From contig SVNA01000017.1 of assembly GCA_015067145.1 (NCBI GenBank), positions 1 to 37,111 on the forward strand: a DNA stretch of 37,111 nucleotides, given 5' to 3'. Origin of the DNA: Oscillospiraceae bacterium. GTDB taxonomy: Bacteria > Bacillota > Clostridia > Oscillospirales > Ruminococcaceae. This document shows, one piece after another, positions 1 through 37,111 of the stretch (within the stretch, counting starts at the first letter, position 1; the number at the start of each line of letters is the position of its first letter). The notes beneath the pieces were generated by a model, which did not search any database, was not told the origin of the DNA, and worked only from the letters and a program-made list of their open reading frames with translations. A program made the translations under genes and the position numbers.

Positions 1-905
1 TTAGGGTCGTTCTGTTTTACACGGAGGAAGTCGTTGGAACCGTCAAAGAATTCGCTGATCTGGTCTGCGTAGAGGTCTTTGAGTTCGGATGGAACCTGAA
101 CGTAGTCAAGGTCGCCAGCGTTGTACATATCAACAGCTGTGTTTGCGTTAGCAACAACGATGATTTCTACTTCTTCAAGTTTTGTCTGGTCTGCGTTCCA
201 GTAGTTAGCGTTTTTAGCAAGAACGATTCTGTCGCCTGTTTTAACTTCTTTAACTACGAATGGACCTGTGTAAGCGTTCTTTTCAGCTGTAGCTGCAAAG
301 TCCTGACCGTACTGTTCAACGAGATCCTGTCTTGTTGCAACGTAGCAAGCGTTGGAAACAACCTGGAGGAAGTAGTCTGCTACGTATTCAAGTGTGATTT
401 CAAGTGTTTTGTCGTCGATTGCTTTAACACCGAGTTCTTCGAGTGGAAGATCGCCTGTGTTACATGGGCTACCGTTTTTGATGTAGCAAGCAAACCAGCC
501 GTATGGGGAAGCTGTGTTAGGGTCAACAAGTCTCTTGATTGCATATTCGAAGTCACCAGCTGTAACTGGCTGACCATCGGACCATGTCATATCACGAAGG
601 TGGAATGTGTATGTAAGACCATCTTCAGAGATTTCCCAGGATTCTGCTGCACCTGGTTCGAGAACGCCGTTGTACATTCTAACAAGTGGTTCCTGAATGT
701 GGAGGATAGATGTGTTAGATGGAACGGAGTTTGCGAGCTGTGGGTCAAGTGTTGGAACTTCAGAAAGTTCGGAGTACTTGAATGTTGTTTTTGGGCCTTC
801 AGATTCGCCGCCTTCAGAAGCTGCTGGAGCACCTGGTGTGCCGCATGCTACCATAGAAAGAGCAAGAGCGCCTGCAAGAGCCAAAGCCAAAAGTCTTTTA
901 AGCAT
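1..905 (-). CDS. ABC transporter substrate-binding lipoprotein, peptide type (SBP_bac_5), 3' end outside window
   Basis: This is the extracytoplasmic receptor of an oligopeptide/dipeptide-type ABC importer. Only the first 301 codons are visible, because the gene runs off the left edge with no stop. The N-terminus is a lipoprotein signal: basic MLKR, an Ala/Leu-rich core and a lipobox ending VAC-G around residue 21. A short Gly/Glu/Ser linker follows. The mature part has family 5 hallmarks: a segment reading VPTLDPQLAN, then a WEISEDGLTYTFHLRD stretch typical of OppA/DppA, then WSDGQPVTAGDF. The ATG start (complement 903-905) is preceded by GGAGAG. It is divergent from a LysR gene, which suggests but does not prove regulation by it. 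The exact substrate cannot be told. The signal peptide is almost identical to that of the TAXI receptor at 18598-19584. I am confident of the family. Confidence 0.88.
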   Translation of the reverse strand, partial: MLKRLLALALAGALALSMVACGTPGAPAASEGGESEGPKTTFKYSELSEVPTLDPQLANSVPSNTSILHIQEPLVRMYNGVLEPGAAESWEISEDGLTYTFHLRDMTWSDGQPVTAGDFEYAIKRLVDPNTASPYGWFACYIKNGSPCNTGDLPLEELGVKAIDDKTLEITLEYVADYFLQVVSNACYVATRQDLVEQYGQDFAATAEKNAYTGPFVVKEVKTGDRIVLAKNANYWNADQTKLEEVEIIVVANANTAVDMYNAGDLDYVQVPSELKDLYADQISEFFDGSNDFLRVKQNDP

Positions 906-1118
906 AATAAACTCTCCTTTATTTATTTTTTATGCATTTTTAAGGGTTTATCTCCCTTTATTTACCTGAGATAATACAAAAAATATCACATTTTTGTACA
1001 ATATGTTAAAATTCTAACCCTAAATTTATACATTTTGTACAAGTGCAATAATTTGCGACGTTAAAAACGTGACATAGTTGTGCATTTTTCTCGTATTTTA
1101 ATTATACGATGTTTAATA

Positions 1119-1147
1119 TTTACAAACAATTCCTTTTAGTGTATAAT
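1119..1147 (+). promoter_or_regulatory. Sigma-A promoter of the LysR gene
   Basis: A TTTACA -35 box and a TATAAT -10 box are separated by exactly 17 bases, about 100 bases before the LysR start. The intergenic region 906-1248 holds nothing else with coding character. I could not find an equally clear promoter for the divergent binding-protein gene in it. Confidence 0.75.
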
Positions 1148-1168
1148 ATATTCCAAATAGGAATATAT
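1146..1168. promoter_or_regulatory. Perfect 9-bp inverted repeat, probable LysR operator
   Basis: The arms ATATATTCC and GGAATATAT flank AAATA. The core TTCC-N5-GGAA fits the T-N11-A pattern bound by LysR-type regulators. It starts inside the -10 box of the lysR promoter and covers the transcription start, as expected for negative autoregulation. The binding partner is inferred from position. Confidence 0.55.
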
Positions 1169-1248
1169 GGTAGAATATGTTGTAACCATTTTGTAATTTT
1201 CTTATTTTAATTAACAGTTTTTGTTTTGTCGCTTTTAAGAGGTAGTAT

Positions 1249-2151
1249 ATGGATATTGTTCAGCTTAAATATTTTGTTGCAGTTGCCGAAAGCGGCAGTT
1301 TTTCTGAAGCTGCCGAAATTATGTTCAGTGCCCAGTCCACCGTTTCAAAGCAGATTGCTTCTCTGGAAAAAGAACTCGGTGTTCAGCTTTTTGATCGCAG
1401 CAAACGAAAGGTTGCTCTGACAAACTATGGCGATGTATTTCTGACCCATGCTCATAACATTCTGGAAAACTACGACTTTATGATAAAGGAAATCTCCTCT
1501 ATAACAACCCAGGATAACAGCAAGGCTATAATCCGTGCTACAACTGCCATGCTTCCTTACAACATTATTTCTCAGGTTGCCTCCTTCAAAAAAGAATGTG
1601 AATGGGCAGACATACATGTTGAGGAATTCGAGTCGGAAGATGTCCTCAAAATGCTCAAAGATAACGAATGTGACCTCGCATTTTTCCGTGTGGGCAAGTT
1701 TGACGAGGAAACATATGAAAAGCTGCCTGTTCTTACAGAAAAATTTGTTGCTGTGCTTCCCGCAGGACATTCTCTTGCCAATGAAAAAAGCCTCTCGCTC
1801 TCTCAACTTAGCAGTGAGAATTTTATATTTTGCCGGCAGAATACCTGTATGCACCGTCATTCCGTATCCGCATGTCATTCCATGGGTTTTAACCCCAACA
1901 TCATTGCAACCAGCAACCACGCATCCAACATCTTCGAGATGGTATCGATGAATATGGGAGTTTCCCTGCTTCTGAAGCGGGGTGCGGAATATGCCATGAC
2001 TGACCATTTTGCAGATAAGGTAGTTATAGTTCCGTTAAAGGAAACATTCACTATAGAGGTTGCTCTGGCAAGGTATAAAAAGCACAGCCATACCAAAGCA
2101 GCTCTGGCTTTCTGGGACTATGTAAAAGAAACAACCACACACACTGTGTAG
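1249..2151 (+). CDS. LysR-family transcriptional regulator
   Basis: This 300-residue DNA-binding regulator has the normal LysR length. Residues 1-60 form the winged helix-turn-helix (MDIVQLKYFVAVAESGSFSEAAE, then a QSTVSKQIASLEKELG recognition region). The rest is the periplasmic-binding-like effector domain. The start at 1249 has an AAGAGGT ribosome binding site. An overlapping ATG at 1226 in another frame is not used. It is transcribed away from the peptide-binding lipoprotein gene, a common arrangement for LysR control of a neighbour, and a palindrome overlaps its own promoter. The effector is unknown. The gene ends at a bidirectional terminator shared with mgsA. Confidence 0.92.
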   Translation: MDIVQLKYFVAVAESGSFSEAAEIMFSAQSTVSKQIASLEKELGVQLFDRSKRKVALTNYGDVFLTHAHNILENYDFMIKEISSITTQDNSKAIIRATTAMLPYNIISQVASFKKECEWADIHVEEFESEDVLKMLKDNECDLAFFRVGKFDEETYEKLPVLTEKFVAVLPAGHSLANEKSLSLSQLSSENFIFCRQNTCMHRHSVSACHSMGFNPNIIATSNHASNIFEMVSMNMGVSLLLKRGAEYAMTDHFADKVVIVPLKETFTIEVALARYKKHSHTKAALAFWDYVKETTTHTV

Positions 2152-2185
2152 AATAATATTTATAATAATTAAGGTACATAAATAT

Positions 2186-2214
2186 AAAGGGCCCCATCAG
2201 CTGATGGAGCCTTT
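2186..2214. terminator. Bidirectional terminator between lysR and mgsA
   Basis: A hairpin centred on CCATCAG/CTGATGG has a further 7-bp outer helix (AAAGGGC with GCCTTTT, one mismatch between helices) and A/T flanks on both sides. It lies between two convergent genes. Confidence 0.75.
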
Positions 2215-2230
2215 TAAATTTCTTTAAATA

Positions 2231-2641
2231 TTATCTGTTATTTTTAGGATTTACAATATTACGCCAGTCAAGGTCTCCTCTTTCAAGACCGTGGATAAGC
2301 ACTTCGGCTGTTGCGATGTTTGTGGCAACAGGAATATTGTTTTCGTCACAGAGACGGAGAAGATTTTTGTCGTTAGGTTCATTTGAACGGGCTGTGATAG
2401 GGTCACGGAAGAACAAAAGCATATCTATTTCGTTATACTGCAATCTTGCTGCAATCTGCTGGTCACCGCCCTGAGAGCCACTGTAAAAACGGTGTACATT
2501 GAGGTTTGTTGCCTCTGCCACCATTTTGCCTGTTATACCTGTAGCAAGCAGATTGTGTTTGGACAGTATGCCGCTGTATGCGATACAAAACTGTACCATA
2601 AGCTCTTTCTTTTTGTCGTGTGCGATAATTGCTATATTCAT
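2231..2641 (-). CDS. mgsA: Methylglyoxal synthase family protein with altered active-site residues
   Basis: MgsA converts dihydroxyacetone phosphate to methylglyoxal and phosphate, bypassing lower glycolysis under phosphate limitation. This 136-residue protein matches the family throughout: IIAHDKKK at the N-terminus, ATGITG, SGSQGGDQQ, FFRDP and PVATNIATAE. An ungapped alignment with E. coli MgsA keeps His19/Asp20 (here 8/9), the catalytic Asp71 (60) and Asp91 (80). At the positions of His98 and Asp101 it has Asn87 and Asn90 (ARSNEPND instead of the usual PHxPD). It starts with ATG after GGAGGG, 15 bases downstream of minD, so the two are probably co-transcribed. Identity is firm by family; normal activity is less certain because of the two substitutions. 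Confidence 0.88.
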   Translation of the reverse strand: MNIAIIAHDKKKELMVQFCIAYSGILSKHNLLATGITGKMVAEATNLNVHRFYSGSQGGDQQIAARLQYNEIDMLLFFRDPITARSNEPNDKNLLRLCDENNIPVATNIATAEVLIHGLERGDLDWRNIVNPKNNR

Positions 2642-2656
2642 TTCTTAATCCCTCCG

Positions 2657-3388
2657 TTACTTGATATTCATCTGTGTGTGTCTGCCGTTAATTCTTTCGC
2701 ATATGGATTGAAATATTGTTTTTACCAGATTATCCTGCTGCAGAGGCTTGCCCGCCATTGATGCCAGCTGAACCGAAACATCATAGGGTATAACCCCAAG
2801 CAGCTGTGCACAGCAGGCATCTATTATCTGGTCTGCATCGTCAAAACCTGTGTGCTTAAATGTGTTCTTATCGTACTTGTTTATAATGAGACGTATGTCT
2901 TTAAGTCCTGATGCATAAATCTCGTCCGATACAATCCTTGCATCACGCACGCTGATTTCATCAGGTGTGGCAACTATAACCGCCATATCCGAAACTGCAA
3001 GTGCTGCCGTAAATGCTTCGCCCATACCTGCCGCTGTATCTATGATTATAAAATCATAGTCATTATAGATATAATCTGTAAGCTTTTTGAGATTCTCATA
3101 TACCACACCGCTTTTTTTGCCAGGAGCCGGCATAATATGCAGTTTTTCGGTATATGGACTTGTTACTATCGCTTTATGGAAACCGCAGCTGCCCTGCAGA
3201 ACGTCACCGATATCATACACTGCCATTTCACTGATGCCGGAAATAACATCAATACTTCTGAGGCCCATATCAAGTTCTGTCAGAAAGGTTTTATAGCCTT
3301 TGAAAGCCATCTCCTGAGCCAGAAAAGATGCAACAGTGCTTTTGCCTGTTCCGCCTTTACCAGAGGCAATCATAACAACCTGTGCCAT
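2657..3388 (-). CDS. minD: MinD-type septum-site ATPase
   Basis: This is a 243-residue ParA/MinD-superfamily ATPase. The deviant Walker A motif GKGGTGKST at residues 10-18 carries the signature lysine. FLTELDMG and DFIIIDTAAG (switch regions) follow. MinD normally binds the membrane and recruits MinC to block polar division. The ATG at 3388 has GGAGG eight bases upstream. A longer in-frame start at 3418 is unlikely because it lies about 4 bases from the predicted transcription start. The gene sits in the classical clostridial place between the mre/PBP2 genes and mgsA. However, neither minC nor minE is present beside it, and the C-terminus lacks an obvious run like the usual KKGFF-type amphipathic tail. 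A MinD-like or flagellar-type role cannot be excluded. Confidence 0.85.
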   Translation of the reverse strand: MAQVVMIASGKGGTGKSTVASFLAQEMAFKGYKTFLTELDMGLRSIDVISGISEMAVYDIGDVLQGSCGFHKAIVTSPYTEKLHIMPAPGKKSGVVYENLKKLTDYIYNDYDFIIIDTAAGMGEAFTAALAVSDMAVIVATPDEISVRDARIVSDEIYASGLKDIRLIINKYDKNTFKHTGFDDADQIIDACCAQLLGVIPYDVSVQLASMAGKPLQQDNLVKTIFQSICERINGRHTQMNIK

Positions 3389-3428
3389 TTTTCCTCCACA
3401 AATAAATTTATGCCACATTTACTTTTTC

Positions 3429-3458
3429 AGTATACCACAGCTAAAATAAATTTTACAA
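3429..3458 (-). promoter_or_regulatory. Promoter of minD-mgsA
   Basis: On the minus strand, TTGTAA and TATACT are 18 bases apart, and the -10 is extended (TGG before TATACT). It lies downstream of the terminator that closes the maf-PBP2 operon, so minD-mgsA is an independent unit. Confidence 0.65.
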
Positions 3459-3501
3459 CATAAAATACTTAATTTTTGTAAAAAATAACTGAATTTTTAC
3501 A

Positions 3502-3556
3502 AAAAACACCTTTGTATATAAGATTTTAAAAATCCTGTTTATACAAAGGTGTTTTT
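3502..3556 (-). terminator. Terminator after the PBP2 gene
   Basis: A 17-bp perfect outer stem (3502-3518 with 3540-3556) encloses a smaller inner hairpin (GATTTT/AAAATC). On the minus strand it runs into a T-rich tract. It ends the mre-PBP2 transcript before the minD promoter. Confidence 0.85.
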
Positions 3557-3585
3557 ATTGATACTGATTATTGTTTTTTGCAAAC

Positions 3586-5703
3586 TTACTGTTCTTCAGT
3601 TACTGTATTTTGCTGTGGCTGAAGGGTTTGCTGTTCAGATGCTTCCCCTGTGGTTTCATCATTTTCTGCAGCCGGATTTTCCTGTTCCATCTGTTTCAGA
3701 AGTTCACGCCAGTTATCGTTTTTACGTACGTCTTTAAGCTCATAATACTTAATGAATATATCTCGCACGCTTTCGGCAAGATAATAACCGTTACCTGCTT
3801 TTTCTGCGATGATTGCCACCGCAATTTCAGGGTTTTCAGTTGGGCCGTACGCCATCATGGTTGCGTTGTAAAAGTCTCCCGCTACCTGTGCAGTACCTGT
3901 TTTGGAGGCAACGCCGAATGGCAGACTTTTGAGAAACTCCGATGCCGAACCTTCGGTTGAAGCCATAAGCATACCTTCTTCCACTATTCTGTAGGAATCG
4001 TTTTTGTCGGGCAGTTCGGAGAGAACATTTATCGGTGTTTCATAAACCACTTCACCATCAACAGAAACTATGGAATCCACAATATGTGTATTCAGTCTTT
4101 CACCCTCATTGGCAATAGTTGCTGCATAGGTTGCAAGCTGAACTGTTGTAAGGGCTGTATCCAGCTGGCCGATAGCAGCCTGAATAACGTTACCTACATG
4201 CCATGTGCCGCCAAGGCTTTCGGTGTATTCCGGATTGGAAACCACACCTGTGCGTTCGGAAACTTCAAGGCCTGTTTTCACACCCATACCCATACTGTTT
4301 GCAATTTCGTTGAGTCTTTCAATGCCCAGCTGTCTGCCCACTTCAAAGAAGAAACAGTTGCAGGAAACCTGAAGTGCTGTTTTTACATCTATCGTGCCGT
4401 GTGCTTTGCCATTTGCACAGCTTGGCATATAGCTTGGTGCATAGTAGGTGTACACACCTGAGCAGGTGTATTTATAATCTTCGTCTATTATACCATCCTG
4501 CAAAGCTGCAAGGGCAACCGAACATTTAAAAACAGAGCCCGGACGGTATACCCCCTGTACTGCACGGTTGAACAGCGGATTGTCTTCATCTGCTGCATAC
4601 TCACTGTAGTTTGAGGTGTACATATTAAGGTCATAGCTTGGGTAGTTTGCCGTTGCAAGAATACCTCCTGTTTTGACATCAATAACCACAGCGGATATAC
4701 CGTCAGCCTCTTTGCCCCACAGGGAAGTCTTCTGATGTAGCACATCCATCTGATGTACAAGTATCTTGTTGAGTTCTTCCTGAAGCTGATAATCTATTGT
4801 GAGTTTTACTGTATTGCCCTCTTTCGGAGGGTTGATAATTTGTTTACCGGTGATTTCACCATACATATTACGTTCTATCTGCACCGAACCGTCAATACCC
4901 TTGAGGTAGCTTTCGTACAGTTTTTCAAGGCCGGATTTACCCAGGGTATCGGTCATGCCATAGCCTTCGTTTTTAAGCTCTTCGTATTCCTCTGCCCAGA
5001 TTACCCCTACTGTTCCCAGCAGATGCGGCAGTATTGTGCCGTCCTCGTAATATCTTTTACTGGTGTCATATATTTCTATACCAGAAAGCTGGCGGGAATT
5101 TTCGGTGATTACCGCAACTGTTTTTTCGCTGACATCGGTTGCTATTGTAAACGGTGTGCTGAGAGAATAGCCCTCTCGCTCCATTGTATAGCGTATACCG
5201 CCCACCTTTCGCCACAAGTCACGTGGGATATCCTCCAGAGAATATCTCTCTGCCAGTTTTTCCAATACATCGTTTTCTGTTGCGTAAACGTTGAGCTCCA
5301 AAGTTCTGCGAACCCAATCTATTTCGCTGATTTTTTCTTCTATAAAATTATACGGACTTTCCTTTTCCAAAGGAAGAATATCGTTTATATCCTCGTTGTT
5401 TTCCTCCAGAATATTCAGTGCCTCTATAATTCTCTGATTAAGCTGACCGCTCTGAAGATATGCACGGTTGAGGGTGACGTTGAACACCAGCTGACTTGAA
5501 GCAAGAGGCGTACCATAAGCATCCACTATATCACCGCGGGAAGCTGTGAGAGTCTGTTCAAACACCACAGAGGTGTTGGAACTTTCAAAGTGCTTTTCGC
5601 CCTCAATTATCTGATACTGTGCAAGCTTTATGGCAAAAATCAGAAAAACTGCCATTATCACCGCTGCAAGTATTTTTATTCTCGACTCCAATACCTTTTT
5701 CAA
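3586..5703 (-). CDS. mrdA: Penicillin-binding protein 2, class B transpeptidase of cell elongation
   Basis: This is a 705-residue monofunctional peptidoglycan transpeptidase. It would crosslink new wall during elongation with MreBCD and a SEDS glycosyltransferase. It has one N-terminal membrane anchor (about residues 9-28). A dimerisation domain begins with SRGDIVDAYG near 55-64. The transpeptidase domain has all three catalytic motifs: SVFK (Ser390-Lys393), SCN (447-449) and KTGT (601-604). The C-terminal tail of about 35 residues is rich in Glu, Gln and Thr and looks disordered. The gene follows mreD by 3 bases. Position after mreD supports PBP2 (MrdA) rather than SpoVD or FtsI. No rodA lies next to it. 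Confidence 0.92.
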   Translation of the reverse strand: MKKVLESRIKILAAVIMAVFLIFAIKLAQYQIIEGEKHFESSNTSVVFEQTLTASRGDIVDAYGTPLASSQLVFNVTLNRAYLQSGQLNQRIIEALNILEENNEDINDILPLEKESPYNFIEEKISEIDWVRRTLELNVYATENDVLEKLAERYSLEDIPRDLWRKVGGIRYTMEREGYSLSTPFTIATDVSEKTVAVITENSRQLSGIEIYDTSKRYYEDGTILPHLLGTVGVIWAEEYEELKNEGYGMTDTLGKSGLEKLYESYLKGIDGSVQIERNMYGEITGKQIINPPKEGNTVKLTIDYQLQEELNKILVHQMDVLHQKTSLWGKEADGISAVVIDVKTGGILATANYPSYDLNMYTSNYSEYAADEDNPLFNRAVQGVYRPGSVFKCSVALAALQDGIIDEDYKYTCSGVYTYYAPSYMPSCANGKAHGTIDVKTALQVSCNCFFFEVGRQLGIERLNEIANSMGMGVKTGLEVSERTGVVSNPEYTESLGGTWHVGNVIQAAIGQLDTALTTVQLATYAATIANEGERLNTHIVDSIVSVDGEVVYETPINVLSELPDKNDSYRIVEEGMLMASTEGSASEFLKSLPFGVASKTGTAQVAGDFYNATMMAYGPTENPEIAVAIIAEKAGNGYYLAESVRDIFIKYYELKDVRKNDNWRELLKQMEQENPAAENDETTGEASEQQTLQPQQNTVTEEQ

Positions 5704-5706
5704 AAT

Positions 5707-6234
5707 TTACCTCTCGTTGTATTTTTTAAACCTGCTCTGTATCGCCACTATCAGTTTATAGTACAAAACTGAAAAAGCTGTGGAATACACGCTGCAGAGA
5801 AATACCGTTTTAAAGAAAATCGCAAATATACCTTTGTATCCGGCAAGTACATAGCTGAAGAAAAAGTCCAGCATAAGTATTATAAATGTGGACACAAATG
5901 ACATTGTCATAGAGTTGCGGTAGTTTGGCTTGAAGATAAATTTAACCATAACCATACAAACCATACAGGCTATTATAAGTGGGATTGTGTACATCCCCAC
6001 TATTCTGCCTGCTGAAAGTTCGAACAGCAAGCCTGCCATAACATAAACTATAAGTGTATAGCCCTCATCTTCCAGCATGGCAAGATTTATGCAGAACGGA
6101 ATAAGAAATACAGGTTTTACACCAAACAGGGATAAAAAACCCGGTGTTCCCTGAAGAATATACAGCACAAATACCACAAGGCAGAGCAAAACATATTTAA
6201 TTGTCTTTTCTATAGCCAGTTTTCTGCTGTTCAT
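5707..6234 (-). CDS. mreD: Rod shape-determining protein MreD
   Basis: This is a 175-residue integral membrane protein with about five hydrophobic helices, the size and character of MreD, which links MreC and the elongation synthases. Sequence conservation in this family is low, so the call rests on topology and on its position between mreC (31 bases upstream) and the PBP2 gene (3 bases downstream). The ATG has AGGAGAAAAAG directly upstream. The C-terminal end is basic (RFKKYNER). Confidence 0.88.
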   Translation of the reverse strand: MNSRKLAIEKTIKYVLLCLVVFVLYILQGTPGFLSLFGVKPVFLIPFCINLAMLEDEGYTLIVYVMAGLLFELSAGRIVGMYTIPLIIACMVCMVMVKFIFKPNYRNSMTMSFVSTFIILMLDFFFSYVLAGYKGIFAIFFKTVFLCSVYSTAFSVLYYKLIVAIQSRFKKYNER

Positions 6235-6265
6235 CTTTTTCTCCTGTGTTTATCAGAAATTTATA

Positions 6266-7084
6266 CTAATAACTTTTTATTATAAAAACTGTTTTTATTT
6301 CGGAAATTTCGCTTACAGGCTTCACCACTGCATAGTTGTAGTTGCCCGATGTATCTGTCGAAATTTCTTCTATTGTTCCGATGAGCAGGTCTTTTGGGAA
6401 AACCTCGCCCATGCCTGTTGTACTTATAATATCGCCAATTTCTGCCCCGGTGTTTTTAGGCAGGTATTTTATCAGGGTTTTGCCCTCTGTGCTGAAACGG
6501 CTGTCTCCACATACGACACCTGTATCCCTTGTGCTGCTCACAAAGCTCGCAACACTTACCGACGGGCTGAGAATTGTTGATACTCTGGAGAAGTTAGGCC
6601 CGGTTTCCACTATAACACCAACAACCCCCACAGATGACATAACAACATCGTTAATCTCGATACCGTCATCTTCACCTGCATCGATTGTAAAGGAATAAAA
6701 TTTATCCATACCGTCACGTCCGATTACAGAAGCTGCGGCGATTTCGTATTCAGGATTTTCTTCTTTTATTTCCAGAAACTCCTTATACTGTTCGTTTTCT
6801 ATCTTGATTTTGTCATAGTCTACCTGTTTCTGCATCAACTCTTTATTTTCTTCTTTGAGCTGTTCGTTTTCTGCAATTATCTGGTCGATATTTATTGTTC
6901 TGTCTTCCCATACGGACAATTTACTGGAAAGCTGAGCGGTTGCACTTCTGAACGGCACGGAAATTGCCCCCATAATCTCCTGAGGCAAAGTCATAAGTTT
7001 GCCGTTTACGCCCGCATACAGTGCCATTCCTACCAGCACTGCTATAACAGCTATCACAACCTTGAAAGGATTATTTTTAAACAA
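6266..7084 (-). CDS. mreC: Rod shape-determining protein MreC
   Basis: This is a 272-residue bitopic protein of the elongasome. It has a transmembrane helix at about residues 9-26, a coiled coil at about 60-105 (repeated Glu/Lys-rich heptads), then the beta-rich MreC core with VIGRDGMDKFYSFTIDAG and a VVSTGMGEVFPK-like segment near the C-terminus. The start is a TTG at 7084 with AAGGAG eight bases upstream; no ATG fits in that region. It lies 79 bases after mreB. That gap contains a 12-bp hairpin and a TATAAT sequence. Confidence 0.92.
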   Translation of the reverse strand: MFKNNPFKVVIAVIAVLVGMALYAGVNGKLMTLPQEIMGAISVPFRSATAQLSSKLSVWEDRTINIDQIIAENEQLKEENKELMQKQVDYDKIKIENEQYKEFLEIKEENPEYEIAAASVIGRDGMDKFYSFTIDAGEDDGIEINDVVMSSVGVVGVIVETGPNFSRVSTILSPSVSVASFVSSTRDTGVVCGDSRFSTEGKTLIKYLPKNTGAEIGDIISTTGMGEVFPKDLLIGTIEEISTDTSGNYNYAVVKPVSEISEIKTVFIIKSY

Positions 7085-7120
7085 AACCTTTTCTCCTTTT
7101 TCACATTATATCCAAATACC

Positions 7121-7153
7121 AAATTTGCAAGCCCTGTATGAGCTTGCAAATTT
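7121..7153 (-). repeat. 12-bp perfect hairpin between mreB and mreC
   Basis: AAATTTGCAAGC at 7121-7132 pairs with GCTTGCAAATTT at 7142-7153 across a 9-base loop. On the minus (transcribed) strand it is not followed by a T-run, so it is unlikely to be a full terminator. A perfect TATAAT lies 14 bases downstream of it. It may be an mRNA processing or stabilising element, or mark a weak internal promoter. Confidence 0.5.
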
Positions 7154-7163
7154 TTATGCCATA

Positions 7164-8186
7164 TTAAAGTTTCTTTGTATCTGTCTGGAGAACATCACCG
7201 AGAACATCCATATTGTCCAGAACATGGCCTGTGCCGTTCGCAACACAGTCAAGCGGATTTTCTGCAATGTAAACATCAATACCGGTTTCCTGATTGATGA
7301 GTTTGTCAAGTCCTTTAAGCAGAGCACCGCCGCCTGTAAGTGTGATACCGCTGCTGATGATGTCAGCTGCAAGTTCAGGTGGTGTTCTTTCGAGAGTTTC
7401 CTTGATAGCTTCGATGATTTTTTCGAGAGCTTCCTGAAGAGCTTCTCTTACATCTTCGCTTGTTACTGTAATATTTTTTGGAAGACCATTGATAAGGTTA
7501 CGGCCTTTAACTTCAAGAGTAAGGTCTTCGTCAAGCTTGAAAGCTGTGCCGATTTCCATTTTAATCTGTTCAGCTGTTCTTTCACCGATGAGAAGGTTGA
7601 ATTTTCTCTTGATGTAAGCGATGATTGCTGCATCAAATTCGTCGCCGCCTGTTCTTACACTTCTGGATGCAACGATACCGTTGAGGGCAATAACTGCAAC
7701 TTCGCTTGTACCACCGCCGATGTCAACAACCATGTTGCCTGTTGCTTCCTGTACAGGAAGACCTGCACCGATTGCTGCTGCCATTGGTTCTTCGATAATC
7801 ATAACCTGACCTGCACCTGCTGCGATGGAAGCTTCTCTAACAGCACGTCTTTCAACCTCTGTAACACCGGATGGGATGCAGATAACTATGCGTGGTTTAA
7901 AGAGAAGGGATGTGCCGCAAGCTTTTTTGATGAAGATTCTGAGCATGCTTGCTGTAACGTCAAAGTCTGCGATAACGCCGTCTTTGAGCGGACGAACAAC
8001 AACGATGGAACCCGGTGTTCTGCCGATAACCTCTTTAGCATCGTTACCAACAAATTTAACTGTATCATTTTTTGTATCAACAGCAACAACGCTTGGTTCT
8101 CTCATAATAACGCCTTTGCCCTTCATAAAAACAAGGGTATTGGCTGTACCAAGGTCGATGCCTACATCTTTTGTAAAACCTAACAT
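7164..8186 (-). CDS. mreB: Rod shape-determining actin homologue MreB
   Basis: This 340-residue bacterial actin has the usual length. It forms membrane-associated filaments that direct lateral wall synthesis. Phosphate-1 motif GIDLGTANTLVF lies at residues 8-19, phosphate-2 reads VVDIGGGTSEVAVI in the middle, and the adenosine motif is SGITLTGGGALLKGLD near residue 290. It is the first gene of the mreBCD-PBP2 run. A promoter lies about 100 bases upstream and an AAGGAG ribosome binding site precedes the ATG. Its DNA is codon-biased like the other highly expressed genes here (glgP, the TRAP operon). Confidence 0.97.
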   Translation of the reverse strand: MLGFTKDVGIDLGTANTLVFMKGKGVIMREPSVVAVDTKNDTVKFVGNDAKEVIGRTPGSIVVVRPLKDGVIADFDVTASMLRIFIKKACGTSLLFKPRIVICIPSGVTEVERRAVREASIAAGAGQVMIIEEPMAAAIGAGLPVQEATGNMVVDIGGGTSEVAVIALNGIVASRSVRTGGDEFDAAIIAYIKRKFNLLIGERTAEQIKMEIGTAFKLDEDLTLEVKGRNLINGLPKNITVTSEDVREALQEALEKIIEAIKETLERTPPELAADIISSGITLTGGGALLKGLDKLINQETGIDVYIAENPLDCVANGTGHVLDNMDVLGDVLQTDTKKL

Positions 8187-8281
8187 TAATTTTCTCCTTT
8201 TTCCTTTTATAACTAACCTTTGTCTGTATTTAATATTTATTATACATTAAAGTCTGTGTGCCTTAGTTTAAATCACTGTTC

Positions 8282-8310
8282 ATAATATCACAAACAATTA
8301 CTGTTTGCAA
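8282..8310 (-). promoter_or_regulatory. Promoter for mreBCD-PBP2
   Basis: On the minus strand, TTGCAA and TATTAT are separated by 17 bases in the 152-base gap between maf and mreB. The cell-shape genes may therefore be transcribed from here as well as by read-through from zapA. Confidence 0.6.
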
Positions 8311-8338
8311 TTTATTTTACCATTTTTTCATAAATAAT

Positions 8339-8905
8339 TTAAATTGCTTTAATATTTTTAAGCAGTTTGTTAAGTTTTGCCAGCGGCAAACCCACAACAT
8401 TGTGATAATTGCCGTGAATTTTTGTGATATATCCTCCCATAAAACCCTGAATTGCATATCCGCCTGCTTTGTCATAAGGCTCTTCTGTTTCGATATACCT
8501 ACGGATTGTGCTGTCAGGAATTTTGTCCACATACACCTTTGTTGTATCTGCAAAGGTATATATAATGCCGTTTTTGTATACACTGACTGCTGTATGAACC
8601 TTGTGTACATTGTCGGACAGAGCTTTTATCATACGATAAGCATCATCTTTATCGGTTGGTTTTTCCAGCACTCTTCCGTCCAGGTCCACCACTGTATCAC
8701 TGGATATTATCACTACATCCCTGTCTTTATACTGCTCTATCACCGCTTTGCATTTTTCTCTGGAAAGTGTAAGAGCCTTTCTTCTGGCATCCTGTATGTC
8801 TATACTGCTCTCGTCAAAATCCGATGTCGTACAGCTGAACTGCGGCACAATGATTTTCAGCAGCTCTCTTCTGCGGGGAGATGCTGATGCAAGGATAATT
8901 TCCAT
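8339..8905 (-). CDS. maf: Maf family nucleotide pyrophosphatase
   Basis: Maf proteins hydrolyse dTTP, UTP and related or modified nucleoside triphosphates to monophosphates. They are linked to division arrest and house-cleaning of the nucleotide pool. The 188 residues show the family motifs in order: SASPRRRELL at 7-16, SSDTVVDLDG near 68-77 with the catalytic Asp, and KAGGYAIQG near 144-152. The ATG is 1 base past the DUF4321 stop, so the two genes are translationally close. Position just upstream of mreB is the standard arrangement in Clostridia and Bacilli. Confidence 0.93.
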   Translation of the reverse strand: MEIILASASPRRRELLKIIVPQFSCTTSDFDESSIDIQDARRKALTLSREKCKAVIEQYKDRDVVIISSDTVVDLDGRVLEKPTDKDDAYRMIKALSDNVHKVHTAVSVYKNGIIYTFADTTKVYVDKIPDSTIRRYIETEEPYDKAGGYAIQGFMGGYITKIHGNYHNVVGLPLAKLNKLLKNIKAI

Positions 8906-8906
8906 A

Positions 8907-9161
8907 TTATCTGCCTCTTCTGTACAGCAGCAAAGCCAGAGAGATTGTGATGATATGAGCTACTGTAAGGGACATGGAGAAGCCGAATGTCAGCTTGAAG
9001 ATAGCCAGGTCAATTACTGCAGGGGCATTCGGAGAAAAACCGATTGTCTGACCAAAACTGAGCCAGCTGAGAGCTCCTACTCCTGCACAGAGGTTAGCAA
9101 TAATGGAACCTGCTATAATTCCTGCCAGCAGGTAAAACAAAAACATAAAATCTCTTTTCAT
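8907..9161 (-). CDS. Small membrane protein, DUF4321 family
   Basis: This is an 84-residue protein with two or three hydrophobic helices (about residues 6-28 and 52-78) and the short GFSPNAPAVIDLAIFKLTFG segment. It resembles the DUF4321 family, which in Clostridia is typically encoded next to maf. Function is unknown. It lies 23 bases after the U32 gene and 1 base before maf, so it is in the same operon. Confidence 0.75.
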   Translation of the reverse strand: MKRDFMFLFYLLAGIIAGSIIANLCAGVGALSWLSFGQTIGFSPNAPAVIDLAIFKLTFGFSMSLTVAHIITISLALLLYRRGR

Positions 9162-9184
9162 TGTGTAATTTATATCTCCTGTTT

Positions 9185-11224
9185 TTAGATTGAGCCTGTA
9201 TAGTAAAGGCCTCTTGTAAAATCTTTGCCGAAAGGCTGTGATGCGATAAACTTTTCTGTGATTTTTTCTGCCTCAGCAGCACTTTCCACAGTGAAGCTGA
9301 GAGAAATGTAATCACTCTTTATCTCATTTTGTCTGTCACCCATATAAAGCGGAACTGCGTTGAATATTTCGCGGTATCCTTTTGCTTTTCCGTGACAGAC
9401 AACAGGCATTTTCATACCCTTGCGGTCGGTGAGGAAACCTTTACCTTTGCATCTGTCACAGCTTGTGATATTGGATAACGGGCAGGCCTTTGTGAGCATA
9501 AGAGGTATATGTCCGTAACCATAAACAACAGTTTTAACATCTGGGGAAATTCTTTTTATATTTTCCACTGTGATTTCGGGGCTGAGGGTGATAAATTCAA
9601 CACCAAGCTTTTTGTATTCTTCAGCTGCAACAGAGTTGGAAACATTGAGGGTAAAGGAAGAGAACACTTTTTTTCCTTTTACAAGAGGAATATGGCCTAT
9701 ATTCTGCACACAGAAGCAGTCAAAGCCCATATTCTCTGCCTGTTTAATCTGTTCTTTCAGTTTATCGGAGCCATTGAACATATCTCTTGTAAGTTCCCAT
9801 ACAAGCTTATCCTTAAAGGCTACCTGTTCGGACTGATTAAGCTGTTCAATAGGCAGAATAACATATTCAAAATCATCAATATATCTCTGCGGAATCTGTT
9901 CAAAGCTTTCAAATCTTGCAGTCAGTTTTGGGGTCTGGTTTCTCGGCATATTTCTACTGAATGACCAGTCAAAAGTTTCATATTCATTCACAGTTCTTCT
10001 TGCTTCCAGCAACTGTGCAGAAAGTTCTCTTCTGCCCTCGTTGATAAAGGAAAGCGGCAGATATTTGCCCTCCAGCAAATTAAGTTCCAGGTTATCTGTA
10101 TAAAATGGTGTACCGCCAAGTTTGTTCAGTGCATTTGTTACACTTTTTTCAAAATCACCCTGAGAATCCTGGACAATCTCATTTATTGCATAGGAAAACT
10201 GTCTTTCTCCGTCGGAAATGGTGAGTATGGAACTATTTTCGCCCATATCGAATTTAAAGCTTACAGGTACATACTGACCTTCTCGGCGATAGAGCTGTCG
10301 CAGCTGTGGCAGAACCTCTTTTGTTCTCTGGCTGTCCTCTTTTGTGCGGACACCAAAAATATCTTTTGAAAATCTGTTTTCGATATAATTGTTTGTAAAG
10401 CCTGAACGGCTGAAGGTATCGCGGAGCATCTGCTTGTCAAAAGTTTCACCTTTTACAGCCTTGCGGCAGGCATCAACAGCACCCGCAACATATTCCGGTG
10501 TACGCAGTCTGCCCTCGATTTTTACACATTTTACCCCTGCATCTTTAAGCTGTTTTATCATATCCACAGCACAGAGGTCTTTGAGACTCAAATGGTTGTC
10601 CTCCATATCCCCTTTTGCAGAGAAAGGCAGACGGCAGGTGCCTGCACAGCGGCCTCGGTTGCCGCTGCGTCCGCCGAGAAATGTACTGGCATAGCACTGG
10701 CCCGAAAGACATACGCACAGTGCCCCGTGGATAAACACCTCGGTTTCTATGCCGCAGTTTTCTGTTATATATTTTATCTGTTCAAAGGAAAGCTCCCTTG
10801 CAAGAATTACACGTGTAAATCCCATCTCTTTAAGCTGCAGTGCCCCCTCAAGGGTGTGTACAGCCATCTGTGTTGAACCGTGACGGGGAAGGTTTGGGGC
10901 GACTTCCTGCACAATTTTTGCTGCACCAAGATCCTGCAGAATAACAGCATCAACGCCACATTCTGCAACATTTTTCACGGTATCGGCAAAGCTTTCCAGC
11001 TCGGTGTCATACAGGATTGTGTTCAGTGTGACATTCACCGTCACATTTCTTCCATGGCAGAACTTTACTGCCTCTTTAAGGGTTTCGTAATCAAAGTTTG
11101 TTGCGGAAGCTCTTGCGTTGAAGCTCTGTACCCCAAGATATACGCTGTCCGCCCCTGCAAATACCGCTGCCTTCAGGTTTTCAAAATCTCCCGCCGGAGC
11201 AAGAATTTCAAATCTTTCAGTCAT
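9185..11224 (-). CDS. Peptidase U32 family protein, long form, probable RNA hydroxylation factor
   Basis: The 679 residues start with the U32 barrel (ILAPAGDFENLKAAVFAGADSVY) and contain the U32 signature EVFIHGALCVCLSGQCY near residues 160-176. Cys-rich segments GRCAGTCRLPF and SNITSCDRCKGKG follow, suggesting an iron-sulphur cluster. The length and the second half match the U32-plus-DUF3656 type, as in E. coli RlhA (23S rRNA C2501 hydroxylation). The shorter TrhP proteins modify tRNA. The old collagenase annotation is probably not its role. Its start overlaps the end of zapA by 8 bases, so the two are translationally coupled. The RNA target is inferred. Confidence 0.85.
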   Translation of the reverse strand: MTERFEILAPAGDFENLKAAVFAGADSVYLGVQSFNARASATNFDYETLKEAVKFCHGRNVTVNVTLNTILYDTELESFADTVKNVAECGVDAVILQDLGAAKIVQEVAPNLPRHGSTQMAVHTLEGALQLKEMGFTRVILARELSFEQIKYITENCGIETEVFIHGALCVCLSGQCYASTFLGGRSGNRGRCAGTCRLPFSAKGDMEDNHLSLKDLCAVDMIKQLKDAGVKCVKIEGRLRTPEYVAGAVDACRKAVKGETFDKQMLRDTFSRSGFTNNYIENRFSKDIFGVRTKEDSQRTKEVLPQLRQLYRREGQYVPVSFKFDMGENSSILTISDGERQFSYAINEIVQDSQGDFEKSVTNALNKLGGTPFYTDNLELNLLEGKYLPLSFINEGRRELSAQLLEARRTVNEYETFDWSFSRNMPRNQTPKLTARFESFEQIPQRYIDDFEYVILPIEQLNQSEQVAFKDKLVWELTRDMFNGSDKLKEQIKQAENMGFDCFCVQNIGHIPLVKGKKVFSSFTLNVSNSVAAEEYKKLGVEFITLSPEITVENIKRISPDVKTVVYGYGHIPLMLTKACPLSNITSCDRCKGKGFLTDRKGMKMPVVCHGKAKGYREIFNAVPLYMGDRQNEIKSDYISLSFTVESAAEAEKITEKFIASQPFGKDFTRGLYYTGSI

Positions 11225-11570
11225 TGTTGCCTCTCTGTTTTTTGAGGTACTGAATATCTACTTTGAGCTTTTCAAGCTCAATTTTTACCTTTTCGGCCTC
11301 GTATCTTGCCTTGTTTGCCTCTTCAAGATACTGTTTTATCTGCAGACGCATATTATCTGCACCTTTTGTGCTTTTTTCCAGCTTATCCAGATATGTCATA
11401 GCACAAAGAACTGCCGCTGCTGTTACAGATGCAGACGGACTCTGCTCCAGAACTGCTCTCATATCCTGATCAAGTGTTTTTGCAATGGCAAGAACCTGTT
11501 CTTCCGGATCCATTGAATTTATTGTATATGATGAACCTGCGATATTTAATTTGATTTTATTCAATGGCAT
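11217..11570 (-). CDS. zapA: Cell division protein ZapA
   Basis: ZapA bundles FtsZ filaments at the division site. The 117-residue protein has the ZapA N-terminal domain (KIKLNIAGSSYTINSMDPEEQVLAIAKTLDQ) followed by a long C-terminal coiled coil (about residues 70-115). The ATG at 11570 has AGGAGGG upstream; a longer in-frame start at 11660 has no such site and lies upstream of the likely transcription start. It is the first gene of the block running through the U32 gene, DUF4321, maf and on to mreB. Confidence 0.88.
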   Translation of the reverse strand: MPLNKIKLNIAGSSYTINSMDPEEQVLAIAKTLDQDMRAVLEQSPSASVTAAAVLCAMTYLDKLEKSTKGADNMRLQIKQYLEEANKARYEAEKVKIELEKLKVDIQYLKKQRGNND

Positions 11571-11628
11571 AAATACCCTCCTGTTTTTATATATAAATCT
11601 TAAAATTAAGCATAACAACTCACCATAT

Positions 11629-11657
11629 ATTGTACAATACAATTTGACTTTTAGCAA
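11629..11657 (-). promoter_or_regulatory. Promoter of the zapA operon
   Basis: On the minus strand, TTGCTA and TACAAT are 17 bases apart, about 60 bases before the zapA ATG. It lies back-to-back with the glgP promoter. Confidence 0.6.
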
Positions 11658-11691
11658 CAATATAATATATAATGATGAAACATTTTTCTTG

Positions 11692-11720
11692 TTGTATTAA
11701 TATAAGAAAATTGTTATACT
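11692..11720 (+). promoter_or_regulatory. Promoter of the glgP-amylase operon
   Basis: TTGTAT and TATACT are separated by 17 bases. Transcription should start near 11727. This rules out an ATG at 11728 as a normally led start and favours the TTG at 11782. Confidence 0.65.
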
Positions 11721-11781
11721 GACTAAGATGGTTAATTTTGTATATTTTTATAACCATACAAAAAAGAGAGGGAGTGTAATA

Positions 11782-14190
11782 TTGCAGTACAACATTACAT
11801 CTAAACAGCTTGCAGAAGAAGTTAAAAACATTCTGATGCAGGAACATTCTAAAAAGCTGGAAGAAGCTACTTACGAAGATATCTACAAAGCAACAGCTTA
11901 CTGCGTAAGAAGAATGCTCAGCAGAAAAAACAAAGAGTTTATGGCAGATACCTATGGCCAGGGCAAAAAGAAGGTATACTACCTTTGTATAGAATTTTTG
12001 ATGGGCCGCAGCCTTAAAACCAACCTTTACAACATGGGCTTGGACAAAGTTGCAGCTGACATGTTCAAAGAATTTGGTATTTCCGAAGAAAGAATCTACG
12101 AATGTGAACCTGACGCAGGTCTTGGTAACGGCGGTCTTGGCCGTCTTGCAGCCTGCTTTATGGACGCACTTGCAAGCGACCAGTACGCAGGCGGCGGTTA
12201 CTCCATTCTGTACGAATATGGTATCTTCAAACAGAAAATCGTAAACGGCTGGCAGCAGGAACAGCCTGACAACTGGCTTCCTGGCGGCGAAGTTTGGCTG
12301 AAAGCTCATCCAAACCAGGCTGTTGAAGTTAAATTCGGCGGCACAGCTGAAAGCGTATGGAGCGAAGGTTTCCACCATGTAGTACACAACGACTATTCCA
12401 GCGTTATGGCTATCCCATACGATATGTATATTTCCGGCTACGGCTCCAAAGGCGTATCCAAACTGAGACTTTGGGAATCCAAAGCAAAATCCATCGATAT
12501 GGAAAGTTTCAACAAAGGTGACTACCTGCAGGCAATCAAAGCAGGCAGCGACGCAGAACTTATCAGTAAGGTTCTCTATCCAAACGACAACCATACAGAA
12601 GGTAAAATCCTTCGTCTCAAACAGCAGTATTTCTTCTGCTGTGCAAGTATCAATGATATCGTGACAAATCACCTTGCTCAGTACGGCACACTTGAAAACC
12701 TTGCTGAAAAGGTTGCTATCCACATCAACGATACTCACCCTACACTTGCTATCCTTGAACTTATGCGTATTCTTCTTGACGAATGCGGCTACAGCTGGGA
12801 TAAATCCTTTGATATCGTTAAAAATACATTTGCATACACAAACCACACTGTTCTTCCAGAAGCATTGGAAAAATGGAATGTTGGCTTGTTTAAAGAAACT
12901 CTTCCAAGAATTTACGCAATTCTTGAAGAACTCAACAAACATGCAAGAATGGATCTGTTTGCTGCATTCCCTGGCGACTGGGGCAAGGTTGACTATATGA
13001 GCCCTGTTCTCGGCAACGAAGTAAGAACAGCAAACATCTGCTGCTACGTTTGTCATTCCATCAACGGTGTTTCCGAACTCCACAGCCAGATTATCAAGGA
13101 TACTGTTTTCCACGACTATTTCCTTTTTGCTCCTGAAAAGTTCAAAAACGTTACAAACGGTATTGCATACAGAAGATGGCTGCTTCAGTCCAACCCTGAA
13201 CTTTGCAAATTCCTTGATAAACACATCGGCACAGACTACAAATACAATGCCTATGCTCTTAAAGATCTTGAAAAACTTTACGACAATGAAAAAGCTATCA
13301 AAGATCTGCTGAAAATCAAACAGAAAAACAAAAAAGCATTTGCAGAATATCTTTACAAAACAACAGGTGAAAAAATCAACCCTGATTCCATCTTTGACGT
13401 TCAGGTTAAACGTCTGCACGAATACAAACGTCAGCACCTCAACGCTTTGAATATTCTTGCTGAATATATCGAAATCAAAGAAAATCCTGAAATGGACTTC
13501 ACACCAAAGACATATATCTTCGGTGCAAAGGCTGCTCCTGGCTACTACATGGCAAAACAGATTATCCGTCTTATCCATGCTATCAAGTACCTTGTTGAAA
13601 ACGACCCTGTTACAAAAGACAAACTCAAGGTTGTTTATCTGGAAAACTACTCTGTTTCCCTCAGTGAAAGACTTATGCCGGCAAGTGAAATCAGCCAGCA
13701 GATTTCTCTGGCAGGTACAGAAGCTTCCGGTACAGGCAACATGAAGTTTATGATTAACGGTGCTGTTACATTCGGCACATACGACGGTGCAAACGTTGAA
13801 ATCAAAGAATGCTGCGGTGCAGAAAACTTTATCCAGTTCGGTATGGAAACACCTGAAGTTAATGCACTTAAAGCCAGTGGCTACAGCCCTAAAAAATATA
13901 TCGCAAACAGCCCAATCCTCCAGAAGGTTATGGCTCTTCTCAGAAGCGGTATCAACGGCAACTACTTCAACGAAATTGAAGATAACCTTACAAACAGCGA
14001 CCCATATATGGTTATGGCTGACTTTGATTCCTATCACGAAACACAGCGTATGCTGAGAGACCTGTACAAAGACAAGGTTAAATTTGGCCAGATGAGCCTT
14101 ATGAACATTGCAAACGCAGGCAAATTCTCTGCTGACAGAGCTATCGATGACTACGCTAAAAACATCTGGAATCTTGAAAGAATCAGATAA
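11782..14190 (+). CDS. glgP: Glycogen/maltodextrin phosphorylase
   Basis: This enzyme (GT35) releases glucose-1-phosphate from the non-reducing ends of alpha-1,4-glucan using phosphate and pyridoxal phosphate. The 802 residues are the normal family length. GLGNGGLGRLAACF lies near residue 115, HINDTHPTLAILELMR in the middle, and the PLP-binding region EASGTGNMKFMINGA has Lys655. I place the start at the TTG with GAGAGGGAGTG upstream; the first in-frame ATG (11728) would be leaderless. Codon usage is strongly biased, suggesting high expression. It is followed 19 bases later by a cytoplasmic GH13 enzyme, forming a glucan-degrading pair. Confidence 0.95.
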   Translation: MQYNITSKQLAEEVKNILMQEHSKKLEEATYEDIYKATAYCVRRMLSRKNKEFMADTYGQGKKKVYYLCIEFLMGRSLKTNLYNMGLDKVAADMFKEFGISEERIYECEPDAGLGNGGLGRLAACFMDALASDQYAGGGYSILYEYGIFKQKIVNGWQQEQPDNWLPGGEVWLKAHPNQAVEVKFGGTAESVWSEGFHHVVHNDYSSVMAIPYDMYISGYGSKGVSKLRLWESKAKSIDMESFNKGDYLQAIKAGSDAELISKVLYPNDNHTEGKILRLKQQYFFCCASINDIVTNHLAQYGTLENLAEKVAIHINDTHPTLAILELMRILLDECGYSWDKSFDIVKNTFAYTNHTVLPEALEKWNVGLFKETLPRIYAILEELNKHARMDLFAAFPGDWGKVDYMSPVLGNEVRTANICCYVCHSINGVSELHSQIIKDTVFHDYFLFAPEKFKNVTNGIAYRRWLLQSNPELCKFLDKHIGTDYKYNAYALKDLEKLYDNEKAIKDLLKIKQKNKKAFAEYLYKTTGEKINPDSIFDVQVKRLHEYKRQHLNALNILAEYIEIKENPEMDFTPKTYIFGAKAAPGYYMAKQIIRLIHAIKYLVENDPVTKDKLKVVYLENYSVSLSERLMPASEISQQISLAGTEASGTGNMKFMINGAVTFGTYDGANVEIKECCGAENFIQFGMETPEVNALKASGYSPKKYIANSPILQKVMALLRSGINGNYFNEIEDNLTNSDPYMVMADFDSYHETQRMLRDLYKDKVKFGQMSLMNIANAGKFSADRAIDDYAKNIWNLERIR

Positions 14191-14209
14191 ACAATTAAAC
14201 AGGTGACTT

Positions 14210-16021
14210 ATGAGGATTTTTAACAGTAGAGACGAGTTTTATAAAAAGCCTTTCGGGGCGGTAAAGCAGGATACCTCTATAGATTTTGCTATTGCCCTTT
14301 CCCGAGACGACATAAAACCCTTCCTCTCTATCCAGAGAGAAACTGCTGAAAATCAAAAGCTTGCTATGAGTCTCAAAGGAAAAGAAAACGGTAAATTTAT
14401 TTTTACCGTTTCTTTTGTTCCTACAGAACGCGGACTTTATTTTTATTCTTTTGATTTAGGCGACTGCGGCATCTTTAACGGCGGCAAAGGCGACGGAATT
14501 GTTGCAAAAAACGGCAATCTTTTCCAGCTTACAGTTTATGACAAAAACTTTACCACACCACAGAAAGCCAAAGGCAAGGTATTTTACCAGATTTTTCCTG
14601 ACAGATTTTATGAAGGCAGAAAGAAAACACATCTCAGCTTTATCGACCGTGTATACCGTCCAGATAAAGAGGGAGAACCTTTCTTCTACCCTACCGAACA
14701 GCCTGACGGATATCTGAACAAAGACTATTACGGCGGAGATTTTCAGGGCATCATCGAAAAGATGGACTACCTTTGCGAACTGGGTGTTGGTTACATCTAC
14801 CTCAACCCTATTTTCGAGGCACATTCCAACCACCGTTACAACACAGCCGACTATATGAAAATTGACCCTGAGCTGGGCACACTTGAGGATTTCCACGCTT
14901 TGTGTGATGCTGCACACGAAAGAGGAATTTCCATAATTCTTGACGGCGTATTCAGCCATACAGGCAGTGACAGTATCTACTTCAACAAAGAGGGCAGATA
15001 TGACAGCAAAGGTGCTTTCGGCAACCCCGACAGCCCATACAGAAAATGGTATGAGTTCTCCCCCCGTTTCCGATGCGGATACCGTGCGTGGTGGGGCTTT
15101 GACACATTGCCCGAAACCAATGAAAAAGACCCTGAATATATCGAATTCATCTGTGGAAAAGGCGGCGTTATCGACTACTGGCTCAGCCAGGGTGCAGATG
15201 GTTTCCGTCTTGACGTTGCTGACGAACTGCCTGACAGCTTTATCGACCAGATACGTATAGCGGTAAAGGCTCATGGCGATGACAAGCTGCTTATCGGCGA
15301 AGTGTGGGAAGATGCAACAAACAAAATCAGCTACAACAAACGCAGAAGATATCTGCTGGGTACAGGTCTTGACACAACAATGAACTACCCGTTCCGTGTT
15401 TCCACTCTTGAATTTCTCACAGGCAGCAGCGGCAACAAGTTCTGCGAAGAGGTTATGACCATCTGCGAAAACTATCCTAAAGAAGCTCTCGATGTAGCTA
15501 TGAACAATCTTTCCACCCACGATACTCCGAGAGCTATGACAGCTCTGCGCGGCGAAAACCCATACAGCACCGACAGATACTGGCAGTCCAAACGCTTCCT
15601 CCCTGCTGAAAAATACATTGAAGCACAGAAGCTTATCGTCTGTGGCTATGCAATGCTGTTCGGATTACCTGGGCTTCCTTGTGTATACTACGGCGATGAA
15701 ATCGGTATGCAAGGCTATCGCGACCCGTTCAACCGCGGATACTTTACATGGTGGGCTATGGATAAATACATCCTGTCCAACATCAAAAAAATCTCTAAAT
15801 TCCGCAACGAACACAGGGTGTTTGAAGAAGGCAGAATGTTCTTTGTGTATTCCAGCGATGAATGTGTTGCATTTATCCGCTACAGTCCTGAAACAAAGGA
15901 AGAAGTGCTTATCGGTGTAAACCGCGGTAAAAAATCTGTTAAAATTATGGTTGGCGAAAACGAATACGCTATCCCTGCTATGTACTATATAATGGAAGAA
16001 ATAAACAAACCTTCTGTTTAA
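14210..16021 (+). CDS. Cytoplasmic GH13 alpha-glucanase, neopullulanase/cyclomaltodextrinase type
   Basis: This 603-residue alpha-amylase-superfamily enzyme has no signal peptide, so it acts inside the cell. An N-terminal beta domain (about 1-120) precedes the catalytic barrel. The four conserved regions are readable: the DGVFSHTG segment, GADGFRLDVADE with nucleophile Asp335, LIGEVWED with acid/base Glu364, and LSTHDTPR with Asp438. A C-terminal beta domain follows. The N-domain and motifs fit the GH13_20 type, which hydrolyses pullulan, cyclodextrins or short maltodextrins. With glgP it would process branched or limit dextrins. No transporter or glycogen-synthesis gene is in the window, so whether the substrate is stored or imported is open. 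Confidence 0.9.
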   Translation: MRIFNSRDEFYKKPFGAVKQDTSIDFAIALSRDDIKPFLSIQRETAENQKLAMSLKGKENGKFIFTVSFVPTERGLYFYSFDLGDCGIFNGGKGDGIVAKNGNLFQLTVYDKNFTTPQKAKGKVFYQIFPDRFYEGRKKTHLSFIDRVYRPDKEGEPFFYPTEQPDGYLNKDYYGGDFQGIIEKMDYLCELGVGYIYLNPIFEAHSNHRYNTADYMKIDPELGTLEDFHALCDAAHERGISIILDGVFSHTGSDSIYFNKEGRYDSKGAFGNPDSPYRKWYEFSPRFRCGYRAWWGFDTLPETNEKDPEYIEFICGKGGVIDYWLSQGADGFRLDVADELPDSFIDQIRIAVKAHGDDKLLIGEVWEDATNKISYNKRRRYLLGTGLDTTMNYPFRVSTLEFLTGSSGNKFCEEVMTICENYPKEALDVAMNNLSTHDTPRAMTALRGENPYSTDRYWQSKRFLPAEKYIEAQKLIVCGYAMLFGLPGLPCVYYGDEIGMQGYRDPFNRGYFTWWAMDKYILSNIKKISKFRNEHRVFEEGRMFFVYSSDECVAFIRYSPETKEEVLIGVNRGKKSVKIMVGENEYAIPAMYYIMEEINKPSV

Positions 16022-16036
16022 GCAAATTATGCAACA

Positions 16037-16069
16037 AAAAATCCTGAACGGAAACCGTTCAGGATTTTT
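16037..16069. terminator. Bidirectional terminator after the amylase gene
   Basis: A 15-bp perfect stem (AAAAATCCTGAACGG with its complement) has an AAA loop and T-rich flanks on both strands. It lies between the convergent amylase and TRAP permease genes. Confidence 0.9.
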
Positions 16070-16102
16070 ATTTTAATTATTGGACAATTTAAATTATCGT
16101 TG

Positions 16103-18073
16103 TTAAATCATTGCTTTTTTCTTTTTGGAAGCAAGCTGCCATACACAGCAGAGAACGATAACAACAACGCCGATAACGTCAGTTACAGCACCTGGGATAA
16201 GCATAAATACGCCGCCAAATACTGCCATAATTCTCTGGATAACGTTCATTTCTGCTACCATGTAGCCGCCAAGGCCGCCTGCAACACCAAAGAGACCGAT
16301 AAGGGATGTTACAACGATAAGGATAACATCAAATACACCTGCATCGATAAAGAGCATTGCCGGGTTCATAGCAAAGATGTATGGAACAAGGAATGCTGCA
16401 ATAGCAAGACGTGATGCATTGAACGCAGTCTTCATTGGGTTGGATTTGGCAATAGCAGAACCTGCATAAGCTGCAAGAGCAACCGGAGGTGTAATGTCTG
16501 CTACGATACCGAAGTAGAATACGAACATGTTTGCTGCGATTGGGTTAACGCCCATACCGTTAACAAGGATTGGTGCACATGTTGTAGCCATGATGATGTA
16601 GTTGGCAGTTGTAGGAACACCCATGCCGAGAACGATACATGTAAGCATTGTGAGGAACAGTGCAACGATAACTCTGTCGCCTGCTACACCAACGATTGCA
16701 GAGATAAGAATCTGGCCAAGACCTGTCATTGTAACAACGCCTGCAATAATACCTGCAACGCCGCAGGCTACTGCAACAGAAAGTGTGTTTTTGCCGCCTG
16801 TTTCAAGAGCAGCAACAAATCTCTTAGGATTCATTCTTGTTTCTTTGTTAGGGATACTTACAAGAATTGCGAGCAATGTTGCAAATACCGCAGAACGGGA
16901 CATTGTGTAACCCTGCATAACCATTACTACGAGAGCAATAAGTGGGATAAGCAGGTAGCCCTGTCTAATAAACAGCGGGAAGAATTTTGGAAGATCTTCT
17001 TTGGAGATACCTTTAAGTCCAAGACGTTTAGCTTCGAGGTGAACTGTGATAAAGATACCTGTGAAGTAAAGAAGTGCAGGGAAAATTGCACGGAATGCGA
17101 TTTCACTGTACTGTACGCCAACCATTTCTGCCATAAGGAAGGCAGCAGCACCCATGATAGGAGGCATAATCTGACCACCTGTGGATGCAGCAGCTTCAAC
17201 AGCACCTGCAAATTCGCCTTTGTAACCTGTTTTCTTCATCAATGGGATTGTAACGGAACCTGTTGTAACTGTGTTACCAACAGAAGAACCGGAAACCATG
17301 CCGCAAAGTGCGGAAGAGATAACAGCTACTTTAGCAGGACCGCCTGTGGATGCACCTGCAATAGAGTTGGCAAGCTGGATAAAGAACTCGGAGATGCCTG
17401 TTGCTTCCAGGAAGGCACCGAACATAATAAACAGTGCGATGTATGTTGAACAAACACCGATTGGTGTACCGATAACACCACTTGTTGTGTAGAACAGGTT
17501 GTAAACAACAGATTTGAGAATCTGCATAAATGTTCTGCCCTGGTCAAAACCTGCCCAGAATGCGTAGCCTATAAAGAATGTTACAACAAACAGAATAGGT
17601 ACACCAACTGAACGTCGGCAGGCTTCCATAAGTACGAGAATACCTACAACACCAACCCAGATTTCAATGTTGCTGATACGTGTTGCATGGCTGATAATTT
17701 CTTTAAAGTTGATAACAAAGTAGAAGTACGCCCCACTACCCACAATCATAAGGAATATGTCGTAGATTGGAACGTGATTAACTTTTGTATTGCCTTTTTT
17801 TGCAGGATAAACAAGAAATACCAATACAATAACAATACCTACAAAGAGCGAACGTCTTACGCGCTCGTCCCAGTTTGCAAACAGGTTCATATAAATCATA
17901 AGAACCGCAAATGCTGCAAGAAGATAACCGATAACAGCCTTTGGTTTGCCTTCCCAGTATCTTGTGTTGGACTCTCTGTCGTATTTTTTCATTATGGCTT
18001 CAATGTCTTCAGCAGACCCTGTCATTTCTTCTTCTGCAGGAGCTGTGTTGACTTTGATGTTTTCATTTGCCAT
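16103..18073 (-). CDS. TRAP transporter permease, fused small and large subunits (TAXI type)
   Basis: This is a 656-residue integral membrane protein that uses an ion gradient to take up the ligand delivered by a TAXI receptor. The N-terminal part has the 4-helix small subunit (DctQ-like). The rest is the 12-helix large subunit (DctM-like) with MFGAFLEATGISEFF, CGMVSGSSVGNTVTTGS and GMGVPTTANYIIMA motifs. This fused form is standard for TAXI systems. The N-terminal 30 residues are hydrophilic and acidic. GGAGG precedes the ATG. It follows the DUF1850 and TAXI receptor genes in one operon. The substrate is unknown; characterised TAXI systems have been linked to organic acids such as glutamate or alpha-ketoglutarate. 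Confidence 0.93.
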   Translation of the reverse strand: MANENIKVNTAPAEEEMTGSAEDIEAIMKKYDRESNTRYWEGKPKAVIGYLLAAFAVLMIYMNLFANWDERVRRSLFVGIVIVLVFLVYPAKKGNTKVNHVPIYDIFLMIVGSGAYFYFVINFKEIISHATRISNIEIWVGVVGILVLMEACRRSVGVPILFVVTFFIGYAFWAGFDQGRTFMQILKSVVYNLFYTTSGVIGTPIGVCSTYIALFIMFGAFLEATGISEFFIQLANSIAGASTGGPAKVAVISSALCGMVSGSSVGNTVTTGSVTIPLMKKTGYKGEFAGAVEAAASTGGQIMPPIMGAAAFLMAEMVGVQYSEIAFRAIFPALLYFTGIFITVHLEAKRLGLKGISKEDLPKFFPLFIRQGYLLIPLIALVVMVMQGYTMSRSAVFATLLAILVSIPNKETRMNPKRFVAALETGGKNTLSVAVACGVAGIIAGVVTMTGLGQILISAIVGVAGDRVIVALFLTMLTCIVLGMGVPTTANYIIMATTCAPILVNGMGVNPIAANMFVFYFGIVADITPPVALAAYAGSAIAKSNPMKTAFNASRLAIAAFLVPYIFAMNPAMLFIDAGVFDVILIVVTSLIGLFGVAGGLGGYMVAEMNVIQRIMAVFGGVFMLIPGAVTDVIGVVVIVLCCVWQLASKKKKAMI

Positions 18074-18096
18074 ATAAAGTCCTCCTTGGATTATTT

Positions 18097-18588
18097 TTAA
18101 AAGAATCTATGTTCACAGAAAAACCTTACCTTGCTGTTTCTGCCGCAGGTTTCCCTTAAACTGATTTCCTCGCCATTAAGTGTAAGCGTGTGGTCTGAAA
18201 CCGTGCCTACAATATATGAGAGATATGGCATTTCCATATCAAAACCGGAAACCACCATCTCTCCGTTTTCGTTGAATTCCAATGTCTGCCCTTCTTCAAT
18301 TTCGGTCTGCACACCTGCACCAAATGTACTGTATATTGTGCGTATAACATATATTTTTCCGTCTTTTATCTGATATACATCAGTAAGCGGATATTGATTT
18401 ACCGAATGTATGAAGGTAACAGAAAATTCATCGCCCTCAGAAATACGATAGCGGGCAAATTCTTCTCCTGTATCTCCATTCCGCAGTACAAGATAATTTC
18501 CGCTTCTTAGGGCTAATATTACAATGACTGCAATAATGACAGACATTATTGCAGCCATTGCTGTAAACTTATGTTTCGTTAGTTGCAA
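18097..18588 (-). CDS. DUF1850 protein of a TRAP-TAXI system
   Basis: This 163-residue protein has one N-terminal membrane helix (about 9-28) and an external domain with FIHSVNQYPLTDVYQI and the STFGAGVQ segment typical of DUF1850, which is encoded with TAXI-TRAP genes. The molecular role is not known. The longest reading begins at a TTG at 18588, 9 bases after the receptor stop. Neither it nor the ATGs at 18558 and 18546 has a clear ribosome binding site, so the start is uncertain and translation may be coupled to the upstream gene. Confidence 0.8.
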   Translation of the reverse strand: MQLTKHKFTAMAAIMSVIIAVIVILALRSGNYLVLRNGDTGEEFARYRISEGDEFSVTFIHSVNQYPLTDVYQIKDGKIYVIRTIYSTFGAGVQTEIEEGQTLEFNENGEMVVSGFDMEMPYLSYIVGTVSDHTLTLNGEEISLRETCGRNSKVRFFCEHRFF

Positions 18589-18597
18589 AGTTGTAAA

Positions 18598-19584
18598 TTA
18601 GAGAGCGCCAGCTTCTTTGAAGTATTTTTCTGCACCTGGGTGGAATGGAACAGAAACACCTGTTACTGCATATTCAAGGCTGAGTTCTTCACCTTTTGCG
18701 TGTGCAGCTGCGATTTCTGCCTGGTTTTCGAAGATAGCTTTTGTAAGGTTGTAAACTGTTTCTTCAGCAAGATTTGGAGAACAGATCAATGTAGCTTTGA
18801 TAGCAACTGTCTGAACGTCTTCGTCAACACCTTTGTAGGAGCCGCCTGGGATTGGGTATGTTGTGTAGTATGGATATGCTGCTGCAAGTTTTGCTGCGTG
18901 TTCGTCGTCAACTTCGAGAAGGTTGATGTCATTTGTTGTTGCAAGTTCAACGATAGCTGTTGTTGGAGCACCTGCTGTACAGAAGAATGCATCGATTTTG
19001 CCGTCTTTAAGAGCGTCGGAAGAATCGCCGAAGCTGAGATTGTTAACTTCGATGTCATCAAATGTCATACCGTATGCTTCAAGGATCTGACGAGCGTTGA
19101 ATTCAACACCTGAGCCAGCATCACCAACGGAAACTCTCTTACCTTTGAGGTCTGCGATGGATGTGATGTCTTTTGTGGAAACAACCTGACAAACTTCAGC
19201 ATAGAGAGCTGCTACTGTACGGAAGCCATCAGCTTTGCCTTCTGCTGCGAAGAGGTCTGTGCCGTTGTAGCCATAGTCCATAACGTCGTTCTGAACGATA
19301 GCAAGGTCTGCTTCGCCGTCGTGTACAAGATAGATGTTAGCTTTGGAAGCACCTGTGGACTGAACGTTGATTTCAACACCAACATCTTTACCGTTAAGTA
19401 CGTTTGCGATAACGCCGCCGAATGCATAGTAAGTACCTGTTGTACCACCTGTACCCATTGTCATTTTCACTGTTTCTGCTGGAGCTTCGCCGCCTTCTGG
19501 TGCTGGAGCTGGTTCAGAACCACCACAAGCTACCATGGAAAGAGCCATTGCACCTGCAAGAATGAGAGCTAATAATTTTTTCAT
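18598..19584 (-). CDS. TAXI family TRAP transporter solute receptor, lipoprotein
   Basis: This 328-residue extracytoplasmic binding protein captures the substrate for the fused permease downstream. Signal and lipobox: MKKLL, a hydrophobic core, then SMVAC with Cys at residue 20. A Gly/Pro/Ala/Glu linker follows, then the mature TAXI fold with MGTGGTTGTYYAFGG, DLAIVQNDV, LKGKRVSVGDAGSG and DAFFCTAGAP. A GGAGG site lies 7-8 bases before the ATG. It is the promoter-proximal gene of the operon. Two identical operator sequences lie upstream, suggesting carbon-source or ligand-linked control. Substrate unknown. Confidence 0.95.
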   Translation of the reverse strand: MKKLLALILAGAMALSMVACGGSEPAPAPEGGEAPAETVKMTMGTGGTTGTYYAFGGVIANVLNGKDVGVEINVQSTGASKANIYLVHDGEADLAIVQNDVMDYGYNGTDLFAAEGKADGFRTVAALYAEVCQVVSTKDITSIADLKGKRVSVGDAGSGVEFNARQILEAYGMTFDDIEVNNLSFGDSSDALKDGKIDAFFCTAGAPTTAIVELATTNDINLLEVDDEHAAKLAAAYPYYTTYPIPGGSYKGVDEDVQTVAIKATLICSPNLAEETVYNLTKAIFENQAEIAAAHAKGEELSLEYAVTGVSVPFHPGAEKYFKEAGAL

Positions 19585-19638
19585 AAAACTTCCTCCTTAA
19601 ATATTTTTTGCGCGTTTTACGTTTTTAGCACTAAATGC

Positions 19639-19667
19639 ATTATACTTCATTTTGCATAATTCCGCAA
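19639..19667 (-). promoter_or_regulatory. Promoter of the TRAP-TAXI operon
   Basis: On the minus strand, TTGCGG and TATAAT are separated by 17 bases, about 50 bases before the receptor ATG. A weaker second candidate is TTGATT-N18-TAATAT at 19742-19771, whose spacer contains operator 1. Confidence 0.65.
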
Positions 19668-19752
19668 GCAAAATTTACATTTTTTTGTACATTTTAAACA
19701 ATTTGTAATAAATTTCAGCTAAAAATCACAGTTATCAGAACATATTATTATC

Positions 19753-19766
19753 TGGAAACGTTACCA
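19753..19766. promoter_or_regulatory. LacI/CcpA-type operator, copy 1
   Basis: The 14-mer TGGAAACGTTACCA has the central CG and half-site arrangement of LacI-family operators. It is identical to copy 2, 33 bases away. With the preceding base it misses the cre consensus WTGNAANCGNWNNCW only at the first position. Confidence 0.6.
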
Positions 19767-19785
19767 ATCAATAATTACGTAAGTT

Positions 19786-19799
19786 TGGAAACGTTACCA
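19786..19799. promoter_or_regulatory. LacI/CcpA-type operator, copy 2
   Basis: This is the same 14-mer TGGAAACGTTACCA. With the preceding T it fits the catabolite-response (cre) consensus at every position. The 33-base spacing puts both copies on roughly the same face of the helix. The region 19585-20044 between the TAXI and perR genes also contains both promoters and a long AT-rich stretch (19800-19974) in which I see nothing else certain. Confidence 0.62.
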
Positions 19800-19974
19800 G
19801 TTTCCTATCGCAAAATCATATCGTACTCAACATTTTATAATGTCTGTTGAATATATTTAACATAGATATATAAATATTATAATACTATTTTATAAGAACA
19901 TTTTTATACCATATTCAAAGTTTATAATATATCGTATATGTGATTTAGTCACATAAAAAGATTTTCAAAAACTA

Positions 19975-20002
19975 TTTACAAAACAGAATTTTATGCTATA
20001 CT
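19975..20002 (+). promoter_or_regulatory. Promoter of the perR operon
   Basis: TTTACA and TATACT are separated by 16 bases. Transcription would start near 20009, directly at the palindrome at 20012-20027. Confidence 0.7.
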
Positions 20003-20011
20003 AAAAACAGT

Positions 20012-20027
20012 AATAATTCTCATTATT
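20012..20027. promoter_or_regulatory. PerR/Fur-like operator
   Basis: AATAAT-TCTC-ATTATT is a perfect inverted repeat. Read on the minus strand, TGAGAATTATTA matches most of the Fur/PerR 7-1-7 box (TGATAATNATTATCA). It sits at the predicted transcription start, an ideal place for autorepression by the Fur-family gene it precedes. Confidence 0.6.
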
Positions 20028-20044
20028 GTTTTGGAGGTGAGCCA

Positions 20045-20443
20045 ATGAAAACTGTACAAAAGCACAGCAAAAAACGGGATGCCATTTTACAGGCAATACG
20101 TTCTACCGACAGCCATCCGTCAGCTGAATGGATTTACAGTCAGGTGAAACCGATTTATCCCGATATCAGCCTTGGCACTGTATACAGAAATCTGGCTCTC
20201 TTTGAGGAAACTGGTGAGGTTATTGCAGTGGCCACAGTTGACGGTCAGAAAAGATATGATGCAACTGCTGACCCACATACACACTTTATCTGCGAAAATT
20301 GCCACAGCGTAATCGACGTAGAAACACCGCAGCCTTTCAGCGAGATGTACAAAGCATTGCGAAAGGACCACGGTTTTAAGGCAAGTCATCACAGCCTGAC
20401 CTTTTACGGCAAATGTGATAAATGCCAGAATGGCGAAAATTAA
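20045..20443 (+). CDS. perR: PerR-type peroxide-sensing Fur family repressor
   Basis: This is a 132-residue metal-dependent repressor. The regulatory metal ligands of B. subtilis PerR all have counterparts: His37 as His24, Asp85 as Asp72, His91 as His78, His93 as His80 and Asp104 as Asp91. The Asp at the last position, rather than Glu, favours PerR over Fur. The structural zinc site is CENC (83-86) and CDKC (124-127). TTGGAGGTGA precedes the ATG. It is followed by reverse rubrerythrin (41 bases) and ferritin, the classic peroxide-stress set of anaerobes. An operator-like palindrome overlaps the start of its own transcript. Confidence 0.92.
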   Translation: MKTVQKHSKKRDAILQAIRSTDSHPSAEWIYSQVKPIYPDISLGTVYRNLALFEETGEVIAVATVDGQKRYDATADPHTHFICENCHSVIDVETPQPFSEMYKALRKDHGFKASHHSLTFYGKCDKCQNGEN

Positions 20444-20484
20444 GAAATTAAAAATTATTTATTTAAATTTTGGAGGATTATATT

Positions 20485-21036
20485 ATGGTTAAAAAATTTG
20501 TTTGTTCTGTATGCGGTTATGTTCACGAAGGCGATTGCCCACCAGAATTCTGCCCAACATGTAAAGTTGGTCCTGAAAAATTCATTGAACAGTCCGGTCA
20601 GAGACAGTGGGCCGCTGAACACGTAGTTGGCGTGGCAAAAGGTGCCCCTGAAGATATCATCGCTGACCTCAGAGCTAACTTTGAAGGCGAATGTACAGAA
20701 GTTGGCATGTACCTTGCAATGGCAAGAGTTGCACACCGTGAAGGCTATCCTGAAATAGGCCTTTACTGGGAAAAAGCAGCTTGGGAAGAAGCAGAACACG
20801 CTTCCAAATTTGCTGAACTTCTCGGCGAAGTTGTAACAGACAGCACAAAGAAAAACCTTGAAATGCGTGTAGAAGCAGAATGCGGTGCTACAGCAGGCAA
20901 ATTTGACCTTGCAAAACGTGCTAAAGAGCTTAACCTCGATGCTATCCACGACACAGTACATGAAATGGCTCGTGACGAAGCAAGACACGGCAAAGCATTT
21001 GAAGGTCTTCTTGCAAGATACTTTGGCAACAAATAA
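20485..21036 (+). CDS. Reverse rubrerythrin (N-terminal rubredoxin domain), NADH peroxidase component
   Basis: This is a 183-residue peroxide-reducing diiron protein. The rubredoxin-like iron site comes first (CSVC at 7-10, CPTC at 23-26). The four-helix diiron domain follows, with [17 protein letters not shown] and DEARHG ligands. This order is opposite to classical rubrerythrin and matches the reverse rubrerythrins of clostridia, which reduce hydrogen peroxide with electrons from an NADH:rubredoxin route. I use the ATG at 20485, eight bases after GGAGG; a TTG at 20470 overlaps that site. It is probably co-transcribed with perR. Confidence 0.93.
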
Positions 21037-21062
21037 TTGCTTTAGATTTACTTAACAGATAC

Positions 21063-21077
21063 AGGTTTATCAAACCT
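21063..21077 (+). repeat. Small hairpin between rubrerythrin and ferritin genes
   Basis: AGGTTT and AAACCT pair across a 3-base loop, followed by TTACTT. A second short hairpin (GGCAGG/CCTGCC) lies at 21103-21121. Neither has a strong T-run. They may reduce read-through or stabilise mRNA ends. Confidence 0.3.
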
Positions 21078-21152
21078 TTACTTAAAAATGTATTGGGCAA
21101 GTGGCAGGCTTATCCCCTGCCCTCTGCTCAAAATCTATAAGGAGGATTACAT

Positions 21153-21665
21153 ATGAATAACAAAATTGCTGAACTGCTTAATGACCAGATAAACAAAGAA
21201 CTTTACAGCGCATATCTCTATCTTGATATGGCTAACTACTATGACGAACTTGACCTTGACGGTTATGCAAACTACTATATGATACAGGCACAGGAAGAAA
21301 GAGACCACGCTCTCCTGTTTATGAAATATATGCAGATAAATGGTCTTAAAATCACACTTAAGGCTATTGACCAGCCTGATAAAGTGTTTGACAGTGTGCT
21401 TGCACCATTGGAAATTGCGGCAGAACACGAAAGATATGTAACTGCCCTTATAAACAATATCTACCACGAAGCACAGCTTGACAAGGACTACAGAGCAATG
21501 AAATTCCTTGACTGGTTTGTTGACGAACAGATGGAAGAAGAAGACAATGCTGACAAAATGATAAGCAGATACAAACTGTTTGGCAGTGACCCTAAAGGTC
21601 TTTATCTGCTTGACCAGGAATATGCTGGCAGAGTTTATTCCCCACCAAGTCTTGTGCTTGATTAA
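21153..21665 (+). CDS. ftnA: Non-haem ferritin
   Basis: This is a 170-residue iron-storage protein of the FtnA type. The ferroxidase ligands are visible in the helical bundle: the NKELYSAYLYLDMA helix, then EERDHA and AAEHERYV, with the FVDEQMEEE segment later. It oxidises and sequesters ferrous iron, limiting Fenton chemistry, which fits its place after perR and rubrerythrin. GGAGG lies 8 bases before the ATG. A strong terminator follows. Confidence 0.94.
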   Translation: MNNKIAELLNDQINKELYSAYLYLDMANYYDELDLDGYANYYMIQAQEERDHALLFMKYMQINGLKITLKAIDQPDKVFDSVLAPLEIAAEHERYVTALINNIYHEAQLDKDYRAMKFLDWFVDEQMEEEDNADKMISRYKLFGSDPKGLYLLDQEYAGRVYSPPSLVLD

Positions 21666-21709
21666 GCAAAAACTGATTAGTTTCCCCCATTAAAAATATC
21701 TCCCATAGT

Positions 21710-21745
21710 AAGAGGTAAGTTTTAAAGCTTACCTCTTATTTTTTT
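21710..21745 (+). terminator. Terminator of the peroxide-defence operon
   Basis: The 10-bp perfect stem AAGAGGTAAG/CTTACCTCTT with an 8-base loop is followed by ATTTTTTT. Confidence 0.9.
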
Positions 21746-21959
21746 GCCTCTGAAATAATACAAAAACCTTTTTCGTTTTATATCCTTTCCTTTCAACGTT
21801 ATTCTTACAGCCACTAAAATGGTCGTTGCAAATCATATTGCAGTGATTTCGAAATCAACAAAATGACTTGTCACAATCTCTTTACGCTATCTTCACAAGG
21901 TTTATTCTTTGTTTTAATCACTCTACAATATAGGCATACTATAAGTGGTGGTGAGTTGA

Positions 21960-22184
21960 TTGAAACAGGAATACAAGGAATTGTATGAAAAGTTCGGTTT
22001 GAACGTCGTATTTTATCGAAAAAAGAAGAAATTGACTCAACTTCAGCTTGCTGAATTAGCTGATATTGACCGAAGTCACATCAGTGCGATTGAATTGGGG
22101 AAGGTTGGGGTTTCTTTTGATGTGATCTTCAAGTTATGCGAAGTATTGGAAATCACTCCTAAAGAATTATTTGATTTCAGATAA
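21960..22184 (+). CDS. Small XRE family DNA-binding regulator
   Basis: This 74-residue protein is essentially one Cro/C1 helix-turn-helix domain: RKKKKLTQLQLAELADIDRSHISAIELGK, then the VSFDVIFKLCEVLEITPKELF end typical of the family. It starts with TTG after GGTGGTGAG. It lies 53 bases upstream of a glycosyltransferase gene, and that gap holds two direct copies of GATATTAATA. It may regulate its own operon. The AT-rich gap 21746-21959 before it has no clear further feature. Confidence 0.85.
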   Translation: MKQEYKELYEKFGLNVVFYRKKKKLTQLQLAELADIDRSHISAIELGKVGVSFDVIFKLCEVLEITPKELFDFR

Positions 22185-22196
22185 CCAGGATTAATG

Positions 22197-22219
22197 GATA
22201 TTAATAACAGATATTAATA
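22197..22219. repeat. Direct repeat GATATTAATA x2 before the glycosyltransferase gene
   Basis: Two exact 10-base copies at 22197-22206 and 22210-22219, 13 bases apart, are flanked by partial copies (GGATTAAT before, GATATAC after). They lie in the gap between the XRE gene and the glycosyltransferase and could be a binding site for that regulator. Confidence 0.4.
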
Positions 22220-22237
22220 GATATACAGGAAAGGGAT

Positions 22238-23266
22238 ATGCCGACAATGACTATTGAAAAAGAAAAGCCTTATGTATTCAGCATAATTATGCCATGCTAT
22301 AATTCAGAAGCTTACATCAGCAATGCTATGGACAGCATTGTCAACCAGACATATCCTCACTGGGAATTAATAGCCGTAAATGACGGTTCTACCGACAATA
22401 CCCTGTCAATTCTCAGCAAATACAGCAACAATGACAGCAGAATTAAAATCTATTCAAAAGAAAATGGCGGATATGTATCTGCCGTAAATTTTGCTTTGGA
22501 TAAAATCACCGGCGATTATTTTCTTTTTCTTGGCTCTGACGACCAGCTGTCCATGACATTGTTTCAGGAATTATCTTCCTCTATGGTAGATAAATCACCT
22601 GACTGTATAGCATTCCGCTCGCTGCAGTTTAAAGATGGCAAAAATATCGGGCTTGACTGTTCAACCAGTTTTTCTGACACAATTTATATGGATAACTGCT
22701 GCCTTGCTGAATACATAGACAAATATCCTGAACACTCCGCTATTTTTTCTATACGGGACACCTCAAAATGTTATAAACGAAATCTTCTTAAAGACATCAG
22801 ATATTTCGGGCGATACGGAATCGATGCTGATGGAATTTTCTCCATGCTTATATGCCACAATGCAACCTCTTTTATGTCTGTCCCTGTGGACGGATATTAC
22901 TGGACTTTGCGAAGTGATTCTCTTTCCGCAAGAAAAACCACTGCTAAACAGGAAAGAGACCGTATTGAAAACTGGATATCATTTTACAACTCCATTCTCT
23001 TCTTACCCGACGGCGAGTTCACTTTTGCCGAAAGAAAATATCTGATAAGATTTTTCAAAACTGTTATAAGATTCTGGAAAAGTGATATTTCCGAATATTC
23101 AGACGCATCCTTAATAAAGAAAGCTGCCGATATTATAAAACGCACTGTCATGACACGGAACATTCCATTGTCGCTCTGCTTTGCTCACAGATTTCTGTTC
23201 AGATTTCCTTCAGTATATAAATTTTTCAATAATATATTCAACTTTTTCCTGTTCAAACAACAGTAA
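22238..23266 (+). CDS. Glycosyltransferase family 2
   Basis: This 342-residue protein has the GT-A nucleotide-sugar fold at its N-terminus: SIIMPCYNSEAYISNAMDSI near 15-34, VNDGSTDNT near 49-57 and the metal-site region FLGSDDQ near 97-103. The C-terminal third is basic and aromatic, with no clear transmembrane helices, and may contact a lipid carrier or the membrane. It would transfer a sugar to a polysaccharide, lipid or protein acceptor that cannot be identified. Starts at residue 1 or 4 are both possible; AGGAAAGGG precedes the first. No other cell-surface sugar gene is nearby, which is unusual for this family. Confidence 0.88.
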   Translation: MPTMTIEKEKPYVFSIIMPCYNSEAYISNAMDSIVNQTYPHWELIAVNDGSTDNTLSILSKYSNNDSRIKIYSKENGGYVSAVNFALDKITGDYFLFLGSDDQLSMTLFQELSSSMVDKSPDCIAFRSLQFKDGKNIGLDCSTSFSDTIYMDNCCLAEYIDKYPEHSAIFSIRDTSKCYKRNLLKDIRYFGRYGIDADGIFSMLICHNATSFMSVPVDGYYWTLRSDSLSARKTTAKQERDRIENWISFYNSILFLPDGEFTFAERKYLIRFFKTVIRFWKSDISEYSDASLIKKAADIIKRTVMTRNIPLSLCFAHRFLFRFPSVYKFFNNIFNFFLFKQQ

Positions 23267-23331
23267 CCCTGCAATTTATGCCGTTTTAAAATCAGACCAT
23301 ATTTTTATACCTGCTCAACATAACATCTGAA

Positions 23332-23366
23332 AAGCCTGACATCCGGTGTATTCCGCTGCCAGGCTT
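23332..23366 (+). terminator. Possible weak terminator hairpin after the glycosyltransferase gene
   Basis: AAGCCTG at 23332-23338 pairs with CAGGCTT at 23360-23366 around a 21-base loop. There is no clear T-run, so termination is uncertain. Confidence 0.35.
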
Positions 23367-23439
23367 ATATTATCTGCTTGTATAAACATATTTTTATTCA
23401 CATAAATTTCATTTTTTTATAGCTTTATTCAATCAAATA

Positions 23440-23448
23440 TGGTATGAT
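23440..23448 (+). promoter_or_regulatory. Extended -10 promoter for the AGCS symporter gene
   Basis: TGG-TATGAT is an extended -10 element about 50 bases before the start codon. No good -35 is present at 16-18 bases. Confidence 0.4.
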
Positions 23449-23498
23449 TAAAAAGTATTATTTTTAGTAATTATTTTATTAAATGAAAGGAGAAAATT

Positions 23499-24905
23499 AT
23501 GTATCAGTTTTTTGACACATTGATTAACAACATAAGCAACATTATGTACAGCTATCTGCTTATCATTATGCTGCTTGCTGTTGGCCTCTACTTTACATTC
23601 CGCACAAAATTTGTACAGCTCAGACTGCTTAAAGAATCCATTAAAGTTGTTACAGAAAAGAAAAATGACGGTTCCGTTTCCTCTTTCCAGGCTTTGATGG
23701 TTTCCACAGCAAGCCGTGTTGGTACAGGTAACATCGTTGGTGTTGCAAACGCTATCGCAATCGGCGGCTATGGTGCTGTTTTCTGGATGTGGATTATCGC
23801 TCTTGTTGGCGGTGCTTCTGCATTTATCGAAAGTACACTTGCTCAGATTTACAAAAAACGCGATAACGAAGGCGGCAGTTACGGTGGTCCTTCCTACTAC
23901 ATCGAAGCAGCACTCAAGAGCCGTGTTCTCGGTGTTATCTTCGCAGTTGCTCTTATCGCAACATATGCAGGCGGTTTTAACATGCTTGCTTCCTACAACC
24001 TTGTAACTTCCCTCAGCGGCTACAGCTTCTACAGCAGCAACGTGCCAATGATCTGCGGTGCTATTCTCGCTGTTCTTGTTGGTTTCTGTATCTTCGGCGG
24101 CGGCAAACGTATCCTCAAGGTTACAGGCGTTATGGTTCCTGTAATGGGTGTTATCTACATCCTTATGGCTCTTCTCACAATGATTCTCAACATTGGTATG
24201 CTGCCAGAAGTTCTCAAAAATATCTTTGTTGCAGCATTTGACTTTAAAGCTATCTTTGGTGGTTTCGCAGGTTCTGCTATCATGCAGGGTATCAAACGCG
24301 GTCTCTACTCCAACGAAGCCGGTGTTGGTTCCGCACCAAACGCAGCTGCAGCTGCAGACGTTTCCCACCCTGTAAAACAGGGCCTTGTACAGATGCTCAG
24401 CGTATTTATTGATACAATCCTTATCTGTACAGCTACAGCTATGATGTGTCTGTCCAGCGGCATCGTTCCATCTGAAGAACTCAGCGGTGCTCCATTTGTA
24501 CAGACTGCTCTTGCAACAAAATTCGGTGCATTCGGTCCTGTATTTATCACAGTTTGTCTCCTGCTCTTTGCATTTACAACACTTATCGGTAACCTTTACT
24601 ACTGCGAAGGCTGTATGAACTACATTGCAAAACGCCCTGTAGGCAAAACAGGCATGAACATCTTCCGTGTTGCTGCTTGTCTTATCGTATTTGTTGGTGC
24701 AATGCTTGAATTCGGTTTCGTATGGAACCTTGCAGACGTTCTTATGGGTATCATGGCTATCATCAACCTGCCAGTTATCGTTCTGCTTTCCAAACCAGCT
24801 CTTGCCTGTCTCAACGATTATATCAAACAGAAAAAAGAAGGCAAAGACCCTGTTTTCAAAGCTGCTGATATCGGTATCACAGAAAAAACAGATTTCTGGA
24901 ACTAA
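23499..24905 (+). CDS. AGCS family sodium:alanine/glycine symporter
   Basis: This 468-residue membrane protein has about eleven helices and is the usual length for AGCS carriers, which import alanine or glycine with sodium. Diagnostic segments are ASRVGTGNIVGVANAIAIGG near 67-86, GGSYGGPSYYIEAAL near 127-141, and KRGLYSNEAGVGSAPNAAAA near 266-285. AAGGAG precedes the ATG. Codon use is strongly biased, suggesting good expression. It ends at a strong bidirectional terminator. Confidence 0.94.
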   Translation: MYQFFDTLINNISNIMYSYLLIIMLLAVGLYFTFRTKFVQLRLLKESIKVVTEKKNDGSVSSFQALMVSTASRVGTGNIVGVANAIAIGGYGAVFWMWIIALVGGASAFIESTLAQIYKKRDNEGGSYGGPSYYIEAALKSRVLGVIFAVALIATYAGGFNMLASYNLVTSLSGYSFYSSNVPMICGAILAVLVGFCIFGGGKRILKVTGVMVPVMGVIYILMALLTMILNIGMLPEVLKNIFVAAFDFKAIFGGFAGSAIMQGIKRGLYSNEAGVGSAPNAAAAADVSHPVKQGLVQMLSVFIDTILICTATAMMCLSSGIVPSEELSGAPFVQTALATKFGAFGPVFITVCLLLFAFTTLIGNLYYCEGCMNYIAKRPVGKTGMNIFRVAACLIVFVGAMLEFGFVWNLADVLMGIMAIINLPVIVLLSKPALACLNDYIKQKKEGKDPVFKAADIGITEKTDFWN

Positions 24906-24932
24906 TTTTATCCAGCTTTATAATCAAACAAT

Positions 24933-24962
24933 AAACCACCCGAAAATTACTTCGGGTGGTTT
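24933..24962. terminator. Bidirectional terminator between the AGCS and YitT genes
   Basis: A 12-bp perfect stem (AAACCACCCGAA with its complement) and a 6-base loop are followed by a T-rich tract on the plus strand. It lies between convergent genes. Confidence 0.9.
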
Positions 24963-24976
24963 TATTTTTTTGCTGT

Positions 24977-25828
24977 TTATTTGTTGATTTCTTTAGGGCG
25001 ATACATAACTTCGTTAATTGTGTATACCGTCATAAATGCATCGGGGTCGGTTTTTGCGATATAGTTCATCAGTTTGAGATATTCGGATTTATCCACAATA
25101 ACGTTGATTTCCTTGTGCATATCTTCAGTATATGCGCCGTATGCGTGGTAAAGTGTTGCACCGCTGTGGAGTTCATGGAGAATAAAATTAAGAATTTCCG
25201 CATTCTTTTTGGACAAGATACATACGCGTTTTTTGATTGTGGAACCAAAGAGGAAACGGTCAAGGAAAATACCGCTTAAATATGTGCCGATAACACTTAT
25301 TACAACGGTTTTAAGGTCATAAACCAATACGGAAGACAGCGCAACTGCCATGCCTGCCATAGCTATTGCACTGCCCAGCTCTATACGCAGGTATTTGTTG
25401 AGCAGTTTGCCCACAATATCAAGGCCGCCTGACGAAGCATTACGGGTAAAGAGCAGTGCCTGACCAACACAGATAAATATTGCATAGGCTATACAGTCGA
25501 TAAACTGGTCACCTGTAAGCGACTGTACATTTGGTACAAGCTTTTCAAAAACACCAAGAGCCACAGGCAGCAATAATGATGTGTACACTGTTTTTGCGCC
25601 AAATTCCCTGCCTATAAAGATAAAACCTATTATCAGCAGAAATACATTCATAATCATTGTAATCTGCGAAACCGTCAGCGGCACAAGATTGCTGAGCACT
25701 ATTGCAAGCCCGGAAATACTGCCCACCGAAAGATTGCTTGGCACCATAAAAAAGTACACCACCGCCGCTATCAGCACTGTAGCAAAGGTGATAACTGCAA
25801 ATTCCCAGATTTTTCCTGCTGTTTTCAT
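24977..25828 (-). CDS. YitT family membrane protein (DUF161/DUF2179), copy 1
   Basis: This is a 283-residue protein. An N-terminal membrane part of about five or six helices (to about residue 200) has the family segments SVGSISGLAIVLSNL and TRNASSGGLDIVGK. A C-terminal soluble DUF2179 domain (about 205-275) contains KKRVCILSK and HELHSGATLYHAYGAY. The transported or sensed molecule is unknown. About two thirds of residues are identical to copy 2 at 25968-26813. Copy 2 has its own terminator, so the two are separate transcription units. Confidence 0.9.
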   Translation of the reverse strand: MKTAGKIWEFAVITFATVLIAAVVYFFMVPSNLSVGSISGLAIVLSNLVPLTVSQITMIMNVFLLIIGFIFIGREFGAKTVYTSLLLPVALGVFEKLVPNVQSLTGDQFIDCIAYAIFICVGQALLFTRNASSGGLDIVGKLLNKYLRIELGSAIAMAGMAVALSSVLVYDLKTVVISVIGTYLSGIFLDRFLFGSTIKKRVCILSKKNAEILNFILHELHSGATLYHAYGAYTEDMHKEINVIVDKSEYLKLMNYIAKTDPDAFMTVYTINEVMYRPKEINK

Positions 25829-25866
25829 AAATCCATCTCCGTTTCACCATGATAATATATATTATT

Positions 25867-25895
25867 ATGATACAATAAATTTTTTTATTTGTTAA
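25867..25895 (-). promoter_or_regulatory. Promoter of YitT copy 1
   Basis: On the minus strand, TTAACA and TATCAT are separated by 17 bases, just after the terminator of copy 2. Confidence 0.6.
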
Positions 25896-25909
25896 TAAAT
25901 TTTAAAAAA

Positions 25910-25954
25910 TAAAAAAATCAGCGCTGTATAACCTGAAATTATACAGTGCTGATT
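25910..25954 (-). terminator. Terminator of YitT copy 2
   Basis: A 16-bp stem (25916-25931 with 25939-25954, one G-T pair) with a 7-base loop is followed on the minus strand by seven Ts. Confidence 0.92.
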
Positions 25955-25967
25955 ATTGTTAAAACTA

Positions 25968-26813
25968 TTATGGCTTTGGTTTTGGCTTGTACATCATCTC
26001 GTTGACCGCATAGATGGTAACAAAGGCATCAGGGTCTGTTTTTGTTACAAAATTGATAAGCTTCATATATTCGGTCTTATCAACTATAGTGTTGATTTCC
26101 ATACGCATTGTATCTGTATATGCTCCGTATGCGTGATACTGTGTTGCACCGCTGTGAAGCTCGTGCAGGATAAACTCCAGAATTTCATCATGCTTTTTGG
26201 AAATTATACATACACGTTTTTTCAAAGTAGAACCAAAAATGAAATGGTCAAGCACTATTCCGCTGAAATATGTGCCGAATACACTGAGTACAACAGTTTT
26301 GGTGTCGTAAACCAATGCAGATGAAAGTGCAACCGCCATACCGGAAAGTCCCATTGCCTTACCCAAATCCATACGGAGGAACTTGTTCATCAGTTTAGCG
26401 ATAATATCAAGGCCGCCGGATGATGCATTGCGTGTGAAAAGCATGGAAAGACCTATGCTTACAACAAGGCAGTAACCGATGCCGTCAAGTGCCTGGTCGC
26501 CTGTAAGGGACTGGTTGTTTGGAAATACAACTTCAAACACCCCGATAACAATCGGCAGCAGGATTGAAGTGTAAACAGTCTTTATGCCAAAATCCTTGCC
26601 TACAAGCAGAAAACTTATTATAAGCAGTGCTACATTCATTATCATTGTAAGCTGGGAGATTGTAAGCGGAACAAGGTTGCTGAGAACGATTGCAAGACCT
26701 GAAATACTGCCGATGGACAGGCGACTTGGAACAAGGAAGAAGAAAACTGCTACGCCGACAATAATGTCTGCTATCGTGATAATTATAAACTCTTTGATTG
26801 CATCTTTTTTCAT
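25968..26813 (-). CDS. YitT family membrane protein (DUF161/DUF2179), copy 2
   Basis: This 281-residue paralogue of the preceding gene has the same architecture: membrane domain with SIGSISGLAIVLSNL and TRNASSGGLDIIAK, then DUF2179 with KKRVCIISK and HELHSGATQYHAYGAY. I place the start at the ATG at 26813, eight bases after GGAGG; the GTG at 26819 is only two bases from that site. It has its own promoter and terminator, so the two copies can be expressed independently. Divergence is mostly in the membrane helices. Confidence 0.9.
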   Translation of the reverse strand: MKKDAIKEFIIITIADIIVGVAVFFFLVPSRLSIGSISGLAIVLSNLVPLTISQLTMIMNVALLIISFLLVGKDFGIKTVYTSILLPIVIGVFEVVFPNNQSLTGDQALDGIGYCLVVSIGLSMLFTRNASSGGLDIIAKLMNKFLRMDLGKAMGLSGMAVALSSALVYDTKTVVLSVFGTYFSGIVLDHFIFGSTLKKRVCIISKKHDEILEFILHELHSGATQYHAYGAYTDTMRMEINTIVDKTEYMKLINFVTKTDPDAFVTIYAVNEMMYKPKPKP

Positions 26814-26844
26814 AAACACGGCCTCCGTGATGGGATATACAATT

Positions 26845-26873
26845 ATTATAACCGTTTAACATTTCAAAAACAA
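26845..26873 (-). promoter_or_regulatory. Promoter of YitT copy 2
   Basis: On the minus strand, TTGTTT and TATAAT are separated by 17 bases. Confidence 0.65.
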
Positions 26874-26971
26874 GAGAAATCCAAATGTCTTGTCCGGAAA
26901 ATATCATCTGTAAGCATATATTTTTACAAAAAGAACCTTTTACTGTTTATTAATTTTGGGCAAAAATTGCA

Positions 26972-27000
26972 TTGTTATGTTGATTAATTAGTGGTATCAT
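26972..27000 (+). promoter_or_regulatory. Promoter of the FUSC-like gene
   Basis: TTGTTA and TATCAT are separated by 17 bases, 42 bases before the start codon. Confidence 0.65.
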
Positions 27001-27041
27001 ATTTACTGCATTATTTTAGATTATAACAAAGGAAAATTGCT

Positions 27042-27605
27042 ATGGATAAATTGAAAGAAACACTTCAGCATCCGAACCTTCATATCGGTATGCGAAATGT
27101 AAAAACCGCACTTACAGCAACACTGTGTGCATTACTGTATCTGCCTTTTGACCGCAACCCTACATTTGCCTGTATTGGTGCTGTTTTCGGAATGGGCTAC
27201 AACATGGACAACAGCAAGCTGCACGGCGGCAACCGTCTGTTCGGCACAGCTTTCGGCGGTTTTATCGCAATGGCACTGTTCCGTATTTACATAATTTTCT
27301 ATCCTGACGGAAGAACAACCCTGCTTATGCTTCCACTGTTCTTTATCGGTGTAGTCGTTCTTATCCTTGTAAGCCAGAATCTGTGGCCGGGTGCTGTGCA
27401 GCCAGGCAGTGTTGTTCTCAGTATCATCTTCTTCAACACTCCTGTAGAAACATATGTTTCCTACTCTCTCAACCGTATATTTGACACAGGTGTCGGCGTT
27501 ATAATTGCCCTTCTTGTAAACTACTTCCTGCCAAGAGAACGCCTTGTAAAATGGCTTGAATTCTGTCATCTGAGAAAAAAGGATACAGAACATCCTGAAG
27601 ATTAA
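27042..27605 (+). CDS. FUSC/aromatic acid exporter (ArAE) family membrane protein, short form
   Basis: This 187-residue membrane protein has about four to five hydrophobic helices and the NRIFDTGVGVIIALLVNYF segment near the end that marks ArAE/FUSC membrane domains. IGMRNVKTALTATLCALLY at the N-terminus is also typical. It has the membrane half only; the cytosolic domain of longer family members is absent. The family is linked to efflux of aromatic acids and other organic anions, but the substrate here is unknown. A promoter precedes it and a terminator follows, so it is monocistronic. Confidence 0.82.
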   Translation: MDKLKETLQHPNLHIGMRNVKTALTATLCALLYLPFDRNPTFACIGAVFGMGYNMDNSKLHGGNRLFGTAFGGFIAMALFRIYIIFYPDGRTTLLMLPLFFIGVVVLILVSQNLWPGAVQPGSVVLSIIFFNTPVETYVSYSLNRIFDTGVGVIIALLVNYFLPRERLVKWLEFCHLRKKDTEHPED

Positions 27606-27615
27606 TTTACATATA

Positions 27616-27652
27616 AAAATTCCCGTAAAATTATAATTTACGGGAATTTTTT
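27616..27652. terminator. Bidirectional terminator between the FUSC-like and antiporter genes
   Basis: The 14-bp perfect stem AAAATTCCCGTAAA/TTTACGGGAATTTT with a 7-base loop lies between convergent genes. Confidence 0.9.
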
Positions 27653-27660
27653 ATTTGATA

Positions 27661-29049
27661 TTAATCATTTTTATTGCGTTTGGCTTCAATTTCTGCCCAT
27701 TCTTTTGCCTGTTCTGCCATCTCCTCAACCGCTTCCGCTTTAGCTTCGGCTGCTTCTTCAACAGCACCAACTGCCTGCAGCTTGTTTGCACGGCGGTTGA
27801 TAACGTCTGCAGATTTTGGTTTGATATCGCCTGCTGCTGTGAGAGCTTCTCTTGTCATGAGAGGGCCAAAAATTTCGTAGATAAGTACCGCAAAGAGGAT
27901 GATATTTCTGATAAGGTCACCCTGAGGTCCAAGCTGGGAAGCCGTTGTACACATACCAAGGGCAACACCTGCCTGCGGGAAGAGTGTGATACCAAGGTAT
28001 TTCTGTATTGTAGGAGAGCATTTTGTAGCTTTTGCACTGAGATATGCACCGAGGTATTTACCGATACAACGCACAACGATGTATACAACACCGATGAACA
28101 CAATGGCAATATCACCGAATACATTGAGTTCCAGTTCTGCACCGCTGATTACAAAGAACAGTGCAAAAAGCGGAGATGTCCACTTGTCTGCTGCACCCAT
28201 AAGGTCTTCTGACAGAGGACAGGTGTTGCAGAACACTGTGCCCAGCATCATACATACAAGCAAGGAAGAGAAACCAACATGTACAGGACCGATGCTGAAT
28301 TTGATCATAGAAAGAGAAACTGTGAGGAACACAAATGCAATGGTCATATTAAGACGGTTTGTGTTGGAATGGAACAGTTTTTCAATCTGTGTAAGAATCC
28401 AGCCCATAACTGCACCCAGAATGAGTGAGCACACAATTTCAACAATCGGATTTACAATGATAGAGATAAAATCTACTGTACCGCTGATAAGTGTCTTTGC
28501 AATACCGAAAAGCACGGCAAAAACAATAAGACACATAGCATCGTCCAACGCTACGATTGGGAGAAGCAGGTCTGTAACAGGACCCTTTGCCTTGTACTGT
28601 CGCACAACCATTAAGGTTGCAGCAGGTGCTGTTGCCGTTGCGATAGCACCCAGAACAATAGCCTGTGGGAAAGAGAGTTTATCCGGCATTACAAAATGCA
28701 GAGCGATAAGTGCAATATTAACACATACTGTTGCTGCAAGTGCTTCACATACACCGATTGTAAATGCCTGTTTACCGATTTTTTTCAGGTCTTCAATGCG
28801 GAATTCGTTACCGATTGAAAATGCAATAAAACCAAGGGCTACATTGGAAATAAGGTTGAGGGTTTCAACCTCATGCATTGATGTAAAGCCAAGTCCCTGA
28901 ATGCCAAGTGCACCAAGACAGTAAGGTCCGATGATAACACCTGCTACAAGATAGGCGGTTACGTCAGGAAGTTTAAGCTTGGAGAACGCTCTTGTCATAA
29001 GCAGACCCGCAAGCAAAGCTATTGATACATTAAGCAATACATTGCTCAT
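27661..29049 (-). CDS. CPA2 family cation/proton antiporter with Ala/Glu-rich C-terminal tail
   Basis: This 462-residue antiporter has about 12-13 helices. The signature segments are DVTAYLVAGVIIGPYCLG near 29-46, the ATATAPAATLMVVRQYKAKGP region, LDDAMCLIVFAV with the paired acidic residues expected in the ion site, and LFPQAGVALGM. It would exchange sodium or potassium for protons. After residue about 400 the protein has no TrkA-type domain. Instead a roughly 55-residue hydrophilic tail, strongly rich in Ala, Glu and Lys, looks like a single long helix or coiled coil. GGAGG precedes the ATG. Confidence 0.9.
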   Translation of the reverse strand: MSNVLLNVSIALLAGLLMTRAFSKLKLPDVTAYLVAGVIIGPYCLGALGIQGLGFTSMHEVETLNLISNVALGFIAFSIGNEFRIEDLKKIGKQAFTIGVCEALAATVCVNIALIALHFVMPDKLSFPQAIVLGAIATATAPAATLMVVRQYKAKGPVTDLLLPIVALDDAMCLIVFAVLFGIAKTLISGTVDFISIIVNPIVEIVCSLILGAVMGWILTQIEKLFHSNTNRLNMTIAFVFLTVSLSMIKFSIGPVHVGFSSLLVCMMLGTVFCNTCPLSEDLMGAADKWTSPLFALFFVISGAELELNVFGDIAIVFIGVVYIVVRCIGKYLGAYLSAKATKCSPTIQKYLGITLFPQAGVALGMCTTASQLGPQGDLIRNIILFAVLIYEIFGPLMTREALTAAGDIKPKSADVINRRANKLQAVGAVEEAAEAKAEAVEEMAEQAKEWAEIEAKRNKND

Positions 29050-29101
29050 AGTATACCTCCATATATAATAAAAATAAGAATAAATTACTTTGCCATTAGA
29101 G

Positions 29102-29130
29102 AGTATACGCCTATATCATTAGAAAATCAA
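29102..29130 (-). promoter_or_regulatory. Promoter of the antiporter gene
   Basis: On the minus strand, TTGATT and TATACT are separated by 17 bases. The gene-free stretch 29050-29353 otherwise holds one terminator (29185-29222) and AT-rich sequence. Confidence 0.65.
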
Positions 29131-29184
29131 GAATTAAACTGTACAAATTCTACAAAAAATTGTATATTATTTTATCTATAAAAG

Positions 29185-29222
29185 AAAAAATCAGACTGCT
29201 TTAATCTGCAATCTGATTTTTT
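29185..29222 (-). terminator. Terminator after the small membrane protein gene
   Basis: An 11-bp outer stem (AAAAAATCAGA/TCTGATTTTTT) continues after one mismatch with 3 bp (TGC/GCA). The minus strand runs into a T-rich tract. It lies about 130 bases after the stop. Confidence 0.8.
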
Positions 29223-29353
29223 CCTGTTATACTTAAAGATTTATGAAAATAAGAGCTTTATGCTTTTATTTATATATGAATAAAAGTTGATGTGACATAT
29301 AACAGTACAACACAAAACAACTTTTCCCGAAAGCAAAAACTTACGCAGATAAA

Positions 29354-29623
29354 CTATGCTGCCACACGGTTTGTGTTGCTGCCTTTAACAACTTTAAGAT
29401 TGCTTCTGCGTGCAGACTGTCTTCTTTCTGCTGCTCTTTTTGCTCTGAGGATATTTTCCACTTTGAAAAAAGAAGCTGTAAGCTGTGCAAAGAACCAGGC
29501 ACCTGCCAGAGCGACAACTGTTGTCAGAGAAAAGCCGCTAATTGCAAAGAGGCAAAAAAGTGTAGCAAATGCTGTGAGAACTGTCAATGTGCTTGCGAGA
29601 TATATTTTATTCTGTCTTGTCAT
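29354..29623 (-). CDS. Small two-helix membrane protein with basic tail, divergent from a LexA-like repressor
   Basis: I do not recognise the family. The 89-residue protein has two hydrophobic helices (about 7-28 and 33-53) and a strongly basic, hydrophilic tail (about 54-86) rich in Arg, Lys, Ser and Asn. The ATG at 29623 has GGTG eight bases upstream; an in-frame start six codons earlier lacks a site. Its promoter (TTGACA-N17-TATTAT) has an operator inside the spacer and another just after the transcription start, so it should be tightly repressed by the neighbouring self-cleaving repressor. The arrangement recalls B. subtilis lexA-yneA, where a small membrane division inhibitor is divergent from lexA, but there is no sequence likeness to YneA and no LysM domain. 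A toxin, division inhibitor or stress protein are all possible. Confidence 0.75.
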   Translation of the reverse strand: MTRQNKIYLASTLTVLTAFATLFCLFAISGFSLTTVVALAGAWFFAQLTASFFKVENILRAKRAAERRQSARRSNLKVVKGSNTNRVAA

Positions 29624-29646
29624 AATAATCACCATCAACAACCATT

Positions 29647-29661
29647 ACAACCATCGGTTGT
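29647..29661. promoter_or_regulatory. ACAAC-N5-GTTGT operator A
   Basis: ACAACCATCGGTTGT is a perfect half-site pair lying just downstream of the transcription start of the small membrane protein gene. An extra half-site, ACAACC, is at 29638-29643. Confidence 0.75.
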
Positions 29662-29673
29662 TCCTTTGATTAA

Positions 29674-29702
29674 ATAATATCACAACCACAGGTTGTTGTC
29701 AA
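29674..29702 (-). promoter_or_regulatory. Consensus promoter of the small membrane protein gene
   Basis: On the minus strand a perfect TTGACA -35 and a TATTAT -10 are separated by 17 bases. Operator B fills the spacer. Confidence 0.8.
29682..29696. promoter_or_regulatory. ACAAC-N5-GTTGT operator B
   Basis: ACAACCACAGGTTGT, a perfect half-site pair, lies between the -35 and -10 of the minus-strand promoter. Confidence 0.78.
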
Positions 29703-29731
29703 CAGCTTTTTTTACATTTTTTGTAAATTTA

Positions 29732-29746
29732 ACTACTTTAAGTTGT
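29732..29746. promoter_or_regulatory. ACAAC-N5-GTTGT operator C
   Basis: ACTACTTTAAGTTGT has one mismatch in the left half-site. It touches the -35 box of the repressor promoter. Confidence 0.65.
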
Positions 29747-29774
29747 TTACAAACCAGATTTTATGTTGTATAAT
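29746..29774 (+). promoter_or_regulatory. Promoter of the LexA-like repressor gene
   Basis: TTTACA and TATAAT are separated by 17 bases. The ATG at 29763 falls inside the spacer and cannot be the start; the ATG at 29808 can. Confidence 0.78.
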
Positions 29775-29786
29775 GTATATAAAATA

Positions 29787-29801
29787 ACAACTACAGGTGG
29801 T
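29787..29801. promoter_or_regulatory. ACAAC-N5-GTTGT operator D
   Basis: ACAACTACAGGTGGT has one mismatch in the right half. It lies just after the transcription start of the repressor and overlaps its ribosome binding site (GGTGGTGG). Confidence 0.65.
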
Positions 29802-29807
29802 GGATTT

Positions 29808-30434
29808 ATGTTCAGCCAGCAGATTAAGGCATTGCGCAAAGAAAATAAGATGAGTCAGGCAGAGCTTGCAAAACAGCTGAAAGTTACCCAGCAGGCCATC
29901 GGCAAATGGGAAACAGGCAAAAGCACGCCTGACAGCGATACATTACAGAAGCTTGCAGAGATTTTCAGAACAAGTGTAGACTTTCTCCTTGGCAGAGAAA
30001 CTGCAGTTTCCCTTGCAAACAGTTTTCCGTTTGAAGTGGAGTATGAAGATGAGGGGTTTGGCATCCCTGTTATCGGTACTGTGCGTGCAGGTTACAACTC
30101 TCTTGCTTATAACGATGATTACGGCGTTGAGTATGCAAATGTGCGAAATCCTGATGAATATTTCTATCTTATCGTAAAAGGCGACAGCATGGAACCTCGC
30201 ATCAAGGACGGCGACCTTGCACTTGTACATAAACAGCCTACCCTCAATGATGGTGACCTTGGTGTTATTGTTTACGGTGATAACGAGGGCACACTGAAAA
30301 AATTCAGCCGCCGCGGCAACACTATTATCCTCTCGCCTTTCAACCCTGACTACGAGCCTAAAATAATCAGTGGTGAAGACCTGAACAATGTTTACATTGC
30401 AGGCAAGGTTGTAGAAACAAAAACAAAATGGTAA
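29808..30434 (+). CDS. LexA/HdiR-like self-cleaving repressor (XRE helix-turn-helix plus S24 peptidase)
   Basis: This 208-residue repressor has an XRE helix-turn-helix (residues 4-62; KMSQAELAKQLKVTQQAIGKWETGK). A C-terminal LexA/UmuD-type S24 domain follows. All autolysis elements are visible: the Ala94-Gly95 cleavage site in GTVRAGYN, catalytic Ser127 in KGDSMEPR, and the general base Lys164 in GTLKKF. Such proteins cleave themselves when RecA filaments form, relieving repression after DNA damage. HdiR of Lactococcus has the same layout. It is divergent from a small membrane protein, with two operators on each promoter, including its own, implying autorepression and joint control. A prophage-type repressor is the alternative, but no phage genes are near. 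Confidence 0.92.
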   Translation: MFSQQIKALRKENKMSQAELAKQLKVTQQAIGKWETGKSTPDSDTLQKLAEIFRTSVDFLLGRETAVSLANSFPFEVEYEDEGFGIPVIGTVRAGYNSLAYNDDYGVEYANVRNPDEYFYLIVKGDSMEPRIKDGDLALVHKQPTLNDGDLGVIVYGDNEGTLKKFSRRGNTIILSPFNPDYEPKIISGEDLNNVYIAGKVVETKTKW

Positions 30435-30519
30435 TTATCCGGATTTGTCTTTTCGGTTTACTGTTAATCGGCAATAATAAACCGTACAATCAGCTATATT
30501 ATTATAAATAATACATAAA

Positions 30520-30561
30520 AAACAGTGCAGCATCTTAAAGATACTGCACTGTTTGTTTTTT
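30520..30561. terminator. Terminator between the repressor and deaminase genes
   Basis: An 11-bp perfect stem (30520-30530 with 30544-30554) with a 13-base loop is followed by GTTTTTT on the plus strand. The genes are convergent. Confidence 0.88.
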
Positions 30562-30567
30562 ACAGGT

Positions 30568-31056
30568 TTATGGTTCAACAACCCATTCCAGATCTTCGGC
30601 TGGAACAACCACATAGTCATCCACACCTTCTCCTGTACGCATAATCACATAGCGGATACCCGCCTGAATTATTGTTCGGGCACATAATGGACAAGGTTTT
30701 GCCCTGTGAATTGAATTATCTTTCGGATTGACACCTACAAGATATAAATCCGCACCTATTGTCTGTGTACGGGAACAGTTGAGCAGTGCATTTGCTTCGG
30801 CATGGATTGCACGGCACATAGCATATCCGTCTCCCTGATGGAGATTTCGTTCTATCCTTGGGCATTTTCCTATATCGCAACAGTTGTCCATTCCGCGTGG
30901 TGCACCATTGTAGCCCGTGGAAATAACCACATCATCCTTGACGATAACTGCACCGTATTTTCTTTTTATACAGGTACTTCGATATGCAAAAACCTCGGCA
31001 CAGTTGAGATAGGTATTTATTTTGGAAATTCTTTCACTGTCCTGTGGACGTACCAT
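30568..31056 (-). CDS. dCMP deaminase (zinc-dependent cytidine/deoxycytidylate deaminase family)
   Basis: This 162-residue protein probably deaminates dCMP to dUMP, feeding thymidylate synthesis. The zinc site is complete: HAEANAL (His and catalytic Glu) and PCPLCART (two Cys). An additional Cys/His-rich insert (NCCDIGKCP, H in NLHQGDG) is typical of ComEB-like dCMP deaminases. AAGGAAAGGG precedes the ATG. It is the last gene of a hemW-led run and 57 bases from its upstream neighbour. Confidence 0.92.
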   Translation of the reverse strand: MVRPQDSERISKINTYLNCAEVFAYRSTCIKRKYGAVIVKDDVVISTGYNGAPRGMDNCCDIGKCPRIERNLHQGDGYAMCRAIHAEANALLNCSRTQTIGADLYLVGVNPKDNSIHRAKPCPLCARTIIQAGIRYVIMRTGEGVDDYVVVPAEDLEWVVEP

Positions 31057-31113
31057 AGCTATACCCTTTCCTTATCCGTAATATGTTGGTGCAAAAATAC
31101 TTTCAATACTGTT

Positions 31114-31329
31114 TTATTTGTTGCCCGCAAGCTTGCCATAAAAGTCAGTTACAACAGCAACCACTGCCGCTGCCACAGCACCTATTATAAATGCAACTCT
31201 TGGCACAGCTGAAAAATCAACGTTTATAAATCTGATTTCTCCCCCGCCGTTTACTGCAAAGATAAAACAAATCACCAATACAACCACAGCAATCCAGTTT
31301 GCCAGCTTCAAAAAAATTCTTCTGCCCAT
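31114..31329 (-). CDS. Small two-helix membrane protein
   Basis: I do not recognise this 71-residue protein. It has a basic start (MGRRIFLK), a helix at about 10-26, a roughly 20-residue loop with GGGEIRF, a second helix at about 45-62 and a short polar end. AAAGGAG precedes the ATG. It lies 12 bases after another small protein of the same layout, so the two may be a divergent pair. Function unknown. Confidence 0.72.
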   Translation of the reverse strand: MGRRIFLKLANWIAVVVLVICFIFAVNGGGEIRFINVDFSAVPRVAFIIGAVAAAVVAVVTDFYGKLAGNK

Positions 31330-31341
31330 AATATATCTCCT

Positions 31342-31569
31342 TTAACTTTTTTTATCATTTATATTCTGTTCTCTGTTCATCAGTTTCACACGCATAGCTG
31401 TCACAACAGATATAATCGCAAAAACTGCTGCCATAGCCGAAAAGCCGTATCTTGCAAGATTGCTTAAATCCAGAAAACCTCTGCCCTCTACACTGTTAAG
31501 CCCCACAAAGCAAGCAAGTGCAAGGATAAATGTAATTATACTTATTATTCTGTACAAAATCTTTTTCAT
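31342..31569 (-). CDS. Small two-helix membrane protein
   Basis: I do not recognise this 75-residue protein. It has a basic N-terminus, a helix at about 7-25, a polar loop (NSVEGRGFLDLSN), a second helix at about 41-59 and a charged tail. GGAG precedes the ATG, 10 bases after the hemW stop, so it is in the same operon. Layout matches the next gene downstream. Function unknown. Confidence 0.72.
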   Translation of the reverse strand: MKKILYRIISIITFILALACFVGLNSVEGRGFLDLSNLARYGFSAMAAVFAIISVVTAMRVKLMNREQNINDKKS

Positions 31570-31579
31570 ATATTTTCTC

Positions 31580-32653
31580 CTACATCATAATTTCACAGGC
31601 TATGGCATTTTCCATAAGAAAACCCTTTGAGGTAAGGGATATAGTGTCATTTTCAAAAATTATATACCCCTGTTTTTCAAGCATTTGCAGTTTTTTATAC
31701 TGCAGTACTGTCAGTTCCTTGCCCCATTTTTCCTTGAGCTCTGTGAGATTAAGACCTTTTTTAAGGCGGAGCGAAAGCATTATAAACTCATCAATATCAA
31801 CTTCCCCGTCCTCCACTGTATAAGGATTGGTCATAAAACTGTGCAGGTCTCTTGGGTAGTAAAAACGCTTTCCATTTAAACAGCTGTGGGCTGACGGTCC
31901 TACTCCCACATAGTTTTCCAGCTTCCAGTAGATATTGTTGTGCTGTGACTCAAACCCTGCTTTTGCAAAGTTGGATATTTCGTACTGTTTATATCCCATA
32001 CTCTCAATCTTTTGGCAGGCATAGAGATAAAAATCGCTCATTTTATCATCATCCGGTATATTTTCAGGAGTATCCGCCGCGAAAGGTGTTCCCTCTTCAA
32101 TTTTCAGCATATAGGATGAAATATGTGTTGCTCCCAGCTCTGCCAGCAGTTCCACCGTTTCGTCAAGTTCCTTGTTGCTGTAGTCTGGCAAACCTATCAT
32201 AACATCTCCGCTTATGTTGGTAAAGCCTGCTGATTTTGCAGCTTCAAAAGCTTCTCTCACCTTTCGGTTTGAATGTATTCTGCCGAGAGTTTCAAGACTT
32301 GTCTGTTTTGCAGTCTGCACGCCAAAGGACAGCCTGTTCACACCCGCTTTTCTGAAGCCTTTCAGCTTTTCATAATCCACAGTTTCAGGGTTCGCCTCCA
32401 GAGTAATTTCTGAATCTGGAATAATTTCAGTACTTTTTAAAATCCGCTCCACCTGATACGGTGTCAGCAGACTGGGAGTGCCTCCGCCGAAATATACCGT
32501 CTTCCACCGTATATCATTATATTTCTTTATTTCCTTTATTACAGCATCGACATATTCATCAGATACTGTACTGTTGCCGCCCTTTGAGTAAAAATCGCAG
32601 TAGTTGCATTTTTTTACACAGAAAGGTATGTGTATATATAAACCCGCCGTCAT
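31580..32653 (-). CDS. hemW: Radical SAM haem chaperone HemW
   Basis: This 357-residue protein resembles oxygen-independent coproporphyrinogen oxidase but is more likely the haem chaperone. The cluster motif near the N-terminus is CVKKCNYCDFYS, that is CxxxCxxC followed by Asp-Phe. True HemN has an additional Cys directly after the motif. FGGGTPSLLTPYQVERIL and GVQTAKQTSLETLGRIH are typical. The ATG at 32653 has GGAG upstream; an ATG at 32689 lies upstream of the expected transcription start. It is the first gene of the operon with two small membrane proteins and dCMP deaminase. Confidence 0.9.
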   Translation of the reverse strand: MTAGLYIHIPFCVKKCNYCDFYSKGGNSTVSDEYVDAVIKEIKKYNDIRWKTVYFGGGTPSLLTPYQVERILKSTEIIPDSEITLEANPETVDYEKLKGFRKAGVNRLSFGVQTAKQTSLETLGRIHSNRKVREAFEAAKSAGFTNISGDVMIGLPDYSNKELDETVELLAELGATHISSYMLKIEEGTPFAADTPENIPDDDKMSDFYLYACQKIESMGYKQYEISNFAKAGFESQHNNIYWKLENYVGVGPSAHSCLNGKRFYYPRDLHSFMTNPYTVEDGEVDIDEFIMLSLRLKKGLNLTELKEKWGKELTVLQYKKLQMLEKQGYIIFENDTISLTSKGFLMENAIACEIMM

Positions 32654-32680
32654 AAATTCTCCAAAACAGTTATTATATAG

Positions 32681-32710
32681 ATTATACATTTTTTGTACAT
32701 GTAATTACAA
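32681..32710 (-). promoter_or_regulatory. Promoter of the hemW operon
   Basis: On the minus strand, TTGTAA and TATAAT are separated by 18 bases. The start point near 32674 supports the ATG at 32653. Confidence 0.65.
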
Positions 32711-32719
32711 GTGAAATAT

Positions 32720-32754
32720 AAAAAGAGTACAGATTAATTTTCTGTACCCTTTTT
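32720..32754 (-). terminator. Terminator of the polyamine transporter operon
   Basis: A 13-bp stem with one mismatch (32720-32732 with 32742-32754) is followed on the minus strand by CTTTTTATATTT. It lies just after the potCD stop and just before the hemW promoter. Confidence 0.82.
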
Positions 32755-32765
32755 GGCAATATCAT

Positions 32766-34727
32766 TTAGTTAACCTTTACAGTTTCCCAAAGACCGTTGA
32801 GATAACTTAACATATCTGCATCCAGTGTGCGGTATGCATATTTGTTGTATTCTGCTGCAAAATCCTCAAATTCAGGGTAGAGAATTTCCACCGTATCTTC
32901 GCCCATATCTTCAATATATGTTTCGTTTTCATATACAAGGCTGTTTGGAGATGCATAATAGGTGTATTCTGCATTTGCAACAGCTGCCTCTTCGCTGAGC
33001 ATATAGTTGATGAATATCTCGGCAAGTTCCTTGTTCTGAGCACAGGAAGGAATACACATTGCATCGATAAACATATTTGTATGTTCAGGATAGTAGAACT
33101 GCAGGTCAACATCCTCCGCCTGGTCTTCCATCATTGTAAAGTAGTCACCTGCATAGTAGGCACCGATTGATGCTTCGCCAGACTGCATAATGTTGAAGAT
33201 TTCGTCCATTACAAAGCTGTAAACAAGCGGACGCTGAGCAATCATCTCCTCGTGAGCTTTATCCCACAGTGCTTTGTCTGTTGTGTTTACATCAATACCC
33301 AGCTTGAACATAGCTGTACCGAATGCGTCACGGGAGTTGTTGAACTGAACAATCTTGTTTGCATATTTTTCGTTCCACAGCAGTTCCCAGCCTCCGATAT
33401 CAGCTGTGTCAACCACATTTGCATCGTATATAACACCGACAACACCATAAGTGTAAGGAACTGTGTACTGATTTTCAGGGTCATAGTAAAGGCCTTTGAA
33501 ATCTTCGCCGATATACTGGTAGTTAGGGATATTTTCAAAATCCAGTGGAAGCAACATATCTTCCTTGGCCATACGTGCAATCATATAGTCGGACGGAATG
33601 ATAACGTCATAGCTTACTGCACCGCTGGAGATCTTGTTGTACATATCTTCATTGGAAGCAAATGTGTCGTAGTTTACAGTGATTTTTTCACCGTATGTTT
33701 CTTCATACCATTTTTCAAACTCTTTTATGGTATCAAAGCTGTCTTCGCTGCCGTCAGAAATGTATTCGCCCCAGTTGTAAACATTGAGTTCCTTTGCGTT
33801 GCCGCTGCCGCTGAATGCACCGAATGTGAGTGCCACAACCAACACGCCTGCAAGAGCAAGGGCCATATTTCTCTTTCTTGGGTTGTAATCGCCCTCTGGT
33901 TTTTCACCTTTCTGGATGCGTTTTGCTTCTTTCAGCTTCTGGCTGTCTTCATTATCAACAATGTTGTTGATGAGCAGCAGTGTGAGTGTTACAAAAAAGA
34001 TAATTGTTGCAAGTGCGTACATCTTAGGTGTAACAGTTTTCTTTGTCATACCGTAGATGCGGATTGGCAAGGTCTGGAATCCGTTGCCGCTTGTAAAGTA
34101 ACTGATTACAAAGTCATCAAGGGACATTGTAAATGCCATAATTGCACCTGTAATGATACCAGGCATAATTTCAGGCAGTTCAACCTTGAAGAATGCTCTC
34201 AGTGGCGGACATCCAAGGTCCATCGCCGCCTCTGCCAGCGAACGGTCCATCTGCTGCAGTTTAGGCATTACCTGCAGAATAACATACGGCAGACAGAATG
34301 TGACGTGAGCAATGAGCATTGTCATAAAGTTAAGGCTTGTGGAAGCACCGAAAAGTCTGCCCACAAATACAAACATAAGCATAAGGGAGATACCTGTGAT
34401 AATATCAGGGTTTGTCATCGGGATATTTGTCACGGTATCGATAGCTGCTTTATACCATCGGCTGCGAAGTTTGTTGATACCAACAGATGCCAGTGTGCCG
34501 AGTATTACAGATATTACTGTTGCACTGAAAGCAAGCACAAGGGAGTTTTTAAGGGCTTCCAGCGTGTTTGCATCGTTGAGCAGCTCCTTGTACCATTTGA
34601 GAGAAAAGCCCGTGAAAACAGAAAGGCTCTTGCCCTCGTTGAAGGAAAATATCAAAAGAATGATAATAGGTGCAAACAGAAACGCAAATATTATAGCTGT
34701 ATAGATTTTAGATGCTGACTTTTTCAT
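32766..34727 (-). CDS. potCD: Fused polyamine ABC transporter permease PotC and substrate-binding protein PotD
   Basis: One 653-residue protein combines two subunits. Residues 1-260 are PotC, a six-helix permease with the EAA coupling motif LAEAAMDLGCPPLRAFF near 164-180. A charged linker (about 260-287) leads to an additional transmembrane helix (about 288-305). Residues 310-653 are the PotD spermidine/putrescine-binding domain: LNVYNWGEYISDG, YDVIIPSDYMIARM, and YTYYASPNS near the end. The receptor is therefore membrane-tethered and has no lipobox cysteine. The extra helix puts the binding domain outside the cell. It lies 2 bases after potB and shares its ribosome binding site region with the potB stop. 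Confidence 0.93.
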   Translation of the reverse strand: MKKSASKIYTAIIFAFLFAPIIILLIFSFNEGKSLSVFTGFSLKWYKELLNDANTLEALKNSLVLAFSATVISVILGTLASVGINKLRSRWYKAAIDTVTNIPMTNPDIITGISLMLMFVFVGRLFGASTSLNFMTMLIAHVTFCLPYVILQVMPKLQQMDRSLAEAAMDLGCPPLRAFFKVELPEIMPGIITGAIMAFTMSLDDFVISYFTSGNGFQTLPIRIYGMTKKTVTPKMYALATIIFFVTLTLLLINNIVDNEDSQKLKEAKRIQKGEKPEGDYNPRKRNMALALAGVLVVALTFGAFSGSGNAKELNVYNWGEYISDGSEDSFDTIKEFEKWYEETYGEKITVNYDTFASNEDMYNKISSGAVSYDVIIPSDYMIARMAKEDMLLPLDFENIPNYQYIGEDFKGLYYDPENQYTVPYTYGVVGVIYDANVVDTADIGGWELLWNEKYANKIVQFNNSRDAFGTAMFKLGIDVNTTDKALWDKAHEEMIAQRPLVYSFVMDEIFNIMQSGEASIGAYYAGDYFTMMEDQAEDVDLQFYYPEHTNMFIDAMCIPSCAQNKELAEIFINYMLSEEAAVANAEYTYYASPNSLVYENETYIEDMGEDTVEILYPEFEDFAAEYNKYAYRTLDADMLSYLNGLWETVKVN

Positions 34728-34729
34728 TT

Positions 34730-35611
34730 CTACTTACCTCCGTATACTCTTCTTGAGGTAAAGTGGTTTGCAACACCCATACATACCAGCAGAATTATCA
34801 TAAGGATAAATGCGATTGCTGCTGCAAAGTGGAGATTGTTTGCAACATACTGACCTTCGATAGCATCACCGATAAGGAAGAATTTGCCGTTACCAAGCTT
34901 CTGTGAAATATAGAAGGTACTGATTGATGGAATGAGAACCATTGTTATACCGCTCATAACGCCAGGGAGACTGAGCGGGAATATAACACGGCGAAGTGTT
35001 GCTATACTGTTACAGCCAAGGTCATGTGCAGCTTCGATAAGACGGATATCCATCTTTGCCATAATGGAGTAGATTGGAAGTACCATATACGGGAAGTAGT
35101 CGTATACCATACCGATGATAACCGCCCCCTCTGTACCGATGATGTGTACAGGGTCAATGCCGAAAACATTGAGGACGCTGTTGAAGATACCTGTATCCTG
35201 CAGGATTGTCATCCATGCGTATGTACGGATAAGGAAGTTCATCCACATAGGAATCATAATGAGCGTCATCATAATTCTCTGTTTCTTTTCTTCCGCCCTT
35301 GCCATAATGTATGCAAGCGGATAACCCATGCCAAGGCAGATTACAGTGGAGATAACCGCCAGCTTGAGAGAACGCATAAATATCATCAGATATGTACGTA
35401 CCTCTGTCACTGTGCCGTCATCTGCAGTAACCTGGCTTGTGGCTGTAAAAAATCTGGTTATATTTTCCAGTGTAAAGTTGAAATTATTGTCTGTAAACGC
35501 GTAGTACGCGATAAAAAGCAGCGGAACAACGATGAATATTACCGACCACAGTGAATATGGTGCCAGCATCATCTGTGTTGTTCTGTTGCCTTTTTTAAGG
35601 CCTTTTTTCAT
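34730..35611 (-). CDS. potB: Polyamine ABC transporter permease PotB
   Basis: This 293-residue permease has six helices, with the EAA motif LIEAAHDLGCNSIATLRRVIFP near residues 191-212 that docks onto the PotA ATPase. An external loop after the first helix is rather long and acidic. The start codon overlaps the potA stop (TAATG), so translation is coupled. It forms the membrane channel with the PotC half of the fusion downstream. Confidence 0.93.
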   Translation of the reverse strand: MKKGLKKGNRTTQMMLAPYSLWSVIFIVVPLLFIAYYAFTDNNFNFTLENITRFFTATSQVTADDGTVTEVRTYLMIFMRSLKLAVISTVICLGMGYPLAYIMARAEEKKQRIMMTLIMIPMWMNFLIRTYAWMTILQDTGIFNSVLNVFGIDPVHIIGTEGAVIIGMVYDYFPYMVLPIYSIMAKMDIRLIEAAHDLGCNSIATLRRVIFPLSLPGVMSGITMVLIPSISTFYISQKLGNGKFFLIGDAIEGQYVANNLHFAAAIAFILMIILLVCMGVANHFTSRRVYGGK

Positions 35612-36723
35612 TATTCTTCGTTACCTCCCACAGAAAGCTGGTCAAGTTCATCGGAGAAGGAAGAATAGTCACCGAACATACCTGAGTATTTGGATTTTTT
35701 CATAACGTGGATTGCGTCAGGTTCAAGGAAGATGCCGATGTGTTCGTCCACATCAACAAAGTCTGTTGTCTGAATCATCCATTTGAAGCCTTTAACATCC
35801 ACGATAATTTCATAGTGAACACCCATAAAGGTAACGGAGGTAACAACACCCTCCAGCATACCTTTTTCCACTGGTACGATGTCCACGTCTTCAGGGCGGA
35901 TAACGATATCAACAGGTTCTTTTGGTGCAAAGCCTTTGTCAAGACAAGGGAATGTCTGTCCTGAGAATCTTGCTTCGCCGTCACGCACCATAATGCCGTC
36001 GATAATATTGCTTTCGCCGATAAAATCAGCAACAAATGCATTTTCAGGTTCGTTGTAGATATCTACAGGTGTGCCGATCTGCTGGATAACACCTTCGCTC
36101 ATAACAACGATGGTATCAGACATACTGAGGGCTTCCTCCTGGTCGTGTGTGACAAACACGAATGTAATACCTGTGGATTTCTGGATATTTTTAAGTTCCT
36201 GCTGCATATCCTTGCGGAGTTTAAGGTCAAGGGCACTGAGCGGTTCGTCGAGGAGCAGAACCTTTGGGTGGTTAACAAGTGCTCTTGCAATAGCAACACG
36301 CTGCTGCTGACCGCCGGAAAGACTGGTAACATTACGTTTTTCAAAGCCGGAAAGCATAACAAGACGCAGCATCTCCTTGACTTTTTTATCTATTTCATCC
36401 TTTGGAACCTTCTTCTCTCTCAGAGGAAATGCAACATTTTCGTACACGTTGAGATGTGGAAAAAGAGCATATTTCTGAAAAACTGTGTTTACATTTCTTT
36501 TATGCGGAGGGAGGTCTGTAATATCATCGCCCATAAAAACAACTTCGCCCTCGTCCGGCTGCACAAAACCGCTGATAATACGCAAAAGTGTTGTCTTGCC
36601 GCAGCCTGACGGGCCAAGCAGGGTAAGAAACTCGTTGTCATATATATCAAGGCTGATGTTGTTAAGCACCGTTTCGCCGTCAAAAGCCTTTGTTATATTT
36701 TTAAGTTCGATAATCTTTTTCAT
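35611..36723 (-). CDS. potA: Spermidine/putrescine ABC transporter ATPase PotA
   Basis: This is the 370-residue ATP-binding subunit that powers polyamine import. Walker A is GPSGCGKTT near 37-45, the signature is LSGGQQQR near 135-142, Walker B is [12 protein letters not shown] near 154-165 and the switch His lies in FVTHDQEEA. The C-terminal third is a TOBE domain. GAGGGG lies nine bases before the ATG. A terminator-like hairpin ends about 38 bases before the start codon with no promoter between, so read-through must control the operon or it has an unusual promoter. Confidence 0.94.
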
Positions 36724-36732
36724 AAATATATT

Positions 36733-36759
36733 CCCCTCTTAACAGCCAAAGTCCCGGGG
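36733..36759 (-). promoter_or_regulatory. Possible ribosome-binding-site hairpin before potA
   Basis: On the transcribed strand, ACCCC (around 36756-36760) can pair with the GGGG of the potA ribosome binding site (36733-36736). This could hide it. The helix is only 4-5 bp, so it is tentative. Confidence 0.3.
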
Positions 36760-36760
36760 T

Positions 36761-36792
36761 AACAAAAAAGCAGTGCACCGAGGGTACACTGC
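36761..36792 (-). terminator. Intrinsic terminator directly upstream of potA
   Basis: On the minus strand, GCAGTGTACC and GGTGCACTGC form a 10-bp stem (one G-T pair) with a CTC loop, followed by TTTTTTG. It ends 37 bases before the potA start. It can be the 3' end of the structured RNA upstream or an attenuator for the operon. Confidence 0.85.
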
Positions 36793-36832
36793 TTGCTTTT
36801 TAAAGATATATTTTTGTATGCAAAAATACTGA

Positions 36833-37092
36833 TCTCAATGGGTTCAGAGTCTATATAGCAAAGATTACTTTTACTACTCTTATTGACCATTTCACAAGTT
36901 ATAATGCCACCCTTGGCATCCGGTTTATAGTCACCAACTTATAAAACTTTAGCTTTTAACTCAATCAATAAGGCAACAGAAGTTGCCAACTGCCTTTACG
37001 CAGTTTGCGGCATTCGACCCGGCTGTCCGTATGGCCTTGGCTGATAAATCAGCGGTCGGTATCTTGCTTTGGAAATCTCTTTCCAATTGAGA
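36833..37092 (-). ncRNA. Structured leader RNA upstream of the polyamine transporter operon (unidentified class)
   Basis: The 388 bases upstream of potA do not code, but are dense in hairpins. An outer helix is possible: TCTCAAT (37086-37092) with ATTGAGA (36833-36839). Inside are local hairpins at 37069-37086 (7 bp), 37040-37053 (6 bp), 36988-37005 (6 bp), 36972-36987 (6 bp), 36904-36919 (6 bp) and 36846-36880 (5 bp plus inner pairing). A terminator follows. I see no tmRNA, RNase P, SRP, 6S or T-box consensus. It could be a cis-acting riboswitch or attenuator for potABCD, or an independent ncRNA such as the raiA class, whose sequence I cannot check. The 5' end and promoter are at or beyond the window edge. 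Confidence 0.5.
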
Positions 37093-37111
37093 CACTTAAT
37101 TTTAACATTTA

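Follow-up and report, generated by a model that had tools for sequence, protein, structure and literature searches.

S24 proteins that replace LexA have been described for the Streptococcaceae, the Moraxellaceae, the Bacteroidetes and Francisella, at least in the passages of the papers on which we draw here. In S. thermophilus, HdiR controls the cinA-recA and umuC loci, and the authors who studied the Bacteroidetes repressors found no relatives of that type outside the Bacteroidetes (passages of PMC8565304). Some of the effectors of the damage response are small membrane proteins, and for one of these, SosA, turnover by CtpA has been proposed (passages of PMC6851548).

The locus considered here lies in a stretch of 37,111 nucleotides from an Oscillospiraceae bacterium, which is referred to throughout as the window. 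An earlier note, made from the letters alone, had described a self-cleaving LexA-like repressor facing a small basic membrane protein across a shared control region. The gene pair, its operators, their conservation and their genomic places could be followed through 16 genomes of the window's genus, in which no LexA DNA-binding domain was detectable, and we propose from the sequences, with a probability of about 0.8, that in this genus the repressor has replaced LexA as master regulator of the SOS response. A literature search, with most subscription journals outside it, yielded among the matches listed no report of the clade or of its SOS box.

The repressor

The repressor matches HTH_3 (E=3e-18) and Peptidase_S24 (E=1.4e-25) of Pfam, while the winged helix-turn-helix (HTH) domain of LexA (PF01726) is absent from its 15 Pfam matches up to E=1. 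It scores 72.7 bits against the NCBIfam lexA equivalog, below the cut-off of 110.95, and only residues 81-202, the S24 part, are aligned. An orthologue is present in 16/16 congeners and residues Ala94-Gly95, Ser127 and Lys164 are invariant in all of these, so that the self-cleavage apparatus described in the earlier note is complete (Table 1). In one congener a contig edge holds part of a further copy of the main repressor, 77% identical (L049, G008:C50:1-447).

The stretch VTQQAIGKWE at the recognition helix aligns with TTQQSIEQLE of phage 434 CI, and TQQA is kept in every congener. Gln28 and Gln29 of the 434 protein read ACAA. The passages of PMC3317979 do not state a contact of Gln with ACAA.

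Operators and promoters

Four operators of the form ACAAC-N5-GTTGT, two per promoter, separate the two genes, and they were found with both promoters where the earlier note had placed them, two being perfect and two carrying one mismatch. Most of the 17 bp spacer of the partner promoter is filled by operator 2. Among the 16 congeneric genomes, the half-sites (10 bases) of operators 1 to 4 are conserved at 98.8, 100, 99.4 and 97.5%, the last value possibly owing something to an RBS-like AGGTGG (29795-29800) which operator 4 overlaps, whereas the 98 intergenic columns that belong to neither an operator nor a promoter box stand at 67.9%. The 5-bp cores of the operators are 58-89% conserved in the same genomes.

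Table 1. Coordinates of the repressor, its divergent partner and their control region in the window
Feature	Position	Strand	Remark
Partner, 89 aa, two-helix, basic tail, C-terminal Ala-Ala	29354..29623	-	proposed SOS effector
Operator 1, ACAACCATCGGTTGT, perfect	29647..29661	.	downstream of partner -10
Partner -10 TATTAT	29674..29679	-	promoter reading
Operator 2, ACAACCACAGGTTGT, perfect	29682..29696	.	inside partner promoter spacer
Partner -35 TTGACA	29697..29702	-	promoter reading
Operator 3, ACTACTTTAAGTTGT, one mismatch	29732..29746	.	one base common with repressor -35
Repressor -35 TTTACA	29746..29751	+	promoter reading
Degenerate spacer site CAGATTTTATGTTGT	29755..29769	.	in repressor promoter spacer
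Repressor -10 TATAAT	29769..29774	+	promoter reading
Operator 4, ACAACTACAGGTGGT, one mismatch	29787..29801	.	downstream of repressor -10
Repressor, Cro/C1-type HTH + S24, 208 aa	29808..30434	+	proposed LexA substitute
Ala94-Gly95 cleavage bond codons	30087..30092	+	alignment of orthologues
Catalytic Ser127 codon	30186..30188	+	alignment of orthologues
Catalytic Lys164 codon	30297..30299	+	alignment of orthologues

The partner-side operators are spaced 35 or 36 bp apart in 15/16 congeners. The sixteenth, G013, is the most divergent congener and its control region is rearranged, with several sites, one of them a perfect operator in the repressor's own promoter spacer at the place of the degenerate site of the window; at that place G002 has a site with one mismatch. 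Conservation of the gene pair, the operators and their spacing, which the earlier note had proposed to check in relatives, was thereby borne out.

The divergent membrane partner

The two hydrophobic helices and the basic tail reported earlier for the 89-residue partner were seen again, and AlphaFold places helices at residues 3-29 and 33-82, at a mean pLDDT of only 68; the partner models as a group, with means of 67-68, are of low confidence. A small divergent ORF with hydrophobic helices occurs in 16/16 congeners, nine of them recognised by sequence relationship to the window's partner and the rest by position, with a single helix seen by the script in one. Outgroups contribute a further 19 partners, 15 identified by script at 22 loci and four read by eye, and by script no such partner was found at 7/38 repressor loci, all of them in outgroups. 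The placing of a small membrane protein under paired operators opposite the repressor, as the earlier note had it, is thus a conserved arrangement.

All 35 identified partners end in AA or VA, although with close relatives among them they do not represent 35 independent events; an [AV]A end was found in 4 of the 536 ORFs, called mechanically and 200 amino acids or longer, that served as controls. Under the ssrA rule, a C-terminal AA or VA is a signal for ClpXP. The loop between the helices is free of Lys and Arg in 32 of 33 partners, which carry on average 10.6 such residues after helix 2 and 2.1 at the N-terminus, and from this distribution the positive-inside rule predicts an N-in/C-in topology. 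Their tails span 27-52 residues and have a net charge of +5 or more in 29/33, the other four lying below +5 and one of these being negative.

Mean column identity in the partner alignment (A3) is 30%, and as far as sequence can tell the architecture is kept while the sequence drifts. Profiles of the genus and outgroup partners match with a probability of 93% (E=3e-7), which, both profiles being dominated by helices, is suggestive of homology. Comparison with Pfam, NCBIfam and PHROGs yielded no convincing family for the partner, and matches to SepX/GlpR, YmgF, MG406, holins and others (E=0.0015-0.8) were rejected as noise of membrane composition. A pattern scan of genome contigs found no relatives of the window's partner, a result attributable to a limit of the method since the later repressor scan reached records of the same genus.

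We infer that the partner is a damage-induced membrane checkpoint protein which is removed by a ClpXP-like protease. YneA/SosA-type genes sit next to lexA. That the partner acts as a brake on division or the envelope has, in our judgement, roughly even odds; it may also be harmful when expressed, with which the degron-like C-terminus would fit. If the repressor is indeed the SOS master, the partner could instead be a depolarising toxin of the TisB kind or a persistence factor, and the small hydrophobic hairpin, the tight double control and an architecture maintained through sequence drift all speak for this. TisB, however, is a single short peptide, unlike a protein with two helices and a long tail, and we consider a toxin or persistence factor a possible but rather unlikely identity.

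Distribution of the operator in the genus

Sites were counted with a refined motif, ACAACYNNNRGTTGT, and with the same pattern reversed as a control. It occurs six times in the host genome (83% complete), compared with none for the control, and 102 times in the 16 congeneric genomes, compared with one. Looser patterns are not enriched, either in the host genome with up to one mismatch (57 versus 81 for the reversed control) or in the window with up to two (18 versus 21.8 expected), and lone degenerate sites are therefore meaningless without conservation. Among one-mismatch host sites with Y/R flanks, only one of eight stretches (L291) looked plausible, the site lying 41 bp before a frame that we take to encode a RecD-like helicase, and it is not claimed here.

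Thirty of the 102 congener sites are at the repressor locus and 72 elsewhere, 60 of the latter being upstream of six gene groups whose family names derive from one or two representatives each. An operator precedes recA in 16/16 congeners, a positive outcome for the search that the earlier note had suggested, and it is found at a TIGR03916 radical-SAM/YbaK-like pair in 15/16, before a second S24 repressor in 11/16, before radA in 8/16, before a YpsA-family gene in 5/16 and before Y-family polymerases in 4/16 (five sites). Each of the host's six perfect sites fits ACAACYNNNRGTTGT; two are in the window and the others are located 35 bp before recA, 32 bp before radA, between the radical-SAM and YbaK-like genes and before the second S24 repressor. 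The remaining 12 of the 72 sites have no adjoining SOS-like gene; two of them are inside coding sequence, two lie beyond a TPR-like gene, past its end, and a glyoxalase-family gene and a lipoprotein-like frame each have one site nearby. None of the 12 is claimed here.

The TIGR03916 and YbaK-like genes flank one operator-bearing intergenic region in 15/16 congeners, and the former (L114 673-1980, minus strand) matches the family "putative DNA modification/repair radical SAM protein" with 645 bits; an operator at this gene fits a role of the family in repair. In G007 and G010 the YpsA-family gene is divergent from a gene which we take to be dihydrofolate-reductase-like, and one operator is situated between them (L099, L071). 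Raised ypsA expression inhibits division in B. subtilis (passages of PMC7376506), and consequently a second division-related gene may be present in the regulon.

The common operator at recA and repair genes that defines a SOS master repressor by function is, on this reading of the sequences, found in the window's genus, and it is difficult to reconcile with the "stand-alone switch" and "only dedicated output" of the earlier note, given that the same operator recurs at recA, the TIGR03916 pair, the second S24 gene, radA, the YpsA-family gene and the Y-family polymerases.

Repressor loci outside the genus

Scanning genomes with an alignment of the repressor gave 42 loci, extending down to remote matches. 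They include Anaerotruncus colihominis DSM 17241, A. massiliensis, Anaerofilum and Ruthenibacterium, together with Fournierella, Pygmaiobacter and two records labelled Faecalibacterium, and some of the near relatives come from ruminant guts. A recA gene was found in 28/30 outgroup genomes searched, with a perfect upstream site at 12 loci, one mismatch at one and no site at 14, two of which are the same sequence, while L233 stands outside these classes. In 29 repressor-bearing outgroups without strong LexA the refined motif is moderately above its reversed control (45 versus 17 sites), in 20 LexA-bearing genomes the counts are 4 versus 15, and among 14 named outgroup genomes a looser pattern shows no excess (27 versus 43). 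From these recA sites and motif counts, the link to recA extends past the genus, but it is for the window's genus only that the sequences show a broad regulon. In one outgroup (G040), the script found neither operators nor a partner directly adjoining the repressor; a transposase-like gene, read by eye, separates the repressor from the nearest operator, which is about 1.7 kb away (L274 2611-3819).

A more restricted interpretation, in which control by the repressor stops at its own gene and the partner and other sites arise by chance, also finds some ground in the outgroups. In Anaerotruncus and Anaerofilum operators are present at the locus, none was seen upstream of recA in the stretches examined even when one mismatch was allowed, and counts over whole genomes show no excess of the perfect motif, individual examination having covered at most a minority of its other sites there. 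Moreover, FddR of Francisella provides a known small network of this sort (passages of PMC13148647). Against this, the excess of the motif over its control in the genus, the recA site in every congener and the perfect sites at 12/28 outgroup recA loci make such a restricted role quite improbable.

Presence and absence of LexA

The LexA DNA-binding domain (LexA_DNA_bind, PF01726) was found in 0/16 congeners. Positive controls were recovered in 10/14 cases, E. coli and B. subtilis included, but archaea matched too, and weak matches to the domain were for this reason regarded as noise.

A survey of 197 genomes, a sample of the larger group, was used to examine the family as a whole. At a repressor cut-off of E≤1e-79, which was picked after seeing the table, none of 26 genomes had LexA at E≤1e-6, compared with 114/171 of the others (Fisher p=1.2e-11, a value that overstates the case because the genomes are related). 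At E≤1e-70 there were three with LexA at E≤1e-6 among 34 genomes, and at E≤1e-45 there were 8/40, rising to 18/40 when LexA matches at E≤1e-3 were admitted. The mutual exclusion of repressor and LexA is thus weaker at looser cut-offs, and across the family it constitutes a strong trend, uncorrected for kinship. Neither repressor nor LexA (cut-off 1e-6) was found in 51-57 of the 197 genomes, which implies that loss, or poor detection, of LexA is not tied to this repressor alone. The LexA scans covered genomes other than the named outgroups, A. colihominis among the latter, and of the 29 "LexA-less" repressor-bearing outgroups 10 have weak LexA matches, at least three of them over Pfam's cut-off.

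Origin of the locus and other S24 repressors

A CI-like HTH could betray a domesticated repressor of a prophage or mobile element, with a holin-like lysis protein or toxin as its partner and the damage response run by other means. The best PHROG for the repressor is a phage transcriptional repressor (E=6.8e-49), one outgroup partner has a weak Pfam holin match (E=0.0015) and the window's partner a PHROG holin match at E=0.59, and by synteny the neighbours of the window recur at only 7/16 congeneric and 0/14 outgroup loci. These neighbours are, however, ordinary chromosomal genes, and prophage origin was rejected as the main reading on this ground; in short flanks a Na/H exchanger lies beside the pair at 7/16 loci and a dCMP deaminase at 5/16, the repressor is present in all 16 congeners, and all 838 matched phage records are below 60% identity, the best being 57% and the next best 40%. 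We therefore regard a prophage or mobile-element role as very unlikely. The best phage record (MT839076.1; L282, 309-2370) is an unverified faecal "bacteriophage" scaffold in which the 57% identical repressor is followed by the same radical-SAM gene, and it is probably a fragment of a bacterial chromosome. Elsewhere in the window (24977-26819) there is a tandem pair of adjoining YitT/DUF2179 membrane genes.

Least probable of all is that another regulator reads the sites, for example the second S24 repressor, whose gene has a site upstream in 11/16 genomes, since its recognition-helix region varies between clades (SKATVQRW, STSTVAMW) while the operator is constant and TQQA of the main repressor invariant, and since G003 and G010 (85% and 78% complete) keep the recA site with no second S24 match at E≤1e-20.

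The operator-bearing second S24 repressor (L116 1382-2657, G000:C26) has counterparts in 10 other congeners and is mostly divergent from a RinA/MPN403-like gene (weak NCBIfam matches); it may be a switch of a mobile element, induced by damage and itself subordinate to the main repressor. A third S24 repressor of the host lies near an integrase-like frame, read by eye (L017 1501-2136), and likely belongs to a mobile element.

A proposed SOS circuit

The repressor would act as SOS master in the window's genus, with a smaller reach in those related genera that yielded no strong LexA match. It appears to be built from a CI-type HTH resembling that of phage 434, fused to an S24 self-cleavage domain, and we infer that its dimer binds ACAACYNNNRGTTGT in its own promoter and in that of the partner, and also upstream of recA, radA, the TIGR03916 gene and, in some species, Y-family polymerases. 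On DNA damage, the RecA filament would trigger cleavage at Ala94-Gly95 and the target genes would be induced. Among these, the partner would be the dedicated SOS effector, a putative N-in/C-in helical hairpin with a cytoplasmic, mostly basic tail, and its likeliest job may be that of a temporary brake on division or the envelope. Its Ala-Ala or Val-Ala end would function as an ssrA-like signal for a ClpXP-type protease, through which the partner would disappear once repression returns.

A wider evolutionary reading, which we regard as evenly balanced between acceptance and doubt, is that LexA was lost from a lineage of gut Clostridia, whose SOS response was rebuilt on a captured repressor of the 434 type. 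The founding unit would have been the repressor and a fast-evolving effector, to which recA was added widely, and within the window's genus the regulon would have grown to take in radA, the TIGR03916 enzyme, Y-family polymerases and a YpsA-like protein. The effector would then represent a new class of SOS checkpoint protein, a hairpin that faces the cytoplasm and carries its own ClpXP degron, in contrast to the extracytoplasmic type of YneA and SosA.

If correct, this adds a further case of an S24 protein substituting for LexA, in common gut Clostridia. The graded series of pair alone, pair with recA, and broad regulon bears on how SOS networks are rebuilt, and three sets of unexplained genes, the TIGR03916 radical-SAM family, the YpsA family and the membrane partner, would be tied to DNA damage. 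It also carries predictions for the response of these gut bacteria to quinolones and mitomycin.

Comparison with known systems

The partner resembles YneA, SosA and their kin in being a small, putatively SOS-induced membrane protein that would need proteolytic removal, but those proteins commonly have one membrane segment and a predicted extracellular C-terminus (passages of PMC6851548), whereas the partner has, in models of low confidence, two helices, with a predicted C-in orientation and an AA/VA end.

Phage 434 CI shares with the repressor a TQQ opening the recognition helix and half-sites of ACAA/TTGT. In the record of the phage protein the operators are annotated as ACAA-N6-TTGT or close variants of it and measure 14 bp, whereas those described here measure 15 bp and are extended to ACAAC/GTTGT, and no lysogeny genes are found beside the present repressor. 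Francisella FddR is likewise a captured phage repressor regulating itself and a conserved divergent gene, but its operator is GTG-N11-CAC and recA is not induced (passages of PMC13148647), whereas in the present case sites stand at recA and at repair genes.

With HdiR of Lactococcus and Streptococcus, the repressor has in common an S24 LexA-like constitution in a LexA-less group of Firmicutes; the combination of a Cro/C1 HTH and S24 in a LexA-less host, which characterises the HdiR type, is present here. HdiR differs in clustering with streptococcal phage repressors and in its minimal regulon, the two being set side by side from its description (passages of PMC8565304). Canonical LexA has the same Ala-Gly bond and Ser/Lys dyad, but its winged-HTH domain is absent here.

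Close in overall plan is the non-canonical LexA of the Bacteroidetes, which also joins a CI-like HTH to S24 and, in a group without LexA, directs a SOS regulon that takes in recA and repair genes (passages of PMC8565304). The word "membrane" is absent from the main text of that paper, and to that extent no membrane partner has been described for it. The Bacteroidetes operators are GGA-N5-TCC or CTAA-N5-TTAG (passages of PMC8565304), whereas the operator conserved in the window's genus is ACAACYNNNRGTTGT.
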